A stretch of 64,000 bases of DNA from Leifsonia sp. 466MF. Its GTDB lineage: Bacteria; Actinomycetota; Actinomycetes; Actinomycetales; Microbacteriaceae. A program made the position numbers and the translations under genes. The DNA lies in assembly GCF_900100265.1 (NCBI RefSeq), contig NZ_LT629696.1, forward strand, positions 1,054,001-1,118,000, read 5' to 3'. The notes under the pieces are model-generated. The model was given only the letters and a program-made list of their open reading frames with translations. It made no database searches and had not been told where the DNA came from. The number at the start of each line of letters is the position of its first letter. Position 1 is the first letter of the stretch. Of this stretch, positions 1 to 64,000 are shown one piece after another.

Positions 1-1600
1 GCAGCCACATGTGGATCTGCCAGAACCAGAACGGCACCTGCTGGCCCGTCCAGATCGGCCAGAAGAAGGCGCTCACCAGGGTGCAGGCGGCCAGGAAGAC
101 GCTGGTCCAGAGGATGCCGCGGCGCCGTCGTGGCTCCGGATCGGTGCGTTTCCCGAGCACGATCGCGATGGCCGCCGTGAGGGCGAGGATGAGGTACGGC
201 TCGAAGGCGATCGAGTAGAAGGTGAAGATCGTCCGGCCCATGTAGAGCCACCACGGCAGGTAGCCCGCCGCCAGCCCGGTGAGGATGAGGCCGATCCTCC
301 AGTCGCGGTAGCGGATCAACCAGTAGACCAGGAAGAGGATGGCGGCCGTTCCCGCCCACCAGATGAGCGGGTTGCCGAGCGAGGTGATCGCCGCAGAGCA
401 GGAGTCCCACTGGCAGCCGTCCTGCCCCTTCGTCGTTCCGACGTAGTACATGCTCGTCGGCCGCAGCATCAGCGTCCACGTCAGCGGGTTCGACTGGTAG
501 GGGTGCGGGGTGTGCAGGTTGATGCTGTAGTTGTACATCTGCGTCTGGTAGTACCAGAGGTTCTGCACCCAGAGCGGCACCCAGCTGAAGGCGCCCGTCC
601 ACTGCGCGTGTGCGGCCTCCGCCCAGTGGCGGTAGTAGCCGTTGCTCGACAGGATCCAGCCCGTCCACGTCGCGACGTAGGTGACGAACGCGAGCGGGAC
701 CATCAGCACGAAGGTCGCCGGCGCCTGCTTGAGCAGGGCGCCGCTCGCGTAGAACGGCAGCCGCTCTCGGCGGCGGGCCACCGCATCCACCACAACGGTG
801 TACACGGCGAAGAAGGCGAGGAAGTAGAAGCCGGTCCACTTGACCCCGGCGCACAGCCCGCAGAGGATGCCCGCGGCGATCAGCCAGGGACGCCACCACA
901 GCACCGGTCCCCACGCCGGATCGCGACCCGCTGACCGGGCGGCCCCGACCTTGGCAGCCAGCCGATCGGCCGCCCAGCGCCGGTCGAGCAGGATGCAGCA
1001 GAACGCCAGCAGCGCGAAGAACATCACGAAGTTGTCGAGGAGCGCGACGCGGCTCATCACGATGGCGTGACCGTCGATCGCGAAGAGGAAGCCGGCGATC
1101 GTGGCGAGCATCGTCGAGCGGAACAGGGTGCGCGCGATGAGGAAGACGAGCAGCACGGCGATCGTCCCGGCGATCGCGGTGGACACCCGCCAGCCGAACG
1201 AGTTCGCGGGGCCGGTGGCCGCCATCCCGAGCCCGATCAGCCACTTGCCGAGCGGTGGATGCGCGACGAACGACGGATCCGCGTCGAAGATCTGCGTCTG
1301 GCCCGCGGCGAATCGCGCATCGGCCTTGTCGGGCCAGCTGCCCTCGTAGCCGAGGTTCCATATGCTCCAGGAGTCCTTCACGTAGAAGGTCTCATCGAAG
1401 ACGAGCGCGTGCGGCTGGCCCAGGTTCCACAGCCGCAGCACGGCGGCGAGCAGGGTCACCGCGACGGGCGCACCCCACATCCACAGCCGCAGGCGGGCCG
1501 GCGTCCCGAGGACGCGCGCCCACCAGTCGTCGAGGCGCGTGCCGACGGGGACCGCGGCGACGTGCGCGGCCGGGAGGTCGGTCGGAGGAGCAGAGGTCAC
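1..1600 (-). CDS. pmt: Protein O-mannosyltransferase, partial at C-terminus
   Basis: Integral membrane enzyme that transfers mannose from polyprenyl-phosphate mannose to secreted proteins (PMT/GT39 family). Reading the minus strand from a GTG at 1600 gives 533 uninterrupted codons to the window edge. A first membrane segment lies near residues 40-60, followed by FDETFYVKD with the acidic DE pair of the family at residues 69-70. FVAHPPLGKW follows, and PFWFWQIHMWL lies at the edge, so only a few C-terminal residues should be missing. It is divergent from rsmI, a pairing typical of actinobacteria. No ATG in this frame fits better than the GTG. Product is confident; the exact start is less so. 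Confidence 0.9.
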   Translation of the reverse strand, partial: MTSAPPTDLPAAHVAAVPVGTRLDDWWARVLGTPARLRLWMWGAPVAVTLLAAVLRLWNLGQPHALVFDETFYVKDSWSIWNLGYEGSWPDKADARFAAGQTQIFDADPSFVAHPPLGKWLIGLGMAATGPANSFGWRVSTAIAGTIAVLLVFLIARTLFRSTMLATIAGFLFAIDGHAIVMSRVALLDNFVMFFALLAFCCILLDRRWAADRLAAKVGAARSAGRDPAWGPVLWWRPWLIAAGILCGLCAGVKWTGFYFLAFFAVYTVVVDAVARRRERLPFYASGALLKQAPATFVLMVPLAFVTYVATWTGWILSSNGYYRHWAEAAHAQWTGAFSWVPLWVQNLWYYQTQMYNYSINLHTPHPYQSNPLTWTLMLRPTSMYYVGTTKGQDGCQWDSCSAAITSLGNPLIWWAGTAAILFLVYWLIRYRDWRIGLILTGLAAGYLPWWLYMGRTIFTFYSIAFEPYLILALTAAIAIVLGKRTDPEPRRRRGILWTSVFLAACTLVSAFFWPIWTGQQVPFWFWQIHMWL

Positions 1601-1675
1601 CCAGCCATGCTAGGGGCGGAGGCTCGGTGTCGCCTTTCGACGGACAGACAACTTTCGACTGCCACACTAGAAGCC

Positions 1676-2494
1676 ATGATCATCCTCGCCGCGACTCCGA
1701 TCGGCAATCTCGGCGACGCGTCGCGGCGGCTGGTGGAGGTGCTGTCCGCGGCGACGGTGGTCGCGGCGGAGGACACCCGGGTCGCCCAGCGGCTGCTGGC
1801 GGGCCTCGGCGTCGAGAACCGCCCGCGGCTGATCGCCCTGCACGACCACAACGAGCGGGATCGGGCAGCGGAGCTCGTGGAGCTGGCGCGCGATCAGGAT
1901 GTGGTGCTGCTCTCCGACGCCGGGATGCCCACGGTGTCCGACCCCGGATTCCACCTGGTCGAGGCGGCCGCCGCGGCGGGGGTGGGCGTGACGGCGCTGC
2001 CCGGGCCGTCGGCCGTGCTGACTGCGCTCGCCGTCTCCGGCCTCCCGACCGACCGCTTCACCTTCGAGGGTTTCCTCCCGCGCAAGCAGGGGGAGCGGCT
2101 GTCCACCCTGCGGGCGGTCGCCGCCGAGCCGCGGACCATGGTGTTCTTCGAGTCGCCGAACCGGCTCGCCGCCTCCCTCGGCGACATCGCGACGGCGCTC
2201 GGCGCCGACCGGCGCGTCGTCGTCTGCCGCGAGCTGACGAAGCTCTACGAAGAGGTGCGTCGAGGCACCGCGGCGGAACTGGCCGCCTGGGCGGCCGAGG
2301 GCGTGCGCGGAGAGATCGTCGTCGTCGTCGCCGGCGCTCCGGCGCGGGCGGCCGACCCCGAAGCGGCGGTGCAGCAGGTGCTCGCGCTGGTCGCCTCGGG
2401 CACGCGGCTGAAGGATGCGGCGGCCGAGGTCGCCGAGGCGACGGGCCTCGGGAAGCGCGACCTCTACCAGGCCGCCCTCGAACGGCGCCGCTGA
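1676..2494 (+). CDS. rsmI: 16S rRNA (cytidine1402-2'-O)-methyltransferase RsmI
   Basis: Uses SAM to 2'-O-methylate C1402 in the decoding centre of 16S rRNA. The 272-residue protein opens with MIILAATPIGNLGD and carries SDAGMPTVSDPG near residue 80 and LPGPSAVLTAL soon after, all hallmarks of the tetrapyrrole-methylase fold of RsmI (YraL). FFESPNRL follows at about residue 160. The frame stays open upstream for about 600 nt, but that stretch is antisense to pmt; the ATG at 1676 matches the family's N-terminus exactly. It is divergent from pmt and followed by metG. Confidence 0.95.
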   Translation: MIILAATPIGNLGDASRRLVEVLSAATVVAAEDTRVAQRLLAGLGVENRPRLIALHDHNERDRAAELVELARDQDVVLLSDAGMPTVSDPGFHLVEAAAAAGVGVTALPGPSAVLTALAVSGLPTDRFTFEGFLPRKQGERLSTLRAVAAEPRTMVFFESPNRLAASLGDIATALGADRRVVVCRELTKLYEEVRRGTAAELAAWAAEGVRGEIVVVVAGAPARAADPEAAVQQVLALVASGTRLKDAAAEVAEATGLGKRDLYQAALERRR

Positions 2495-2578
2495 CGAGTC
2501 CGTCCACAGCACATCCCGTTCTCCACAGGCGGAGTAACACACCGGATCGCGTGCTCCAGCGCCCGTAGGATAGTCACC

Positions 2579-4168
2579 ATGTCCGACGGCTCTTCCTTCT
2601 ACATCACCACGCCGATCTTCTACGTGAATGATGTCCCGCACATCGGGCATGCCTACACGGAGGTCGCGGCCGACGTCCTCGCCCGCTGGCACCGCCAGGC
2701 CGGCGACGACACCTGGCTGCTCACCGGCACCGACGAGCACGGGCAGAAGATCCTGCGCACGGCGACCGCCAACGGCACCACGCCGAAGCAATGGGCCGAC
2801 AAGCTGGTCACCGAGGAGTGGCTGCCGCTGCTCGACACCGTCGACATCGCCAACGACGACTTCATCCGCACCACCGACGAGCGGCACGAGGTCAACGTCC
2901 AGAAGTTCCTGCAGAAGCTCTACGACGACGGCTACATCTACGCCGGCGAGTACGAGGCGCTGTACTGCGTGGGCTGCGAGGAGTTCAAGCCGCAGAGCGA
3001 GATCGTCGACGGCACGGGGGAGTACGAGGGTCAGAAGGTCTGCGCCATCCACTCCAAGCCGCTCGAGCTGCTGCAGGAGAAGAACTACTTCTTCCGGATG
3101 AGCCAGTTCGCCGACCGTCTGCTGTCGCTCTACGAGGAGCGCCCGGACTTCGTGCAGCCCGAGTCGGCCCGCAATGAGGTGGTCAGCTTCGTGCGTCAGG
3201 GGCTGAGCGACCTGTCCATCTCGCGATCGAGCTTCGACTGGGGCATCAAGGTGCCGTGGGACGAGTCGCACGTCGTCTACGTGTGGTTCGACGCGCTGCT
3301 CAACTACATCACCGCCGTTGGCTACGGGCAGGACGACGAGGAGTTCGCCCGCCGCTGGCCCGCCAATCACCTGGTCGGCAAAGACATCCTGCGGTTCCAC
3401 GCGGTCATCTGGCCCGCCATGCTGATGGCAGCCGGCCTCGAGGTGCCGAAGCGCGTGTTCGGTCACGGCTGGCTGCTCGTGGGCGGCGAGAAGATGTCCA
3501 AGTCCAAGCTGACGGGCATCGCGCCGACGCAGATCACCGATACGTTCGGCTCCGACGCGTTCCGCTACTACTTCATGCGCGCCATCAACTTCGGGCAGGA
3601 CGGCTCGTTCAGCTGGGAGGATCTGGCGGCCAGGTATCAGGCCGAGCTCGCCAACGGCTTCGGCAACCTGGCGTCGCGCGTGATCGCGATGGTGACGCGG
3701 TACTTCGAGGGCATCGTGCCGCCGGCGGGCGAGTACCGGGAGGTCGACCTGCACGTGCAGGAGGTCGTCCGCACCGCGGCGGCCGACGCCGATGCGGCGA
3801 TCTCGCGGCTGGCGATCCACGACGCCCTGACGGCGATCTGGCGGATCGTCGACGAGCTCAACGGCTACATCACCGAGCAGGAGCCGTGGACCCTGGCGAA
3901 AGATGAGGCCAAGCGCGAGCGCCTCGGCACCGTGCTCTACACGGCGGCCGAGGGGCTGCGGTCCCTCGCCGTGCTGCTGTCGCCGGTGATCCCGGCCGCG
4001 ACCGGAAAGCTGTGGGAGTCGCTCGGTGTCGCCGGCGAGCTGGGCGCGCTCGACGCGCAGCCGCTCCGGACGGCGGGCGACTGGGGTCAGCTGCCGGCCG
4101 GCACGGAGGTCAATGGTCTCGAGGCGCTGTTCCCGCGGATCGACGCGGAGGCGGTCGCCGCGGTATGA
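2579..4168 (+). CDS. metG: Methionyl-tRNA synthetase
   Basis: Class I aminoacyl-tRNA synthetase charging tRNA-Met in the cytoplasm. The 529-residue protein has the HIGH motif as HIGH at residues 21-24 and KMSKS at 305-309. A CVGC knuckle (Cys130, Cys133) and a CAIH pair (Cys155, His158) mark the connective-peptide metal site. The anticodon-binding helical domain follows, with no C-terminal EMAP-like extension. A TAGGAT hexamer at 2566-2571 lies 13 nt before the ATG, so the mRNA is probably leaderless. The stop overlaps the tatD start (ATGA). Confidence 0.97.
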   Translation: MSDGSSFYITTPIFYVNDVPHIGHAYTEVAADVLARWHRQAGDDTWLLTGTDEHGQKILRTATANGTTPKQWADKLVTEEWLPLLDTVDIANDDFIRTTDERHEVNVQKFLQKLYDDGYIYAGEYEALYCVGCEEFKPQSEIVDGTGEYEGQKVCAIHSKPLELLQEKNYFFRMSQFADRLLSLYEERPDFVQPESARNEVVSFVRQGLSDLSISRSSFDWGIKVPWDESHVVYVWFDALLNYITAVGYGQDDEEFARRWPANHLVGKDILRFHAVIWPAMLMAAGLEVPKRVFGHGWLLVGGEKMSKSKLTGIAPTQITDTFGSDAFRYYFMRAINFGQDGSFSWEDLAARYQAELANGFGNLASRVIAMVTRYFEGIVPPAGEYREVDLHVQEVVRTAAADADAAISRLAIHDALTAIWRIVDELNGYITEQEPWTLAKDEAKRERLGTVLYTAAEGLRSLAVLLSPVIPAATGKLWESLGVAGELGALDAQPLRTAGDWGQLPAGTEVNGLEALFPRIDAEAVAAV

Positions 4169-5094
4169 CGGACCCGTCGTTCGTCCGGCAGCGGCACGTC
4201 ACCGACGGCCGCGACCTCAGCTACCCTCCGCTGCCCGAGGCGCTGACCGTTCCCGTCTACGACAACCACACGCACCTCGAGATCGCCGACGGCGAGCAGC
4301 CGCTCGACTACCGCGAGCAGCTGGACCGCGCGTCCAGCGTGGGCGTGCGAGGGGTCGTCCAGGTGGGCAACGACGTCGAGACGTCCCGGTGGTCGGCCGA
4401 GACGGCTGCCGTCGAGCCGCGGATGCTGGCCGCCGTCGCGCTGCACCCGAACGACGCGCCGGACTACGACGAACGCGGAGAGCTGGATGACGCCCTCGGC
4501 GTGATCGCCGAGCTCGCAGGTCGGCCGCGGGTCCGCGCTGTCGGCGAGACCGGACTCGACTTCTTCCGCACGGAGGAGGGGCCCCGGCGTGACGCGCAGT
4601 TCCGGTCGTTCGAGGCCCACATCGAGATCGCGAAGCAGAACGACATCGCGCTGCAGATCCACGACCGCGACGCGCACGCGGCCGTCGTCGCCACGCTGAA
4701 GCGGGTCGGAGCCCCCGAGCGGACCGTGTTCCACTGCTTCTCGGGCGATGTCGAGCTGGCCCGCATCTGCGCCGACAACGGCTGGTACATGTCGTTCGCG
4801 GGCAACGTCACCTTCAAGAACGCGCCCAACCTCCGTGCCGCCCTCGAGGCGGCCCCGCGCCACCTGGTGATGGTGGAGACGGACGCCCCCTTCCTCACGC
4901 CGATGCCGTTCCGCGGCCGCCCGAATGCGCCGTATCTCATCCCGCACACCCTCCGGGCGATGGCCGAGGTGATGGGAACGGACGCCTCGACCCTCGCCGC
5001 GCAGATCAACTCCAACACGGAGCTCGTGTACGGCCGGTGGGACAGCGAGCCCGTCGGACCGCCGCCGACCACTCCCATCGGGATCATCGCGTGA
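4165..5094 (+). CDS. tatD: TatD family metal-dependent hydrolase
   Basis: TIM-barrel metallohydrolase of the TatD family, members of which are 3'-5' DNases. The 309-residue product has the first metal motif as DNHTHLE (residues 33-39), GETGLDFFR in the middle, [14 protein letters not shown] and the closing [10 protein letters not shown]. The ATG at 4165 overlaps the metG stop by 4 nt and the gene ends in a GTGA overlap with rsmA, so the three genes are translationally coupled. A longer open frame starting at 4012 lies inside metG and is not the start. Confidence 0.93.
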
Positions 5095-5942
5095 CCGAGC
5101 TCCGGCTGCTCGGCCCGGCGGAGATCCGCGACCTCGCTGAGCTGCTCGACGTCACCCCGACGAAGAAGCTCGGCCAGAACTTCGTCATCGACGCCAATAC
5201 CGTCCGTCGGATCGTCCGCGTCGCCGAGGTCCAGGCGGGAGACAGCGTCGTAGAGATCGGCCCCGGGCTCGGATCCCTCACCCTCGGCCTGCTCGAGGCT
5301 GGAGCGGACGTGGTGGCCGTCGAGATCGACGGTCGGCTCGCCGCGCAGCTGCCCACGACGGTGGCCCAGCTGGCGCCGGATGCCGCCCCGCACCTGACCG
5401 TGGTGCATCGGGACGCCCTCGCCATCACCGAGCTTCCGGTCGATCCCGTGCGCCTCGTCGCGAACCTTCCCTACAACGTCTCGGTTCCGGTGCTCCTGCA
5501 CTTCCTGGAGCACTTCCCGAGCCTCCGCTCCGGCGTCGTGATGGTGCAGGCCGAGGTCGGGCACCGGATCGCCGCGCAGCCCGGCTCCAAGGTCTACGGC
5601 GCCCCGAGCGTGAAGGCCGCCTGGTACGGCACCTGGCGCACCGCCGGTTCCGTCAGCCGCCAGATCTTCTGGCCGGTGCCGAACGTCGACTCGGTCCTCG
5701 TCGCCTTCGAGCGGCGTGACGACCCGCCGGGCGACGAGCAGCTCCGTCTCCGCACCTTCGCCCTCGTCGACGCCGCCTTCCAGCAGCGCCGCAAGACGCT
5801 CCGCCAGGCCCTCGCCCCGGTCTACGGCGACCCCGCGTCGGCGGAGGCGGCTCTGCTGGCGGCGGGCATCTCTCCGTCCCTCCGCGGCGAGCAGCTCGCC
5901 CTGGCCGACTTCGCACGCCTGGCGGCTGCGAGCGCGGAGTAG
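5091..5942 (+). CDS. rsmA: 16S rRNA (adenine1518-N6/adenine1519-N6)-dimethyltransferase
   Basis: Dimethylates A1518 and A1519 of 16S rRNA with SAM during 30S maturation (KsgA/RsmA). In 283 residues it shows [10 protein letters not shown], motif [13 protein letters not shown], the acidic VEID that binds the SAM ribose, and the catalytic NLPYNVS near residues 123-129. The C-terminal part has [12 protein letters not shown], typical of the family. The GTG at 5091 overlaps the tatD stop codon; an upstream GTG at 5037 would extend into tatD and is less likely. The resuscitation-promoting factor gene found between tatD and rsmA in mycobacteria is absent. Confidence 0.95.
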
Positions 5943-6008
5943 CCACAGCGCGAACAGGCGCTCAGGCCGTGCCCAGCATGGGCGTTCCGGTGTGTGTAGG
6001 TTGGAGAC

Positions 6009-6944
6009 ATGGTGGACGCGTGGGACGTCGACGGCGTGCATGTTCGCGCCCCGGGCAAGATCAACGTGTTCATGCGTGTCGGCGCCGTCATGGAGGACGG
6101 CTACCACGACGTCGCGACCGCCTATCAGGCCGTCTCCCTCTACGAGGACGTCCGCGCGTACCACGCCGATGACTTCTCGGTGAGCTTCGGCGGCAGCGTC
6201 GACACCAGCGGACTGCCGCGGGACGAATCCAATCTGGCGATCAAGGCCGCGCGCCTGCTGGCCAAGAGGACCGGTTACTCCAGTGGTGTCCGGCTGGAGA
6301 TCGACAAGCACGTTCCCATCGCCGGCGGGATGGGCGGAGGCTCGGCGGACGCCGCCGCCACGCTGGTCGCCTGCGACACGCTCTGGGGCACGGAGCTCGG
6401 GCGGGAAGAGCTCCTGACCCTCGCCTCCACGCTGGGTGCCGACGTGCCCTTCGCCCTGGTCGGCGGCACTGCCATCGGCACCGGTCGCGGCGACCGGCTG
6501 AGCCCCGCCCTGGCGACGGGCCAGTTCCACTGGGTGCTGGCGCTCCCGGACGGCGAGCTGAGCACACCACGCGTCTACAGCGAGCTCGACCGGCACCGTG
6601 AGCGCCACGCGGCCGACATCGCCCCGGCGCAGGTGTCGCCGACCGTCGACTCCGCCGTGCTGCAGGCCCTCCGCGCCGGTGAACCGGCCATGCTCGCGGA
6701 GGCTCTGACGAACGACCTGCAGGCTCCGGCCATCCACCTCGTGCCCGAGATCGCCGATGTCATCGAGCTGGGCGAGATGAACGGGGCTTTGGCCGGAATC
6801 GTGTCCGGATCCGGCCCGACCGTCGCCTTCCTGGCGGCCGATCTCGATTCGGCCATCGACCTGCAGATCGCGCTCAGCGCTTCCCGGGTGAGGGCGGTCC
6901 GCGCCACCGGGCCGGTGCACGGGGCACGCATCCTCGGCGACTGA
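6009..6944 (+). CDS. ispE: 4-diphosphocytidyl-2-C-methyl-D-erythritol kinase
   Basis: GHMP-family kinase that phosphorylates CDP-ME in the non-mevalonate (MEP) isoprenoid pathway. The 311-residue protein starts its fold with [13 protein letters not shown], has [15 protein letters not shown], the glycine-rich ATP loop [15 protein letters not shown] at about residues 100-115, and the third GHMP motif [18 protein letters not shown] hexamer at 5997-6002 lies 12 nt before the ATG, suggesting its own leaderless transcript after the 66-nt gap from rsmA. Confidence 0.94.
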
Positions 6945-6965
6945 CTGCGGAGACCCGGCGATGCG

Positions 6966-6995
6966 GATGCCCGAGGATGTCGATGCCCGAGGATG
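6966..6995. repeat. Two-copy 14-bp direct repeat after ispE
   Basis: The 14-bp unit GATGCCCGAGGATG occurs at 6966-6979 and 6982-6995 (period 16). It lies in the 185-bp space between ispE and the convergent LuxR gene. No clear hairpin terminator with a T-run was seen there. Confidence 0.7.
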
Positions 6996-7129
6996 CCCGG
7001 CCACGACACGCGTCGGGTTGAGACGATCCGTCGGAATCTGAAGCGTATCCACGTCCCGGGCCGGGCATCCCAGGTGTTCTCACCCTAACCAGCGCTCGGC
7101 CCGCGAACGGTGCCCAGAGCGCGAAACCG

Positions 7130-9961
7130 TCAAGACTTGACGGGTCTCCTCCGCGACAGCGTGCGGAGGTCCCGGCGCGAGCGCAGTCCGAGCTTCGAGA
7201 GGATGTTGCGGACGTGGAAGTTGACGGTCGTCACGGACACGTAGAGGCGCTCCGCGATCTCCTTGTTCGTCATCCCCGCGGCGAGCGCGTGCGCCACCTG
7301 CCGCTCCCGCGTCGTGAGCGTTGCGAGCGGGTCGACGGCCGAGGTCGCGACCGCCGTCTCATCGAGCAGACGCACACAGCGGGCGAGGTATCCCGCTGCA
7401 CCGAGGCGGCGGAAGGTCTCGGCCGCCGCATCCAGCTGCGCCCGCGCCCGCTCTCTGCCGTCGGCCGTGGCGCCCGGCTGCGCGGCGGCGAGCCGTCCGG
7501 CGTCCAGGGCAGCGACCGCGCGGGGGAAGGGGAAGCGCTCCGCGCCGGGCTCGGCGACCGCGTCTTCGTAGGCGTCGAGCGCCTCGGCGGTGCGCCCCTC
7601 GGCTTCGAGCACCCGCCCCTCCAGCCATCGCAGCGAGCCGTAGTACGGCCGCCACATCGGCGACGACGCCGCCCGCTCGTACGCCTCCCGTGCCTCCGCG
7701 GGCCGCTCCAGGGCCGCGAGGGCGTCGATCCGGTACGTCAGCCAGCCGAGCGTGGAGCCGCGGGAGGCGGCAGCCTCCGCCTGCTCGGCGGCCGCCAGCT
7801 GCTCCTCGGGCCGGCCCAGGGCGCGCCCGAGCTCCGCACGCGCGAGATGCGGCAGGTCGCCGTCGTACGATCCGGTGATGCGCGGGTCGGCCTGCGCGGC
7901 GGCGCGGAGCCGCTCCTCGACCGCCTCCGCCTCGCCGCGGCCGGCGCGCACCAGAGCTGAGGTCCACAGGGCGATCGGCCAGCAGGACAGATCGGTCTCG
8001 TCGAGCGCGAGCGCGACGGCCGTGTCCGCGAGGGTGACGGAGTCCTCCCATTCGCCGGTGAGAAAGAGGATGTGCGCGTACATCGTGCGTGCGAATCCGG
8101 CCGTCCAGCTGGAGGGGAAGCGCCGCACCAGGTCCGCCGCGCGCGCCAGGTCGGCACGTGCGCGGCCGATGTCGCCGCTGAGGATGAAGACGCGTGAGCG
8201 GCTGACCAGCGCATCCACCGCTGCGGGCGACTCGTGCCCGACGAGCAGCTCGTCGAGTTCGACGGTGAGCGGACCGAACAGGTCGGGCCGGCGAGAGTGC
8301 GCGGCCGAGTTGATCGCCCAGCCGAGCAGACGCGTCAGGTCGTCCTGCGGCGCGGCCAGCCAGCGGAGGGCCGGATCGGCGACCTCGTTCGGCGCGGGGG
8401 AGGCGGCGATGTGCTCCCGTGCGGCGTCGAGGTGGTCGATCACGCCGGCGAAATCGCCCATCGCCATGAGCACCTTGGGGAGTGCCTCGGCCACGTGGGA
8501 GCGGAGGGCCCGCTCGTCCGGGGTGAGAGCGGGCCGCCGCTCGAACTCGAGCGCCAACGCGAGCGCGCCCGGGAGGTCGCGTGAGAGGGTCCGCAGTTCC
8601 AGCAGGACGGCGTCCCGCGTGGGCGACGCCGGGGTCGCCTCGAAGGCGGGCCGGAGGTCCAGGATGCGCTCGTGCATCCGGAACCGCATGGCGATGAGCC
8701 CGAGTTCGAGCAGCGCGCGCTCCGCGTCGCTGCCGTCCGCGAGGTCGACGGCCGACCGGGCGTAGCTGAGCGCCTGCTCCGCCTGCCCGAGGTCGGACAC
8801 CGTGAGCGCGGCGGAGAGCAGCTCGGCGACCAGGGTCGGGTCGGCGCGGTCGGCAGCCTCGACCCGGTGCCGCAGCGCCCGGTGACCGGAGAGCACCTCG
8901 GAGGCGACGCGGTGGATGGCGACGCGCCTCTCCAGCGACAGCTCGCCCGCGAGGGCGTCGGCGAGGATGGCGTGCGCCGGCTCGACGCGGACCACCCCGT
9001 CGCGCGTCTCGGCGAGGACGAGCCCGCGGGCGACCGCACCGGGCACATCCACGTCGATCCCGAGGCGCTGCGCGATGGTGCCGACGACCGGCAGCGGAAG
9101 GGGATCGCGGAGCACCGCGACGAGCTCCGCCGCCGCGCGCACGGACGGCTCGGCACCCTCCAGGGAGGCGGCGATCGCGGTGGCGAGCGGCGTGATCGCG
9201 GTGGCCGGGAGGTCCCATCCAGCCGGGTGCAGCGCCTGGGCGAAGGTGTCGCGCAGCTGGCCGAGGAGCACGCTGAGCAGCAGCGGCGACCCCTGCGTCG
9301 CCTCGGTCAGACGCGTCGCGGTGCGGCGTGAGACGGGGTGCCCGAGGATGTGGCGGGCGAGCTCCTGCGTGTCGCCGACGGTCAGCGGTGTGAGCTCGAC
9401 GCGGGCGTGGTTCGTGGTGCTGGAGGCCAGGTCGTCGAACAGGCCGCTGACGCTGTTCGGCTGCGGCCGCGCGGCCGCCGTGAACAGGAACGACTGCTCC
9501 GCGAGCCGTCGCACCAGGAAGCGGAGAGCCCGTGCGGACGGCTCGTCCACCCACTGCGCGTCGTCGACGATGAGGCACACCGGCCCGTCGATCGCGTCGA
9601 TGGCGTCGAGCAGCAGCCGGCCGACCGTCAGCGGGTCGTCGCCGGGCGACGGCGGGCGGATGGGGGCATCCGTTCCCCGCTTCGTGCCGGTCCGCTGGGC
9701 GTTGAGGCCGCGGACGAGGGTCTCCACGGTCGCGTAGGCGAGGTCGGACTCGAACGAGTCGGCGTGCACCCGCAGCACCGTCCAGCCGTCGAGCCGCTGG
9801 GCGACATCGGCGAGCAGCGCCGTCTTGCCCATGCCGGCCTCGCCGGTGACGAGCACCGCCCCGCCGCGCTCCTTGGCGCGGTGCGCGACCAGGAGCATCG
9901 TCTCGCGGGCACGGTCCCGTCCGAACAGGGGCCGCTCGTCGGCCCGTTCCTGGTCAGTCAC
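7130..9961 (-). CDS. Large LuxR-family transcriptional regulator with AAA-type ATPase domain (LAL type)
   Basis: A 943-residue protein with the architecture of LAL/MalT-like regulators. The N-terminal ATPase has Walker A GEAGMGKT at residues 40-47 and Walker B CLIVDDAQWVD near 130. A long helical repeat region (TPR-like) follows. The last 65 residues hold a LuxR helix-turn-helix (LTTRERQVAHALAAG, NKEIAERLYVS, VNFHVRNILSKLG). The start is GTG 9961, preceded by GGGAG; the frame stays open upstream but that part is antisense to the ABC-F gene. The inducer and targets cannot be read from the sequence; no sugar operon adjoins it. Confidence 0.9.
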   Translation of the reverse strand: MTDQERADERPLFGRDRARETMLLVAHRAKERGGAVLVTGEAGMGKTALLADVAQRLDGWTVLRVHADSFESDLAYATVETLVRGLNAQRTGTKRGTDAPIRPPSPGDDPLTVGRLLLDAIDAIDGPVCLIVDDAQWVDEPSARALRFLVRRLAEQSFLFTAAARPQPNSVSGLFDDLASSTTNHARVELTPLTVGDTQELARHILGHPVSRRTATRLTEATQGSPLLLSVLLGQLRDTFAQALHPAGWDLPATAITPLATAIAASLEGAEPSVRAAAELVAVLRDPLPLPVVGTIAQRLGIDVDVPGAVARGLVLAETRDGVVRVEPAHAILADALAGELSLERRVAIHRVASEVLSGHRALRHRVEAADRADPTLVAELLSAALTVSDLGQAEQALSYARSAVDLADGSDAERALLELGLIAMRFRMHERILDLRPAFEATPASPTRDAVLLELRTLSRDLPGALALALEFERRPALTPDERALRSHVAEALPKVLMAMGDFAGVIDHLDAAREHIAASPAPNEVADPALRWLAAPQDDLTRLLGWAINSAAHSRRPDLFGPLTVELDELLVGHESPAAVDALVSRSRVFILSGDIGRARADLARAADLVRRFPSSWTAGFARTMYAHILFLTGEWEDSVTLADTAVALALDETDLSCWPIALWTSALVRAGRGEAEAVEERLRAAAQADPRITGSYDGDLPHLARAELGRALGRPEEQLAAAEQAEAAASRGSTLGWLTYRIDALAALERPAEAREAYERAASSPMWRPYYGSLRWLEGRVLEAEGRTAEALDAYEDAVAEPGAERFPFPRAVAALDAGRLAAAQPGATADGRERARAQLDAAAETFRRLGAAGYLARCVRLLDETAVATSAVDPLATLTTRERQVAHALAAGMTNKEIAERLYVSVTTVNFHVRNILSKLGLRSRRDLRTLSRRRPVKS

Positions 9962-10008
9962 GTGGCGCTCCCGTCCCCGTCGGCCGCGTCGGGTCGGGTT
10001 TCGCGACC

Positions 10009-10021
10009 GATCCTCAGGATC
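10009..10021. promoter_or_regulatory. 13-bp palindrome upstream of the LuxR gene
   Basis: GATCCT-C-AGGATC is a perfect dyad 48 bp upstream of the GTG at 9961, in the 130-bp space between the ABC-F stop and the LuxR gene. Position fits an operator for autoregulation, but this is inference only. Confidence 0.35.
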
Positions 10022-10091
10022 ATCGCACAGCGAGAGGCCGAGTTCGTTCCCCAGTCCGGGGGAGTGGACGCGGGATGCCGTGCGTGCGTGG

Positions 10092-11897
10092 TCAGCCCTC
10101 CAGCTGCTCCGAGAGTTCCAGCCAGCGGGTCTCCAGGTCGGCGATCTCGCCCTCCAGCGTCCGGAGCTCGTCGGTGAGCCGGCCGAGGCCCTGGTAGTCG
10201 CTCTGATCGTGCCGCGCCAGCTCCTCGTGCTTGGCCGCGACCTGGTCGCCCACCTTGGCGAGCCGGCGGTCGAGCGCCGACAGCTCCTTCTCGGCGGCGC
10301 GGAGTGCGGCGCCGGAAAGCGCGGGGGTGACGGGCGTCGTCGGTGTGGATGCGACGCTCGAGACAGCATCGGAGGCCGCGGCCCCGACCGCGCCCTGTGC
10401 GCGGCGCAGACGCAGGTACTCGTCCACGCCGCCGGGAAGGTGCCGCAGGCGGCCGTCGAGTACGGCGTACTGCTGGTCGGTGACGCGCTCGAGCAGGTAC
10501 CTGTCGTGGGAGACGACCAGCAGCGTCCCCGGCCACGAGTCGAGGAGGTCCTCCATCGCGGCCAGCATGTCCGTGTCGAGGTCGTTGGTCGGCTCGTCGA
10601 GGATGAGCACGTTCGGCTCGTCGAGCAGGATGAGGAGCAACTGCAACCGGCGCTTCTGGCCGCCCGACAGATCCTTCACCGGGGTGGAGAGCTGGGCGTT
10701 CGAGAAGCCGAGACGCTCCAGCAGCTGGCCCGGGGTGACCTCCTTGCCGCCGGCGAGGTAGGTGGTCCGCTTGCCCGCCACGACCGCGGAGACCCGCTCG
10801 TCCTGCACGTCGTCGAGCTCGGCGAGCTGCTGGGTGAGGGTGGCGATGCGCACCGTCTTGCCGCGCTTCACGGTTCCGGAGTCCGGCTTCACCGTTCCGG
10901 CGACAAGCCCGAGCAGTGTCGACTTGCCCGCTCCGTTGACGCCGAGGATGCCCGTGCGCTCGCCGGGGGCGATGCGCCACTCGACGTCGCGCAGCACCGT
11001 CTTCGGCGGGTACGAGACCGAGACGTCGATCAGGTCGACCACGTCCTTGCCGAGGCGGGAGGTGGCCAGCGTCGTCAGCTCGACGGTGTCGCGGGGCGGC
11101 GGTTCGTCGGCGATCAGCGTGGCGGCCGCATCCATCCGGAACTTCGGCTTCGAGGTGCGCGCCGGAGCGCCGCGACGCAGCCACGCCAGCTCCTTACGCA
11201 TGAGGTTCTGCCGCTTCGTCTCCGCGACCGCGGACATCCGGTCGCGCTCGACGCGCTGCAGGACGTAGGCGGCGTACCCGCCCTCGAAGGGCTCGACGAT
11301 GCCGTCGTGCACCTCCCACGTCGTCGTGGACACCTCGTCGAGGAACCAGCGGTCGTGCGTCACGACGACGAGCGCGCCGGACGCCGCCGACCAGCGGCCC
11401 TTCAGGTGCTGGGCGAGCCAGGCGACGCCCTCCAGGTCGAGATGGTTCGTCGGCTCGTCGAGGAAGAGGATGTCGTGGTCGTGCACCAGCAGCGCGGCCA
11501 GCGCGACGCGACGACGCTGGCCGCCGGAGAGCTCCCCGATCGTCGCCTCCCAGCGGATGTCGGAGACGAGCCCGGCCAGCACGTCGCGGACGCGCGGATC
11601 GCCCGCCCAGAGGTGCTCCTCCCGGTCGCCGACGATGGCGTGCCCGACCGTCAGCTGCGACGGCAGCTCGTCGCGCTGGTCGAGCATCCCGACCGTCACC
11701 CCGCGGCGGCGGGTCACCCGGCCCGAGTCCGGCTCGATGCGCCCGGCGAGCAGCTGCAGCAGCGTGGACTTGCCGTCGCCGTTGCGGCCGACGACGCCGA
11801 CGCGGTCGCCCTCGGAGAGCCCCAGCGTGACCGAGTCGAAGACGGTGCGCGTCGGGTACTCCAGGTGAAGGGATTCCGCGCCGAGAAGGTGAGCCAT
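10092..11897 (-). CDS. ABC-F family ATPase (Uup/EttA-like)
   Basis: Soluble tandem ATPase without membrane segments, of the ABC-F class that acts on ribosomes. In 601 residues it has two ABC cassettes: Walker A GRNGDGKST (37-45) with LSGGQRRR and ILFLDEPTNHLD, and a second GVNGAGKST with LSGGQKRR and LILDEPTNDLD. An arginine/lysine-rich linker lies between. The last ~75 residues form a charged coiled coil as in Uup. Which ABC-F subfamily it belongs to, including antibiotic-resistance types, is not decided by these motifs. Its promoter region faces the Abi cassette. Confidence 0.92.
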   Translation of the reverse strand: MAHLLGAESLHLEYPTRTVFDSVTLGLSEGDRVGVVGRNGDGKSTLLQLLAGRIEPDSGRVTRRRGVTVGMLDQRDELPSQLTVGHAIVGDREEHLWAGDPRVRDVLAGLVSDIRWEATIGELSGGQRRRVALAALLVHDHDILFLDEPTNHLDLEGVAWLAQHLKGRWSAASGALVVVTHDRWFLDEVSTTTWEVHDGIVEPFEGGYAAYVLQRVERDRMSAVAETKRQNLMRKELAWLRRGAPARTSKPKFRMDAAATLIADEPPPRDTVELTTLATSRLGKDVVDLIDVSVSYPPKTVLRDVEWRIAPGERTGILGVNGAGKSTLLGLVAGTVKPDSGTVKRGKTVRIATLTQQLAELDDVQDERVSAVVAGKRTTYLAGGKEVTPGQLLERLGFSNAQLSTPVKDLSGGQKRRLQLLLILLDEPNVLILDEPTNDLDTDMLAAMEDLLDSWPGTLLVVSHDRYLLERVTDQQYAVLDGRLRHLPGGVDEYLRLRRAQGAVGAAASDAVSSVASTPTTPVTPALSGAALRAAEKELSALDRRLAKVGDQVAAKHEELARHDQSDYQGLGRLTDELRTLEGEIADLETRWLELSEQLEG

Positions 11898-11922
11898 GAG
11901 GGTCTCCAGCCTACCCGGCGGG

Positions 11923-11940
11923 CGGAGCTAGACTCCCGCC
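11923..11940. repeat. Left 18-bp direct repeat of the Abi cassette
   Basis: CGGAGCTAGACTCCCGCC, identical to 12953-12970. It lies 25 bp from the ABC-F start codon. The copy contains a TAGACT hexamer at 11929-11934, the same -10-like element that precedes the acyl-CoA dehydrogenase in the right copy. Confidence 0.95.
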
Positions 11941-12027
11941 CCGTCGGTGGCACCTGTTACAGTTTCAGTATCAGCGCCCCCCCAAGGCTCGAGCCGTCCG
12001 GCTTCCTCAAATGCGGGGGGTCTTTTT
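11941..12027 (+). ncRNA. Candidate abiF-type structured RNA upstream of the Abi_2 gene
   Basis: A run of seven C at 11977-11983 can pair with six G at 12015-12020. Between them are a GGC-TCGA-GCC hairpin (11986-11995) and an alternative GCCG-TC-CGGC hairpin (11993-12002) that cannot both form. The closing stem is followed by a T-run at 12023-12027, as at an intrinsic terminator. A structured RNA (the abiF motif) is known upstream of Abi_2 family genes, and this element has the right place and ending. The 5' end near 11941 is inferred from TAGACT at 11929-11934. Exact ends and the role as antitoxin are inference. Confidence 0.6.
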
Positions 12028-12071
12028 ATGCCAGATGCTGTTTGCCTTGACATTCTCATAACATCAATTCT

Positions 12072-12932
12072 GTGCACAAGCCGTTCCTCTCCCTCCATGA
12101 GCAGGTTGAGCTCCTCGATCAGCGTGGACTGGATGTGGGTGACGCTCAGCAAGCCGCACACGCGCTTCATCGCCTCAATTACTACCGCGTGAGCGGATAT
12201 GGGCGAGAGTTCCAGGTCGCGCCCTCGCGGGGAGACGACGACTACGACGCCGGAGCGTCGCTTGAGCGCATTCTTGGATTGATGGACCGCGATGCCCGCC
12301 TCCGGCTCTTGCTGACGGAAGCGCTGATAGAAATCGAAATCGGAGTCCGTTCCCGCTTCGCGCACGAGGCGGGACGCGTGCACGGTTCGCACGCGTTCTA
12401 TCTCGAGTCGGCCGCCTATCTGGACAGCACTCCAGACCTGGGAAGCCACATCGCAAAGATCAGACGAGAACTGCTTCGGCCTCAACTCCGCACCGTCGCA
12501 CGTTACCGCTCGGGGGATGACCTTTCGCGGGTTCCCATCTGGGTCGCTATCGAGGTGGTCACTTTCGGCGCGCTCGCCAAGATGGTGTGGTATCTGGATC
12601 CACCGCTCGCCGCGCAGCGCACAGCAGACGCCGCTGGTCTGCAGCGTACGGGGTTCGGGTCCAGCATCCACAGCTTTGCTGTCCTGCGGAACGTGTGTGC
12701 ACATCATGGGCAGTTGTGGCATCGCTCCTTCGACGTCATGTTCGCGACGCTTCCGAAAGAGAAGAAGCGAGAACCTCGCCACGAACCGTCGAGCGTCTAT
12801 AGCGGCATCGTCGTCGCGAAGCGTTTCCTCAAGGGCATGAACCGGCTGCCGGATTGGTCGGAGCGGGTGTCTGCGCTTCTCGACGAAGACGCCGAGTTCC
12901 GCGCCGGGATACTGCAGCCAGCGCCCCGCTGA
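12072..12932 (+). CDS. Abi_2 (AbiF/AbiD-like) abortive infection protein with HEPN motif
   Basis: A 286-residue protein of the Abi_2 family (PF07751). It has the family's N-terminal LNYYRVSGYG (residues 35-44), IEVVTFGALAKMVW in the middle and RNVCAHHGQLWHR at 206-218. The last contains R-X4-H (Arg206, His211), the HEPN ribonuclease signature. A second R-X4-H (Arg93, His98) lies in the first half. Family members arrest growth on phage infection, probably by RNA cleavage. The GTG start has no clear Shine-Dalgarno. Codon use is more AT-rich than in the neighbours (for example ATA and GAA in the stretch around residue 85), which points to transfer. It lies alone between 18-bp direct repeats, preceded by a structured RNA. 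Confidence 0.88.
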   Translation: MHKPFLSLHEQVELLDQRGLDVGDAQQAAHALHRLNYYRVSGYGREFQVAPSRGDDDYDAGASLERILGLMDRDARLRLLLTEALIEIEIGVRSRFAHEAGRVHGSHAFYLESAAYLDSTPDLGSHIAKIRRELLRPQLRTVARYRSGDDLSRVPIWVAIEVVTFGALAKMVWYLDPPLAAQRTADAAGLQRTGFGSSIHSFAVLRNVCAHHGQLWHRSFDVMFATLPKEKKREPRHEPSSVYSGIVVAKRFLKGMNRLPDWSERVSALLDEDAEFRAGILQPAPR

Positions 12933-12952
12933 GGCCTTCTTCACGCGGGCAC

Positions 12953-12970
12953 CGGAGCTAGACTCCCGCC
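12953..12970. repeat. Right 18-bp direct repeat of the Abi cassette, containing a promoter hexamer
   Basis: CGGAGCTAGACTCCCGCC, identical to 11923-11940. The TAGACT at 12959-12964 lies 12 nt before the ATG of the acyl-CoA dehydrogenase, so this copy probably is that gene's native leaderless promoter. The unit between equivalent repeat ends is 1,030 bp. Confidence 0.95.
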
Positions 12971-14602
12971 ATGGTCACCCACACCGTCGTGAACCAGGCG
13001 CCCCCGCGCGTCGACGTGGACGAGTTCGCGGCGAACCTGCCGCTCCGGGAAGGCGTGGAGCGCTACGACGCCGCCTGGGCCATCCCCTCGCTCGGCGACA
13101 TCGGCCGCCTGGTCGGCTCGGAGGCGTTCCAGCGGGATGCGGAGCTCGCCAACCGGCACGAGCCCGAGCTGCACGCCTTCGACCGCTGGGGGAACCGGAT
13201 CGACGAGGTCGAGTACGACGACGGCTACCACCGGGTCATCGCCGCTGCGGTCGCGGCCGGTGCCCACACGTCCGCGTGGGCGGACCCGCGTCCGGGAGCG
13301 AACGTCGCCCGTGCCGCGGCTTTCCTGCAGTTCGCGCAGGTCGAGCCGGGCCACGCCTGCCCGGTATCGATGACGCACGCCGCCGTCCCCGCGCTCGCCG
13401 TCTCCGAGAGCCTCTCCGCCGAGTGGATGCCGCGGCTGCTCAGCCGCGACTACGACGGCCGGTTGCTCCCCGGCAAGACCTCCGCGCTGTTCGGGATGGC
13501 CATGACCGAGAAGCAGGGCGGATCGGATGTGCGGGCCAACACGACCCGCGCGCTCGCAGACGGCGACGGACGCTGGCTGCTCACGGGCCACAAGTGGTTC
13601 TGCTCCGCGCCCATGTCGGACGCGTTCCTCGTGCTCGCGCAGACCGCGAACGGGCTCTCCTGCTTCCTCGTGCCACGCGTGCTGGACGATGGCGCGCGCA
13701 ACGTGTTCCTCATCCAACGGCTGAAGGACAAGCTCGGCAACCGTTCGAACGCGTCGTCCGAGGTCGAGTTCGACGAGACGGTCGGGTACCTGCTGGGGGA
13801 GGAGGGCCGGGGCGTGCGCACCATTCTCGAGATGGTGAATCGCACGCGTCTCGACTGCGTCTACGGCAGCGCGGCGGGGATGCGGCAGGCGGTCGCCGAG
13901 GCGGCCTGGCACGTGCGGCACCGCGCGGCGTTCGGGCGGCGGTTGATCGACCAGCCGGCGATGACGGCGGTGCTCGCCGACCTCGCGCTGGAGTCGGAAG
14001 CGGCGACCGCCGTGTCCCTCCGGTTGGCGCGCGCTCACGATGCGGATGCGCGGGAGGGGGATGTGGCGCTCCGCCGGCTCGCGACCGCCGTCACCAAATA
14101 CTGGGTGTGCAAGCGCGGTCCGGGACACGCGTACGAGGCGCTCGAATGCCTCGGCGGCAACGGGTACACGGAGGCGTTCCCGCTGGCCCGGCGGTATCGG
14201 GAGCAGCCGGTGATGGCGATCTGGGAGGGCTCGGGCAACGTGATCGCCCTGGATGTGCTGCGCGCGCTGCGTCGGGAGCCGGCGGCGGCGGAGGCGTTCG
14301 ACGCCGAGCTCGCCGCCGCTCGGGGTGTGTACCGGACCTTCGACGGACACCATGACCGCCTGCGGGCGCGCCTGGCGGCGGCAGCGGCGTCCGCCACCGA
14401 CGACCCCGCCGCGGCCGAGGCGGCGGTGCGCCCGCTCGTCGCCGCACTGGCCGTCGCGCTGCAGGCCTCCCTGCTCATCCGCACAGCACCCGCCGCCGTC
14501 GCCGACGCCTTCGTCGCCGCCCGGCTCGGCCCCGAGCGCGGAGCCCTCTACGGCGAGCTCCCCTCCGGCCTCGACCTCGCCGCCCTCACCGCCCGCGCCT
14601 GA
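12971..14602 (+). CDS. AidB-like acyl-CoA dehydrogenase
   Basis: FAD-dependent acyl-CoA dehydrogenase superfamily protein of the AidB branch. The 543-residue length and the motifs MAMTEKQGGSDVRANTT (around residue 177), GHKWFCSAPMSDAFLVLAQ and ECLGGNGYTE (about 392-401) match AidB, an adaptive-response flavoprotein with weak isovaleryl-CoA dehydrogenase activity that binds DNA in E. coli. The C-terminal part is Ala-rich and helical. No alkylation-repair genes are nearby, so a role in DNA protection is not supported by context. TAGACT 12 nt upstream suggests a leaderless mRNA. Confidence 0.88.
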   Translation: MVTHTVVNQAPPRVDVDEFAANLPLREGVERYDAAWAIPSLGDIGRLVGSEAFQRDAELANRHEPELHAFDRWGNRIDEVEYDDGYHRVIAAAVAAGAHTSAWADPRPGANVARAAAFLQFAQVEPGHACPVSMTHAAVPALAVSESLSAEWMPRLLSRDYDGRLLPGKTSALFGMAMTEKQGGSDVRANTTRALADGDGRWLLTGHKWFCSAPMSDAFLVLAQTANGLSCFLVPRVLDDGARNVFLIQRLKDKLGNRSNASSEVEFDETVGYLLGEEGRGVRTILEMVNRTRLDCVYGSAAGMRQAVAEAAWHVRHRAAFGRRLIDQPAMTAVLADLALESEAATAVSLRLARAHDADAREGDVALRRLATAVTKYWVCKRGPGHAYEALECLGGNGYTEAFPLARRYREQPVMAIWEGSGNVIALDVLRALRREPAAAEAFDAELAAARGVYRTFDGHHDRLRARLAAAAASATDDPAAAEAAVRPLVAALAVALQASLLIRTAPAAVADAFVAARLGPERGALYGELPSGLDLAALTARA

Positions 14603-14623
14603 CCCCCCACCTCCGTCCAACCA

Positions 14624-14689
14624 CCGTCGAGTACACGATTCCTTACCGCGACACGCCGCCGCGGCGTGCAGAAATCGTGTACTCGACGG
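14624..14689. repeat. Long intergenic palindrome, family A
   Basis: A perfect 17-bp inverted repeat, arms 14624-14640 and 14673-14689, with a 32-bp GC-rich centre holding a further small dyad. The outer arm CCGTCGAGTACAC recurs in the palindrome at 28209-28274. No T-run follows. It could be a terminator-like hairpin after the acyl-CoA dehydrogenase gene or a REP-like mobile repeat. Confidence 0.9.
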
Positions 14690-14764
14690 CGGGGGGAGGG
14701 GCGCGGGAGAGGTATAGATGCGAGAGGGCGTCATGGGCGGAGCGAGCGGTGCGTCGTAAAGGGC

Positions 14765-17700
14765 GTGTTGCGTTATTCCTTCGGGCGCTGGGCCGCTGCG
14801 GCCGTCGCCGTCGTCCTGCTCGTCACGTCCGGTGTGTTGGCCGTCGATCGCCCCGCCCTCGCGTGGGTGGATGCGGTGAGCAACTCCCGCTGCTCGCCGA
14901 CCCAGCCGGTGCGCCCGGCGATGCACGTGACGTACGACCCGGAACTTCCCGCGAACTACCGGACGGCCGTCCGCGCGGCGGCCGCCGCCTGGGAGGATGC
15001 GCTGCCCGGGCTCATCACCTTCGAGGTGTCGGCAGAACCGCCGGCGACCTTCCACGCCAACACGTCGTACGTCACTGTCTACCCGGCGACCGGTCGCCGC
15101 GACGCGTACGCGTCCGCCGGGGCTTCGGCTTGCGGCACCGCCGGGACCGGCACCTACGACACCGGGCGGATCGACGCGTACCGGGCACAGATGGACGGAC
15201 TCACCCAGCTCGAGAAGGCGGCGGTGATGATCCACGAGTTCGGGCACCTGCTGAGCCTCAATCACCCGGTCGTGAACGACCGCTGCCGCTCGGTGATGAG
15301 CCACATCGGCTGCCCGGGCCAGGACATCGGACCGTACCCGGACGACATCGCCGGCGTCCTCGCCTCCCTCGCGCCGAACGCCACGCCCGGTTTTCCCGCG
15401 GACGCCCCGATCGTCATCGACGCCGGCCTCGCCCTGCACGGCGGGGGCGAACCCGGCGGCGCGCTGTTCATGAACCGACGGGCGACCGACACGTCGGCAC
15501 GCTGGACGTTCGTCCCGCAGGAGCGAGCCGGTGTCGGCCCGGCCGGCGAACGGGCGGGCGTGATCGTGAACACGCTGTCCGCCCTGTGCCTCGCGTCATG
15601 GTCGACCGACAACGGCCATGAGGTCGCGACGGAGCAGCAGTGCTACGAGAGGAGCGACCGCGCCGGACTTTTCTGGTCGGTGCAGCAGCAGGCGGACGGC
15701 ACGACGACGCTCCGCAACCAGAAGGACGGGCAGTGCCTGCTCGCCCGCCTCGGTGTGCTCGGCATCCACGCGGTCCTGGGCGGCTGCGATTCGCAGAACG
15801 CCCGGATGATCGTCTCCCACCCCGAGACGGCCGCGTCGCCGGCGGTTCCCGGCTCGCAGGCGTACCCGCTGGTGGGACAGCAGTCCGGTCGCTGCATCGA
15901 CGTGCCCGACAGCGACACGAAGCCCGGCCGGCAGCTGGGGATCTGGGACTGCAACAACGGAAGCAACCAGAAGGTGCGGTTCCACGACGAGGGCCGGTCG
16001 ATGACGGTGTTCGATCTCACGGGTCCCGGTGACGTGGACGGCCCGGACCTGACCCTCTGCGTCGCAGCCTCCGGCGTCGCCGACAACAGCACGATCGTGA
16101 CGGCACGCTGCCGCCAGGGCGACGCCCTCCAGGTCTGGCATCACCGCGGCGACGGGACGATCTACAACCCTGTCTCGAACAAGTGCATCAACGTGGCCGG
16201 CGGTGCAACCGGAAACGGAAGCCGCTTGATCCTCTGGTCCTGCACGACCACCGAGAACGAGGTCTTCAACGACGTCGGGGCGCTGGGCCGCGAGCCGCGG
16301 GTCAGCGTGCGCACACTGCTCGGCACCGGCAAGGTGCTGACGGCGACCGCCGGCAACGGGGTGATCGGCAACGACGTCAACGGCGAGAACCAGAACTGGG
16401 CCTGGGCGGCCTCCCCGACGGATCCGGCTTCCGGGATGCTGACCTCCTGGCGCTCGACGTCCGGGACGGAGGAGCTGCAGTGCCTGACCGCATCCGCCGA
16501 GTCGGCGCCCACCCTCGTGCGCACCTGCAGCAAAGACGACCTGGCGCAGCGGTGGAAGCCGTCAACCAACACCAACGGATCGACGACGTTCACCAACGTC
16601 CGCTGGAGCGGCCAGTGCCTCGACGTGGCGGAGGGGAAGACCGACGAGGGGACCGCCATCGTCAGCTGGGCGTGCAAGACGTCGGGCGACCGCACCAATC
16701 AGCAATGGCGCATCCTGCCCGAGAACCCGCCGGCAGCCGTGCCCACCGTCCCCGCGCCGACCGCGGAGGTGTCGCTGTCGGCACGCGCGAACTCCCGGCA
16801 GGTCACGGTGGTCAGCTACGAGTCGAACGTGCTGTGGCCGAAGGCGGCAACGGTCGGTACCGACGAGTTGTTCGACCTCGTCTTCAACAACGACGACCTC
16901 GGGTCGGTGTCCTTCCGCTCGCGGAGCGCCGGCCGCTTCGTGACGGTCGACGCGACCTCGACGGAACTGCGAGCGAGTGCGGGATCCATCGGCGATCGGG
17001 AGAAATTCACGCTCACCGAGTCAACGGAGGGATGGGTTGCCCTGCTCTCGAAGGCGACCGGCAAGTACGTCGTCGCCGAGTCCGGGGGCGACGGTGTGCT
17101 CCTCGCGAACCGGGCGGCGATCGGCCCATGGGAGAAGTTCGACCTGAGCGGCAACCACCACCTCCCCGAGATCGCCTGGAACCCGGGCCTCGGCGGAACG
17201 ATCGCGAGCGCTCCCGCCGTCACCTTCGACCCCGGGCAGAGCCGCTACGTGGCGGCCGCGCGTACGACGAGCGGAGCGATCGCCTGGAAGGTCCGGGCGA
17301 CGACCTGGACCGGCTGGAACACCATCTCGCCGCCGGCCGGGACGACCATCGTCGGACGACCGGCGCTGACCGCATCGCGCGGCCGGATCGAGTTGTGGGC
17401 GCTGACCAGCAACACGCGTGTGTACTCGATCACCAGCACGGACAGTGGGAAGACCTGGGGCCCCTGGACCGACCCCGGACTGCCGACCGCCCTCGAACCT
17501 CCCGCTGTCGCCTTCGACGCCGTGTGGGGCGACTCCCACGTCGTCGTCCGCAGCACCGACGGAACCACCTGGCACTCCGTGCGCACCCTCGCCGGCCAGT
17601 GGGTGGGGTCGCAGAAGATCCTGTTCGGCGTGCCCCTGGTCGGCGAACTGGCGATCACGGTGTTCGGCTCGTCGGTGGATGTGTTCGCCCGCGGCGCCGA

Positions 17701-18031
17701 CGACAAGCTCTACCAGACCTACAGTCGCACCAACGGCTCGCAGTGGACGGTGGTCAAGGGCGTCGCCCTCGCGGGCGGGCTGACCGGCAGTCCGGCGGCC
17801 GCGTACGACCCGGCGGCGAACGTCTACCTGGTCGCGGTGAAGGGCGCGGACGGCAAGGCGTACCTCAACAGGTGGAACGCCGACTGGTCCGGGTGGAAGG
17901 CCATCCCCGGTCCGACCGGAGGGACGTTCACCGACTCGCCCGCCCTGGTCGCGTACGGCTACACCGCGCAGCTCTTCGCCCGCGGAACGGACGGCTACGG
18001 CTGGTACACGCCCGTCTCGGCGTACTACTGA
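14765..18031 (+). CDS. Secreted zinc metalloprotease with ricin-type, fascin-like and propeller-like C-terminal domains
   Basis: A 1088-residue exported protein. A signal peptide covers about residues 1-33 (hydrophobic AAAAVAVVLLV, then ALA). The protease domain has HEFGHLLSLNH, with zinc ligands His157, His161, His167 and catalytic Glu158. Residues about 270-655 contain cysteine-bearing beta-trefoil (ricin B) repeats with CIDV, CINV and CLDV starts and Q-x-W ends. About 665-790 resemble a fascin-like trefoil, and the rest has repeated W/G-rich blades like a lectin propeller. It probably binds glycans and cleaves protein outside the cell. The GTG 14765 start is uncertain; a TATAGAT at 14713 may be its -10. 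Longer upstream starts fall in the palindrome. Confidence 0.82.
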   Translation: MLRYSFGRWAAAAVAVVLLVTSGVLAVDRPALAWVDAVSNSRCSPTQPVRPAMHVTYDPELPANYRTAVRAAAAAWEDALPGLITFEVSAEPPATFHANTSYVTVYPATGRRDAYASAGASACGTAGTGTYDTGRIDAYRAQMDGLTQLEKAAVMIHEFGHLLSLNHPVVNDRCRSVMSHIGCPGQDIGPYPDDIAGVLASLAPNATPGFPADAPIVIDAGLALHGGGEPGGALFMNRRATDTSARWTFVPQERAGVGPAGERAGVIVNTLSALCLASWSTDNGHEVATEQQCYERSDRAGLFWSVQQQADGTTTLRNQKDGQCLLARLGVLGIHAVLGGCDSQNARMIVSHPETAASPAVPGSQAYPLVGQQSGRCIDVPDSDTKPGRQLGIWDCNNGSNQKVRFHDEGRSMTVFDLTGPGDVDGPDLTLCVAASGVADNSTIVTARCRQGDALQVWHHRGDGTIYNPVSNKCINVAGGATGNGSRLILWSCTTTENEVFNDVGALGREPRVSVRTLLGTGKVLTATAGNGVIGNDVNGENQNWAWAASPTDPASGMLTSWRSTSGTEELQCLTASAESAPTLVRTCSKDDLAQRWKPSTNTNGSTTFTNVRWSGQCLDVAEGKTDEGTAIVSWACKTSGDRTNQQWRILPENPPAAVPTVPAPTAEVSLSARANSRQVTVVSYESNVLWPKAATVGTDELFDLVFNNDDLGSVSFRSRSAGRFVTVDATSTELRASAGSIGDREKFTLTESTEGWVALLSKATGKYVVAESGGDGVLLANRAAIGPWEKFDLSGNHHLPEIAWNPGLGGTIASAPAVTFDPGQSRYVAAARTTSGAIAWKVRATTWTGWNTISPPAGTTIVGRPALTASRGRIELWALTSNTRVYSITSTDSGKTWGPWTDPGLPTALEPPAVAFDAVWGDSHVVVRSTDGTTWHSVRTLAGQWVGSQKILFGVPLVGELAITVFGSSVDVFARGADDKLYQTYSRTNGSQWTVVKGVALAGGLTGSPAAAYDPAANVYLVAVKGADGKAYLNRWNADWSGWKAIPGPTGGTFTDSPALVAYGYTAQLFARGTDGYGWYTPVSAYY

Positions 18032-18047
18032 ACCGCCGCCGGGCGGT
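18032..18047. terminator. Short dyad in the convergent junction
   Basis: ACCGCC (18032-18037) and GGCGGT (18042-18047) pair across four bases in the 15-bp space between two convergent genes. It may serve as a bidirectional stop; there is no T-run, as usual in this GC-rich genome. Confidence 0.4.
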
Positions 18048-20545
18048 CAGGCGCCCGGCGCGCCGATCGCCCGGTAGAACTCGCCGACCGCCTTGCGGTT
18101 GTACGCGTGGTAGTCGAAGTGGCTGTCCGGCACGTCTCCACGAAGGAAGGCGCGCATCCCGTCCGCCACGCCGTCCACGGTCTGCGGCACGATCATGCCG
18201 CTGCCCGCGGGGAGGGCGTTCTTGGCCGAGGCGAACTCGACCGTCACGATCGGCAGCTGCAGCACCAACGCCTCCAGCAGCACCATCGGCTGCCCCTCGT
18301 AGTCGCTGGAGAGCACGAAGCAGTCGGCCTTCGCCATGATCGCGTGCGGGTTGCGCTGCATCCCGGTCAGGAACACCGAACCCTCGAGACCCAGCTCGGC
18401 GACCAGACCCTCCAGCTCGCCCGCCAGAGGCCCGGACCCGACGACGACGAGCCGTGTCCGCGGGTTGTCCGCATGCACCGCGGAGAACGCGCGGATCAGC
18501 CGCGCCTGGTTCTTCTCGGGCGACAGGCGGCCGACATTGACGAACGTGGTGACGTCGTCGTCGGCGAGCAGCAGCTCGGCCCAGTCCGGGATGCTCCCGG
18601 TCTCCTCGTCGAAGGTCAGCTCGTGCAGGTCGGCGCCCGCGTTCTCGAGGATGTGCTCGGCGTCGACCGTGTTCAGCGCCGACACGAACTTCTCGGGCGC
18701 CGCGTACTCGGCGAGCGACGTGCGGTTGATCTCGGACAGCGTGGGCGAGACGGAGACGAGGTGGTCGTACTGGCCGTACAGGGTGAAGATCTGCGTGAGG
18801 CTGTGCAGCATCCGCTTCTCGCCGTTGACCTCGCGGTGCGCGTCCGACGCCAGGTCGTTGTGCAGCCAGATCGCGCGCTGGGCGTCGGGGGAGTGCAGCA
18901 GGAGCGTCGCCCAGAACGGCCCGTAGCCGGAGAAGTCGACGACGTAGTCGAACCGGCTCTCGCCGAAGCAACGGTACCACTCGTCGTCCCACAGGCGGTT
19001 CTGGGCCGGGATGTCGGCATGCTGGGCGATGCGGCCGCGCCGGAAGTCGAGGTGCCGGGCGACATGCAGCAGCTTGGTGCCGTTCATCCCGCCGACGCGC
19101 GGGAACTGCCGGACCGATGGATGGATCTGCCGCTGCTTCCCGATGACCACCTGCGATCGGCTCTGGGCGAAGAACGCGGAGACGTCGTAGCGGTCGTGGT
19201 CGAGGTTGTTGAGCAGGTTCAGCGCGGAGGTCGTGATGCCGTTGGGGCGCATCCCGCCGAGGTACAGCAGGATCTTCTGCCGCCCGTCGTCCGCGAGGTC
19301 GGTGCGCAGGCGGTACCCGTCGCGCACACCACGGAACACGATGTCGACGACCCGGCGCGACGCCTCGCCGTCCTCATAGGGGGTGAACCGCCGCTGCATG
19401 TCCAGGTAGCGCTCCTGCGACTCGACCGGGACGGTGTCGCCCGCCTCGGCGATGGCATGCAGCTCGTCGCCGACCTCGCGGGCCGACAGCAGCACAGGGC
19501 CCGGCCACTCCTCGGGCTCGAAGTAGAGCCCGCGGGTGCCCGCGTAGTCGGCGAGATCGGGCGTGAAGAACACGATCGGCCGGCCCGTCTGCAGGAAGTC
19601 GAAGAAGATGCTGGAATAGTCGGAGATGAGGATGTCCGTGGCGCCGAGCACCAGGTTGGTCGGGATCTCGTTGGGGACGAGCATCCGCTTCAGCTCCGGC
19701 CGGTGCGCGGCCAGGGAGTGCACGGTCTGGTGCGTCTTCAGCAGCACCGCGTACCGGCTGGTGTCGATGCGCTCCTCGATCTGCGCGATGTGGGCGAGAA
19801 GGGCGTCCAGGTCGTCCTCCGGACGGCCGAACGTCTGCCCTTTCCAGGTCGGCGCGTAGAGCACGATCTTCCGGTCGCCGAGCGGGATCCCGGCGGCGAT
19901 GAGCCGCTGCCGCACCGTCTCGCGCCCTGCGCCGTCGAGGAACTGCCGGTCGATGCGCGGGTACCCCTCCTCGACGAGGGTGCCGCTGTAGATCCCGGTC
20001 AGCTTGTAGCCGGTCTCGTACATCTGCTCCGACATGAACGGGTTCGCCGAGAGCAGGTAGTCGGCCTGCACGAAGTTGCGGATGATGTTCGCGGTGGCGA
20101 GGGCGCCGTCCTCGATGTCGTAGCCCATCCGCTTCAAAGGCGTGCCGTGCCAGGTGTTGAGGTAGACCTGGCCGGGACGCTTCGAGAAGTCCGGCGGGAA
20201 GGTCGCGTTGTTGACGAGGTACTGGCTGGTGGCGAGCGCGCGGTAGTAGGCGGCGGAGCCGTAGCGGACGAAGCTGACGCGGTCGTCGCCGGCGAACTCC
20301 TCGACCGCGGCGCGGTACTGCGTCAGATCCGACAGAGCCCAGATGTGGGTCAGGTGGCCGAGATCGGGGCTCGCGAGCAGCTCGCGGAAGATCGCCTCGG
20401 GGTTGTCGAGCATCCCGTTGCCCGAGAACGACTCGTAGAAGACGGAGCCCTGCACGATCGGCTGGCGGCGCCAGTGCGCGTGGATCTCATAGCGCGCGGC
20501 GCGCTTGACCCGAGAGGGGAGTCGCTTCAGTCGGGAGAGTCTCAT
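18047..20545 (-). CDS. Two-domain teichoic-acid type transferase: CDP-glycerol glycerophosphotransferase plus GT4 glycosyltransferase
   Basis: An 832-residue probable cell-wall polymer enzyme. The N-terminal half matches the TagB/TagF glycerophosphotransferase family, with HGTPLKRMGYD (His133) and ISDYSSIFFDF with its conserved acidic and serine residues near residue 305. The C-terminal half is a GT-B glycosyltransferase of family 4: FVNVGRLSPEKNQARLIRAF near 660, then SSDYEGQPMVLLEAL with the E-x7-E type site. It would polymerise a glycerol- or ribitol-phosphate chain and decorate it. The ATG at 20545 begins a basic amphipathic stretch typical for membrane association; the frame extends further upstream without support. 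Confidence 0.87.
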   Translation of the reverse strand: MRLSRLKRLPSRVKRAARYEIHAHWRRQPIVQGSVFYESFSGNGMLDNPEAIFRELLASPDLGHLTHIWALSDLTQYRAAVEEFAGDDRVSFVRYGSAAYYRALATSQYLVNNATFPPDFSKRPGQVYLNTWHGTPLKRMGYDIEDGALATANIIRNFVQADYLLSANPFMSEQMYETGYKLTGIYSGTLVEEGYPRIDRQFLDGAGRETVRQRLIAAGIPLGDRKIVLYAPTWKGQTFGRPEDDLDALLAHIAQIEERIDTSRYAVLLKTHQTVHSLAAHRPELKRMLVPNEIPTNLVLGATDILISDYSSIFFDFLQTGRPIVFFTPDLADYAGTRGLYFEPEEWPGPVLLSAREVGDELHAIAEAGDTVPVESQERYLDMQRRFTPYEDGEASRRVVDIVFRGVRDGYRLRTDLADDGRQKILLYLGGMRPNGITTSALNLLNNLDHDRYDVSAFFAQSRSQVVIGKQRQIHPSVRQFPRVGGMNGTKLLHVARHLDFRRGRIAQHADIPAQNRLWDDEWYRCFGESRFDYVVDFSGYGPFWATLLLHSPDAQRAIWLHNDLASDAHREVNGEKRMLHSLTQIFTLYGQYDHLVSVSPTLSEINRTSLAEYAAPEKFVSALNTVDAEHILENAGADLHELTFDEETGSIPDWAELLLADDDVTTFVNVGRLSPEKNQARLIRAFSAVHADNPRTRLVVVGSGPLAGELEGLVAELGLEGSVFLTGMQRNPHAIMAKADCFVLSSDYEGQPMVLLEALVLQLPIVTVEFASAKNALPAGSGMIVPQTVDGVADGMRAFLRGDVPDSHFDYHAYNRKAVGEFYRAIGAPGA

Positions 20546-20654
20546 CGCGCCCGAGTTTATGAGAGCGGGATAACAGCATCCTGGGAGCGGATCATGCGGC
20601 GGCCGTGAAGTCATTTCCTGTTCGCGGTCCTCACTCTTCGCACGACGCAGACTT

Positions 20655-20685
20655 TCTGGACGACTGTCTAGAAGAGGCGTAGAGT
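20655..20685 (+). promoter_or_regulatory. TetR operator overlapping a promoter
   Basis: TCTGGAC-N4-GTCTAGA (20655-20672) is a dyad with 6 of 7 paired bases per arm. It overlaps a -35-like TGGACG (20657-20662), spaced 17 bp from a -10-like TAGAGT (20680-20685), 12 nt before the GTG of the TetR gene. This arrangement fits autorepression of the TetR-alcohol dehydrogenase pair. Confidence 0.6.
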
Positions 20686-20691
20686 GAGGCC

Positions 20692-21366
20692 GTGACCCTC
20701 TCCGAGAGGACGACGCCGTCCGAACCCGCCCTCGCCGGCGTGCGCGGCGGACTTCGCGACTCGGCTGACCCGCGCGTCCAGCGCACACGGCAGAAGCTCT
20801 TCGACGCCGTCGAGCGGCTCTCCGTGCAACCGGCCGAGGTGACCGTCAGCGCGATCGTGGCTGAGTCCGGCGTGAGCCGGGCGACGTTCTACACGCACTT
20901 CGCCGACATCGACGAACTCGCGCTGCGTATTCAGGAGTCCGCTTTCGAAGCGATCGCGGCCTCCGCGCGCACCGACCAGGAGGGCGATCCGACGGAGTCC
21001 ATGCGCGCGTCGCAGCGGCGTCTGGTCGAGCACTACGCCGACCACCGCTCCCTCTATGCCGCCGTGTATCGCCTCCCGGCCGGCCGAGGCGTGCAGGCGC
21101 GTGTCGCCTGGGTCATGGCGGGCGCCATCCGATCGCACATCCTGGACACCGGGATGCTGCCGCCCGGGCTCGACCCCGACCTCGCTGCCACGTACATCGC
21201 CAACGCCGCCACCGGGCTCCTGGTCTCGTGGGTGCTCGGCGAGATCGACGCCGACGCCGAGCAGCTCGCCGAGCACCTCCTCCACTTGATGCCCGTGTGG
21301 ATGCACGCCGGGCACCGCGCCGCCGGAGACGCCGGCGACATCCCACCCGAAAGGAATCACTCATGA
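20692..21366 (+). CDS. TetR family regulator
   Basis: A 224-residue repressor. The N-terminal helix-turn-helix region (VTVSAIVAESGVSRATFYTHFADIDEL, about residues 46-71) is typical of TetR; the rest is a helical ligand-binding domain. Its stop overlaps the ATG of the downstream alcohol dehydrogenase (ATGA), so the two are co-expressed, and an operator-like dyad covers the promoter. The ligand is probably an alcohol or aldehyde handled by that enzyme (inference). Confidence 0.88.
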   Translation: MTLSERTTPSEPALAGVRGGLRDSADPRVQRTRQKLFDAVERLSVQPAEVTVSAIVAESGVSRATFYTHFADIDELALRIQESAFEAIAASARTDQEGDPTESMRASQRRLVEHYADHRSLYAAVYRLPAGRGVQARVAWVMAGAIRSHILDTGMLPPGLDPDLAATYIANAATGLLVSWVLGEIDADAEQLAEHLLHLMPVWMHAGHRAAGDAGDIPPERNHS

Positions 21367-22451
21367 AAGCAGTCGTCGTGCGCGAGATCGGTGCCGGCTT
21401 CGAAACCGCCGAGCTTGAGATCGCGTCGCCGCTGGGTCGGGAGGTGCTGCTCGACGTCAAGGCGTCCGGGCTCTGCCACACCGACCTCACCATGTCGCGC
21501 TACGAGATGGGCAATCCGCTGCCGGCCGTCTTCGGCCACGAGGTCGCCGGGGTCGTCACCGCCGTCGGTCCCGACGTGACCGAGCTGGCCGTCGGCGACC
21601 ACGTCGTGGGCTGTCTCGTGCAGTACTGCGGCGCGTGCGAGAAGTGCCTCTCCGGCCGGGTGTACCAGTGCCTCCATCCCGAGAAGACGCTCCGCACCGA
21701 AGGCGAGCCCGCCCGCCTCACCGAGAACGGCGCCCCGGTGTTCCAGGCGTTCGGCCTCGCCGGTTTCGCCCAGCAGGCGCTCATCCACGAGAACCAGCTG
21801 GTGAAGGTGCCAGACGAGATCCCCTTCGCCCAGGCGGCTCTGCTCGGCTGCGGGGTCGTGACGGGGGCGGGCGCGGTCATCAACACCGCCGACGTGCAGG
21901 CGGGCGACTCCGTCGTCGTCATCGGCGCGGGAGGGGTCGGCCTCAACGCGATCAACGGCGCCCTCGTCGCGGGTGCGGCAACGATCATCGCGGTCGACAT
22001 CGCCGACGACAAGCTCGAGAAGGCGCGCAGCTTCGGTGCCACCCATGTCGTCAACTCGTCCAGCGGCGACCCGGTGGCCGCTGTCCTGGAGATCACCGGG
22101 CGGGGCGCCGATGCCGTCTTCGACTTCGTCGGCATCAAGCAGGTCGCCGAGCAGGGTCTCCAGATGGTCGCGCCAGGCGGCGGGCTGTACCTCATCGGCG
22201 TCATCGACCCGACCTCCGAGATCGCCGTGCACCAAGTCGGCCTGATCGGCTCGCAGCGCCGCATCCAGGGCGTCTACATGGGCTCGACCACGGCCAAGCG
22301 CGACATCCCGCTCTACGCGAAGCTCTACCTGGAGGGGCGGTTCGAGCTCGACGCGCTGCTGTCGAAGGAGATCGCGCTGGACGAGATCGAGCAGGGCTAC
22401 GAGGCCCTGAAGGACCCGAACATCACCCGGGTCGTCGTCACCGCGCTCTGA
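21363..22451 (+). CDS. Zinc-dependent medium-chain alcohol dehydrogenase
   Basis: NAD(P)-dependent MDR-family alcohol dehydrogenase of 362 residues. The catalytic zinc site is SGLCHTD (Cys38 region) with GHEVAGVV, and the structural zinc loop is CGACEKCLSGRVYQC. The Rossmann fold is VVIGAGGVGLNAI. Similar proteins include the class III and mycobacterial long-chain enzymes; the substrate is not clear. It is translationally coupled to the TetR gene upstream. Confidence 0.88.
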   Translation: MKAVVVREIGAGFETAELEIASPLGREVLLDVKASGLCHTDLTMSRYEMGNPLPAVFGHEVAGVVTAVGPDVTELAVGDHVVGCLVQYCGACEKCLSGRVYQCLHPEKTLRTEGEPARLTENGAPVFQAFGLAGFAQQALIHENQLVKVPDEIPFAQAALLGCGVVTGAGAVINTADVQAGDSVVVIGAGGVGLNAINGALVAGAATIIAVDIADDKLEKARSFGATHVVNSSSGDPVAAVLEITGRGADAVFDFVGIKQVAEQGLQMVAPGGGLYLIGVIDPTSEIAVHQVGLIGSQRRIQGVYMGSTTAKRDIPLYAKLYLEGRFELDALLSKEIALDEIEQGYEALKDPNITRVVVTAL

Positions 22452-22460
22452 GCGTGGCGG

Positions 22461-22485
22461 GTGGCGCGGCGCCGAGCCGCGTCAC
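22461..22485. terminator. Hairpin at the convergent ADH/MarR junction
   Basis: Arms at 22461-22470 and 22476-22485 pair at 9 of 10 positions around a 5-nt loop. It lies just after the alcohol dehydrogenase stop and overlaps the stop codon of the convergent MarR gene. No T-run follows. Confidence 0.45.
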
Positions 22486-22985
22486 CCTTCGGTGTCGAAC
22501 CCGAGGCTCAGCTTGCGCAGGAGCCCGGCCAGACGCTCGGCGTCGGCGGGCGAGAGGCCGTCGAGCAGCTCGGCCTCGGCATCCACCAGGCGGGTGATGG
22601 CCGCATCCACCCGGGTGAGACCCTGCGCGGTCATCTGGACGAGGATGCCGCGGCCGTCGTTCGGGTCGGTGCGGCGCTCGACGAGCCCGCGCGCGACCAG
22701 GCGGTCGATGCGGTTCGTCATGGTGCCGGACGAGACGAGCGTCTGCTGCAGCAGCGACTTGGGGCTCAGCTGGTACGGCGCTCCCGCGCGGCGGAGGGCC
22801 GCCAGCACGTCGAACTCCCACGAGTCGAGGTCGGAGCGCTCGAACGCCCCGCGGCGCGCGCGGTCGAGGTGGCGGGAGAGCCGGTCGACCCGCGAGAGCA
22901 CCTGGAGCGGGGCGAAGTCGAGGTCCGGACGCTCGCGCAGCCAGGCGTCCACGATGCGGTCCACCTCGTCTCGTGCGTCGGCCAT
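22482..22985 (-). CDS. MarR family regulator
   Basis: A 167-residue winged-helix protein: LSPKSLLQQTLVSSGTMTNRIDRLVARGLVERR is the recognition helix and wing start, followed by DPNDGRGILVQMTAQG, the MarR DxRxx wing. It stands alone, convergent with the alcohol dehydrogenase gene and divergent from tRNA-Gln. Target and ligand are unknown. Confidence 0.9.
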   Translation of the reverse strand: MADARDEVDRIVDAWLRERPDLDFAPLQVLSRVDRLSRHLDRARRGAFERSDLDSWEFDVLAALRRAGAPYQLSPKSLLQQTLVSSGTMTNRIDRLVARGLVERRTDPNDGRGILVQMTAQGLTRVDAAITRLVDAEAELLDGLSPADAERLAGLLRKLSLGFDTEG

Positions 22986-23052
22986 CCCCCCATGCTATTG
23001 GGGGTTCGGTCGGGACACGTCTGGCAGACTGTCATCTGCGCGAAACGCGCGT

Positions 23053-23124
23053 TCCGCCTTGGTGTAATGGCAGCACGACAGCCTTTGGAGCTGTGAGGTC
23101 CAGGTTCGAGTCCTGGAGGCGGAG
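23053..23124 (+). tRNA. tRNA-Gln (anticodon TTG)
   Basis: The acceptor strands TCCGCCT (23053-23059) and AGGCGGA (23117-23123) pair fully, with G as discriminator at 23124. The anticodon arm is ACAGC-CTTTGGA-GCTGT, giving anticodon TTG for CAA codons. The T arm has GGTTCGAGTCC. CCA is not encoded. glmU starts 30 nt downstream with no terminator between, so read-through from the tRNA promoter into glmU is possible. Confidence 0.95.
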
Positions 23125-23154
23125 CGACCGACAGCCCGACCCCCTGGAGGGACA

Positions 23155-24597
23155 TTGACCGACCAGAATCTCGCCATCGTCGTTCTCGCGGCGGGGCAGG
23201 GCACGCGGATGAAGTCCGCCACCCCGAAGCTGCTGCACCCGCTGGGCGGCATCCCGATCGTGTCCCACGTGCTGGCCACTGCGCGCGAGCTCGACGCCGC
23301 GCACGTCGTCGCCGTCGTGCGTCACGAACGCGACCGTCTCGCCGAGGTGATCGAGGCCGACCTTCCCGAAGCCGTCATCGTCGACCAGGACGAGGTGCCA
23401 GGCACCGGCCGCGCGGTCGAGCTGGCCGTCGAGGCCCTCCCGGCCGACTTCTCCGGGGATGTGCTGGTCGTGAACGGCGACGTCCCGCTGCTCGACGCCG
23501 GCACCCTCCGCGAGCTCATCGAGCGGCACCGTGCGGGTGAGGCGGCCGCGACCATCCTCTCGTCGTTCCCGGCCGACGCGACCGGATACGGCCGCATCGT
23601 GCGCACCCCGCAGGGCCACCTCGACCGCATCGTCGAGCACAAGGACGCGAGCGAGGAGGAGCGGGCGATCGGCGAGATCAACGCCGGCATCTACCTGTTC
23701 GGCCTCGCCGCCCTCCGCGACAGGCTGGCGTTGGTCTCCACCGACAACGCCCAGGGCGAGAAGTACCTGACCGACGTGATCGGGCTGCTCCGCGAGGCCG
23801 GCTTCGACGTGGATGCGCTCCCCGTCGCCGAGTCGTGGCTGGTCGAGGGCATCAACGACCGCGCCCAGCTGAGCGACGCGGCGGCGAAGCTGAACGCGCT
23901 GATCGTCCGCACCTGGCAGCTCGCCGGTGTGACCGTGCAGGACCCCGCGACGACGTGGATCGACGTCAAGGCGAAGCTCGCCCCCGACGTCACCGTGCTC
24001 CCGGGCACGCAGCTCCGCGGCGCCACCGTCATCGAGACCGGTGCGACCGTCGGACCGGACACGACGCTGACCGACACCGAGGTCGGCGAAGGCGCGACCG
24101 TCACCCGCACGGACGCGACGCTCGCCGTGATCGGCGCGGGCGCGACGGTCGGCCCGTTCGCGTACCTCCGTCCCGGCACCGTGCTCGGCGCCCGCGGCAA
24201 GATCGGCACATTCACCGAGACGAAGAACGCGGTCATCGGCGAGGGCACCAAGCTCGCGCACTTCAACTACGTCGGCGACGCCGAGGTGGGGGAGAAGGGC
24301 AACCTCGGCGCCGGCGTCATCACCGCGAACTACGACGGGGTGAACAAGCACCGCACGGTCATCGGCTCCCATGTCCGGATCAGCACGAACACCGTGCTCG
24401 TCGCGCCGGTTAGGATGGGTGACGGAGCGTACACGGGTGCGGGCACGGTCGTCCGCAAGGACGTCCCCGCCGGAGCCCTCGCCATCACCGTCGCTCCTCA
24501 ACGCAATATCGAAGGCTGGGTCGCCGAGAAGCGGCCGGGCACGGACGCCGACAGAGCGGCTCGCGAAAGCGACGCGTCGGAAGAGAGCGGAGCGTAA
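23155..24597 (+). CDS. glmU: Bifunctional UDP-N-acetylglucosamine pyrophosphorylase / glucosamine-1-phosphate N-acetyltransferase
   Basis: Makes UDP-GlcNAc for peptidoglycan. The N-terminal nucleotidyltransferase opens with VVLAAGQGTRMKS (residues 7-19) and has NGDVPLL and GYGRI. The C-terminal half is a left-handed beta-helix of hexapeptide repeats with the acetyl-CoA site around HFNYVGDAEVG and NLGAGVITANYDG. The 480-residue length is normal. The start is a TTG at 23155 placed after GGAGGG, which decides it. prs follows directly after the stop codon. Confidence 0.96.
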   Translation: MTDQNLAIVVLAAGQGTRMKSATPKLLHPLGGIPIVSHVLATARELDAAHVVAVVRHERDRLAEVIEADLPEAVIVDQDEVPGTGRAVELAVEALPADFSGDVLVVNGDVPLLDAGTLRELIERHRAGEAAATILSSFPADATGYGRIVRTPQGHLDRIVEHKDASEEERAIGEINAGIYLFGLAALRDRLALVSTDNAQGEKYLTDVIGLLREAGFDVDALPVAESWLVEGINDRAQLSDAAAKLNALIVRTWQLAGVTVQDPATTWIDVKAKLAPDVTVLPGTQLRGATVIETGATVGPDTTLTDTEVGEGATVTRTDATLAVIGAGATVGPFAYLRPGTVLGARGKIGTFTETKNAVIGEGTKLAHFNYVGDAEVGEKGNLGAGVITANYDGVNKHRTVIGSHVRISTNTVLVAPVRMGDGAYTGAGTVVRKDVPAGALAITVAPQRNIEGWVAEKRPGTDADRAARESDASEESGA

Positions 24598-25575
24598 GTG
24601 TCAGGGATCACCGCGACCGGCCAGAAAAGACTCGTCCTCATCTCCGGTCGCGCGCATCCTCAGCTCGCCCAGGAGATCGCCGAATGCCTCGGCAGCGAGC
24701 TCATCCCGACCGACGCGCGCACCTTCGCCAACGGCGAGATCTACGCGCGCTTCGACGAGAGCGTCCGCGGCTCGGATGCGTTCGTCATCCAGTCGCACAC
24801 CTCGCCGATCAACGAGTGGCTCATGGAGCAGCTCATCATGGTGGATGCGCTGAAGCGCGCCTCGGCGAAGCGCATCACCGTCGTCGCCCCGTTCTACCCG
24901 TACGCCCGTCAGGACAAGAAGGGCCGTGGTCGCGAGCCGATCTCCGCCCGGTTGGTCGCCGACCTGTTCAAGGCTGCCGGTGCCGACCGCATCATGTCCG
25001 TCGACCTGCACGCCGCGCAGATCCAGGGCTTCTTCGACGGCCCGGTCGACCACCTCTTCGCCATGCCGGTGCTGCTCGAGCACATGCGCCGCGAGCTCGA
25101 CCCCTCGACGCTGACTGTCGTGTCGCCCGACATGGGCCGCGTCCGTGTCGCCGACATCTGGAGCGACAAGCTCGGCGCACCGCTCGCGATCATCCACAAG
25201 CGGCGCGACCCGCTCGTCCCGAACCAGGTCTCGGTGCACGAGATCGTCGGCGACGTCAACGGCCGCGTCTGCCTGCTCGTCGACGACCTGATCGACACCG
25301 GCCGCACCATCGTGAAGGCCGCCGAGGCGCTCAAGGAGGCCGGAGCGACCGGCGTCGTTGTCGCTGCGACGCACGCCGTGTTCAGCGACCCGGCCGTGGA
25401 GCTGCTGCAGAGCGACGCGATCGACTCGGTCGTCGTGACCGACACCCTCCCGTTGCCGGAGCACAAGCGCTGGGAGGGCCTCACGGTCCTGCCGATCGCG
25501 CCGCTGCTGGCCAACGCGATCCGCGAGGTCTTCACCGACGGTTCGGTGACGTCGATGTTCGACGGGGCCGCGTAG
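24598..25575 (+). CDS. prs: Ribose-phosphate pyrophosphokinase
   Basis: Makes PRPP from ribose 5-phosphate and ATP for nucleotide, histidine and tryptophan synthesis. The 325 residues show ANGEIYARFDESVRG, YARQDKKGRGREPI, VSPDMGRVRVADIW and the PRPP loop LLVDDLIDTGRT (about residues 221-232). The GTG start abuts the glmU stop, so the pair forms an operon. The last 44 bp overlap the 3' end of the convergent glycosyltransferase gene. Confidence 0.96.
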   Translation: MSGITATGQKRLVLISGRAHPQLAQEIAECLGSELIPTDARTFANGEIYARFDESVRGSDAFVIQSHTSPINEWLMEQLIMVDALKRASAKRITVVAPFYPYARQDKKGRGREPISARLVADLFKAAGADRIMSVDLHAAQIQGFFDGPVDHLFAMPVLLEHMRRELDPSTLTVVSPDMGRVRVADIWSDKLGAPLAIIHKRRDPLVPNQVSVHEIVGDVNGRVCLLVDDLIDTGRTIVKAAEALKEAGATGVVVAATHAVFSDPAVELLQSDAIDSVVVTDTLPLPEHKRWEGLTVLPIAPLLANAIREVFTDGSVTSMFDGAA

Positions 25576-26875
25576 CAGCCGCTTCGCGGACGGTGTCGAC
25601 CACCGCGCGCTCCAGGCCGTCCAGCCCCGAGGATGCGCGGATGGCCCGGCCGATCGCCGCGCTGCGCTCCGCGTAGGCGGGGTCGTCGAGCACGGTCCGC
25701 ACAGCCCGTGCGATCGCCGCGGGTTCCGGGCGGTTGGTCGGCAGCTTCACCCCGACACCCGACCAGGCCACCCGCGCGGAGACCTCGGTCTTATCCTCCG
25801 TGGTGCCCGCGACGACCACGGGGACGCCGTTCTCCATGGCGTAGTGGATGCCGCCGTATCCACCGTTCGTGACGTACACCGCCGTCCGCGGGAGCAGCCG
25901 GTCGTAGGGCAGGTAGGACGCGACGCGTGCGTTGCGCGGCAGGTCGACGCCCAGTTCGGCCACGGGGCGTCCTCCGGTGCTCGCCACCACCCACACGTCC
26001 TGGTCCGCGAGCGCGTGGATGGTGGGCAGGATGAGGTCGTTCAGGTCGCGGTTGGCCACCGTCCCCTGGGTGACGTGGACGACCGGGCGGCCGTCGTCCA
26101 GATCGCCCCACCATGCCGGCAGCGGGGTGTCGGAGGGTTGCGTGCGGGAGACGGGCCCGACGAAGTGGATGGGTACGCGGACGTCTGCGCGCGGGTACTC
26201 GAACTCGGGGACGGTGAACTGCACGACGCCGTCGGCGTGGGACGGCCAGTCGAGCACGAAGCCGTTCAGGCCGGTGCCAGCCTCCTGCCCGATGCGCTGT
26301 GCGGCCCGCTGGACCGGAGCGAACACGATCTTCTCGGCGATCGCCGTCAGAGCGGCGTTGCGGACACGGCCGAGGGCACCAGGTCGCGGCGGAACACCGA
26401 GCCCGAACGGCGCGGTGTCGCGGCTCTTGACCCCGAGCGGGACGATGCCGAGGTTGAGCAGTGCCGGGCGGTCCGCGGGCGGGCGGGCGGCGAGGAGGGC
26501 GGCTCCGAGGAAGAGGCTCTCGGCGAGCACGACGTCGATGTCCAGCTCGCGGATGACCGCATCCATCGCCCCCAGTTGCGTCCGCGCCGGGCGCAGGAAG
26601 ATCTCGGTCATGTCCCACCGGATCCCGGCCGGGCCGGTGAGCCCGACGCGGCCGGGGAAGGCGGCGTCGATGTCGGTGTCGTCGTAGTCGGCCTCGGCCG
26701 GCAGCCGGAGCACCGACGCGCCGGTCGCGGCGGCACGCTCGAGGTACCGCTCGCCGGTGAGGAAGTGGACGCGGTGGCCGCGGTCGACCAGGGCGCGGCT
26801 GACGGCGAGAAGGGGCGTGACGTGTCCGTGCACGGGCGTGCTGCAGAGAAGGATGTCGAGCGGGCGGGCGTTCAT
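25532..26875 (-). CDS. MGT-type glycosyltransferase (GT1 family)
   Basis: A 447-residue GT-B enzyme of the UDP-glycosyltransferase/macrolide glycosyltransferase group. It begins ILLCSTPVHGHVTPLLAVSRAL with the catalytic His near residue 19, and ends with the donor-binding region VTNGGYGGIHYAMENGVPVVV near residue 340. Members glycosylate lipids, macrolides or small xenobiotics; the acceptor is not known here. It is divergent from a TetR gene with a dyad between them, and its 3' end overlaps prs by 44 bp. The start chosen is ATG 26875; the frame extends upstream into the promoter. Confidence 0.87.
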   Translation of the reverse strand: MNARPLDILLCSTPVHGHVTPLLAVSRALVDRGHRVHFLTGERYLERAAATGASVLRLPAEADYDDTDIDAAFPGRVGLTGPAGIRWDMTEIFLRPARTQLGAMDAVIRELDIDVVLAESLFLGAALLAARPPADRPALLNLGIVPLGVKSRDTAPFGLGVPPRPGALGRVRNAALTAIAEKIVFAPVQRAAQRIGQEAGTGLNGFVLDWPSHADGVVQFTVPEFEYPRADVRVPIHFVGPVSRTQPSDTPLPAWWGDLDDGRPVVHVTQGTVANRDLNDLILPTIHALADQDVWVVASTGGRPVAELGVDLPRNARVASYLPYDRLLPRTAVYVTNGGYGGIHYAMENGVPVVVAGTTEDKTEVSARVAWSGVGVKLPTNRPEPAAIARAVRTVLDDPAYAERSAAIGRAIRASSGLDGLERAVVDTVREAAATRPRRTSTSPNRR

Positions 26876-26889
26876 GGTCCGGGTCCTCG

Positions 26890-26937
26890 TTTCGGGTAGA
26901 GTCGAATAAACGTCAACAGTATTCACTACACCCGAAA
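26890..26937. promoter_or_regulatory. Operator-like inverted repeat between MGT and TetR genes
   Basis: TTTCGGGT (26890-26897) and ACCCGAAA (26930-26937) form a perfect 8-bp inverted repeat. Inside it, GAATA (26904-26908) pairs with TATTC (26920-26924). The space is unusually AT-rich for this genome and serves two divergent promoters; a TTGACG for the glycosyltransferase lies on the minus strand inside. It is a likely site for the TetR protein. Confidence 0.5.
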
Positions 26938-26948
26938 GGTAGTCAATA

Positions 26949-27614
26949 GTGGCCGGCACGCGCCCGTACCGTTCGACCCTCCGGCAGGAGCATGCGCAGC
27001 AGACGCGGCGCCGCATCCTGGAGGCCGCCGCCGAGGTGTTCTCCGCACGCGGCTATGCGAGCGCCTCGCTCGCGGACATCGCGACGGCCGCCGGCGTCTC
27101 GGTGGAGAGCGTCAAGGTGCACGGGCCGAAGCGGGCGCTGCTGCTCGCCGCTTTCGAGCTGAGCTTCGGCGGGGAGGCGGGGGAGGCGTCGCTCACCGAG
27201 CGGCCCGAGATCGCGGCGATCGCCGCCCTCGACGATCCGCAGGAGATGCTCGACCGGCTCGTTCCGTTCATCGCCGCGGCCAACGCGCGGACGGCGGGCC
27301 TCTGGGCGACGTTCACCGCCGCGTCCCGCGACGATGAGGCGGTTCGCGCCGCGTACACGGAACTGCTCGGGCGCCGCCATGCCGACTACCTGGCGATGGT
27401 GGGTCTCCTGGGAGAGCGCGGGATCGCCTCCATCGCGGCCCTCCCTCCGGCCGGGCGCCGTGAGCTCGCCGACGCCCTCTCGTTCGTCATGTCGCCCGAA
27501 GGCCACCAGCAGCTCGTCGGCGAAAGCGGATGGAGCGTCGAGCGCTACTCGACGTGGGTGCTCGCGACGGTGCGCACGCTCATCACGGAAGCCGGTGCGG
27601 CGTCGACGGGATGA
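26949..27614 (+). CDS. TetR family regulator
   Basis: A 221-residue protein with a clear N-terminal TetR helix-turn-helix (QTRRRILEAAAEVFSARG, then SLADIATAAGVSVESVKVHG). The usual YxxF of the second helix is replaced by VKVHG. It starts with GTG 26949 and is divergent from the glycosyltransferase gene, which it probably controls. Its last codons and stop lie in the first copy of a 43-bp direct repeat (27585-27627). Confidence 0.87.
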   Translation: MAGTRPYRSTLRQEHAQQTRRRILEAAAEVFSARGYASASLADIATAAGVSVESVKVHGPKRALLLAAFELSFGGEAGEASLTERPEIAAIAALDDPQEMLDRLVPFIAAANARTAGLWATFTAASRDDEAVRAAYTELLGRRHADYLAMVGLLGERGIASIAALPPAGRRELADALSFVMSPEGHQQLVGESGWSVERYSTWVLATVRTLITEAGAASTG

Positions 27615-27627
27615 GGCCCAGCGGCGC
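27585..27627. repeat. 43-bp direct repeat, copy 1
   Basis: Identical over 43 bp to 27837-27879. This copy covers the last codons and stop of the TetR gene. The two copies are 252 bp apart and enclose a 209-bp segment made largely of GGAGG/CCTCC hairpins. Confidence 0.95.
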
Positions 27628-27631
27628 TACG

Positions 27632-27830
27632 CGGACGGAGGACATTCCGCCGTGCCGCGCCGAGTCACCCTCCGTTCTGCGCCTTTCGGGATGGCTGCTG
27701 CCGCTTCCACCTCCCTTTTCCTCACCGCCTCCGCTCGCGCGAACGGAGGAGATGCGCGTGCCGGCCCCGGCGTGCCGCCACGAACGGAGGATGTGGCGGT
27801 TGCCCGCAGCCGGGAACGCCTCCGTTCGTG
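27632..27830. repeat. Hairpin cluster with GGAGG/CCTCC cores (family D)
   Basis: The clearest member is a perfect 12-bp inverted repeat, CACGAACGGAGG (27779-27790) and CCTCCGTTCGTG (27819-27830). Related half-sites are CGGACGGAGG (27632), CCTCCGTTCT (27669), CCTCCCTTTTCC (near 27710) and CGAACGGAGG (near 27740). No gene is supported here. The same cores recur at 44151-44353, also between convergent genes. Confidence 0.75.
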
Positions 27831-27834
27831 ACGC

Positions 27835-28185
27835 CTACGGAAGCCGGTGCGGCGTCGACGGGATGAGGCCCAGCGGCGCGACCCACGTCGCGTCGCCCTC
27901 GGTGTTGAGCGCGTAGCACTGCCATCCCGGCCCGACCGGCCCGGCGAGTTCGAAGCGCGCGGACGAGCCCTGCGCCTCGGGCTGGTAGTGCTGCGCGTAC
28001 ACGGAGCAGGTGTAGTCGGCGGTCTGCGTCTGGATGCTGATCGTCAGCAGGATGCCGGGCAGCAGCAGCGCGCTCAGCGCGACGACGACGAAGACCCGGC
28101 TGGCGACCGTCATCGTCCGCCCGCGGAGCGGTCGCTCCCCGAGCGGCTCGTACTCCGCGAGCTCCGGATGGTCGTCGTACGTCAC
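27835..28185 (-). CDS. Small single-pass membrane protein, unknown function
   Basis: A 116-residue protein not recognised. One hydrophobic segment (VFVVVALSALLLPGILLTI, about residues 30-48) follows an acidic cytoplasmic N-terminus. An outer part with two Cys (TCSVYAQHY and WQCYAL) may form a disulfide. The GTG at 28185 follows AGGATGGGAGG. The frame continues upstream into a palindrome and is not the start. Its 3' end lies in copy 2 of the 43-bp repeat. Confidence 0.6.
   Translation of the reverse strand: MTYDDHPELAEYEPLGERPLRGRTMTVASRVFVVVALSALLLPGILLTISIQTQTADYTCSVYAQHYQPEAQGSSARFELAGPVGPGWQCYALNTEGDATWVAPLGLIPSTPHRLP
27837..27879. repeat. 43-bp direct repeat, copy 2
   Basis: Identical to 27585-27627. 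Here the sequence codes for the C-terminus of the minus-strand membrane protein (about LGLIPSTPHRL), while copy 1 codes for the C-terminus of TetR on the plus strand. Confidence 0.95.
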
Positions 28186-28208
28186 CCTCCCATCCTCCCT
28201 CGCCACCG

Positions 28209-28274
28209 CCGTCGAGTACACAAAAATTGCACGCCGATCGCGCGATCAGCGTGCAATTTTTGCGGACTCGACGG
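28209..28274. repeat. Long intergenic palindrome, family A
   Basis: Arms 28209-28234 and 28249-28274 pair at 24 of 26 positions around a 14-bp centre that is itself self-complementary (CGATCGCGCGATC). The outer 13 bases, CCGTCGAGTACAC, are the same as in the palindrome at 14624. It lies after gnd and before the small membrane gene, both on the minus strand, so it could end gnd transcripts. Confidence 0.92.
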
Positions 28275-28294
28275 GGGGCGGAGGCCCGAGACGG

Positions 28295-29752
28295 TCAGTG
28301 GGTGGAGGGCTCGGTCTCGATTTCGGTGCGGTCGCCGGACCAGAGGGTGTGGAAGACGCCGTCCTTGTCGACGCGCTTGTAGGTGTGCGCGCCGAAGAAG
28401 TCACGCTGGCCCTGCACGAGGGCGGCGGGGAGGCGCTTCGAGGCGAGCGAGTCGTAGTACGACAGCGCCGAGCCGAAACCGGGGACCGGGACGCCCGAGA
28501 GCGCGGCGGTGGCGACGATGCGACGCCAGGCGGCCTCGCCCTCGCGGACGGCGTCGGCGAAGTACGGCGCCTCGAGCAGCGTCGCGATGTTCGGGTTCTC
28601 GTCGTAGGCGTCGGCGATGCGGTTGAGGAACTGGGCGCGGATGATGCAGCCGCCGCGCCAGATCTTGGCGATCTTGTCCTTGTGGATGTCCCAGCCGTAC
28701 TTCTCGGCGCCGGCGATGATCGCGTCGAAGCCCTGCGCGTAGGCGACGACCTTCGAGGCGTACAGCGCCTTCGAGACGTCGTCGGCGAACGCGGCCACGT
28801 CGGACGCCTTCTGCACGTCGGGCCGCGACTGGATGGTCGCCTGCACGGCCGCGCGCTGCGCCGGCTTCGACGACACGGCGCGGGCGAACACGGCCTCCGC
28901 GATGCCGCCGACCGGGACGCCCAGGTCGAGCGCGTTCTGCACGGTCCAGACCCCGGTGCCCTTGGAGCCGGCCTGGTCGAGCACGATGTCGATGAACGGC
29001 TTGCCGGTCTCCGCATCCACCTGGCGCAGCACCTCGGCGGTGATCTCGATCAGGTACGACTCGAGGTAGCCGTTGTTCCACTCGGCGAACACGTCCGCGA
29101 TCTCCGCAGGCTCCAGCCCGCCGATCGTGCGCAGCAGGTCGTACGCCTCGGCGATGAGCTGCATGTCGGCGTACTCGATGCCGTTGTGGATCATCTTGAC
29201 GAAGTGGCCGGCGCCGTCGGTTCCGACGTGGGTCACGCACGGCTCGCCCTCGGCGACCGCGGCGATGGACTCGAGGATGGGTCCGAGCGTCTTGTACGAC
29301 TCCACCGAGCCGCCCGGCATGATCGACGGGCCGTTCAGTGCACCTTCCTCGCCGCCGGAGATGCCGGCGCCGACGAAGTGGATGCCCGTCGGCGCGATGC
29401 GCTTCTCGCGCTCGATGGTGTCGTGGAAGTTGGCGTTGCCGCCGTCGACGATGATGTCGCCCGGCTCGAACCGCTCCACCAGCTGGTCGATCACGGCGTC
29501 GGTGCCCTTACCGGCCTGCACCATGATGATCGCGGTGCGCGGCTTCGACAGCGACGCGACGAAGTCGTCGATCTCCTCCGAGCCGACGAAGCCGGCCTCG
29601 GGGTGCGCGTTCATCAGGTCTTCCGTCCGCGTGTAGGTGCGGTTGTAGACGGCGACGGTGTTGCCCTCGCGCGAGGCGAGGTTGCGGGCCAGGTTCGACC
29701 CCATCACCGCCAAGCCGACGACGCCGATGTTCGCGGTTGCTTCCTGTGACAC
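28295..29752 (-). CDS. gnd: 6-phosphogluconate dehydrogenase (decarboxylating)
   Basis: Oxidises 6-phosphogluconate to ribulose 5-phosphate with NADP in the pentose phosphate pathway. The 485-residue protein has the dinucleotide fold IGVVGLAVMGSNLARNLA (residues 9-26), VDGGNANFHDT, GISGGEEGALNGPSIMPGG and HFVKMIHNGIEYADMQL with the catalytic Lys and Asn. This is the long dimeric form. It lies next to the hexuronate island and would act on the product of gntK at the island's other end. Confidence 0.96.
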   Translation of the reverse strand: MSQEATANIGVVGLAVMGSNLARNLASREGNTVAVYNRTYTRTEDLMNAHPEAGFVGSEEIDDFVASLSKPRTAIIMVQAGKGTDAVIDQLVERFEPGDIIVDGGNANFHDTIEREKRIAPTGIHFVGAGISGGEEGALNGPSIMPGGSVESYKTLGPILESIAAVAEGEPCVTHVGTDGAGHFVKMIHNGIEYADMQLIAEAYDLLRTIGGLEPAEIADVFAEWNNGYLESYLIEITAEVLRQVDAETGKPFIDIVLDQAGSKGTGVWTVQNALDLGVPVGGIAEAVFARAVSSKPAQRAAVQATIQSRPDVQKASDVAAFADDVSKALYASKVVAYAQGFDAIIAGAEKYGWDIHKDKIAKIWRGGCIIRAQFLNRIADAYDENPNIATLLEAPYFADAVREGEAAWRRIVATAALSGVPVPGFGSALSYYDSLASKRLPAALVQGQRDFFGAHTYKRVDKDGVFHTLWSGDRTEIETEPSTH

Positions 29753-29829
29753 GTATTGCTCCTTCGTGTAGCCGCGACGGACGGAGGCCGTCCGCCACGA
29801 CGGGGATGTAGTCGGGGGTCAGCTCTCCC

Positions 29830-29861
29830 GCTGGTGGCAAGATTCGAGCACTCCCACCAGC
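29830..29861 (-). terminator. Hairpin downstream of uxaC
   Basis: A perfect 8-bp inverted repeat, GCTGGTGG (29830-29837) and CCACCAGC (29854-29861), lies 17 bp beyond the uxaC stop and upstream of gnd. A second small dyad (CGGACGG-AGG-CCGTCCG, 29778-29794) lies closer to gnd. No T-run is present. Confidence 0.45.
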
Positions 29862-29877
29862 GTAGCGCGATGCCCGG

Positions 29878-31293
29878 TCAGCCGAGTCGGAACGTGGTGC
29901 GCGGGATGTCGTCGACGAGCCGCCGGGCGAGGACGAACGCGTCCTCTTCGCCGAGCCGGTGCTCCGCGACGAGGCCGGCGAGATAGGACGCATCCACTCG
30001 ACGCGACATGTCGTGCCGTGCCGGGATGGAGCAGAAGGCACGCGTGTCGTCGATGAACCCGCTGGTCTTGGTGAACCCGGCGCTGTCGGTGACCGCCCGG
30101 CGGTAGCGGAGGATGGCGTCCGGGGTGTCGATGAACCACCATGGAGCGCCCGCGTACACGGACGGGTAGAACCCCGCCAGCGGCCCGATCTCGCGCGAGA
30201 AGGTCGTCTCGTCGACCGTGAACAGCACGAGCCGGAAGACGGGATGCGTCCCGAAGTCGCGCAGGATGGGCGTGAGCGGCTGCGTGAACGACCCGACGGC
30301 GGGCAGGTCGTGACCGGTGTCCGGGCCGTAGGCGTCGAACGTGGGCCGGTGGTGGTTGCGGTGGACGCCCGGGTGCAGCTGCATCACCAGCCCGTCCTCG
30401 GCTGAGAGCTCCGCGAGCCGGTAGAGCAGGTTGCGGCGGTAGGCGACGGCTTCCCCCGCGGTGAGCGTGCCGTCGAGGGCGGCCCGGTGGATGCGCGACG
30501 CCTCGGCCTCGTCGAGGGGATCGCTCCCCGCGTCGATCACGCCGGTGTCGGTGGCCGTGCCGCCCGCCTCGATGAACGCCTGGCGACGGCGCCGCAGCGC
30601 CTCCAGCAGTCCGGGGTACGTGGCGGTGTCGACGTCGGCGACGGCGGCCAGGCGCTCCAGCCGACCGGCCCATCCTGCTTCGTCGGGGTGCATGTAGCGG
30701 TCGGCGCGGAAGGTGGGGATGACGCGGCCGCCGAACGTCGGGTCGGCGGCGAGCCGGGCGTGCGCTGCCAGGTCGTCGGCGGGGTCGTCGGTGGTCGCGA
30801 GGACTTCGATGTTGAAGCGCTCGAACAGCGCCCTGGGCCGGAACGCGGGGTCGGCGAGCGTCGCGCTCAGCTGGTCGTACAGCGCGTCGGCGGTCGCGGC
30901 GGACGGCTGCTCGGTGAGGCCGAAGACCTCGCTGAACTCCGTCTCGAACCAGAGCCGTACGGGCGTGCCGAGGAAGACGTCCCAGTGCTCGCAGAGCCGC
31001 CGCCAGATCGAGCGTCCATCGGCCGTCGACGGACGGCCGTCGCGCGCGAGCCCGAGGTCGTCGAGTGGCACGCCGACCGCGTGCAGCATCCGCGTCACGT
31101 AGTGGTCTGGCGTGATGAGGAGGGCTGCCGGATCGGGAAAGGGCTCGTCGTCGGCCAGCATGCGCGCATCCACGTGTCCGTGCGGCGAGAGGATCGGCGC
31201 CGTGGCCACCTCCGCGTGCAGACGCCGGGCGAGGTCGCGCACACCGGGGTCGGCGGGGAACAGGCGGTCGGGATGGGGCGCGAGGGCGGTCAT
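29878..31293 (-). CDS. uxaC: Glucuronate (uronate) isomerase
   Basis: Converts D-glucuronate to D-fructuronate, or D-galacturonate to D-tagaturonate, the first step of hexuronate breakdown. The 471-residue protein has the amidohydrolase-like metal motif SPHGHVDARMLADD near residues 36-49, TPDHYVTRMLHA, LATTDDPADDL, and MQLHPGVHRNH. The last residues of lacI overlap its ATG (4 nt), so lacI and uxaC are one minus-strand operon. The following enzymes of the path are on the divergent operon. Confidence 0.94.
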   Translation of the reverse strand: MTALAPHPDRLFPADPGVRDLARRLHAEVATAPILSPHGHVDARMLADDEPFPDPAALLITPDHYVTRMLHAVGVPLDDLGLARDGRPSTADGRSIWRRLCEHWDVFLGTPVRLWFETEFSEVFGLTEQPSAATADALYDQLSATLADPAFRPRALFERFNIEVLATTDDPADDLAAHARLAADPTFGGRVIPTFRADRYMHPDEAGWAGRLERLAAVADVDTATYPGLLEALRRRRQAFIEAGGTATDTGVIDAGSDPLDEAEASRIHRAALDGTLTAGEAVAYRRNLLYRLAELSAEDGLVMQLHPGVHRNHHRPTFDAYGPDTGHDLPAVGSFTQPLTPILRDFGTHPVFRLVLFTVDETTFSREIGPLAGFYPSVYAGAPWWFIDTPDAILRYRRAVTDSAGFTKTSGFIDDTRAFCSIPARHDMSRRVDASYLAGLVAEHRLGEEDAFVLARRLVDDIPRTTFRLG

Positions 31294-32342
31294 GCGGTCG
31301 ATGCTCCGTTCGTGGTCGGTGCGTTCCGGGGTGCCGGTCCGGTGGAGTCGCGGACGGTCAGGTGCGTCGGGAGGGTGACGGCCTGCCGCGTGACAGGAGA
31401 GGGACCGCCGTCGAGCCGGGACAGCAGCATGGCGACAGCAGTGCGCCCCGCCTGCTCGATCGGCGCGGTGAGGGTCGTCAGCGGCGGGTTGCAGAAGTCG
31501 GCGCCGAAGATGTCGTCGCAGCCGACGATGCTGAGGTCTTCGGGGATGCGGACGCCGCGCTCGCGGAAGCGCGGAAGCATCCCGATCGCCAGCAGGTCGT
31601 TGAAGGCGATGCAGGCGGTGACGCCCGCGTGGAGGACGGCGTCGGCCGCGGCGGCTCCGGCGTACTGCCGCGGCGCGAACGGGCCGACACGGACCGCCTC
31701 GACCCCGTAGTGCTCGGCGGCACGGACGAGCGCCCGCCAGCGACCTTCGTTGGGCCAGGATGTCGCCGGGCCGGCGGCGTACGCGATCCGGCGATGGCCG
31801 AGGGAGACGAGGTGACCGACGGCCTGCTCGATCGCGCTGGGCGTGTCGATGAACACGCTCGGCACACCGCGCGTCTGCCGGTTCACGGCGACGAGCGGGA
31901 TCTCCTTGGCGAGGGCGGTGAGCCGCCGGTCGGTGAGACGGGAGGCGGCGAGGATGGCGCCGTCGAACGAGCGCCGGAGCTTGTGCAGTGTGCCGTCCTC
32001 CAGCTCGTCCGACTCCTCGGTGTCGACCAGGAGCTGCGTGTAGCCGGCGGCCTTCAGCTGGTGCTGGGTGCCCCGGATGATGCCGAAGTAGAACGGGTTC
32101 GTCACGTCCGAGACGAGCACGGCGATGGCGCGGGTCCGTCCGCTCGTCAGCGCCCGCGCCTGCGAGTTCGGCACGTAGTTGAGCTCCCGGGCGGCGCGCT
32201 CGATCCGCTCCCGGGTGAGGGCGTTCACGCGGCCCGGGTTGGAGAGCGCGCGCGAGACCGTGGAGGTGGCGACTCCGCTGAGCGCAGCCACGTCCGCCAG
32301 GGTCGCGGGGCGGTCGTTCCCCGCACCGGTGAGAGGGCTCAT
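31290..32342 (-). CDS. LacI family regulator of the hexuronate island
   Basis: A 350-residue repressor. The helix-turn-helix ATLADVAALSGVATSTVSRALSNPGRV and hinge helix are at residues 12-60. The rest is a periplasmic-binding-protein-like sensor (VSDVTNPFYFGIIRG). It is the first gene of the uxaC operon and divergent from the sugar importer. A pair of dyads in the shared promoter (32364-32399) is a probable operator. The inducer is likely a hexuronate or a pathway intermediate (inference). The ATG at 32342 is preferred over an in-frame upstream start in the promoter. Confidence 0.9.
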   Translation of the reverse strand: MSPLTGAGNDRPATLADVAALSGVATSTVSRALSNPGRVNALTRERIERAARELNYVPNSQARALTSGRTRAIAVLVSDVTNPFYFGIIRGTQHQLKAAGYTQLLVDTEESDELEDGTLHKLRRSFDGAILAASRLTDRRLTALAKEIPLVAVNRQTRGVPSVFIDTPSAIEQAVGHLVSLGHRRIAYAAGPATSWPNEGRWRALVRAAEHYGVEAVRVGPFAPRQYAGAAAADAVLHAGVTACIAFNDLLAIGMLPRFRERGVRIPEDLSIVGCDDIFGADFCNPPLTTLTAPIEQAGRTAVAMLLSRLDGGPSPVTRQAVTLPTHLTVRDSTGPAPRNAPTTNGASTA

Positions 32343-32363
32343 GCGGATATCAGAGCACACGAT

Positions 32364-32412
32364 GGCAAATTGTGGCAATCGCTTGCAGTCCGATTTGCCG
32401 CGCTTCTAGAGT
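32364..32412 (+). promoter_or_regulatory. LacI-type operator and importer promoter
   Basis: GCAATCGCTTGC (32375-32386) is a 10-of-12 dyad close to the LacI-family consensus with a central CG. It is nested in an outer perfect inverted repeat GGCAAAT (32364-32370)/ATTTGCC (32393-32399). A -10-like TAGAGT lies at 32407-32412, 18 bp after a -35-like TTGCAG inside the operator, so repressor binding would block RNA polymerase. Confidence 0.65.
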
Positions 32413-32477
32413 CGCAGCCAACCTGCCCGGCCCACCGGGTCGAGGTCACACGATCCCTGCTCAAAGGAGAGTCACGA

Positions 32478-33839
32478 ATGAGATCACGTCTTGCGCTCGG
32501 CGCGGTGGCGGCCCTCGCGGCCGCAACGCTCGCCCTCACCGGATGCTCCGGCTCCGGCTCCACGTCCTCGTCCTCCGCGGGCGGGAAGATCGACGGAACG
32601 GGGAAGACCCTGGACGTCATGATCGCCGCCAACACGCTCTATCCGACGGAGCAGCAGAAATGGTTCTCCGACGTCTCCGCCCAGTTCCAGAAGGAGACCG
32701 GGGCGACCGTCAAGTTCGAGACGTTCGCGTCGGCGAACGACGAGCTCACCAAGATCCAGACCTCGGTGCTGAGCGGTCAGGGCCCGGACATCTACGACCT
32801 GGGCACCACGTTCACCCCGACCGCCTACTCGACCGGCGCGTTCGTGAAGCTCACGAAGGATGACTGGGAGAAGATCGGGGGCCGCGACCGCTTCGTGCCG
32901 GCGACTCTCGGCATCTCCGGCCCGAGCGAGTCCGACGAGGTCGGCATCCCCTTCCTCAGCCGCCCGTTCGTGATGGCGTACAACAAGGATCTGCTGAAGG
33001 CCGCGGGCATCGACAAGCCCGCGGACACCTGGGACGGTTTGGCCGAGCAGGCGAAGAAGCTGACCAGCGGCGACGTGCACGGCATCGCCGTCGCCTACGC
33101 TGACAGCTTCGACCCGTGGAAGTTCGTCTGGGCGATGTCGATGCAGCAGGGCAACACCATCCTCGACCTGAAGACGAAGAAGGCGACCATCGACGACGCC
33201 GCCGTGAAGAAGGCGTACCAGACGTACTTCGGCTGGCTGACCGAGGACAAGGTGGTCGACCCGGCCGCGATCGGATGGAAGAACGCGCAGGCCGTCGCCG
33301 CCTTCGCCTCGGGCAAAGCCGCGTTCCTGCCGATGGTCTCCTCGTCGTCCCAGGTCTCCCTCGACAAGTCGGGTGTGGCCGGCAAGTACGCCTACGCCGT
33401 CATGCCGACCGTCCCGCCGGGCGCCTCGAAGCTGCCCGGTGACGGCAAGGCCGCGGCCACGATCATCTCGGGCGACAACATGGTCGTCGCCAAGTACTCG
33501 AAGAACCAGGACCTCGCGTTCGCGCTGATCAAGATGCTGACCAGCGAGGAGAACCAGGTGGCGTACACGAAGACGTTCGGCGACCTGCCGACGAACGCCG
33601 CCGCGGCCAAGAAGATCGAGGACGGCAACGAGCTCCTCGGCCCGATCCTCGACGCCGGGACGAAGGCCTACGGCACGCCGTTCTCCGGCGCCTGGGGCGA
33701 CACCCAGCTGGCGCTCGTGAACGTGGTGGTGCAGTCCATCCCGGCCCTGTCGTCCGGAGGCGTCTCGTCGTCCGACCTGCAGGCCCGGCTGAAGGCCGCG
33801 CAGGCGACCGCGCAGGCCGCGCTGAGCAAGGCGAAGTAG
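32478..33839 (+). CDS. Carbohydrate ABC transporter, substrate-binding lipoprotein
   Basis: A CUT1-type sugar-binding protein of 453 residues. The lipobox LTGC puts the lipidated Cys at residue 23, followed by a Ser/Gly linker. The mature part has typical family 1 features (SAQFQKETGATVKFETF, VLSGQGPDIYDLG). The ATG at 32478 follows AAAGGAGA. It is the first gene of an operon with two permeases and the catabolic enzymes. The ligand may be a hexuronate or an oligomer holding it (inference from the enzymes). Confidence 0.9.
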   Translation: MRSRLALGAVAALAAATLALTGCSGSGSTSSSSAGGKIDGTGKTLDVMIAANTLYPTEQQKWFSDVSAQFQKETGATVKFETFASANDELTKIQTSVLSGQGPDIYDLGTTFTPTAYSTGAFVKLTKDDWEKIGGRDRFVPATLGISGPSESDEVGIPFLSRPFVMAYNKDLLKAAGIDKPADTWDGLAEQAKKLTSGDVHGIAVAYADSFDPWKFVWAMSMQQGNTILDLKTKKATIDDAAVKKAYQTYFGWLTEDKVVDPAAIGWKNAQAVAAFASGKAAFLPMVSSSSQVSLDKSGVAGKYAYAVMPTVPPGASKLPGDGKAAATIISGDNMVVAKYSKNQDLAFALIKMLTSEENQVAYTKTFGDLPTNAAAAKKIEDGNELLGPILDAGTKAYGTPFSGAWGDTQLALVNVVVQSIPALSSGGVSSSDLQARLKAAQATAQAALSKAK

Positions 33840-33847
33840 CCGGACCG

Positions 33848-34879
33848 ATGTCGAATCCCACCATCGCCGCGCCGCAGGGCCCGGCGCCGGCCGACGGCTC
33901 GCCCGCGGGACGCGCTCCCGCGGGCGGCCGCTCCGGCCGGTCGAGCCGGAACGGCGGCGCGGGCGACCGCACACCCCGGGCCCCGCGCCGCCGCGGCCTC
34001 GAACGACGCAACCGACCGCTCTGGATGCTGCTCCCCGGCGGCATCCTGATGCTCGTCATCATCGTCGTCCCGCTGATCGTGGCCGTCGTCATGTCGACGC
34101 TCGACCTCGACCAGTACACGCTGCAGAGCTGGCTCCAGGCGCCGTTCCTCGGGTTCGGCAACTACGTCGAGGCCGTCACCGCGTCGCCGCTGCTCCGCTC
34201 GATCGGGATCAGCGTCTCGTTCGCGGTCATCGCCGCGGTCGTCACGCTCCCGATCGGGCTCTCGGCGGCGCTCGCCACGCAGAACCGCTTCCGCGGCCGC
34301 GCGCTGGTGCGCTCGCTGTTCCTCATTCCGTACGTGCTCCCCGCATTCGTCGTCGGCACGCTGTGGCGGACGATGCTGCAGCCGGGCGGCGTGGTGGACA
34401 GCATGCTCGGCGCGGTCGGCGTGCATCCCGGGCTCTGGCTGAACGGCCCGTTGAGCTACTGGTCGCTGATCATCGTGCAGCTGTGGACGTCGTGGCCCTT
34501 CTTCTACCTGCTGGTCGTCGCGGGCCTCCAGAGCGTCGACCCGGAGGTGCATGAGGCCGCGGCGATCGACGGCGCGACCTGGTGGATCAAGCTCCGCTAC
34601 GTGATCCTGCCGTACCTGCGGGGATCCATCCTGCTGGCGCTGATCATCGCGTTCCTGCACAACATCAACGCCTTCACGCTGCCGTTCGTGCTGTTCGGCA
34701 TTCCGGCGCCGCAGGACGTCGACGTGCTGCCGGTGCTCACCTACACGACCAGCTTCCAGAGCTTCCGGTTCGGGTTGAGCGCGGCAATGGCGATCTGCTC
34801 GCTCGTGCTGATCGCCATCCCGCTGTTCGTCTACCTGCGGGCCGTGCGGCTCGACTCCGGAGAGGAGGCGCAGCGATGA
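33848..34879 (+). CDS. Carbohydrate ABC transporter permease 1
   Basis: MalF-like permease of 343 residues. A long basic, Gly/Arg/Ala-rich cytoplasmic N-terminus (about 1-55) precedes six membrane segments. The EAA loop that contacts the ATPase is EAAAIDGATWWIKLRYVILP near residues 238-257. It starts 8 nt after the binding-protein stop and overlaps the next gene by 4 nt. No ATPase gene is in the cluster. Confidence 0.92.
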   Translation: MSNPTIAAPQGPAPADGSPAGRAPAGGRSGRSSRNGGAGDRTPRAPRRRGLERRNRPLWMLLPGGILMLVIIVVPLIVAVVMSTLDLDQYTLQSWLQAPFLGFGNYVEAVTASPLLRSIGISVSFAVIAAVVTLPIGLSAALATQNRFRGRALVRSLFLIPYVLPAFVVGTLWRTMLQPGGVVDSMLGAVGVHPGLWLNGPLSYWSLIIVQLWTSWPFFYLLVVAGLQSVDPEVHEAAAIDGATWWIKLRYVILPYLRGSILLALIIAFLHNINAFTLPFVLFGIPAPQDVDVLPVLTYTTSFQSFRFGLSAAMAICSLVLIAIPLFVYLRAVRLDSGEEAQR

Positions 34880-35748
34880 CGGCCGTCACCTCCAGCGCCG
34901 ACGTCCACCGGCTGCTCCCGCGCTGGCTCATCGTCACGATCATCACCGTGCTGCTCGTGATCGTGCTCGGCCCTGTGCTGTACATGCTGTTCGCCTCCGT
35001 CAACTCGGATGTGTCCGTCGCGTCGGGCGCGTTCCTCCCGACGGAGCTGCACCTCGACAACTACCTGAAGGTGTGGACGACCGTCGACCTCGGCACCGGG
35101 CTCGCCAACAGCGTGCTCATCTGCGGCGCGGTGGCGGTCGTGTGCGCGTTCCTCGCGGTGGCCACGGCGTACGTGCTCGTGCGGTACGAATTCCGCGGGC
35201 GGCTGTCGTTCCTGCGGGCGCTGCTCGGGCTGCAGTCGATCCCGGGCACGCTGATGCTGCTGCCCGTGTTCGTGCTGTTCTCGTCCACCGCGTCGCTGCT
35301 CGGCGTGCAGATCATCGGGACGCGCTGGGCGGTGTTCATCACCTACCTCACGTTCGCTCTGCCGTTCTCGACCTGGGTGATGGTGACCTACCTGCGCGGC
35401 CTGCCGAAGGCGCTGGAGGAGGCGGCCAGGATCGACGGCGCGTCGTCGTGGCGCATCCTCACGGGCATCGTCGTCCCGCTCAGCTGGCCGGGCATCGTCG
35501 TCTCGGGCATCTTCGCCTTCCTGCTCGGCTGGAACGACGTGCTGTTCGCCTCGGTGCTGACGAATCCCGAGACGCGCACGGCCGCGGTGGCCCTGCAGGT
35601 GTTCGGCGCGACGCAGGAGGGCGGCGCCGTGCCGCTGTACGGCCAGATGATGGCCGCATCCCTGATCTGCGCACTGCCGGTGGTGGTGCTGTACCTCGTC
35701 TTCCAGCGGTACCTGGTGGGCGGATTGACATCCGGAGGAGTGAAGTAA
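34876..35748 (+). CDS. Carbohydrate ABC transporter permease 2
   Basis: MalG-like permease of 290 residues with six membrane segments and the EAA loop EEAARIDGASSWRILTGIVVP near residue 180. The ATG at 34876 overlaps the preceding stop (ATGA); a longer open frame from 34582 lies within permease 1. With the binding protein and permease 1 it forms a CUT1 importer that must borrow an ATPase (MsmK-type) from elsewhere. Confidence 0.92.
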   Translation: MTAVTSSADVHRLLPRWLIVTIITVLLVIVLGPVLYMLFASVNSDVSVASGAFLPTELHLDNYLKVWTTVDLGTGLANSVLICGAVAVVCAFLAVATAYVLVRYEFRGRLSFLRALLGLQSIPGTLMLLPVFVLFSSTASLLGVQIIGTRWAVFITYLTFALPFSTWVMVTYLRGLPKALEEAARIDGASSWRILTGIVVPLSWPGIVVSGIFAFLLGWNDVLFASVLTNPETRTAAVALQVFGATQEGGAVPLYGQMMAASLICALPVVVLYLVFQRYLVGGLTSGGVK

Positions 35749-35751
35749 CCA

Positions 35752-36621
35752 GTGAGTGACGTGAACAGTGGAGGAATGGCGACACCCGTGAGCTGGACAC
35801 TCTCGGGGTTCGGCGACGAGATCGACGCGGACCCCGTCGTGCAGACGGCCGTGCTGCAAGCGCTCGGCGCCGGCTTCATCGAGGTGCGGAGTGCGTGGGG
35901 CGTCAACATCGTCGACCTCGACGCGGGGCAGCTCGACCGGCTCTCCGCTGTGTTCGAGGAGCGCGGGATGGGCGTCTCGGCCATCGCCTCGCCGGTCGGC
36001 AAGGTGGATGTGGCGCTGCCGGTGGAGCACGAAGTGGAGCGACTCGGCCGCGCGATCGCCGCGGCCGAACGGCTGGGCGCGCGTCACATCCGGCTGTTCT
36101 CCTTCTTCCGCGCGGACGGCGTCGCGGTGGAGAGCATCCGCGACGACGTGATGGTGCGGATGCGCGCTCTTGCCGACCTCGCCGAGGCGGCCGGCGTGAT
36201 CCTGCTGCACGAGAACGAGAAGGACATCTACGGCGACACTCCGGAGCGCTGCCTCGACATCGTCGAGACCGTCGGCTCCCCGTCCCTCCGTCTGGCCTGG
36301 GACAGCGCGAACTTCGTGCAGGTCGGTGTCGCGCATCCCTTCGACGACGGGTACGCGCTGCTGCGCCCGCACCTGGAGTACCTGCAGGTGAAGGACGCGC
36401 TGTCCGCCACCGGCGAGGTCACCCCGGCCGGGGAGGGCGACGGCCAGGTACTCGAGACCCTGACCGCCCTGCGTGACGACGGCTACACCGGCTTCGCCTC
36501 CCTCGAACCCCACCTCACCGACGTGAACGCGCTCGGCGGCTTCTCCGGGCCGGCGGCCTTCGGGCGGGCCGGACGCGCGTTCCGCCTTCTCACCGACCGG
36601 ATCGGAGTGACCCTCGTATGA
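35752..36621 (+). CDS. Sugar phosphate isomerase/epimerase family protein (TIM barrel)
   Basis: A 289-residue member of the xylose-isomerase-like TIM-barrel superfamily (IolE/IolI type). Metal-binding acids and histidines appear in LLHENEKDIYG, LAWDSANFVQVG and YLQVKDAL, and the end has FASLEPHL. It probably isomerises, epimerises or dehydrates a sugar derivative; the reaction is not known. The GTG at 35752 is 3 nt after the permease stop; a GTG at 35761 or an ATG at 35776 after GGAGGA are alternatives. Its stop overlaps the next gene. Confidence 0.82.
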   Translation: MSDVNSGGMATPVSWTLSGFGDEIDADPVVQTAVLQALGAGFIEVRSAWGVNIVDLDAGQLDRLSAVFEERGMGVSAIASPVGKVDVALPVEHEVERLGRAIAAAERLGARHIRLFSFFRADGVAVESIRDDVMVRMRALADLAEAAGVILLHENEKDIYGDTPERCLDIVETVGSPSLRLAWDSANFVQVGVAHPFDDGYALLRPHLEYLQVKDALSATGEVTPAGEGDGQVLETLTALRDDGYTGFASLEPHLTDVNALGGFSGPAAFGRAGRAFRLLTDRIGVTLV

Positions 36622-37763
36622 CAGACCCCGCCACCACCGCACCCGCGTCGCCGTTGCGCGTCGCCATCGTCGGCTGCGGCATCATCGGCCTCAACCACGC
36701 CCGCGCGATCCTGCGTCATCCGCGCCTCGCGATCACCGCGCTGGTGGATGCGGTGCCCGCGGCCGCGCGCACGCTCGCCGACACGATCGTCGCCGAGTCC
36801 GGCGCCGACCGCCCGGCCGAGTTCTCGACGCTGACCGCGGCGCTCGCCGCCGCCCCGATCGACGTGGTCGTGATCTGCACGCCGAGCGGGCTGCATGTCG
36901 CGGTGGCGCGCGAGGCGATCGCCGCCGGCACGCATGTCGTCATCGAGAAGCCCCTCGACACCGAGATGGGGCGGGCCCGCGAGATCCTCGAGCTCTCCCG
37001 CGCCGCCGAGCGCGACGGTCTCGTCATCTCCGTGATCAGCCAGCACCGCTTCGACCCGGCCTCCCGGGCCGTCGCGGAGGCCGCGCACACGGGCCGGTTC
37101 GGCCGGGTCACGAGCGGCGTCGCGTCGGTGGCCTGGTGGCGCAGCCAGGAGTACTACGACTCCGGGCAGTGGCGCGGCACCTGGGAGCTCGACGGCGGAG
37201 GCGCGCTCATGAACCAGGGCGTCCACACCGTCGATCTGCTGGTCTGGTTCCTCGGCCGCCCGGTCGAGATCACGGCGCACACCGCCCTGCTCGCCCACGA
37301 GCGGGTCGAGGTGGAGGACATCGCGGTCGCGACCATCCGCTTCGAGTCCGGCGCGCTCGCCGTGCTGCATGCGACCACCGCGGCGTTCCCCGGGCTCGCC
37401 GTGCGTATCCAGGTGCACGGCGACCGCGGCTCGGCGATCGTGCACGACGACCAGCTGGAGACGTTCTTCGCCGACGGCGACACCGCCGAGCGCGCCGCCG
37501 ATGTCGTTCCCGCGGCCGAGTTGCGCGGCGGCGACCGCGGGCCGGACGCCTTCGTCATCGGGCACCTGCGGCAGTACGACGACATCGTCGACGCCATCGA
37601 CGGCCGGCGTGCGCCGGGCGTCCGGGTGGAGGACGCGTTCGAGTCTCTCTGCGTCGTCCGCGCCGTCTACCTGTCCGCCACCCTCGGCCGGCCGGTCCGC
37701 TTCGACGAGGTGCTCGCGGGCGAGCTCGACGATGTCGTGGTCACGACGGGGGTGCCGGCATGA
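36618..37763 (+). CDS. Gfo/Idh/MocA family oxidoreductase
   Basis: NAD(P)-dependent sugar dehydrogenase family protein of 381 residues. The Rossmann motif is VAIVGCGIIGLNHARAI (residues 14-30), then ICTPSGLHVAVAREAIAAGTHVVIEKPL with the family's EKP lysine near residue 115. ALMNQGVHTVDLLVWFLG holds the catalytic-site His. The ATG overlaps the upstream stop and its own stop overlaps the next start. Sandwiched between two TIM-barrel isomerases, it may act on the same keto-sugar (inference). Confidence 0.9.
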   Translation: MTDPATTAPASPLRVAIVGCGIIGLNHARAILRHPRLAITALVDAVPAAARTLADTIVAESGADRPAEFSTLTAALAAAPIDVVVICTPSGLHVAVAREAIAAGTHVVIEKPLDTEMGRAREILELSRAAERDGLVISVISQHRFDPASRAVAEAAHTGRFGRVTSGVASVAWWRSQEYYDSGQWRGTWELDGGGALMNQGVHTVDLLVWFLGRPVEITAHTALLAHERVEVEDIAVATIRFESGALAVLHATTAAFPGLAVRIQVHGDRGSAIVHDDQLETFFADGDTAERAADVVPAAELRGGDRGPDAFVIGHLRQYDDIVDAIDGRRAPGVRVEDAFESLCVVRAVYLSATLGRPVRFDEVLAGELDDVVVTTGVPA

Positions 37764-38623
37764 GGTTCTCCGTCTTCACCGCATCCACCCCTGAGTGGAC
37801 GCCCGAAGAGGCCGCGCAGTACCTCGCCGAGCAGGGCTGGGACGGCATCGAGTGGCGGATCACCGACCAGCAGGAGGCCGACGAGCCGGGATTCTGGGCC
37901 GGCAACCGCGCGACCTGGCCGCTGACCGGGCTCGAGGAGCGGCTGGACGACATCGCCCGGATCACGCGCGAGTCGGGACTCGAATTCTCGGGCATCGGCG
38001 GCTACGCCCGCTGCGACCAGCACGACGACGTCGAGCGGATGCTCGCCGCGACCGCGCGACTCGGCGCCCGCCAGGTGCGCGTCACCATGCCGCGGACCGA
38101 TTCCGGGGACTACCGCGCCCTGTTCGCCGCCGCCCGTCGCGACATCGAGTGGGCCGCCGAGCGCGCCGCGCACCACGGCGTGAAGGCGCTGGTCGAGCTC
38201 CACCATGAGACCATCACGCCGTCCGCCTCCGCAGCGTTCCGTCTGCTCGACGGGCTCGAACCGGAACACGTCGGCGTCATCCACGACCTCGGCAACCTCG
38301 TCATCGAGGGGCGCGAGGAGACGCTGGCATCGCTCCAGCTGCTCGGCCCGTACCTGGCGCACGTGCACGTGAAGAACGCCGCGTGGGTGCCGGGGGAGCC
38401 GGACACCGACGGCACCGTCCGCTGGCACCACGAGTGGGCGCCGCTCCGCACCGGCACCGGCGACGTGGATGCGTACTTCCGGGCGCTTCACGCCTTCGGG
38501 TACGACGGCTGGGTCACGTGCGAGGACTTCTCGACCGCGGTTCCGCTCGCGGAGCGCACCCGCGACGACCTCGCCTACCTGCGCGCCGTCGACGCGCGCA
38601 CCCGGCCGACGGCGGCCGCGTGA
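37760..38623 (+). CDS. Second sugar phosphate isomerase/epimerase family protein (TIM barrel)
   Basis: A 287-residue TIM-barrel protein, only distantly like the one at 35752. Conserved metal-site regions are [27 protein letters not shown] and [10 protein letters not shown], with VTCEDFS near the end. The ATG overlaps the upstream stop (ATGA), and its stop overlaps the GTG of the next gene. The exact substrate is unknown. Confidence 0.82.
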
Positions 38624-39912
38624 CGCCGCCGCCGCGGTCCGCGCGTCACCCCGTCCGGGTCGCCCACCTCGGCCTGGGCGCCTTCCACCGCGCCCACCAG
38701 GCCTGGTACACGCAGGCCGCCGACGACGCGGGCGGCTCCTGGGGCATCGCGGCCTTCACCGGGCGCAGCCCCGAGGCGGCCCGCGTGCTGGCCGCCCAGG
38801 ACGCGGTCTACACACTCGTCGAGCGCGGGGCGGACGGCGACGCGGCCCGGCCGGTGGATGCGCTCAGTCGCGTCCACGACGGCGCCGACCGCGACGCGTG
38901 GCGGGCGACCATCGCCGACCCCGACGTCGCGGTGCTGACGCTGACCGTCACCGAAGCCGGGTACCGGCCGGGCTCCGGCGCTCCGGCCCGGGTGCTCGAC
39001 GGCCTCGCCGCGCGCTCGGCGGCCGGCGCGGGCGGCATCGCGGTCGTCAGCTGCGACAACCTCGCGCGCAACGGCGAGGTGCTCCGGGATTCCGTGCTCG
39101 CGCTCGCCGCGCCCGATGCGGAGCTCTCGGACTGGATCCGCGCCGAGGTGTCCTTCGTCTCGACCATGGTGGACCGGATCACCCCGGCCACCACCGATGC
39201 CGACCGGGCGGAGGTCCGCCGGCTCACCGGCTGGGACGACGCGGCGCCCGTCGTCACCGAGCCGTTCACGGAGTGGGTGCTCGCCGGCGCGTTCCCCGCC
39301 GGACGGCCGGACTGGGAGGCCGGGGGAGCCCGGTTCGTCGCCGATATCGAGCCGTTCGAGCGCCGCAAGCTGTGGCTGCTCAACGCCGGGCACTCCCTGC
39401 TGGCGTACCAGGGGCTGCTGCGCGGTCGCGCGACCGTCGCAGAAGCCGTCGGCGACCCCGCGCTCCGCGACGAGCTGGAGCTGCTCTGGTCGGAGCAGCG
39501 CACCGAGCTCCCGTTCGACGACGCCGTCGTGGACGAGGCGCTCGCCGCCCTGCGCGACCGGTTCGCCAACGGACGCATCGAGCACCGGGTCGCCCAGATC
39601 GGGGCGGACGGCTCGCAGAAGCTCGGGCCGCGCATCGTCGATCCGCTGCGCGCCCGGCTCACGGCCGGACGCCCGCCCGGCACTGCGCAGACGGGCGTGC
39701 TCGCGGCGTGGGCCTTGCACCTCGTCCAGGAGGCCGGCGACCTGCGCGACGCGGGAGCCGCCGACCTGGCCCCGCGACTCCGCGAGGCACGGACCGACGC
39801 CGACCGTGCCGTCCTCGTCCTCGACGCCCTCGCCCCCGACCTCACCGAACGCACCGACCTGGTCGGCCTCATCGCCGACCGCATCGCATCCCTGCAAGGA
39901 GCCCCCGCATGA
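38620..39912 (+). CDS. uxuB: Mannitol dehydrogenase family protein, probable D-mannonate oxidoreductase (fructuronate reductase)
   Basis: A 430-residue long-chain polyol dehydrogenase. It has the family signature [18 protein letters not shown] near the N-terminus, [29 protein letters not shown] and the C-terminal [14 protein letters not shown]. The catalytic Lys is probably in [13 protein letters not shown]. In this context (uxaC and manD) the best assignment is reduction of fructuronate to mannonate; mannitol or tagaturonate activity is not excluded. The GTG 38620 overlaps the preceding stop (GTGA). Confidence 0.82.
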
Positions 39913-41168
39913 GAATCACCTCCGTCGACGTCCTCGTCGCCAGCCCCGGCCGCAACTTCGTCACGCTCCGCATCACGACCGACGACGGCGTGGTCGGGCT
40001 CGGCGACGCCACCCTCAACGGCCGCGAGCTCGCCGTCGCCGCCTACCTGAGCGAGCACGTCGTCCCGCTGCTGATCGGACGTGACGCGCACCAGATCGAG
40101 GACACCTGGCAGTACCTGTACCGCGGCGCGTACTGGCGGCGCGGCCCGGTGACGATGGCGTCGATCGCCGCGGTCGACACCGCGCTGTGGGACATCAAAG
40201 CCAAGGTCGCCGGGCTGCCGCTCTACCAGCTGCTCGGCGGCCGCAGCCGGAAGGGATGCCTCACCTACGGTCACGCGTCCGGCGCGGAGCTGCCGGAGCT
40301 GTTCGACTCGGTGCGCGCCCACCTGGAGCAGGGCTACCGCGCCATCCGCATCCAGACCGGGGTGCCCGGCCTCGGATCCGTCTACGGCGTCGCGTCCTCG
40401 CCGAACGCGATCGCCGGAGCGGACCCCCACGCGGGCGGCAGCACCGCGCGGTACGACCACGAACCGGCCCGGCGCAGCGCCGTCCCCGTCGAGGAGCAGT
40501 GGGACACCCGCGCGTATCTGCGCCACATCCCGGGCGTCTTCGAGGCGGTGCGGAACGAGTTCGGACCCGAGCTGCCGCTGCTGCACGACGCGCACCACCG
40601 GCTCACGCCCATCCAGGCCGCGAAGCTCGGCAAGTCGCTGGAGCCGTACGACCTGTTCTGGCTCGAGGATGTGACCCCCGCCGAGAACCAGGCCGTGCTG
40701 CGGCGCGTGCGCGAGCACACCACGACGCCGCTCGCGATCGGCGAGGTCTTCAACACGATCTGGGACTACCGGGAACTGTTCGAGGAGCAGCTGATCGACT
40801 ATGTGCGCAGCCCCGTCACGCACGCGGGAGGCATCACCGGCCTCCGCCGTATCTTCGACTACGCGGCGGTGTACCAGATCAAGTCGGGCGTGCACGGACC
40901 GACCGACGTCTCGCCCGTCGGACTGGCCGCGGCCATCCACCTCGGCGTCGCCATCCCGAACTTCGGCATCCAGGAGTACATGAAGCACAGTCCGGAGACC
41001 GACGAGCTTTTCCGGCCCGGCTACCGGTTCGAGGACGGCCTGCTCGTGCCGGGCGAGGAGCCGGGGCTCGGGGTCGACTACGACGAGGTGCTCGCGGAAT
41101 CCTTCCCGTATCAGGCGGCATACTTGCCGGTGAACCGTCTGCTCGACGGCTCGATGCACGACTGGTGA
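39909..41168 (+). CDS. manD: D-mannonate dehydratase, enolase superfamily (ManD type)
   Basis: Dehydrates D-mannonate to 2-keto-3-deoxygluconate. The 419-residue enolase-superfamily protein has the ManD features [48 protein letters not shown], the metal-site run [41 protein letters not shown] and [13 protein letters not shown]. Some RspA-like homologues have low activity, but the neighbours support mannonate. This replaces the unrelated UxuA dehydratase. The ATG overlaps the uxuB stop by 4 nt. Confidence 0.9.
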
Positions 41169-41193
41169 CCGGGGACGCACGGAAGGAGCGCAC

Positions 41194-41697
41194 GTGGAGC
41201 GTGTGCAGGTGGTGGTGATGGGGGTGTCCGGTTCGGGCAAGAGCACCGTGGGGGAGCTGCTCGCGGCTCGCCTCGGGGTGCCCTTCGTCGACGGCGACGC
41301 GCTGCACCCGCCCGCGAACGTCGCCAAGATGGCCTCGGGCGTGCCGCTGACCGACGACGACCGCATCCCGTGGCTGCGCGAGGTCGGCCGGGTGCTGGAG
41401 ACAGCTGAGCCGGAGGGCGTCGTCGTGGCGTGCTCGGCGCTCAAGCGGGCGTACCGCGACCTGATCCGGTCGGAGGCGCCCGGTGCGGTGTTCGCGGAGC
41501 TCGACGGCTCCCGCGAGCTGCTCGCGTCGCGGATGGCCGCCCGGCCCGGCCACTTCATGCCCGTGTCGCTGCTCGACTCGCAGCTCGCGACCCTCCAGCC
41601 GCTGCAGGACGACGAGACGGGGATGCGCCTCGACGTCGCCACCCCGCCGAGCGAGCTGGCGGACACCATCGCGCGAGAGCTGCCCGCCCGCGCCTGA
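41194..41697 (+). CDS. gntK: Gluconokinase (GntK type)
   Basis: Phosphorylates D-gluconate to 6-phosphogluconate. The 167-residue P-loop kinase has Walker A GVSGSGKST (residues 10-18), DGDALHPPANVAKMASGVPLTDDDR and ACSALKRAYRDLIR, all typical of GntK/IdnK. The GTG follows AAGGAG. It ends the hexuronate operon; gnd, which uses its product, lies about 11 kb away on the other side. It is not of the PfkB type expected for a 2-keto-3-deoxygluconate kinase. Confidence 0.93.
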   Translation: MERVQVVVMGVSGSGKSTVGELLAARLGVPFVDGDALHPPANVAKMASGVPLTDDDRIPWLREVGRVLETAEPEGVVVACSALKRAYRDLIRSEAPGAVFAELDGSRELLASRMAARPGHFMPVSLLDSQLATLQPLQDDETGMRLDVATPPSELADTIARELPARA

Positions 41698-41709
41698 TTC
41701 CGTACCTCT

Positions 41710-41762
41710 GTGGGCCGCAACACGCCGTTGTGGCGCGGCCATAACGGCGTGTTGCGACCCAC
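41710..41762. repeat. Long intergenic palindrome, family B
   Basis: Arms 41710-41733 and 41739-41762 pair at 22 of 24 positions around a 5-nt loop; core GTGGGTCGCAACACGCCGTT. The same element is at 49326-49392. Both lie between convergent genes and end in ACGGATGCG near the stop of the minus-strand gene. There is no T-run. Confidence 0.92.
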
Positions 41763-41777
41763 GGATGCGTGCGGCGG

Positions 41778-42242
41778 TCAGTCCGGCTGGGGCGGCGTCG
41801 CGAGGGCGGCCAGCCGGCTAGCGAACGCGGCCGCATCGACCGGGGCGAAGAACGCCGCGTCGGCCGCTTCGACGTCCGCCGTCGCTCCGCGTGCCGCCGC
41901 GACACCCTCCGCCGTCGGGCGGAGCACGCGCGCACGCCCGTCGGTGGGATGCGGCAGCCGCTCCACCAGCCCCGCACGTTCGAGCGTGCGGACGACCTGC
42001 GAGGTCATCATCGGATCCGTCGCGGCGAAGCCGGCCAGGTCGGCCTGCGTCACCAGCCGCTCGGGCTCCCGATGGCTCAGCCAGGTGAGCGAGGCGAGCA
42101 GCACGTACTGCACGTGCGTCAGCTCGTGCGGGGCGAGTGCTGCGCGCATCGCTGCCTGCCAGCGGTTGGTGACCCGCCAGAGCAGGAGGCCGGGGCTCTG
42201 CGCGGCGACGGGGAACCGGCTGCCGAGGCCGCCGTCAGGCAC
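41778..42242 (-). CDS. MarR family regulator
   Basis: A 154-residue winged-helix protein: LTHVQYVLLASLTWLS, VTQADLAGFAATDPMMTSQVVRTLERAGLVERL and HPTDGRARVLRPTAEG are the MarR elements. The GTG at 42242 overlaps the end of the SRPBCC gene by 8 nt, so the two genes form an operon. A 12-bp palindrome ahead of that operon (42694-42705) is a probable binding site. Confidence 0.88.
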   Translation of the reverse strand: MPDGGLGSRFPVAAQSPGLLLWRVTNRWQAAMRAALAPHELTHVQYVLLASLTWLSHREPERLVTQADLAGFAATDPMMTSQVVRTLERAGLVERLPHPTDGRARVLRPTAEGVAAARGATADVEAADAAFFAPVDAAAFASRLAALATPPQPD

Positions 42243-42669
42243 GGGCCGCCGTGCGGGTCTCGGCCGCGTGGAGCAGCTCGGCCATCGCCACGGGGAAGTC
42301 GCCGGCGATCTGCGGGCCGAGCTCCGGGCCGACCGCGTCGGCGCCATCGCCGTCGATCTCGAGGGTGTGCGTGACCGCCGTCCGGCCGTTCGCCTGGGGC
42401 GCGATCGTGTGCCGGAAGGTGAGGGTCAGCCCGCCGAACGCGGTGCGGTCCGCGTAGACGCGCTCGGGCACGAGCTCCACGATCTCGGAGGTCATGGCGT
42501 CCTGCCCCTGCGGCGTCACGGTGATGGCCGTCCCGACGGCGAAGGGGCCGTGCAGCTCGAAGCGGTCGCTCGCCGGGCCGAGCGGCGTTCCGCTGTGCAG
42601 GTCGCGCAGCGCCGACCAGACCGCAGAGGCGGGGGCGTCCGTCACATCGCCGTACTGAGTGGTCCACAT
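42235..42669 (-). CDS. SRPBCC (START-like) family protein
   Basis: A 144-residue protein of the polyketide-cyclase/START-like helix-grip fold (SRPBCC). It begins TQYGDVTDAPASAVWSALRDL and has ELVPERVYADRT, TLTFRHTIAPQANGRTAVTHTLEIDG and a long C-terminal helix. Such proteins bind hydrophobic ligands; the ligand is not known. It is the first gene of a MarR-controlled pair, divergent from rplY. Confidence 0.82.
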   Translation of the reverse strand: MWTTQYGDVTDAPASAVWSALRDLHSGTPLGPASDRFELHGPFAVGTAITVTPQGQDAMTSEIVELVPERVYADRTAFGGLTLTFRHTIAPQANGRTAVTHTLEIDGDGADAVGPELGPQIAGDFPVAMAELLHAAETRTAARA

Positions 42670-42693
42670 GGTGATCTCCGATCCATAAACTAA

Positions 42694-42705
42694 TAAGCGC
42701 GCTTA
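42694..42705. promoter_or_regulatory. Perfect palindrome TAAGCGCGCTTA, probable MarR operator
   Basis: A 12-bp perfect palindrome 24 bp upstream of the SRPBCC start codon. Around it, ATAA on the left and TTAT on the right extend the symmetry. It also lies about 17 bp before a -10-like TAGACT (42722-42727) of the divergent rplY transcript, at the -35 position, so the regulator could affect both directions. Confidence 0.6.
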
Positions 42706-42721
42706 GCTTATCCCCATCGGG

Positions 42722-42898
42722 TAGACTCGGCAACTGAACTTCGGCGAGGGATGCTGCCCCCAGCATCCGTGATCGACGCGGTGGAGCAGGCTACGCAGTC
42801 TTTCCTCGCGCACTTCGATGCGTTCGAGTCGAACAACAACCACACTGCGGGCCTCGCGGCTCGCCCGACAGCCGGACCACGTCCGGCGAGGAGACACC
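42722..42898 (+). promoter_or_regulatory. rplY promoter and long 5' leader
   Basis: TAGACT at 42722-42727 is a likely -10. It is followed by about 170 nt before the rplY ATG, unlike the leaderless genes nearby. The leader holds a perfect hairpin GGATGCTG-CCCC-CAGCATCC (42749-42768). Its length and the hairpin suggest a regulated leader, possibly autogenous, but no known ribosomal leader was recognised. Confidence 0.45.
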
Positions 42899-43516
42899 AT
42901 GGCAGACGAGTCCAACAAGGTCGCAGCCGAGCTGCGCGAGAGCTTCGGCAAGGGCGCGGCGCGCAAGATCCGTGCCGCCGGCAAGATCCCGGCCGTCATC
43001 TACGGTCACGGCACCGACCCCGTCCACATCACGCTCCCGGCGCACCAGGTCGGCCTGCTGCTCCGCAAGGCGAACGCGGTCCTCGACCTCGACATCGCCG
43101 GCAAGGCCGAGCTCGCGCTCGTCAAGGACGTGCAGAAGGACCCGGTGTCGCAGATCATCGAGCACCTCGACCTCATCCTGATCCGCCGCGGCGAGAAGGT
43201 CACCGTCGAGGTCCCCGTGCACATCGAGGGCGAGCCCTACTCCGGCACGATCGCCATGCTCGAGGTCAGCACCATCCGCCTCGAGACCGAGGCGACCCAC
43301 ATCCCGGAGCGCATCGTCATCGACGTCACCGACGCGGCGGAGGGCACCCAGTACCTCGCGAAGGACTTCGACCTCCCGCAGGGCTCGACCCTGGCCGAGG
43401 ACGAGGACCTCCTCATCGTCAACATCGCGGTGCCGGCTTCCGCCCGCGCCGAGGACGAGGAGACCGCAGCGGCCGAGGCCGCCGCCGACGCCGAGGCCGC
43501 CGGAAGCGCCGAGTAA
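42899..43516 (+). CDS. rplY: 50S ribosomal protein L25/general stress protein Ctc
   Basis: Binds 5S rRNA. The 205-residue product is the long CTC form: an N-terminal L25 domain (AELRESFGKGAARKIRAAGKIPAVIYGHG, about residues 9-37) and a C-terminal beta domain, then an acidic Ala/Glu-rich tail (about 180-205). The ATG at 42899 follows GGCGAGGAG. An upstream in-frame start (42818) would add 27 residues not typical for the family. pth follows 9 nt after the stop. Confidence 0.95.
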   Translation: MADESNKVAAELRESFGKGAARKIRAAGKIPAVIYGHGTDPVHITLPAHQVGLLLRKANAVLDLDIAGKAELALVKDVQKDPVSQIIEHLDLILIRRGEKVTVEVPVHIEGEPYSGTIAMLEVSTIRLETEATHIPERIVIDVTDAAEGTQYLAKDFDLPQGSTLAEDEDLLIVNIAVPASARAEDEETAAAEAAADAEAAGSAE

Positions 43517-43525
43517 GCACCTCCC

Positions 43526-44140
43526 ATGGAATCCACCCGTCAGGCGTCGTCCACGGGACCGTCCGACGGGCCGTGGCTCGTGGTCGGGCTCGGCAACCCC
43601 GGGCCCGGCTACGCCGCCACACGGCACAACGTGGGTCAGATGGTGCTCGACGAGCTCGCCTCGCGCGGCCGTCTCACCTTCAAGACCCACAAGACGAACG
43701 CGACGGTCGCCGAGGGTCGGCTGACCCCCGGCGGCCCGCGTTTCGTCCTGGCCAAACCGAACACGTACATGAACGTGTCCGGCGGGCCGGTGTCGCAGCT
43801 GCTGCGCTTCTACTCGCTCGACCCGTCGCACCTGATCGTGGTGCACGACGAGCTCGACATCCCGTTCGACACCATCCGCCTCAAGCACGGCGGCGGGCAC
43901 GGCGGCCACAACGGCGTCCGCGACGTGATCGCCGCGATCGGCACGGGCGACTTCACGCGCGTGCGCGTCGGCGTCGGCCGGCCGCCCGGTTCATCGGCCG
44001 CGGCCGACCACGTCCTCAAGGGATTCTCGGCGACCGAACGCAAGAACCTCCCGATCCTCGTGGCGGATGCCGCGGATGCGGTCGAGCAGATCGCCGCCGA
44101 CGGCCTCACCACCGCGCAGAACCGCTTCCACGCGCGCTGA
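43526..44140 (+). CDS. pth: Peptidyl-tRNA hydrolase
   Basis: Releases tRNA from peptidyl-tRNA that has left the ribosome. The 204-residue enzyme has VVGLGNPGPGYAATRHNVGQM with the catalytic His, KPNTYMNVSG with the key Asn, VVHDELDIPF with the catalytic Asp, and GGGHGGHNGVRD. About 15 extra residues precede the usual N-terminus. It is co-transcribed with rplY. Confidence 0.96.
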   Translation: MESTRQASSTGPSDGPWLVVGLGNPGPGYAATRHNVGQMVLDELASRGRLTFKTHKTNATVAEGRLTPGGPRFVLAKPNTYMNVSGGPVSQLLRFYSLDPSHLIVVHDELDIPFDTIRLKHGGGHGGHNGVRDVIAAIGTGDFTRVRVGVGRPPGSSAAADHVLKGFSATERKNLPILVADAADAVEQIAADGLTTAQNRFHAR

Positions 44141-44150
44141 CCCGTCCGCC

Positions 44151-44353
44151 GCGAACGGAGGACACCCCGGGCTCAACCGGCCCGAACGCCTCCCTTTCGC
44201 GCGCCCACCGGCGTGTCGAGCCGGAACCTCCTCCCTTTCCCGCACGCGTCGAGGCGGCCGGAAAGGGAGGAGAAATGGGACGGCGTCCCGCGTGTCGGCC
44301 GGAAACGGAGGTGGATGCGGGCGTCAGGCACGCGAATGACCTCCGTTTCCGGC
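44151..44353. repeat. Array of three hairpins with GGAGG/CCTCC cores (family D)
   Basis: Hairpin 1 pairs GCGAACGGAGG (44151-44161) imperfectly with CCTCCCTTTCGC (44189-44200). Hairpin 2 is a perfect 13-bp repeat (44228-44240 with 44260-44272). Hairpin 3 is a perfect 15-bp repeat (44298-44312 with 44339-44353). All three share a G-G-A-A-A/C-G-G-A-G-G core. They fill the 218-bp gap between convergent genes; no gene is supported there. Confidence 0.85.
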
Positions 44354-44358
44354 GGCCG

Positions 44359-44829
44359 TCACGCGGCGGGGAGCGTCGCCCCCAGCGCTGCCGCGTACAC
44401 CGCGAACGACACGATCGGAGCTGCCGCGGCCACGATGATGGCCACGACGCCGAACGGCCGTCCGCGCTTCGTCGCGACCGCCACGATGCCGAGTACCAGT
44501 GCGAGGATGCCCAGCACCGTCCCGAGCAGGATCTGGACGCCCATGAGGAGGCCGACGGGGGCGAACGCCGCCGCCTGATCCGCCGTGAGATCGCTCGTGT
44601 TGAACGAGAAGCTGGACGACGTGCGCGACGCGAGCGGACCCGCGGCCATGCCCACGACCACCGACGCGACCACCGAGAGGATGAAGACCGGGATTGCGAT
44701 GGACATCGCCGTGATCCCGAGCGCGCGCGAGCGCGGGGGAGCGGGCGGCGCATCCCACCCGGCCGGCGCGTACGGCGACGGCGGCGGCGGGTAGGAGTTG
44801 TAGTACGCGGGCTGGTTCGGGTCGGTCAC
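44359..44829 (-). CDS. Small membrane protein (DUF4190-like)
   Basis: A 156-residue protein with a Pro/Tyr/Ala-rich cytoplasmic N-terminus (about 1-40) and three hydrophobic segments: ITAMSIAIPVFILSVVASVVVGM, LGTVLGILALVLGIVAVAT and FGVVAIIVAAAAPIVSF. The layout resembles DUF4190-type actinobacterial membrane proteins of unknown function. The GTG at 44829 follows AGGGGGG and is preferred to an in-frame ATG at 44859. Confidence 0.65.
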   Translation of the reverse strand: MTDPNQPAYYNSYPPPPSPYAPAGWDAPPAPPRSRALGITAMSIAIPVFILSVVASVVVGMAAGPLASRTSSSFSFNTSDLTADQAAAFAPVGLLMGVQILLGTVLGILALVLGIVAVATKRGRPFGVVAIIVAAAAPIVSFAVYAAALGATLPAA

Positions 44830-44928
44830 GGTTCCCCCCTCGGGTTCGGGCCGCCTCACGGCGGATGCTCAGCCAGAGCGTAGCGGACACTCTGCCCCGG
44901 ACCAGGCGCGACGCGTACCGTGACCGGC

Positions 44929-45633
44929 ATGGAGTTGTACACGCGCGAGTGGGGCAGCGGAGACCGCCTCGCGATCCTGGTCCACGGGGTCATGTCGGAC
45001 TCGCGCAATTGGCGCAGGGTCGGGCCGGTTCTCGCCGAACGCGGCTACCACGTCATCGCCGTCGACCTGCGCGGACACGGGCACAGCCCCCGGACGGAGG
45101 AGTACTCGGCCGAGCTGATGGCGCAGGACATCGTCGACACGGTGCCGGCGCATCCCGAGCTGGTCATGGGCCACTCGCTCGGCGGTCTGACCGTCAGCCT
45201 CGCGATCGAGCGGCTCGACCCGCAGCGCGTGATCTACGTCGATCCCGCGTTCTCGTGCCCGGCCGCCAACCGGTTCCAGCAGATGCTCGCGCCGGCCTTC
45301 CTGCGCACCCTCGCTCGGCAGTCGGCGGCGCGCATCGCGAAGCGCAACCCGCGCTGGGATCCGGCCGACGTCGCCATCGAGGTCGAGACGTTCAAGGCGT
45401 TCGACCGGGCCGTCCTCCCGGTGGTGGTCACCCCGTCGGCGATGCGCGCTCCCGAGGTCATGAGCGTGCCCTCGATGGTCATGCTGGCCGACAACTCGCA
45501 GCTCGTGAAGCCGGAGCTCGCCGAGCGGCTGCGCTCCGAAGGGTACGAGGTGCGCGTCGTCCCCGGTTCCGGCCATGTCATCAACCGCGACGACCACGAC
45601 GGCTTCATGCGGGCCCTCGAGGGATGGATCTGA
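44929..45633 (+). CDS. Alpha/beta hydrolase
   Basis: A 234-residue alpha/beta-hydrolase-fold enzyme. The oxyanion region is VHGVMSDSRNW, the nucleophile elbow is VMGHSLGGLTVSL (Ser about residue 86), the acid is probably in VMLADNS and the catalytic His in PGSGHVINRDDH. The substrate is unknown. A TACCGT hexamer lies 13 nt before the ATG; a GTG three codons earlier (44920) is the alternative start. Confidence 0.85.
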   Translation: MELYTREWGSGDRLAILVHGVMSDSRNWRRVGPVLAERGYHVIAVDLRGHGHSPRTEEYSAELMAQDIVDTVPAHPELVMGHSLGGLTVSLAIERLDPQRVIYVDPAFSCPAANRFQQMLAPAFLRTLARQSAARIAKRNPRWDPADVAIEVETFKAFDRAVLPVVVTPSAMRAPEVMSVPSMVMLADNSQLVKPELAERLRSEGYEVRVVPGSGHVINRDDHDGFMRALEGWI

Positions 45634-45690
45634 CCGCTCGTCCATTCCGCACCCCTCGACGTGTCGGTGGGCCCACGTAGAATTGACCGA

Positions 45691-48600
45691 GTGATACTCC
45701 AGGGTCTGGTCGCCGCGCTCTCACGCGAGTCCTCGTTCAACGATGCGCTCGGCTATGCGGCGCGCGACGCCGACTTCTCGCTGACGGACGGCCTGCGGGC
45801 TCCGCTCCTCGCCGGACTGCTGCGTCGCCGGGCCGAGCAGGGCGCGTCCCAGGCGATCCTCCTCATCACGGCCACCGGTCGCGAGTCCGAGTCGATCCGC
45901 GGTGCGTTGCCGTGCATCCTGCCCGAAGCGGAGATCGTGGAGTTCCCCGCGTGGGAGACGCTGCCGCACGAGCGGCTGAGCCCGAGCCCCGAGATCGTCG
46001 GCAAGCGCCTGAGCGCGCTCCGGCGTCTGGCCGACTGGTCCGAGGGCGACCGCACCACCCCGTTCATCCTGGTCGCGTCGGTGCGTGCCGCGCTGCAGCC
46101 GCTCGCCGACAACCTCACCGACTACGCCACCGTCGCCCTGCAGGCGGGAGCGCGTGGGTTCGACCTCGGCGGTCTGTCGACGCAGCTGGTCGACCTGGCC
46201 TACGGGCGCGTCGACATGGTCACGCGGCGCGGCGAGTTCGCGGTCCGCGGCGGCATCCTCGACGTCTTCCCGCCGACGGCCGACCACCCGTACCGCATCG
46301 ACTTCTTCGGCGACGAGGTGGATGCGATCCGCGCCTTCTCGGTCGCCGACCAGCGGTCGATGCCCGAGCCGATCGCCGAGGTGAGCCTGCCGCCGAGCCG
46401 CGAGCTGCTGCTCAGCGACTCGGTGCGTCAGCGCGCACGGGAGATGGAGCACGAGTTCCCGAGCCTGTCGGCCATGCTCGCCAAGATCGGCGAGGGCATC
46501 CCGGTCGAGGGGATGGAGTCGCTGGCCCCCGCGCTCGTCGACCGTCTGGTGCCGCTCACCCACTACCTGCCCGACGGCGCGGCGGTAGCCGTGCTGTCGC
46601 CCGAGCGCGTCGCCTCGCGCGCGGTGAGCCTGGCGGAGACGAACCGCGAGTTCCTCTCCGCCGCTTGGAGCGCGGCCACCGTCGGCGCGGCCGCCCCGAT
46701 CGACCTCGCGGCGGGCGACTTCCTGACCCTGCAGCAGCTGAAGGACTCGGTGAAGTTCAGCCGCCCGGGCTCCCCGAGCCCCGACCACCCGTGGTGGACG
46801 ATGAGTGGCTTCCAGGCGAACGACGTCCTCCCCGAGGAGCGCGAGCTGGAGGAGCACCTGCAGGTGCGCATCGACGCCGAGGCCGTCCCCAGCTTCCAGG
46901 GCAACGTCTCCGGTGCCGTCGAGCACGTCGCCACGCGGCTGCGCGACGGCTGGAGCGTCGCGATCGTCGCGGCCGGCAACGGGTTGGTCGAGCGCGCCGC
47001 CGACGTCCTCGCCGAGTCGGAGCTCCCCGCGCGGCCGGTCGACGAGTTCCCGGCCGACCCTGAGCCCGGCATCGCCTACCTCGTCAAGGCCACGGCCGAG
47101 CACGGCTTCGAGGTGCCGGGGACGAAGCTCGCGCTGATCAGCGAGGCCGAGTTCTACGGCCGCGCTGTCGGCTACGACTCGCGCCAGGTGAAGAAGCTGG
47201 CGGCCCGGCGCAAGAACGTCGTCGACCCGCTGCAGCTGAAGCCCGGCGACTACGTCGTGCACGAGACGCACGGAATCGGCAAGTTCGTGGAGCTGACCCA
47301 GCGCGAGGTCTCCAGCGGCGGCCGCAATGCGGTCAAGTCGAAGCGCGAGTACCTCGTGCTCGAGTACGCGCCCTCGAAGCGCGGCTACCCGGGCGACAAG
47401 CTCTACGTGCCGACCGACCAGCTCGATCTCCTCACCCGCTATGTCGGCGGCGAGGCGCCGCAGCTGTCCAAGATGGGCGGCAGCGACTGGGCGGCCGCGA
47501 AGGGCCGCGCCCGCCGGGCGGTGCGCGACATCGCCGTGGAGCTGGTCAAGCTGTACTCGGCCCGCATGGCGAGCAAGGGCCACGCCTTCGCCCCGGACAC
47601 CCCCTGGCAGCGCGAGCTGGAGGAGGCCTTCCCGTTCGCGGAGACGCTCGACCAGTTGCAGACCATCGACGAGGTGAAGGCCGACATGGAGCGGCCCATC
47701 CCGATGGACCGCCTCATCTCGGGCGACGTCGGCTTCGGTAAGACCGAGATCGCCGTGCGCGCCGCGTTCAAGGCGGTGCAGGACGGCATGCAGGTCGCGA
47801 TGCTCGTGCCGACCACCCTGCTGGTGAAGCAGCACGCCGAGACGTTCCAGGAGCGCTTCGCCGGCTTCCCCATCCACCTGCGTCAGCTGAGCCGCTTCCA
47901 GACCGACAAGGAGGCGCGCGAGACCCTGCGCGGCATGGCCGACGGCACGGTGGATGTGGTGATCGGCACCCATCGCATCCTCGCCGACGGCGTGAGCTTC
48001 AAAGACCTCGGACTCGTGATCATCGACGAGGAGCAGCGCTTCGGCGTCGAGCACAAGGACGCGCTGAAGAAGCTGAAGACCAACGTCGACATCCTGGCGA
48101 TGAGCGCGACGCCCATCCCGCGCACGCTGGAGATGGCGGTCACCGGAATCCGCGAGATGTCGACGCTCGCGACGCCCCCGGAGGACCGGCACCCCATCCT
48201 CACGTTCGTCGGCCCGTACTCGGACAAGCAGGTGGCGGCGGCGATCCGTCGCGAGCTGCTGCGCGAAGGCCAGGTGTTCTTCGTGCACAACCGCGTCGGC
48301 TCGATCACGAGCATGGCCGCGAAGCTGGCCGAGCTGGTTCCCGAGGCGCGCATCGGCGTAGCCCACGGCAAGATGAACGAGCACGCGCTGGAGCAGGTCG
48401 TCGTCGACTTCTGGGAGCGGCGCTTCGACGTGCTGGTCTCTACGACGATCATCGAGACCGGCCTCGACATCGCCAACGCGAACACGATCATCATCGACCG
48501 CGCCGACAAGTACGGCCTCAGCCAGCTGCACCAGCTGCGCGGTCGTGTCGGACGCGGGCGCGAGCGCGCCTACGCGTACTTCCTGTGGGATGAGAACAAG

Positions 48601-49311
48601 CCGCTGAGCGAGACCGCTCACGACCGGCTCTCGACCATCGCAGCGAACAACGACCTCGGCAGCGGCATGCAGGTCGCGCTGAAAGACCTCGAGATCCGTG
48701 GAGCGGGCAACCTGCTCGGCGGCGAGCAGTCGGGTCACATCGCGGGCGTTGGCTTCGACCTCTACCTCCGGATGATCGGCGAGGCCGTCTCCACGTTCCG
48801 CGGCGAGGTCGCCGAGGGCCAGACGGAGCTGCGGTTGGAGCTGCCGGTCGATGCGCACATCCCGGAGGAGTACGTCGACAGCGAGCGGCTGCGGCTGGAG
48901 GCGTACCAGAAGCTGTCGACCGCGAGCTCGCCCGCGGCGAAGGACGGCCAGATCGATCTCGTGCTGGAGGAGCTGACCGACCGCTACGGCACCCCGCCGG
49001 AGGCCGTCACCAACCTCGTCGCCGTGTCGCGGCTGCGCCGCGCGGCGCAGAAGGCCGGGCTCGGCGAGGTCGTGGCGATGGGTTCCAACCTGCGCCTGGC
49101 GCCGGCCGTGCTGCCCGACTCGCTGCAGGTGCGCCTGCAGCGCATGTACCCGGGGTCGAAGTACCACGCGGCTCCGAAGGTCGCGACCGTCCCGCTGCCG
49201 CGCGTGAACGGCGAGGCGCTCGACGACGCGTCCCTGATCACGTGGGTGGCCGACCTGCTGGGGGCGCTGTTCCCGGAGAAGGAGCAGGCCGCCGCCGAGC
49301 GCGCCAGCTGA
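45691..49311 (+). CDS. mfd: Transcription-repair coupling factor Mfd
   Basis: Removes RNA polymerase stalled at DNA damage and recruits UvrA. The 1206-residue protein has the UvrB-like N-terminal module (EIVEFPAWETLPHERLSPSPEIVGKRL), the RNA-polymerase-interaction domain around DYVVHETHGIGKF (about residues 518-530), and a RecG-like motor with Walker A SGDVGFGKTEIA, DEEQ box IIDEEQRFGVEH and QLRGRVGRGRERAYAYF. A TRCF C-terminal domain ends it. The GTG 45691 lies 13 nt after TAGAAT (45678-45683), suggesting a leaderless mRNA. Confidence 0.96.
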   Translation: MILQGLVAALSRESSFNDALGYAARDADFSLTDGLRAPLLAGLLRRRAEQGASQAILLITATGRESESIRGALPCILPEAEIVEFPAWETLPHERLSPSPEIVGKRLSALRRLADWSEGDRTTPFILVASVRAALQPLADNLTDYATVALQAGARGFDLGGLSTQLVDLAYGRVDMVTRRGEFAVRGGILDVFPPTADHPYRIDFFGDEVDAIRAFSVADQRSMPEPIAEVSLPPSRELLLSDSVRQRAREMEHEFPSLSAMLAKIGEGIPVEGMESLAPALVDRLVPLTHYLPDGAAVAVLSPERVASRAVSLAETNREFLSAAWSAATVGAAAPIDLAAGDFLTLQQLKDSVKFSRPGSPSPDHPWWTMSGFQANDVLPEERELEEHLQVRIDAEAVPSFQGNVSGAVEHVATRLRDGWSVAIVAAGNGLVERAADVLAESELPARPVDEFPADPEPGIAYLVKATAEHGFEVPGTKLALISEAEFYGRAVGYDSRQVKKLAARRKNVVDPLQLKPGDYVVHETHGIGKFVELTQREVSSGGRNAVKSKREYLVLEYAPSKRGYPGDKLYVPTDQLDLLTRYVGGEAPQLSKMGGSDWAAAKGRARRAVRDIAVELVKLYSARMASKGHAFAPDTPWQRELEEAFPFAETLDQLQTIDEVKADMERPIPMDRLISGDVGFGKTEIAVRAAFKAVQDGMQVAMLVPTTLLVKQHAETFQERFAGFPIHLRQLSRFQTDKEARETLRGMADGTVDVVIGTHRILADGVSFKDLGLVIIDEEQRFGVEHKDALKKLKTNVDILAMSATPIPRTLEMAVTGIREMSTLATPPEDRHPILTFVGPYSDKQVAAAIRRELLREGQVFFVHNRVGSITSMAAKLAELVPEARIGVAHGKMNEHALEQVVVDFWERRFDVLVSTTIIETGLDIANANTIIIDRADKYGLSQLHQLRGRVGRGRERAYAYFLWDENKPLSETAHDRLSTIAANNDLGSGMQVALKDLEIRGAGNLLGGEQSGHIAGVGFDLYLRMIGEAVSTFRGEVAEGQTELRLELPVDAHIPEEYVDSERLRLEAYQKLSTASSPAAKDGQIDLVLEELTDRYGTPPEAVTNLVAVSRLRRAAQKAGLGEVVAMGSNLRLAPAVLPDSLQVRLQRMYPGSKYHAAPKVATVPLPRVNGEALDDASLITWVADLLGALFPEKEQAAAERAS

Positions 49312-49325
49312 CGCGACCCGTCCCG

Positions 49326-49392
49326 CGCATCCGTGGGTCGCAACACGCCGCTATGCGGCGGCCATAACGGCGCGTTGCGCCCCACGGATGCG
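49326..49392. repeat. Long intergenic palindrome, family B
   Basis: Arms 49326-49355 and 49363-49392 pair at 27 of 30 positions around a 7-nt loop. It shares the core GTGGGTCGCAACACGCCG and the flank ACGGATGCG with 41710-41762. It lies between convergent mfd and nhaA and may end both transcripts. Confidence 0.92.
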
Positions 49393-49398
49393 ACGGGG

Positions 49399-50607
49399 TC
49401 AGGCAGACGGCTCCGCCTGTGATTCCGGCTCCGCCCGCTTCCGCGGATCCGGGTGCGGGTGCTCCCGTCGGTTGCGCCGGGCCAGCGCGCTGACGAGGAA
49501 CCCGGAGACGACGATCGCGACCGCCGACCCGAGCAGCACGGCCAGCGTGCCCTCCGCCCGGACCTCCTCCGACCCGGCGAACGCCAGCTCGTTCATGAGC
49601 AGGGAGACGGTGAAGCCGATCCCGCCGAGCGCGGCGACGGTGACGAGCCCGAAGAGCGAGATGCGCCCGCGTTCGGCACCGCGCTTCGTGAACGAGCCGA
49701 GCCATCCACCCAGGGTGATGCCGATGAGCTTGCCGACAGGCAGGGCGACCAGGATGCCCCAGAACGCCGGCGACAGCTGCGACGGCGACACGGCGGGGAT
49801 GGGCACCAGCGCCGCCGAGAACGCGAACAGCGGCAGGATGAGCCCATTCGACCACGGTTCGAGGGCGTGCGTGACCTTCCCGGCAGGCCGGCGCGCCATG
49901 ACGAGCCCGAGGGCGACGCCCGCGATGGTCGCGTGCACGCCGGAGTCGTAGACCAGCCACCAGGTGAGCAGAGCGAGCAGCACCATGAGGACACCGAGCG
50001 GCCAGCGCATCCGCCCGCGCAGCCTCCGGCTCAGCACCCCGAACACGGCGACCGTGACGGCGGCGAGCGCCAGCTCCAGCAGGTTCGGGTCGGTGGTGAA
50101 GAACACGGCGATGATGACGATCGCGATGAGGTCGTCGAGCACCGCGAGGGCCAGCAGGAAGACGCGCAGCCGGTTCGGCAGCCCGCGGCCGAAGACGGCG
50201 AGCACGCCGAGCGCGAAGGCGATGTCCGTCGCGGTCGGGATGGGCCACCCCTGCGACACGCCGGTGCCCGCGGTCAGCGCCAGGTAGATCCCCGCAGGCA
50301 CGACCACGCCGGCGACCGCCGCGATCGCCGGATGGATGGCCTTCTGCACACTGTTGAGCTCGCCCACGACGAGCTCGTGCTTGAGCTCGACCGCGACGAT
50401 GAAGAAGAAGATCGCGAGCAGGCCGTCGCTGATCCAATGGCCGACGCTCAGGTCGAGCGGCCCGGCTCCGAGGTGGGCGTGCTGAACGTCGAGCAGCGCG
50501 GGGCCGAGGGCCGTGTTGGCGAGGAGGAGGCCGAGCGCGGCCGCTCCGAGGAGGAGTCCGGCGGCGGTGCGCTCGGATCGGATGATGCTCATGCGGTCAC
50601 CAATCAT
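49399..50607 (-). CDS. nhaA: Na+/H+ antiporter NhaA
   Basis: Integral membrane antiporter exchanging sodium and protons. The 402-residue protein has about 11-12 membrane segments and the family motifs GLLAIFFFIVAVELKHE, PTATDIAFALGVLA and LLALAVLDDLIAIVIIAVFF, with the two adjacent Asp of the ion site. A charged hydrophilic tail ends it. The start is ATG 50607, or ATG 50592 (MSIIRSER) as an alternative. It stands alone between mfd and mazG. Confidence 0.94.
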   Translation of the reverse strand: MIGDRMSIIRSERTAAGLLLGAAALGLLLANTALGPALLDVQHAHLGAGPLDLSVGHWISDGLLAIFFFIVAVELKHELVVGELNSVQKAIHPAIAAVAGVVVPAGIYLALTAGTGVSQGWPIPTATDIAFALGVLAVFGRGLPNRLRVFLLALAVLDDLIAIVIIAVFFTTDPNLLELALAAVTVAVFGVLSRRLRGRMRWPLGVLMVLLALLTWWLVYDSGVHATIAGVALGLVMARRPAGKVTHALEPWSNGLILPLFAFSAALVPIPAVSPSQLSPAFWGILVALPVGKLIGITLGGWLGSFTKRGAERGRISLFGLVTVAALGGIGFTVSLLMNELAFAGSEEVRAEGTLAVLLGSAVAIVVSGFLVSALARRNRREHPHPDPRKRAEPESQAEPSA

Positions 50608-50705
50608 GCGGGGTCACGGAAACGACGCCGACCAGACTTCCCGGCACACCGCTCATGACTCTACCCGGTGGCAGGATGGATGAATCGTAGAGCGAGGAGG
50701 TCGGC

Positions 50706-51413
50706 ATGGGCGAGGCAGTGGGTCAGGATCCGGGTCCGGTGGTCGTACCGGAGGCCGCGACGAAGCTCGACGAGCTGGTCGCCGTGATGGCCCGCCTGCG
50801 CGCTCCGGGAGGGTGCCCGTGGGATGCCGACCAGACCCACGAGTCGCTGGTGCAGTACCTGATCGAAGAGACCTACGAGCTCATCGACGCCATCGAGACC
50901 GGTGACCGCGACGAGCTGCTCGAGGAGCTGGGCGACGTGCTGTACCAGGTGCTCTTCCACGCCGATATCGCGGCGCACACGCCGGGGGAGGACTTCGACA
51001 TCCAGGATGTCGCCGCGCACATGACTGCGAAGATGGTCGGCCGCCACCCGCACGTCTTCGGCGACCGGACCGCCGCCGACGCCCGCCGGGCCGAGACCGC
51101 GGACGACGTGGTCGGGTTCTGGGACGAGCTGAAGAAGCAGGAGAAGCCGGGCCGCACGAGCGTGCTCGACGGCATCCCCCAGAGCATGCCCTCGCTCGCG
51201 CTGGCCGACAAGCTGCTCGGCCGCGCGCAGAAGGTCGGTCTGCTCGACCTGCAGGAGTCGGGCGGCGTGCAGGTGGCCAGCGAGGACGAACTCGGGCCGC
51301 TGCTGCTCGCGATCGTCGCGTCGGCCAAGGCGCAGGGGCTGGATGCGGAGCGCGCGCTGCGCTCGACCCTGCGCGACCTGCAGGACGAGATCCGCGACCA
51401 GGAGGCCGTCTAG
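50706..51413 (+). CDS. mazG: Nucleoside triphosphate pyrophosphohydrolase MazG
   Basis: Hydrolyses (d)NTPs to monophosphates and pyrophosphate, with a housecleaning role. The 235-residue protein has LRAPGGCPWDADQTHESL, the metal motif EETYELIDAI followed by EELGDVLYQVLFHADIA (EExxE...ExxD arrangement), and HPHVFGD. The second MazG repeat is reduced. Position after mfd is the usual actinobacterial order. Confidence 0.94.
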   Translation: MGEAVGQDPGPVVVPEAATKLDELVAVMARLRAPGGCPWDADQTHESLVQYLIEETYELIDAIETGDRDELLEELGDVLYQVLFHADIAAHTPGEDFDIQDVAAHMTAKMVGRHPHVFGDRTAADARRAETADDVVGFWDELKKQEKPGRTSVLDGIPQSMPSLALADKLLGRAQKVGLLDLQESGGVQVASEDELGPLLLAIVASAKAQGLDAERALRSTLRDLQDEIRDQEAV

Positions 51414-51427
51414 GCCCCGCCGCTATC

Positions 51428-51895
51428 TCACTCGCTGAGCGAAGCCAGGTATTCGCGGATGCCGTCCGTCACCAGCAGGTGGTCCTCCTCCGAGGTGAGG
51501 CCCGACGCGGTGACCGCTCCGACGACGCCGGTGCCGGTGACCCGGATCGGGAACGAGCCACCGGTGAGCGCGTAGTCGCGTGCATCGAGCCAGCCGAGAC
51601 CCTCCACATCCACGTCGGCCAGGCGGAGAGCCACCAGGGCGCTGCTCGCCTCGAACCGGTGCACGACGGCAGCCTTCTTGCGGATCCAATCCTGCTGATC
51701 GACCGTCGTTCCGGGCAGCATGGCGCGGAACAGGATGTGATCTCCGCGCCGGATGTCGACGGCCACACCGGCGTCGGCCGCGAGCGCGCGCTCGATGATG
51801 AGGCTCCCCAGGCGCCACGCTGCGGCGAGGTCGAACGACGGCAGGACGAGCTCCCGCTCCTGCTGCTCGAGAAACGGGATCGAGAGGTCGGTCAT
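51428..51895 (-). CDS. UPF0303 family protein (GlcG/HbpS-like)
   Basis: A 155-residue protein of the UPF0303/DUF336 family: it begins with an EEQE-like helix (FLEQQERELVLPSF), has AWRLGSLIIERALA, VAVDIRRGDHILFRAMLPGTTVDQQDWIRKKAAVV and ends GGSFPIRVTGTGVVGAVTASGL. Related DUF336 proteins bind haem or corrinoids; function here is unknown. It lies beside the siderophore importer on the same strand, 59 nt downstream of its last gene. Confidence 0.85.
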   Translation of the reverse strand: MTDLSIPFLEQQERELVLPSFDLAAAWRLGSLIIERALAADAGVAVDIRRGDHILFRAMLPGTTVDQQDWIRKKAAVVHRFEASSALVALRLADVDVEGLGWLDARDYALTGGSFPIRVTGTGVVGAVTASGLTSEEDHLLVTDGIREYLASLSE

Positions 51896-51954
51896 CGTGG
51901 TCCTTCGCTCGGGGCCGCCGCACGGCGCGTCACGCCGACACTAGCCGAGTGGGC

Positions 51955-52770
51955 CTACGCCGTGTGGTGCCGTCCGAGCGGTACAACGAGCGGCGTCCCG
52001 GTCACCGGGTCGTCGGCGATGACCGACTCGACGCCGAACACGTCGCGCACGAGCTCCGCCGTGACCACCGCGGCCGGGTCTCCCGCCGCCACGACCGACC
52101 CCGAGCGCATGGCGATGAGGTGTCCGGCATACCGCGCGGCCAGATTGAGGTCGTGCAGCACCATGACGACCGTCGTGCCACGGGCGGCGTTGAGGTCGAG
52201 CAGGAGATCGAGCACATCCAGCTGGTGGCTGAGGTCGAGGAAGGTCGTCGGCTCGTCCAGCAGGAGGATGTCGGTGCGCTGGGCGAGCGCCATCGCGATC
52301 CACACGCGCTGCCGCTGACCGCCGGAGAGCTCGTCCACTGGACGGTCGGCGAGGTCGGTGATCCCGGTCGCCGTCATGGCCTCGGCCACCGCTTCGTCGT
52401 CCTCGGCCGTCCAACGCCGGAACCAGCCCTGGTGCGGGTAGCGGCCGCGCGAGACCAGGTCCGCGACGGTGATGCCGTCGGGCGCGGTCGGCGTCTGGGG
52501 CAGCAGTCCGAGGCGCTGCGCCACCTGTTTGGTCGGCAGCGAGTGGATGTCGGAGCCGTCGAGCAGGACGCTGCCGGAGGCCGGCGGGAGCAGCCGCGAC
52601 AGCCCGCGCAGCAGGGTCGACTTGCCGCAGGCGTTCGGCCCGACGATGGCGGTCACGCGGCCGGCCGGTATGTCGAGGTCGAGTCCGTCGACCACCACCC
52701 GTCCCTCGTAGGCGAGCGACAGATCGCGGGCGGCCAGCTCCGGCACGGCGGAAGGGGTCTCGTATGTCAT
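51955..52770 (-). CDS. Iron-siderophore ABC transporter, ATP-binding protein
   Basis: FecE/FepC-type ATPase of 271 residues: Walker [10 protein letters not shown] (about 38-46), Q-loop [11 protein letters not shown], signature [16 protein letters not shown] and Walker [13 protein letters not shown]. The ATG at 52770 lies just after the permease stop; a longer open frame upstream is antisense coding and permease shadow. Last gene of a four-gene importer operon. Confidence 0.94.
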
Positions 52771-52771
52771 G

Positions 52772-53869
52772 TCAGCCTCCACGGCCGATGCGGTTGGTCC
52801 TGGCGAGCAGCCAGAGCAGGTAGGGGGCGCCGACGATCCCGGTGACGACGCCGACCGGCAGCACGACGCCCGGGAGCGCGAACTGGGCGACGATGTCCGA
52901 GACGACGAGGATGAGCGCGCCGAGCAGCGCCGACGGGACGAGCGCGAGCGACCCGCGGCCCAGCAGCCGCCGGGCGATCGGCGCGGCGAGAAACGCGACG
53001 AAGGAGACCGGACCGGCGACGGCGACGGCGAGAGCCGCGAGCGCGACGGCCACGGCGACCACCAGGAGGCGGGTGCGCTCCGGCCGCACACCGAGCCCGG
53101 CGGCGAGGTCGTCGCCGAGGGACAGGGCTCCGAGCGGACGGCCGATCAGCAGTGCGCAGGGCACCAGCAGCACCGTCCCGATGCCGAGCACCAGCAGCGA
53201 GGTGGGGTCGACGGAGTTGAGGCTCCCGGTGATCCACACCAGCGCCTGCTGCACGTCGGAGAGGTCGGCGCGGGTGAGCACGTACGAGACGATGCCCGCG
53301 CAGAAGGCCGCGATCCCGATCCCGACCAGCACGAAGCGGTAGCCGCTGACACCGTGGCGCCAGGCCAGCAGGTAGATGGCCGCGGCGGCGACGAGCGTCC
53401 CAGCGAGCACGATGCCGGAGAGTGCGAGACCCGTGAGCCCGAACCAGATCAGGGCGACGGAGCCTGTCGCGCTCGCCGCCGCGGTGATGCCGATGATGTC
53501 GGGGCTCGCGAGCGGGTTGCGGGCGACCGACTGGATGAGCGCACCGGAGAGCCCGAGGCACGCTCCGACCAGGGCGCCCGCGATCAGCCGCGGCAGCCGC
53601 AGCTCGAGGATGACGAACGACGTCAGCCGGTCGGCGCGGCCGACCAGTGCGGCCAGCACGTCCGCGGGCGAGACCGCCACAGCGCCGAGCGTCAGGGAGA
53701 CGGCCGCGACGAGGAGGACGAGCACGGCGAGCACGATCGAAACCCGGAGCGCGCGCGAACGGCCGTGGCGCCGGTCGGCGCGCACCGCATCCACCGTGCC
53801 GGCGGCCGACGTGCCCCCGTCCGACGTGCCCCCGGCCCGTGACGGCGGGGACACCGGTGCGGCGCTCAC
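52772..53869 (-). CDS. Iron-siderophore ABC transporter permease (FecD type)
   Basis: A 365-residue FecCD-family permease with about ten membrane segments. It has [41 protein letters not shown] and [17 protein letters not shown], the family's core motifs. A Gly/Ala/Arg-rich N-terminal tail of about 40 residues comes first. The GTG start overlaps the stop of the first permease (GTGA). Confidence 0.93.
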
Positions 53870-54939
53870 AGGCTCACCAGCCGTCGGCGCCGCACCAGCG
53901 CGATGAACACCGGCGCGCCCACGAACGCCAGCACGACGCCCACCTGCAGCTCACCGGGAGGGGCGACGACGCGGCCGAGGATGTCGCACGCGAGCAGCAG
54001 CGTCGGTGCGGCGACCGCCGAGTACGCCAGGATCCAGCGGTAGTCCGCCCCGACCACGCGCCGGGCGATATGCGGGATGATCAGGCCGAGGAACGCGATG
54101 GGCCCGACCGCCGCGGTGGCCGAGCCGCAGAGCAGGACGATCGCCACCCCGCAGAGCACGCGCGTCACACCCACGCGCTGTCCGAGACCGCGGGCGACGT
54201 CGTCGCCGAGCGCGAGGCCGTTCAGCAGCCTCCCGAGCCCGAGCGCCAGGATCGCGCCGACGGTGAGCGTCGGGAGGATCTGCCACAGCACCCCGAATCC
54301 GCGGCCGGCGAGCGATCCCACCTGCCAGAAGCGCATGGCGTCGAGCGAGGCGCGGCTGGTCAGCTCCACCGCGGTGATCAGCGAACCCAGGGCGGCCGAG
54401 ACGGCCGCTCCCGCGAGCGCCAGCTTGACCGGCGTCGCCCCTTCGCGCCCGAGGGAGGAGACGGCGTAGACGAGCACGGAGGCGAGCGCCGCGCCGGCGA
54501 ACGCGAACCACAGGTACCCCGTCGGCGCGGTGATGCCCAGGAACGCGATGGCGACGACCACGGCGAGCGACGCCCCGAAGTTGACGCCGAGGATGCCGGG
54601 GTCGGCCAGCGGGTTGCGCGACAGCCCTTGCATGACCGTGCCGGCGAGCCCCAGGGCGAGCCCGGTGACCAGCCCCAGCAGAGTGCGGGGGAGGCGGCTG
54701 TCCACGACCACGAGGGAGTCAGGGTCGCTGCGCGAGTAGTGCAGCAGGGCGTGCACGACGTCGGCCGGGGCGATCGTACGCGCGCCGACCATGAGGCTCA
54801 GCACCGAGACGACCACGAGCAGGACGGCCGCGACGGCGAAGCCCGCGAGCAGGCGGCGGCGCCGGGCGCGCGGGGACGACCCCGCGCGACCGGTACCCGC
54901 CCCGCCGGCGGCGGCGGGCGCGTCGACGCTCGCGGACAT
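53866..54939 (-). CDS. Iron-siderophore ABC transporter permease (FecC type)
   Basis: A 357-residue FecCD-family permease, paralogue of the next gene: SRLPRTLLGLVTGLALGLAGTVMQ, SRNPLADPGILGVNFGAS and GPIAFLGLIIPHIARRVVG. The ATG at 54939 is 5 nt after the binding-protein stop. The open frame continues upstream antisense but has no support. The two permeases form a heterodimer. Confidence 0.93.
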   Translation of the reverse strand: MSASVDAPAAAGGAGTGRAGSSPRARRRRLLAGFAVAAVLLVVVSVLSLMVGARTIAPADVVHALLHYSRSDPDSLVVVDSRLPRTLLGLVTGLALGLAGTVMQGLSRNPLADPGILGVNFGASLAVVVAIAFLGITAPTGYLWFAFAGAALASVLVYAVSSLGREGATPVKLALAGAAVSAALGSLITAVELTSRASLDAMRFWQVGSLAGRGFGVLWQILPTLTVGAILALGLGRLLNGLALGDDVARGLGQRVGVTRVLCGVAIVLLCGSATAAVGPIAFLGLIIPHIARRVVGADYRWILAYSAVAAPTLLLACDILGRVVAPPGELQVGVVLAFVGAPVFIALVRRRRLVSL

Positions 54940-54944
54940 CCGCG

Positions 54945-56000
54945 CTACTTGACCTTGTCGGCGGCCTTGGCCAGCTGCGGCACGTAGCGGTCGAGCATCC
55001 ACGGGATGCTGAGCACGCTGGGCGCGCTGGTCGCGGCGACGAACGACCGTCCGATGATGGGGGCGAAACGGCCCTCCTTGATCGTCGGCATCGCGGCGAC
55101 GAGCGGGTCGGAGGTGAACGCATCCACCGCGGCCTGGTCTTCGAAGTACATCACCAGCAGGTCGGTGTCGATCTTGGACAGGTTCTCGTAGCTGAGCTGG
55201 TAGAAGAAGCTGCCGTCGCCCTTCGAGGAGTCGAGGGAGGCGATGCTCGGGGAATTCTTGAGCCCCAGGTCGTTGAGCAGCTGCACGCGCGGGTCGTCGG
55301 CGCGGTAGACGTTGAGCTTGCCCGGCTCGTTGGCGGCGGCGTAGAAGAAGGTCTTGTCCTTGAGCACCGGGTACTTCCCGGCGAGCGCGGTCACCGAGTC
55401 CTCGGTCTTCGTGACGAGGGCGTCCGTCTCCTTCGTCATGCCGAGCGCCTTGCCGACGATCTCGGTCTGGTCGCGCCAGCTGGTGGACCACGGCTTCTCC
55501 GGGTAGGCGACGACCGGGGCGATCTTGCTGAGCGTGTCGTACTCCGCCTGCGTCAGCCCGGAGTACGGGGCGAGGATGACGTCCGGCTTGGCCGTCACGA
55601 AGTCCTCGAACGGCACCTCTCCGGTGTCGGCGGGGATGATCTTCGGCGTCTTCCCGCCGAGCTCCTTGATCCGATCGGCGTCCCACGGCAGGATGCCGTC
55701 CGCGGTGCCGCCGTAGGCGAACGCCGGCATGGCGACCGGGACGATGCCGAGAGCCAGGACGATGTCCTGCGCACCCCATCCCCAGGTCGCGATGCGCTTC
55801 GGCTTCTCGTCGATCTTCGCCTCGCCGAGGGCGCTCTTCACCGTGACGGGGAAGGCGCCGGTGCCGCTGTCCGAGCTGCTCTGCGCGGCGGATCCGCCGG
55901 CGCTGCAGCCGGTGAGCGCGAGGGCGGCGGAGGCCACGATCGCGGTGGCGATCACAGCGAGACGCGACCGGCGACGGGCGGCGCGGGGGACAGGCAGCAT
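54945..56000 (-). CDS. Iron-siderophore ABC transporter, substrate-binding lipoprotein
   Basis: A 351-residue class III binding protein (FecB/FepB-like). The lipobox LTGC puts the lipid on Cys32. The mature part has KPKRIATWGWGAQDIVLALG, KPDVILAPYSGLTQAEYDTLSKIAPVV and a long backbone helix around TEIVGKALGMTKET. It is the first gene of the operon and has an iron box about 57 bp upstream. Confidence 0.93.
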   Translation of the reverse strand: MLPVPRAARRRSRLAVIATAIVASAALALTGCSAGGSAAQSSSDSGTGAFPVTVKSALGEAKIDEKPKRIATWGWGAQDIVLALGIVPVAMPAFAYGGTADGILPWDADRIKELGGKTPKIIPADTGEVPFEDFVTAKPDVILAPYSGLTQAEYDTLSKIAPVVAYPEKPWSTSWRDQTEIVGKALGMTKETDALVTKTEDSVTALAGKYPVLKDKTFFYAAANEPGKLNVYRADDPRVQLLNDLGLKNSPSIASLDSSKGDGSFFYQLSYENLSKIDTDLLVMYFEDQAAVDAFTSDPLVAAMPTIKEGRFAPIIGRSFVAATSAPSVLSIPWMLDRYVPQLAKAADKVK

Positions 56001-56056
56001 GGTTCTCCTCGGGAGGGATGGGATGGGCGGCTGCCGACGACATGGTCGGCGCGATG

Positions 56057-56075
56057 TAAGGCAAGCCTAACCTAA
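56057..56075 (-). promoter_or_regulatory. IdeR/DtxR-type iron box
   Basis: Read on the minus strand, TTAGGTTAGGCTTGCCTTA matches the 19-bp DtxR/IdeR dyad (TTAGGNTAGSCTAANCTWA) at nearly all key positions. It sits about 57 bp ahead of the siderophore-binding gene, so iron-loaded repressor should shut the importer off. Confidence 0.8.
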
Positions 56076-56442
56076 GGGATCGCGGGCGACCAAGACCCGT
56101 CCATCGACCCGCGCGGTCGATCGGAGAGCGCACGTAACCGGCGGAGCGCCAGGGATGGCCGGCAGCGCATCCGCCCGTTCAGGTCGCCATTCGGGTGAGG
56201 CGGCGCCTCGCGGCGGCGCACTCCTGGTCTCGGCGGACGCGTTGTCGGCCCGTGTCTGGCAGCGAGCAAGCGCCGTGGTCGGACGGATGCGACTCATGCC
56301 AGGTCCTGTATTGAGGACGCCACCGAGCCTCGCACAATGGCGGAGCCTCAGGGTGGCAACGCCTGGATTTTACGCCCGCGGGTGGATGCGCACCATACCC
56401 TCCGGCACCGGCCGCGGGCCGCCTTCATGGAAGAATCGACGC
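56076..56442 (+). other. 367-bp hisS leader/intergenic region with weak T-box-like elements
   Basis: No gene is supported here. CAGGGATGG near 56150 recalls the distal loop of a T-box stem I. AGGGTGGCAACGC (near 56350), followed by GCCC about 14 nt on, recalls the antiterminator T-box sequence AGGGUGGNACCGCG. The spacing suits a leader of a tRNA synthetase gene. Against it, the UGGC would pair with a G discriminator, while tRNA-His has C, and no clear specifier loop was found. Treat as unproven. Confidence 0.3.
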
Positions 56443-57735
56443 ATGGCCTCACCGATCACCCCGCCCCGCGGCATGCGCGACTTCCTCCCCGCTGAGAAGG
56501 CCCGCCGCGAGCATGCTCTCGGGGTGATCCGCCGCAGCTTCGCCGCGCACGGGTTCGACGAGATCGAGACCCCGGTCGTCGAAGACATCGAGCGCCTGCA
56601 CTCGGGACTCGGCGGCGACAACGAGAAGCTGTCGTTCAGCATCCTGAAACGCGGGCTCGACGGCGACGACCTCACCGCCGCCATCGACTCGGGCGACCTG
56701 CTGAGCCTCGCCGACCTCGGGCTCCGGTTCGACCTGACGGTTCCGCTCGCCCGCTTCTACGCCACCCACCGGGCCGAGCTCCCTCCGGTGTTCCGCAGCA
56801 TCCAGATCGCGCCGGTGTGGCGGGCAGAGCGTCCGCAGAAGGGCCGTTACCGCCAGTTCGTGCAGTGCGACATCGACATCATCGGCGAGGCGACCCAGCT
56901 GGCCGAGGTGGAGCTGATCACGGCGACCGCTGCGGCGCTCGAAGCGCTGGGCCTCAGCGACTGCACGATCCGCATCAACGACCGGCGCATCCTGAACGGG
57001 CTGCTCGAGTACTGCGGCTTCGACGAGACGCGGTGGCCGCAGGTGCTCATCTCCATCGACAAGCTGGACAAGATCGGCGCGGAGGGCGTGGTCGCCGAGC
57101 TCGCCGAGGGCGGGGCGGACTCCGCGGCCGTGCTCGGCGGCATCCTCGCCGACCTGGAGCCGCACCTCGCCGACGGCGGCGTCGCACTCACCGTCGAGGC
57201 GATCACCGGCATCCTCCCCGAGGGGATGGACACCGACGCCGTCGCCGACCTGGAGGCGCTCGCGCACGCGCTCGACACGCTTCCGCCCGGCGTCGCCCTG
57301 CGGTTCGATCCGACGCTCGTGCGCGGCATGGGGTACTACACCGGCACCATCTTCGAGATCGCGCACCCCGGCTCCGGCAGCTCGGTCGGCGGCGGCGGGC
57401 GCTACGACGGGATGATCGGCCGCTTCCTCGGGACCGACGTGCCCGCCGCCGGTTTCTCGATCGGCTTCGAGCGGGTCGTCGACCTCATCGAGCTGCCTGA
57501 GGACGCCTCCGCGGAGTCCGTCGTGCTCGTCTACGATCCCGCCGTGCCGCTCGACCGCCTCGTCGCGATCAAGTCGGAGCTGATCGCGCGCGGGCAGCGT
57601 GTCCGCCTCGACCGGCGGGCGAAGAACCTCAAGGCCGTGCTCGACCGTGCGGCCTCCGCCGGCTTCCGCTCGTTCGCGTTCGTCAACGCGGACACGGCGG
57701 ATGCGGCTGCCCTCGAGGTCAAGCCGCTGAACTGA
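56443..57735 (+). CDS. hisS: Histidyl-tRNA synthetase
   Basis: Class II synthetase charging tRNA-His. The 430-residue protein has PPRGMRDFLP at the start, motif 2 PVWRAERPQKGRYRQFVQCDID, the histidine-binding LVRGMGYYTGTIFEI and motif 3 region GGGGRYDGMIGRF, then a C-terminal anticodon-binding domain. The ATG at 56443 gives the family's normal N-terminus; the open frame upstream to 56155 is in the leader. Confidence 0.95.
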   Translation: MASPITPPRGMRDFLPAEKARREHALGVIRRSFAAHGFDEIETPVVEDIERLHSGLGGDNEKLSFSILKRGLDGDDLTAAIDSGDLLSLADLGLRFDLTVPLARFYATHRAELPPVFRSIQIAPVWRAERPQKGRYRQFVQCDIDIIGEATQLAEVELITATAAALEALGLSDCTIRINDRRILNGLLEYCGFDETRWPQVLISIDKLDKIGAEGVVAELAEGGADSAAVLGGILADLEPHLADGGVALTVEAITGILPEGMDTDAVADLEALAHALDTLPPGVALRFDPTLVRGMGYYTGTIFEIAHPGSGSSVGGGGRYDGMIGRFLGTDVPAAGFSIGFERVVDLIELPEDASAESVVLVYDPAVPLDRLVAIKSELIARGQRVRLDRRAKNLKAVLDRAASAGFRSFAFVNADTADAAALEVKPLN

Positions 57736-57762
57736 GCGGCTCACCTCGCATCACTAGACTGA

Positions 57763-59082
<1,320 letters not shown>

Positions 59083-59096
59083 CCGCACCCACCGCG

Positions 59097-59123
59097 CGGC
59101 CCCCGGGGTTCCCCCGGGGGCCG
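59097..59123 (+). terminator. Enolase terminator hairpin
   Basis: CGGCCCCCGGGG (from 59097) and CCCCCGGGGGCCG (59111-59123) form a very GC-rich stem with a tiny loop, 15 nt after the eno stop. It lacks a T-run, as terminators in this genome generally do. Confidence 0.6.
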
Positions 59124-59142
59124 TCCGCGTCTCCGGCTGCGT

Positions 59143-59198
59143 GAGGTGCACGTAGTTGCGCCTCCGCACGGCGTGTCGCGCGCAACTACGTGCACCTC
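59143..59198. repeat. Long intergenic palindrome, family C
   Basis: A perfect 18-bp inverted repeat: GAGGTGCACGTAGTTGCG (59143-59160) with its complement at 59181-59198, around a 20-bp centre. It has no relative elsewhere in the window. It lies 20 bp after the enolase hairpin and ahead of a small membrane gene. Confidence 0.9.
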
Positions 59199-59235
59199 GA
59201 GGCCGCGGGAGGGCGCCCGACGGTAGGGTGCTGGG

Positions 59236-59481
59236 GTGACCACGGAGTCGGAGGTCGTCCCGCTCGTCCTGTTCCTCGCGCTCGCGGCGCTGTTCGCCCT
59301 CCTCGGGCTGTTCCTCCTGCTGCGTCCTGACCGAAGCGCCGAGTTCTTCTCCGAGGAGGATTCGCACCGCCGCTTCCGGGCACGCGACGCGCGGGCGCTC
59401 GGCCTGGTCTTCCTCGTCGGCGGCGGGGCGCTGGTCGCGCTCGGCGCTGTGCGTCTCGTGGGCATCCTGGCCGCCGGCTGA
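59236..59481 (+). CDS. Small two-pass membrane protein, unknown function
   Basis: An 81-residue protein not recognised. Two hydrophobic segments (VVPLVLFLALAALFALLGLFLLL and ALGLVFLVGGGALVALGAVRLVGI) flank a charged loop with FFSEEDSHRRFRARDAR. TAGGGT lies 12 nt before the GTG, in the leaderless pattern. It is in the place between eno and the ftsB-like gene. Confidence 0.6.
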   Translation: MTTESEVVPLVLFLALAALFALLGLFLLLRPDRSAEFFSEEDSHRRFRARDARALGLVFLVGGGALVALGAVRLVGILAAG

Positions 59482-59590
59482 GCGCATCCCGACACCCCGT
59501 GCCGCCACGGGTCGAAGTGACGTCATCGCCTACGATGGGAGGGGGCCGCCCGGTCCCGATCCGCCACCAGCATCCCGAACCGGAGGGCCC

Positions 59591-60124
59591 ATGCCGAAGC
59601 CGCGCACGCAACGCGTCCCGGTGCGCATGTCACGCCCGACCGGTACCGGCCGCTGGCTGCGCCAGCTGCATTTCTCGGCGTTCTCGCTCGTGATGATGGG
59701 CGTCCTCGTGCTCGCGGTGCTCATCCTGGCGCCGACCGTCCAGGCGTTCCTGTCGCAGCGGCAGCAGATCGCCGACCAGCAGCACGCGGTCGACCAGCTC
59801 GCCGCTCAGGTCAACACCCTCAAGGACCAGCGCGCGCGCTGGAACGACCCCAGCTACCTGCGCGCCCAGGCCCGCGACCGGCTGTACTACGTCATGCCCG
59901 GCGAGGTCAGCTACCTCGTCATCGACGACCGTCCGCCGGCGGCGAAGCAGGATACGACCCCCGTCAGCTCCAAGCTGGTGAAGACGCAGACCGACTGGGT
60001 CGGCTCGCTGTTCGGCTCCTTCATGGGCGCCGGACTGACGCAGGCGACCCCGCAGCAGCTGAGCGGAACCCCGGCTCCCGACCCGACGGCTCCCGCCACC
60101 GGGTCGCCCACCCCGAAGAAGTAA
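59591..60124 (+). CDS. FtsB/DivIC family septum formation initiator
   Basis: A 177-residue single-pass protein of the FtsB/DivIC family. A basic cytoplasmic N-terminus precedes one membrane segment (FSLVMMGVLVLAVLILAPTVQAF, about residues 31-53), then a coiled coil (SQRQQIADQQHAVDQLAAQVNTLKDQRARWNDP) and the conserved YLRAQARDRLYYVMPGE. A Pro/Thr-rich tail ends it. It acts in the divisome with FtsL and FtsQ. Position after eno is the standard actinobacterial order. Confidence 0.9.
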   Translation: MPKPRTQRVPVRMSRPTGTGRWLRQLHFSAFSLVMMGVLVLAVLILAPTVQAFLSQRQQIADQQHAVDQLAAQVNTLKDQRARWNDPSYLRAQARDRLYYVMPGEVSYLVIDDRPPAAKQDTTPVSSKLVKTQTDWVGSLFGSFMGAGLTQATPQQLSGTPAPDPTAPATGSPTPKK

Positions 60125-60128
60125 CGCC

Positions 60129-60644
60129 ATGACCAGACCCCCGTTCGACCCCGTGACCGACGAGGACATCGCCGTCGTCTCCGAGCAGCTGGGCCGTTCC
60201 GCCCGCAACGTCGTCGGCATCGCCGCGCGCTGCGTGTGCGGCCGCCCGACGGTGGTCTCCACGGCGCCCCGCCTGGACGACGGGACGCCGTTCCCGACGT
60301 TCTACTATCTGACGCATCCCGCCGCGACCGCGGCCATGTCGGCGCTCGAGGCGACCCAGGTCATGGCCGAGTACAACGACCTCCTCGCGGAGGCCGACGA
60401 CGTCGCGACCGCCTACCGCGCGGCGCACGAGCAGTATTTGGCCGACCGCGAGTCCATCGCCGTGGTGGAGGAGATCGCCGGCATCTCGGCGGGCGGCATG
60501 CCCTCCCGCGTGAAGTGCCTGCACGCCCTCGCCGCACACGCCCTCGCCGCCGGCCCAGGAGTCAACCCGATCGGCGACCTGGCGCTCGCCCGCGGCGACT
60601 GGTCGCCCGCGGTGTGCGAGTGCCGCATCGACGTCGCCGGCTAG
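60129..60644 (+). CDS. DUF501 domain protein
   Basis: A 171-residue protein matching the DUF501 family found after the ftsB-like gene in actinobacteria. It has CVCGRPTVVSTAPRLDDGTPFPTFYYLTHP near residue 35, the core SRVKCLHALAAHALAAGPGVNPIGD and a C-terminal CECRIDVAG. Function is unknown. It starts 4 nt after the upstream stop. Confidence 0.9.
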   Translation: MTRPPFDPVTDEDIAVVSEQLGRSARNVVGIAARCVCGRPTVVSTAPRLDDGTPFPTFYYLTHPAATAAMSALEATQVMAEYNDLLAEADDVATAYRAAHEQYLADRESIAVVEEIAGISAGGMPSRVKCLHALAAHALAAGPGVNPIGDLALARGDWSPAVCECRIDVAG

Positions 60645-60664
60645 GACGCCTGGTGGGGGACCGG

Positions 60665-62038
60665 ATGCGGCGGTCGGCCGCACGTGAGCCCCGAGTCGCC
60701 GCAGGCGGCCCGGCGGCTTCGGTCCGCCCGCGCGGCGCTCGCACCCGGACGGCCCGCACCCACCCGGCCCGCGGCCTCGCCTCCATCGCCGCGGCCGCGC
60801 TCGCCATCGCATCCACCCTCGTCCCCGCCACGGCCGCCCGCGCCGACCAGGTGCGCGACCTCGAGTACTGGCTGAACGACTACGGCTTCGCCCAGGCCTG
60901 GAACACGACCCGCGGCGCGGGAGTGAAGGTCGCCGTCATCGACACCGGCGTCGACGGCTCCGTGCCCGACCTCGCCGGCGCTGTCGTCGGCGGTACGGAT
61001 GTCTCCGGGGTGGGCGCCGCCTCCGGCCAGAAGCCGCTCGGCGACGCGGAGAGCGCCAACCACGGCACCTGGGTCGCCTCCCTGCTGGCTGGCCGGGGGA
61101 CCGGGCCGGACAGCGGCGTGCTGGGCGCGGCGCCGGACGCCACCATCCTCAGCGCGTCCGTCGCTTTGGGCAAGGCGATGGGACCGGTCGGCAGCGACGA
61201 GCAGATCGCCGAGGCCGTCCGCTGGGCGGTCGACAACGGCGCGTCGGTGATCAACATGTCGCTGACCCGCAACACGCTCGACTGGCCGACCAGCTGGGAT
61301 GAGGCGTTCCAGTACGCCTTCTCGCACGACGTGGTCATCGTGGCCGCGGCGGGCAACCGGGGGAGCGGCACCAGCGAGGTCGGGGCGCCGGCGACCATCC
61401 CCGGCGTGCTCACCGTCGCCGGGGTCGACCGGGCGGGCAAGGCCAGCTTCGACGCGTCCGCCCAGGGCATCACGATCGGCGTCTCGGCGCCGAGCGAGCA
61501 GCTCGTCGGCGCGAACCCGGGCGGAGGGTACGTGCAGTGGGCGGGCACCAGCGGCGCCGCGCCGCTCGTGTCGGGCGCTGTCGCGCTCGTGCGCGCCGCG
61601 CATCCCGAGCTGAAGGCCCCGGATGTGATCGAGCGGATCATTCGCACAGCGAAACCCGCAGGCGGCACCGTGCCGAGCCCGATCTACGGCTACGGACTGC
61701 TGGATGCGGCGGCCGCGGTCACGGCCTCCGTCTCGCATGTCACCGCGAATCCGATGGGCGATCTCGGCGATTGGATCCGCATCCACCGACGGGCGGAATC
61801 GCCCTCGACGCCTGCGCCGTCGACCCCCGCTCCGGGCGGCGATCCGCAGGCCGCGCCCGTCCCGGCGAAACTGACCCCCGAGCGCGCGCTACCATGGAAT
61901 CGGTTCTTCTGGCCGCAATGGAGCGTCCTCACCGCATTCTGGCTGCCGTTCGGTCTGATTGCCGGCTTTCTCGCTCTCGTCGCCCTCGGCGGCGTCGGCG
62001 TCTGGTCGCATTTCAGGCGGATGCGCAGCAAGGAGTAA
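60665..62038 (+). CDS. Secreted, membrane-anchored subtilase (S8 family serine peptidase)
   Basis: A 457-residue extracellular protease. After a basic start, an export signal (LASIAAAALAIASTLVPATAARA) leads to the S8 domain with the triad in AVIDTGVDGSVPDL (Asp), NHGTWVASLLAG (His) and GTSGAAPLVSGAVAL (Ser). A Pro-rich linker and one C-terminal membrane segment (VLTAFWLPFGLIAGFLALVALGGVGVW) follow, so it faces outward from the membrane, like mycosins. No type VII secretion genes are nearby. The ATG at 60665 follows GGGGGA; GTG 60653 is possible. Confidence 0.88.
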   Translation: MRRSAAREPRVAAGGPAASVRPRGARTRTARTHPARGLASIAAAALAIASTLVPATAARADQVRDLEYWLNDYGFAQAWNTTRGAGVKVAVIDTGVDGSVPDLAGAVVGGTDVSGVGAASGQKPLGDAESANHGTWVASLLAGRGTGPDSGVLGAAPDATILSASVALGKAMGPVGSDEQIAEAVRWAVDNGASVINMSLTRNTLDWPTSWDEAFQYAFSHDVVIVAAAGNRGSGTSEVGAPATIPGVLTVAGVDRAGKASFDASAQGITIGVSAPSEQLVGANPGGGYVQWAGTSGAAPLVSGAVALVRAAHPELKAPDVIERIIRTAKPAGGTVPSPIYGYGLLDAAAAVTASVSHVTANPMGDLGDWIRIHRRAESPSTPAPSTPAPGGDPQAAPVPAKLTPERALPWNRFFWPQWSVLTAFWLPFGLIAGFLALVALGGVGVWSHFRRMRSKE

Positions 62039-62078
62039 TGTAAGGCCCAAACTTATCGGTTAGAGGAGACGCTTCACT

Positions 62079-63494
62079 GTGCCCAAAATCCTGATCGTCG
62101 GCGGCGGATACGCCGGCTTCTACACCGCGTGGAAGCTCGAGAAACAGCTCCGCCCGGGCGAGGCCGAGGTCACCATGGTCGACCCGCTGCCGTACATGAC
62201 GTACCAGCCGTTCCTCCCGGAGGTCGCCGCGGGTTCGATCGAGCCGCGTCACGCGGTCGTCGCGCACCGCCGCCACCTCAAGACCACGAACATCATCACC
62301 GCGAAGGTCACGTACGTCGACCACGCACGCAAGGTGGCGACCATCCAGCCGCCCGTCGGCGAGGCGTACGAGTTCGAGTACGACATCGTCGTGGTCACGG
62401 CGGGTGCCGTGTCGCGCACGTTCCCGATCCCGGGTGTCGCGGACCAGGCGGTCGGCCTGAAGAACATCGAGGAGGCCGTGTACATCCGCGACCAGCTCCT
62501 CACCAACTTCGACAAGGCCGCCGGGATGCCGGCCGGCCCGGAGCGCGACCGCCTCCTCACCGTCGTGGTCGTCGGCGGTGGCTTCGCCGGCATCGAGATC
62601 TTCGCCGAGCTGCGCTCCTTCGCCAGCACGCTGCTGAAGCGCTACCCGGAGCTGTCGTTCGAGGACACGCACTTCCACCTGATCGAGGCCATGGGCCGGA
62701 TCATGCCGGAGGTGTCGCTCAAGACCAGCCACTGGGTGATCAAGAACCTCGCGGAGCGGGGGGCGCAGATCCACCTGGAGACGCAGCTCACCAGCGCGGT
62801 GGACGGCGTCATCCAGCTGTCGACCGGCGAGAGCTTCGAGACCGACCTCATCGTCTGGACCGCCGGTGTCATGGCGAACCCGACGATCGTGCGTCACACC
62901 GACCTCCCGATCGAGGAGCGCGGCCGCCTCCGCGTCCGTGCCGACCTCCGCGTGGGCACCGACGAGGAGATCGTCGAGGACGCCTGGGGCGCCGGCGATG
63001 TCTCGGCCGTCCCCGACCTGACCGGTGCGGGTGTCGGCGGCTACTGCGTGCCGAACGCCCAGCACGCGGTGCGCCAGGGCAAGCTGCTCGCGAAGAACAT
63101 CGTGGCGTCGCTGCGCGGTGAGCTGCCGCGCCAGTACTACCACAAGAGCCTCGGCGCGGTCGCGGGCCTCGGCGTCGGCGTCGGCGTGCTCCAGTCCGGC
63201 AAGATCGCCATGAAGGGCGTCATCGGCTGGCTCGCGCACCGCGGCTACCACGGCCTGGCCATGCCGTCGTGGGAGCGCAAGTGGCGCGTCATCTGGGGCT
63301 GGTGGAACAACTTCTGGCTCGGACGCGACATCGTCTCCCTCGAGGCCGTGCAGCACCCGCGCGCCGGTTTCGAGGAGTTCGCCGCCCGCCCGAAGCCGGC
63401 CGTCGAGGCCGCTCCGGAGGAGCCGGCGAAGAAGGCTCCGGCCCGCAAGAAGCCCGCTGCCGAGAAGCAGCCGGCGGAGGTCACCGCGAAGTAG
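62079..63494 (+). CDS. ndh: Type II NADH dehydrogenase (NDH-2)
   Basis: Membrane-associated flavoenzyme that passes electrons from NADH to quinone without pumping protons. The 471-residue protein has the FAD fold ILIVGGGYAGFYTAWKL (residues 4-20) and NADH fold TVVVVGGGFAGIEIFAEL (about 163-180), then AWGAGDVSAVPD and VPNAQHAVRQGKLLAKNI. The C-terminus has an amphipathic stretch for membrane contact and a Lys/Ala/Pro-rich tail of about 40 residues. The start is GTG 62079, preceded by GAGGAGA. Confidence 0.92.
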   Translation: MPKILIVGGGYAGFYTAWKLEKQLRPGEAEVTMVDPLPYMTYQPFLPEVAAGSIEPRHAVVAHRRHLKTTNIITAKVTYVDHARKVATIQPPVGEAYEFEYDIVVVTAGAVSRTFPIPGVADQAVGLKNIEEAVYIRDQLLTNFDKAAGMPAGPERDRLLTVVVVGGGFAGIEIFAELRSFASTLLKRYPELSFEDTHFHLIEAMGRIMPEVSLKTSHWVIKNLAERGAQIHLETQLTSAVDGVIQLSTGESFETDLIVWTAGVMANPTIVRHTDLPIEERGRLRVRADLRVGTDEEIVEDAWGAGDVSAVPDLTGAGVGGYCVPNAQHAVRQGKLLAKNIVASLRGELPRQYYHKSLGAVAGLGVGVGVLQSGKIAMKGVIGWLAHRGYHGLAMPSWERKWRVIWGWWNNFWLGRDIVSLEAVQHPRAGFEEFAARPKPAVEAAPEEPAKKAPARKKPAAEKQPAEVTAK

Positions 63495-63514
63495 TTCGCG
63501 GAGCGAACACCGCA

Positions 63515-63549
63515 CGAAGGCCCGGTCCCCTCAGGGGACCGGGCCTTCG
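63515..63549 (+). terminator. Terminator hairpin after ndh
   Basis: A perfect 17-bp inverted repeat, arms 63515-63531 and 63533-63549, with almost no loop. It begins 20 nt after the ndh stop. A short run of T (TTT at about 63553) follows. A smaller GTTCGC-GGA-GCGAAC dyad lies directly after the stop codon. Confidence 0.75.
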
Positions 63550-63631
63550 GCGTTTGGGCCCATCAGATGTCCTATGCCACCCCCCATCTTGGGACTGAGG
63601 ATCTCTCGACTTGCGTCGATAGAGTGTGCGC

Positions 63632-64000
63632 ATGAGCGGCGATGGCTTGATTCCCTTTAGGCCGCCACGACGCCCCCGGGATCGTGACGCCAGTCGAAAG
63701 CGGGCAAATACCATCGTCGTCGTCGCCGCCGCGCTTATTGCTTTGCTGATCGTCGCCCTCGGTGTTCCCGTGTCGATCGCCACCGCTCGTGCGGCATTCA
63801 ATCCACCACCGCGACAACATAGCGTTGCTGCGGCTGCACCATCCAGTGAACCCACAACTCCGGTCGAGGAAGCTGAAACGGCAGCTGTTCCCAACGTTGT
63901 CGGGATGACTCGAGCCAATGCGCGCGCGCTGCTTCAGCGCAACGGGTTCGCCGTCGTCGACGGCAGCGTCCCCGGAGGCGAGGACGACGTCGTCATCGGG
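63632..64000 (+). CDS. PASTA-domain membrane protein, partial (5' end only)
   Basis: The ATG at 63632 opens 123 codons running to the window end. A basic, Arg/Pro-rich cytoplasmic part (about residues 1-27) is followed by one membrane segment (IVVVAAALIALLIVALGVPV) and a Pro/Thr/Glu-rich linker. A PASTA domain then starts with VPNVVGMTRANARALLQRNGFAVV. PASTA domains bind peptidoglycan fragments or muropeptides. No kinase domain precedes it. TAGAGT lies 12 nt before the ATG. Codon use is more AT-rich than upstream genes. Confidence 0.8.
   Translation, partial: MSGDGLIPFRPPRRPRDRDASRKRANTIVVVAAALIALLIVALGVPVSIATARAAFNPPPRQHSVAAAAPSSEPTTPVEEAETAAVPNVVGMTRANARALLQRNGFAVVDGSVPGGEDDVVIG

What the first reader, a model, noticed from the sequence alone, without database searches (positions are those of the whole stretch)
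11923..12970. Defence gene is a clean 1,030-bp insertion bounded by 18-bp perfect direct repeats
CGGAGCTAGACTCCCGCC is at 11923-11940 and 12953-12970. Removing one unit would leave a 43-bp divergent space between the ABC-F and acyl-CoA dehydrogenase genes. There is no transposase, integrase or tRNA site. 18 bp is long for a common target duplication, so recombination between short repeats, or an unknown mobilising route for single-gene defence cassettes, is possible. The cassette's codon use is also more AT-rich than its surroundings.
Basis: seen in the sequence. Interest (0 to 1): 0.85.

Follow-up and report, generated by a model that had tools for sequence, protein, structure and literature searches.

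The report
Defence gene inserted with duplicated target
A one-gene defence unit (an RNase toxin with its small control RNA) has inserted cleanly between two housekeeping genes of a Leifsonia bacterium, duplicating the short stretch it landed in, and similar insertions, with no moving enzyme found in or beside the unit, are seen around some relatives of this gene elsewhere.

Summary
The 18-bp repeat is exact, has no closer genomic relative than 3 mismatches, and brackets a 1,030-bp unit. Sister species G013 has the predicted empty site: one copy, 43-bp spacer. G009 and G005 have empty sites of the same length. The unit is an abiF RNA plus an Abi_2/AbiF HEPN gene, by analogy a type III toxin-antitoxin-like defence module. 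The 18 bp are what survives of a duplication of (by inference) the whole ABC-F/acyl-CoA-dehydrogenase spacer; 29 bp are still visible in G014 and, from another part, in G025. Occupied and empty species are intermixed on an rpoB+gyrA tree. Of 80 Abi_2 loci tested in the family, 10 (8 sites) have long flanking direct repeats, 70 do not; in 1,500 control placements 9 did, 7 of them repeats of the ychF 3' region. A second AbiF cassette in the genus (22-bp perfect repeat) has two empty relatives with exactly one copy. Repeats run from 18 to 175 bp, several of them gene 3' ends. The unit holds one gene, and no tyrosine integrase lies within 100 kb. The closest known phenomenon is 'insertion with long target duplication' of restriction-modification genes. 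How the unit moves is not settled.

The parts
11898..11940 (.). Left copy of the ABC-F/acyl-CoA-dehydrogenase spacer (43 bp), identical to the empty site of G013
11923..11940 (+). Left copy of the 18-bp direct repeat; contains TAGACT, a -10-like hexamer
   Evidence: promoter reading is inference
11958..11963 (+). TACAGT, a -10-like hexamer before the abiF RNA (TAGAGT at the matching place in G025)
   Evidence: inference from sequence
11978..12021 (+). abiF RNA (Rfam RF03085, 23.6 bits, E 0.19, below the curators' cut-off of 37); structure supported by covariation over 9 loci; followed by a T run at 12023-12027
12072..12932 (+). Abi_2/AbiF protein, 286 aa, HEPN motif RNVCAHH; matches the solved Abi family protein 8vz6
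12930..12970 (.). Right, partly decayed copy of the spacer (41 nt), beginning at the abi stop codon TGA
   Evidence: extent beyond the 18 bp is inferred from G014 and G025
12953..12970 (+). Right copy of the 18-bp direct repeat, immediately before the ATG of the acyl-CoA dehydrogenase gene
10092..11897 (-). ABC-F ATPase gene (left neighbour)
12971..14602 (+). AidB-like acyl-CoA dehydrogenase gene (right neighbour)

Best explanation
The unit is a compact AbiF defence module: a promoter, an abiF RNA followed by a T run, and an Abi_2 HEPN gene. It entered the divergent spacer between an ABC-F gene and an acyl-CoA dehydrogenase gene and duplicated that spacer, so that each neighbour could keep its own promoter. 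This is an 'insertion with long target duplication'. Shown here: empty sites with one copy, more of the spacer duplicated in two relatives, patchy presence on the species tree, the same architecture at some other Abi_2 loci, and a unit with one gene and no tyrosine integrase near it. Inferred: the module arrived on DNA joined in by host recombination or end-joining, not by a transposase of its own, because duplication lengths run from 18 to 175 bp. Also inferred: precise loss (as in G013) is recombination between the two copies, and repeated gain at the same spot comes from exchange between Leifsonia lineages.
For: The empty site in sister G013 equals the prediction; G009 and G005 have empty sites of the same length. 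The rpoB+gyrA tree pairs G000 with G013, G025 with G005 and G015 with G009 (support 1.000, 0.999, 0.990), i.e. occupied or relic with empty. Repeats in G014 and G025 reveal the longer duplication. A second AbiF cassette in the genus (G020, 1,192 bp) has a 22-bp perfect repeat, and G001 and G005 have that place with exactly one copy. 10 of 80 Abi_2 loci in the family score 36 or more for a flanking direct repeat; the 99.9th percentile of 3,000 mismatched pairs is 33. Same-geometry control on other DNA: 9 of 1,500, of which 7 are repeats of the ychF 3' region. Outside the family 2 of 16 loci have long repeats, 175 bp and 99 bp. In 9 genomes no PF00589 integrase lies within 100 kb of the junction on the same contig. 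None of the 14 inverted repeats of 12 nt or more found around the unit joins its two ends.
Against: 70 of 80 Abi_2 loci in the family and 14 of 16 outside show no such repeat in the windows tested; wider windows add two loci at 45-47, not above that test's own 99.9th percentile of 47. Decay or another mode of entry cannot be told apart. Only two sites were checked with empty relatives. The ten are mixed: G274 carries an IS-end remnant and lies in a tandem array, G225's gene has an in-frame stop, G148's repeat may be a dispersed element. Site fidelity and positions at gene 3' ends and a tRNA also fit site-specific recombination. Serine recombinases and transposases were not searched with models around the unit. 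No movement was observed.
Confidence: 0.5

Rival explanations
1. Att-type integration: the cassette is a minimal integrative element flanked by attL and attR, moved by a recombinase supplied in trans. The repeat is the crossover identity block.
For: Other AbiF cassettes sit at typical integrase targets: tRNA-Phe in G312, the 3' end of ychF in G015 and G020, the 3' end of a GNAT gene in G020. The ychF site can hold tandem units of different cargo separated by the same repeat: counting ychF itself, four copies in G002 and three in G026. All 9 genomes checked have integrase-family genes elsewhere.
Against: The unit has no recombinase gene and no PF00589 integrase within 100 kb. Repeat lengths vary from 18 to 175 bp. 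The site studied here is a divergent spacer, not a gene end.
Confidence: 0.25
2. One old insertion in the ancestor of the clade, inherited vertically, then lost several times by precise deletion between the repeats. No repeated gain.
For: Three losses (G013, G005, G009) plus decay in G015 would do, though one node of that clade has support of only 0.594. Among matches at E up to 1e-40 in 398 sampled family genomes only G000 and G025 exceed 56% identity, both at this site (G014 comes). G013 is exactly the deletion product expected from G000. Near the cassette the flanks of G000 and G014 are about as similar as the cassette itself.
Against: The four-fold-site distance of abi relative to the flanks is 0.30-0.72 for G000-G014 but 1.08-2.87 for G000-G025 (95% bootstrap); in 0 of 2,000 bootstraps was the first as high as the second, so one steady clock does not fit. 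The two copies in G025 share variants absent from G000 and G014 and partly absent from its sister G005.
Confidence: 0.2
3. A conventional transposon or IS-borne unit whose transposase was lost.
For: One AbiF cassette in the family (G274) has at its left end an 87-bp sequence that elsewhere lies beside an rve-domain (transposase-type) gene.
Against: No inverted repeat of 12 nt or more joins the ends of the unit studied, and it has no transposase frame; duplications are longer than usual for IS elements and not of fixed length.
Confidence: 0.04
4. The repeat is a chance or promoter-motif coincidence and the gene is an old resident.
For: The repeat contains TAGACT six bases before the ATG, like a leaderless promoter (inference).
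Against: The 18-mer occurs nowhere else in the genome with fewer than 3 mismatches; three relatives have the empty site.
Confidence: 0.01

Closest known systems
Insertion with long target duplication (restriction-modification genes, Nobusato et al. 2000, Gene 259:99; not read, known from citing passages in PMC3031569 and PMC4978471)
   Same: A defence or addiction module appears between long direct repeats of the target, of variable length; here with relatives that have one copy
   Different: Cargo is an RNA-toxin module, not a restriction-modification system; host is an actinobacterium; in G025 and in the second cassette (G020) the abi stop codon lies inside the repeat
AbiF/AbiD (Abi_2) with abiF RNA, e.g. 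AbiF-Cd with RCd22 in Clostridioides difficile (PMC12373285: abstract and sections 6-7 read)
   Same: Abi_2 domain and a structured RNA with abiF motif and terminator-like end just upstream of the gene
   Different: One abiF motif here, two in RCd22; a chromosomal single-gene insertion, not in a prophage lysis module. Read-through from RNA to gene was not tested here
p-dif modules moved by XerC/XerD in trans (recalled, no call)
   Same: Small cargo units between short recombination sites, no recombinase of their own
   Different: Repeats here do not look like dif (judged by eye) and differ from site to site
Integron gene cassettes (recalled, no call)
   Same: Arrays of small units separated by a repeat, as at the ychF site
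   Different: The repeat is the 3' end of a host gene, not attC; an integron integrase was not looked for by its own model

Membership tests
AbiF/AbiD (Abi_2) system | Abi_2 Pfam domain over the curated cut-off | tested here: met
   PF07751 118.6 bits, cut-off 25.6; PADLOC AbiD 157.8 bits; PDB 8vz6 Abi family protein E 1.1e-20
AbiF/AbiD (Abi_2) system | HEPN motif RxxxxH | tested here: met
   RNVCAHH
AbiF/AbiD (Abi_2) system | abiF RNA upstream, over the Rfam cut-off | tested here: not met
   RF03085 at 23.6 bits, cut-off 37, E 0.19
AbiF/AbiD (Abi_2) system | Conserved structured RNA upstream with covariation | tested here: met
   9 loci picked by a short motif, or by Rfam for L060: 97.6% of cells pair, 3 of 10 pairs change on both sides, 0 of 500 shuffles reach the covariation score
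AbiF/AbiD (Abi_2) system | Toxic RNase held by the RNA; protection against phages | not testable with these tools
   needs experiment
Insertion with long target duplication | Relative with an empty site and one repeat copy | tested here: met
   G013, G009, G005
Insertion with long target duplication | Long duplication of variable length at different sites | tested here: met
   18 to 175 bp; empty relatives were checked at two sites only
Insertion with long target duplication | No transposase or integrase in the unit | tested here: met
   one gene of note in the unit (by eye); no PF00589 within 100 kb
Tyrosine-recombinase integrative element | Integrase gene in the element | tested here: not met
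Tyrosine-recombinase integrative element | Direct repeats at both ends (attL, attR) | tested here: met
Tyrosine-recombinase integrative element | Fixed crossover within the repeat | not testable with these tools
   needs excision products
IS or transposon | Terminal inverted repeats | tested here: not met
   none of 12 nt or more joins the two ends; shorter ones not tested

The most novel reading that the evidence does not exclude
Small defence cassettes without a recombinase carry a captured copy of their landing site, and that copy acts as an address. Excised circles or transferred fragments re-enter the same chromosomal docking site in other strains through it. The ABC-F/acyl-CoA-dehydrogenase spacer and the 3' end of ychF would be two such docking sites in Leifsonia, the latter holding AbiF, a PtuA-like two-gene system and other small genes, sometimes in arrays.
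Probability: 0.25. Interest if true: 0.85.

Novelty: new variant of a known kind. Interest (0 to 1): 0.62.

Why it matters
How solitary defence genes move between genomes without transposons, phages or plasmids is, to my knowledge, poorly understood. Here is a case with the empty site, the duplicated target, a second confirmed case in the same genus and a countable set of further candidates, so the question becomes testable by PCR and by surveys. It also links AbiF, which PMC12737573 (passages read) presents as an evolutionary precursor of Cas13, to the insertion mode described for restriction-modification genes.

Tried and rejected
Considered and rejected: chance repeat; conventional transposon; local tyrosine integrase. 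A sharp step of divergence at the cassette's edges between G000 and G014, which would show import of the cassette alone, was looked for and not found: the first 60 codons of both flanks differ at 7 of 42 and 9 of 37 four-fold sites, much like the cassette at 29 of 154. The scan of named genome contigs with the AbiF protein found no relative; the junction pattern found three Leifsonia contigs. Rfam at E up to 5 listed no abiF RNA in eight junction loci, the G014 and G025 cassettes among them, and among 18 other Abi loci only L060, so the other RNAs were found by a sequence pattern and supported by covariation. No paper describing AbiF inserts with long target duplications appeared in the listings (openly licensed PMC papers only). 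An earlier reading that several cargo frames at the ychF site end in the repeat was cut back: two of them overlap better frames or are ychF fragments; only the AAA_33 protein of G002 stands. The 80 loci are all 71 rows plus nine further loci; left out were three partial matches (L049, L054, L055). Control loci are mostly housekeeping and ychF-region DNA and were drawn with overlap.

Full report
WHAT IS THERE. The 18-bp repeat lies at 11923-11940 and 12953-12970, exact in both places. Within 3 mismatches the window holds no third copy, and the genome (one contig, 4,141,347 bp) five others, all with 3 mismatches. Between the copies lie an abiF RNA (11978-12021) and an Abi_2 gene (12072-12932) with the HEPN motif RNVCAHH. 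The Rfam score of the RNA is below the curators' cut-off (23.6 against 37, E 0.19), but the aligned RNAs of nine loci, picked by a short motif or by Rfam, keep 97.6% of pairs, with changes on both sides at three of ten pairs and 0 of 500 shuffles reaching the covariation score. The protein matches a solved Abi family protein, 8vz6, at E 1.1e-20, which PMC12737573 calls PbAbiF-ncRNA (passages read). In Clostridioides difficile an AbiF protein is neutralised by such an RNA (PMC12373285, abstract and sections 6 and 7 read). By analogy this unit is a type III toxin-antitoxin-like defence module. That function was not tested.

THE EMPTY SITE. The 1.7-kb junction was searched in 99 genomes, the own one included; 28 of them are of the genus. 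I determined the junction in nine genus genomes, G000 included; the other 19 were not resolved. Occupied: G000, G014 (abi frameshifted), G025. Empty: G013, G009, G005, each with 43 bp between start codons. Other: G015 (an abiF RNA remnant plus other DNA), G020 (a longer spacer of unclear content), G001 (a reading frame that looks like a GNAT gene, by eye). G013, the sister of G000, has exactly the sequence that deletion between the two 18-bp copies would leave.

THE DUPLICATION IS THE SPACER. In G014 the repeat is 29 bp with 3 mismatches; in G025 it is 29 bp with two 1-bp gaps and one mismatch, and covers the other half of the spacer. From the abi stop codon to the acyl-CoA dehydrogenase start there are 41, 43 and 43 nt in G000, G014 and G025 (counted), against 44 nt in the empty spacer counted from the same TGAG. 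I infer that the whole spacer was duplicated and that each copy keeps the promoter needed by its neighbour while the rest decays. The abi stop codon then lies where the right copy begins; in G025 and in the second cassette (G020) it lies inside the aligned repeat.

HISTORY. The rpoB+gyrA tree groups G000 with G013, then G014; G025 with G005; G015 with G009; the node joining the first two groups has support of only 0.594. So each occupied or relic genome has an empty neighbour, except G014, which branches just outside G000 and G013. The four-fold-site distance of abi relative to the flanking genes is 0.30-0.72 for G000-G014 and 1.08-2.87 for G000-G025; in 0 of 2,000 bootstraps was the first as high as the second. 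This speaks against a single clock-like vertical history but does not fix the number of gains. The flanks next to the cassette show no sharp step between G000 and G014, so transfer of the cassette alone between them is not shown, and an insertion older than their split, with loss in G013, remains open.

NOT ONLY HERE. A second AbiF cassette in the genus, in G020, follows a GNAT-like gene: 22-bp perfect repeat, 1,192-bp unit. G001 and G005 have the same place with exactly one copy. In a test of 80 Abi_2 loci of the family, 10 loci at 8 sites scored 36 or more for a direct repeat between the upstream 420 bp and the downstream 300 bp; the 99.9th percentile of 3,000 mismatched pairs was 33, and their maximum of 54 I ascribe to cross-pairs of G000 and G014. 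The other 70 showed none. Wider windows add two at 45-47, not above the wider test's 99.9th percentile of 47; one of them, in G020, lies at the ychF site. In 1,500 same-geometry placements on other DNA, 9 reached 36, 7 of them repeats of the ychF 3' region. Among 16 loci outside the family two have long repeats: 175 bp at 97.1% in G601, covering the 3' end of a reading frame, and 99 bp at 86.9% in G541, directly after a frame that reads as ychF. The ten are not uniform: G312's repeat lies in the anticodon arm of a tRNA-Phe, G441's reads as a gene 3' end (by eye), and G274 is a tandem array with an IS-end remnant.

THE ychF SITE. In ten of twelve Leifsonia stretches scanned (up to 7 mismatches in 30) one or more further copies of the ychF 3' end lie downstream with small cargo between: AbiF in G015 and G020, a PtuA/PDC-M01-like ATPase with an HNH protein in G025, a DUF4304 protein in G026 and others, several without a family. 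One cargo protein, an AAA_33 protein in G002, ends inside the repeat.

MECHANISM. [quoted passage not shown] 2000, not read; citing passages in PMC3031569, and PMC4978471). The spread of lengths argues against a transposase; tRNA and gene-end targets and arrays keep a recombinase acting in trans open. Integrase-family genes occur in all nine genomes tested; the nearest to the junction on the same contig is 110 kb away (G025), and in G000 616 kb. Other recombinase families were not searched.

Noticed in passing
L246, L247, L248, L252, L259, L262 (Leifsonia, downstream of ychF): Small cargo units, some in tandem, separated by copies of the ychF 3' end; cargo includes AbiF and a PtuA/PDC-M01-like pair, and one AAA_33 protein (L262) ends inside the repeat.
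   Followed up: partly
L275 (G541, another family), 1157-1255 and 2461-2555 on the reverse complement: An AbiF gene directly after a frame that reads as ychF, between 99-bp repeats, so the ychF 3' end may serve as a landing site beyond the family.
   Followed up: partly
L190 (G312), tRNA-Phe 1262-1335: AbiF cassette next to a tRNA-Phe with a displaced copy of the anticodon arm at its far end.
   Followed up: partly
L255 (G274) 3064-3150 and beyond: An 87-bp sequence, also at the left end of the G274 AbiF cassette and beside an rve-domain gene in L256, is followed in L255 by what reads like the tail of an AbiF gene.
   Followed up: partly
window 5037-6944: Between G000 and G013 the synonymous distance is 0.34-0.38 here against about 0.14-0.21 around, suggesting an imported stretch in one of them.
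   Followed up: no
window about 14624-14689: A long palindrome (CCGTCGAGTACACGATT ... AATCGTGTACTCGACGG) after the acyl-CoA dehydrogenase gene, perhaps a repeated extragenic element.
   Followed up: no
L009 (G014): The abi gene is frameshifted by one base in a run of C, so the cassette may be decaying there.
   Followed up: partly
L060 2521-2612: A TPP riboswitch lies just downstream of an AbiF gene that has a strong abiF RNA match (47.1 bits).
   Followed up: no
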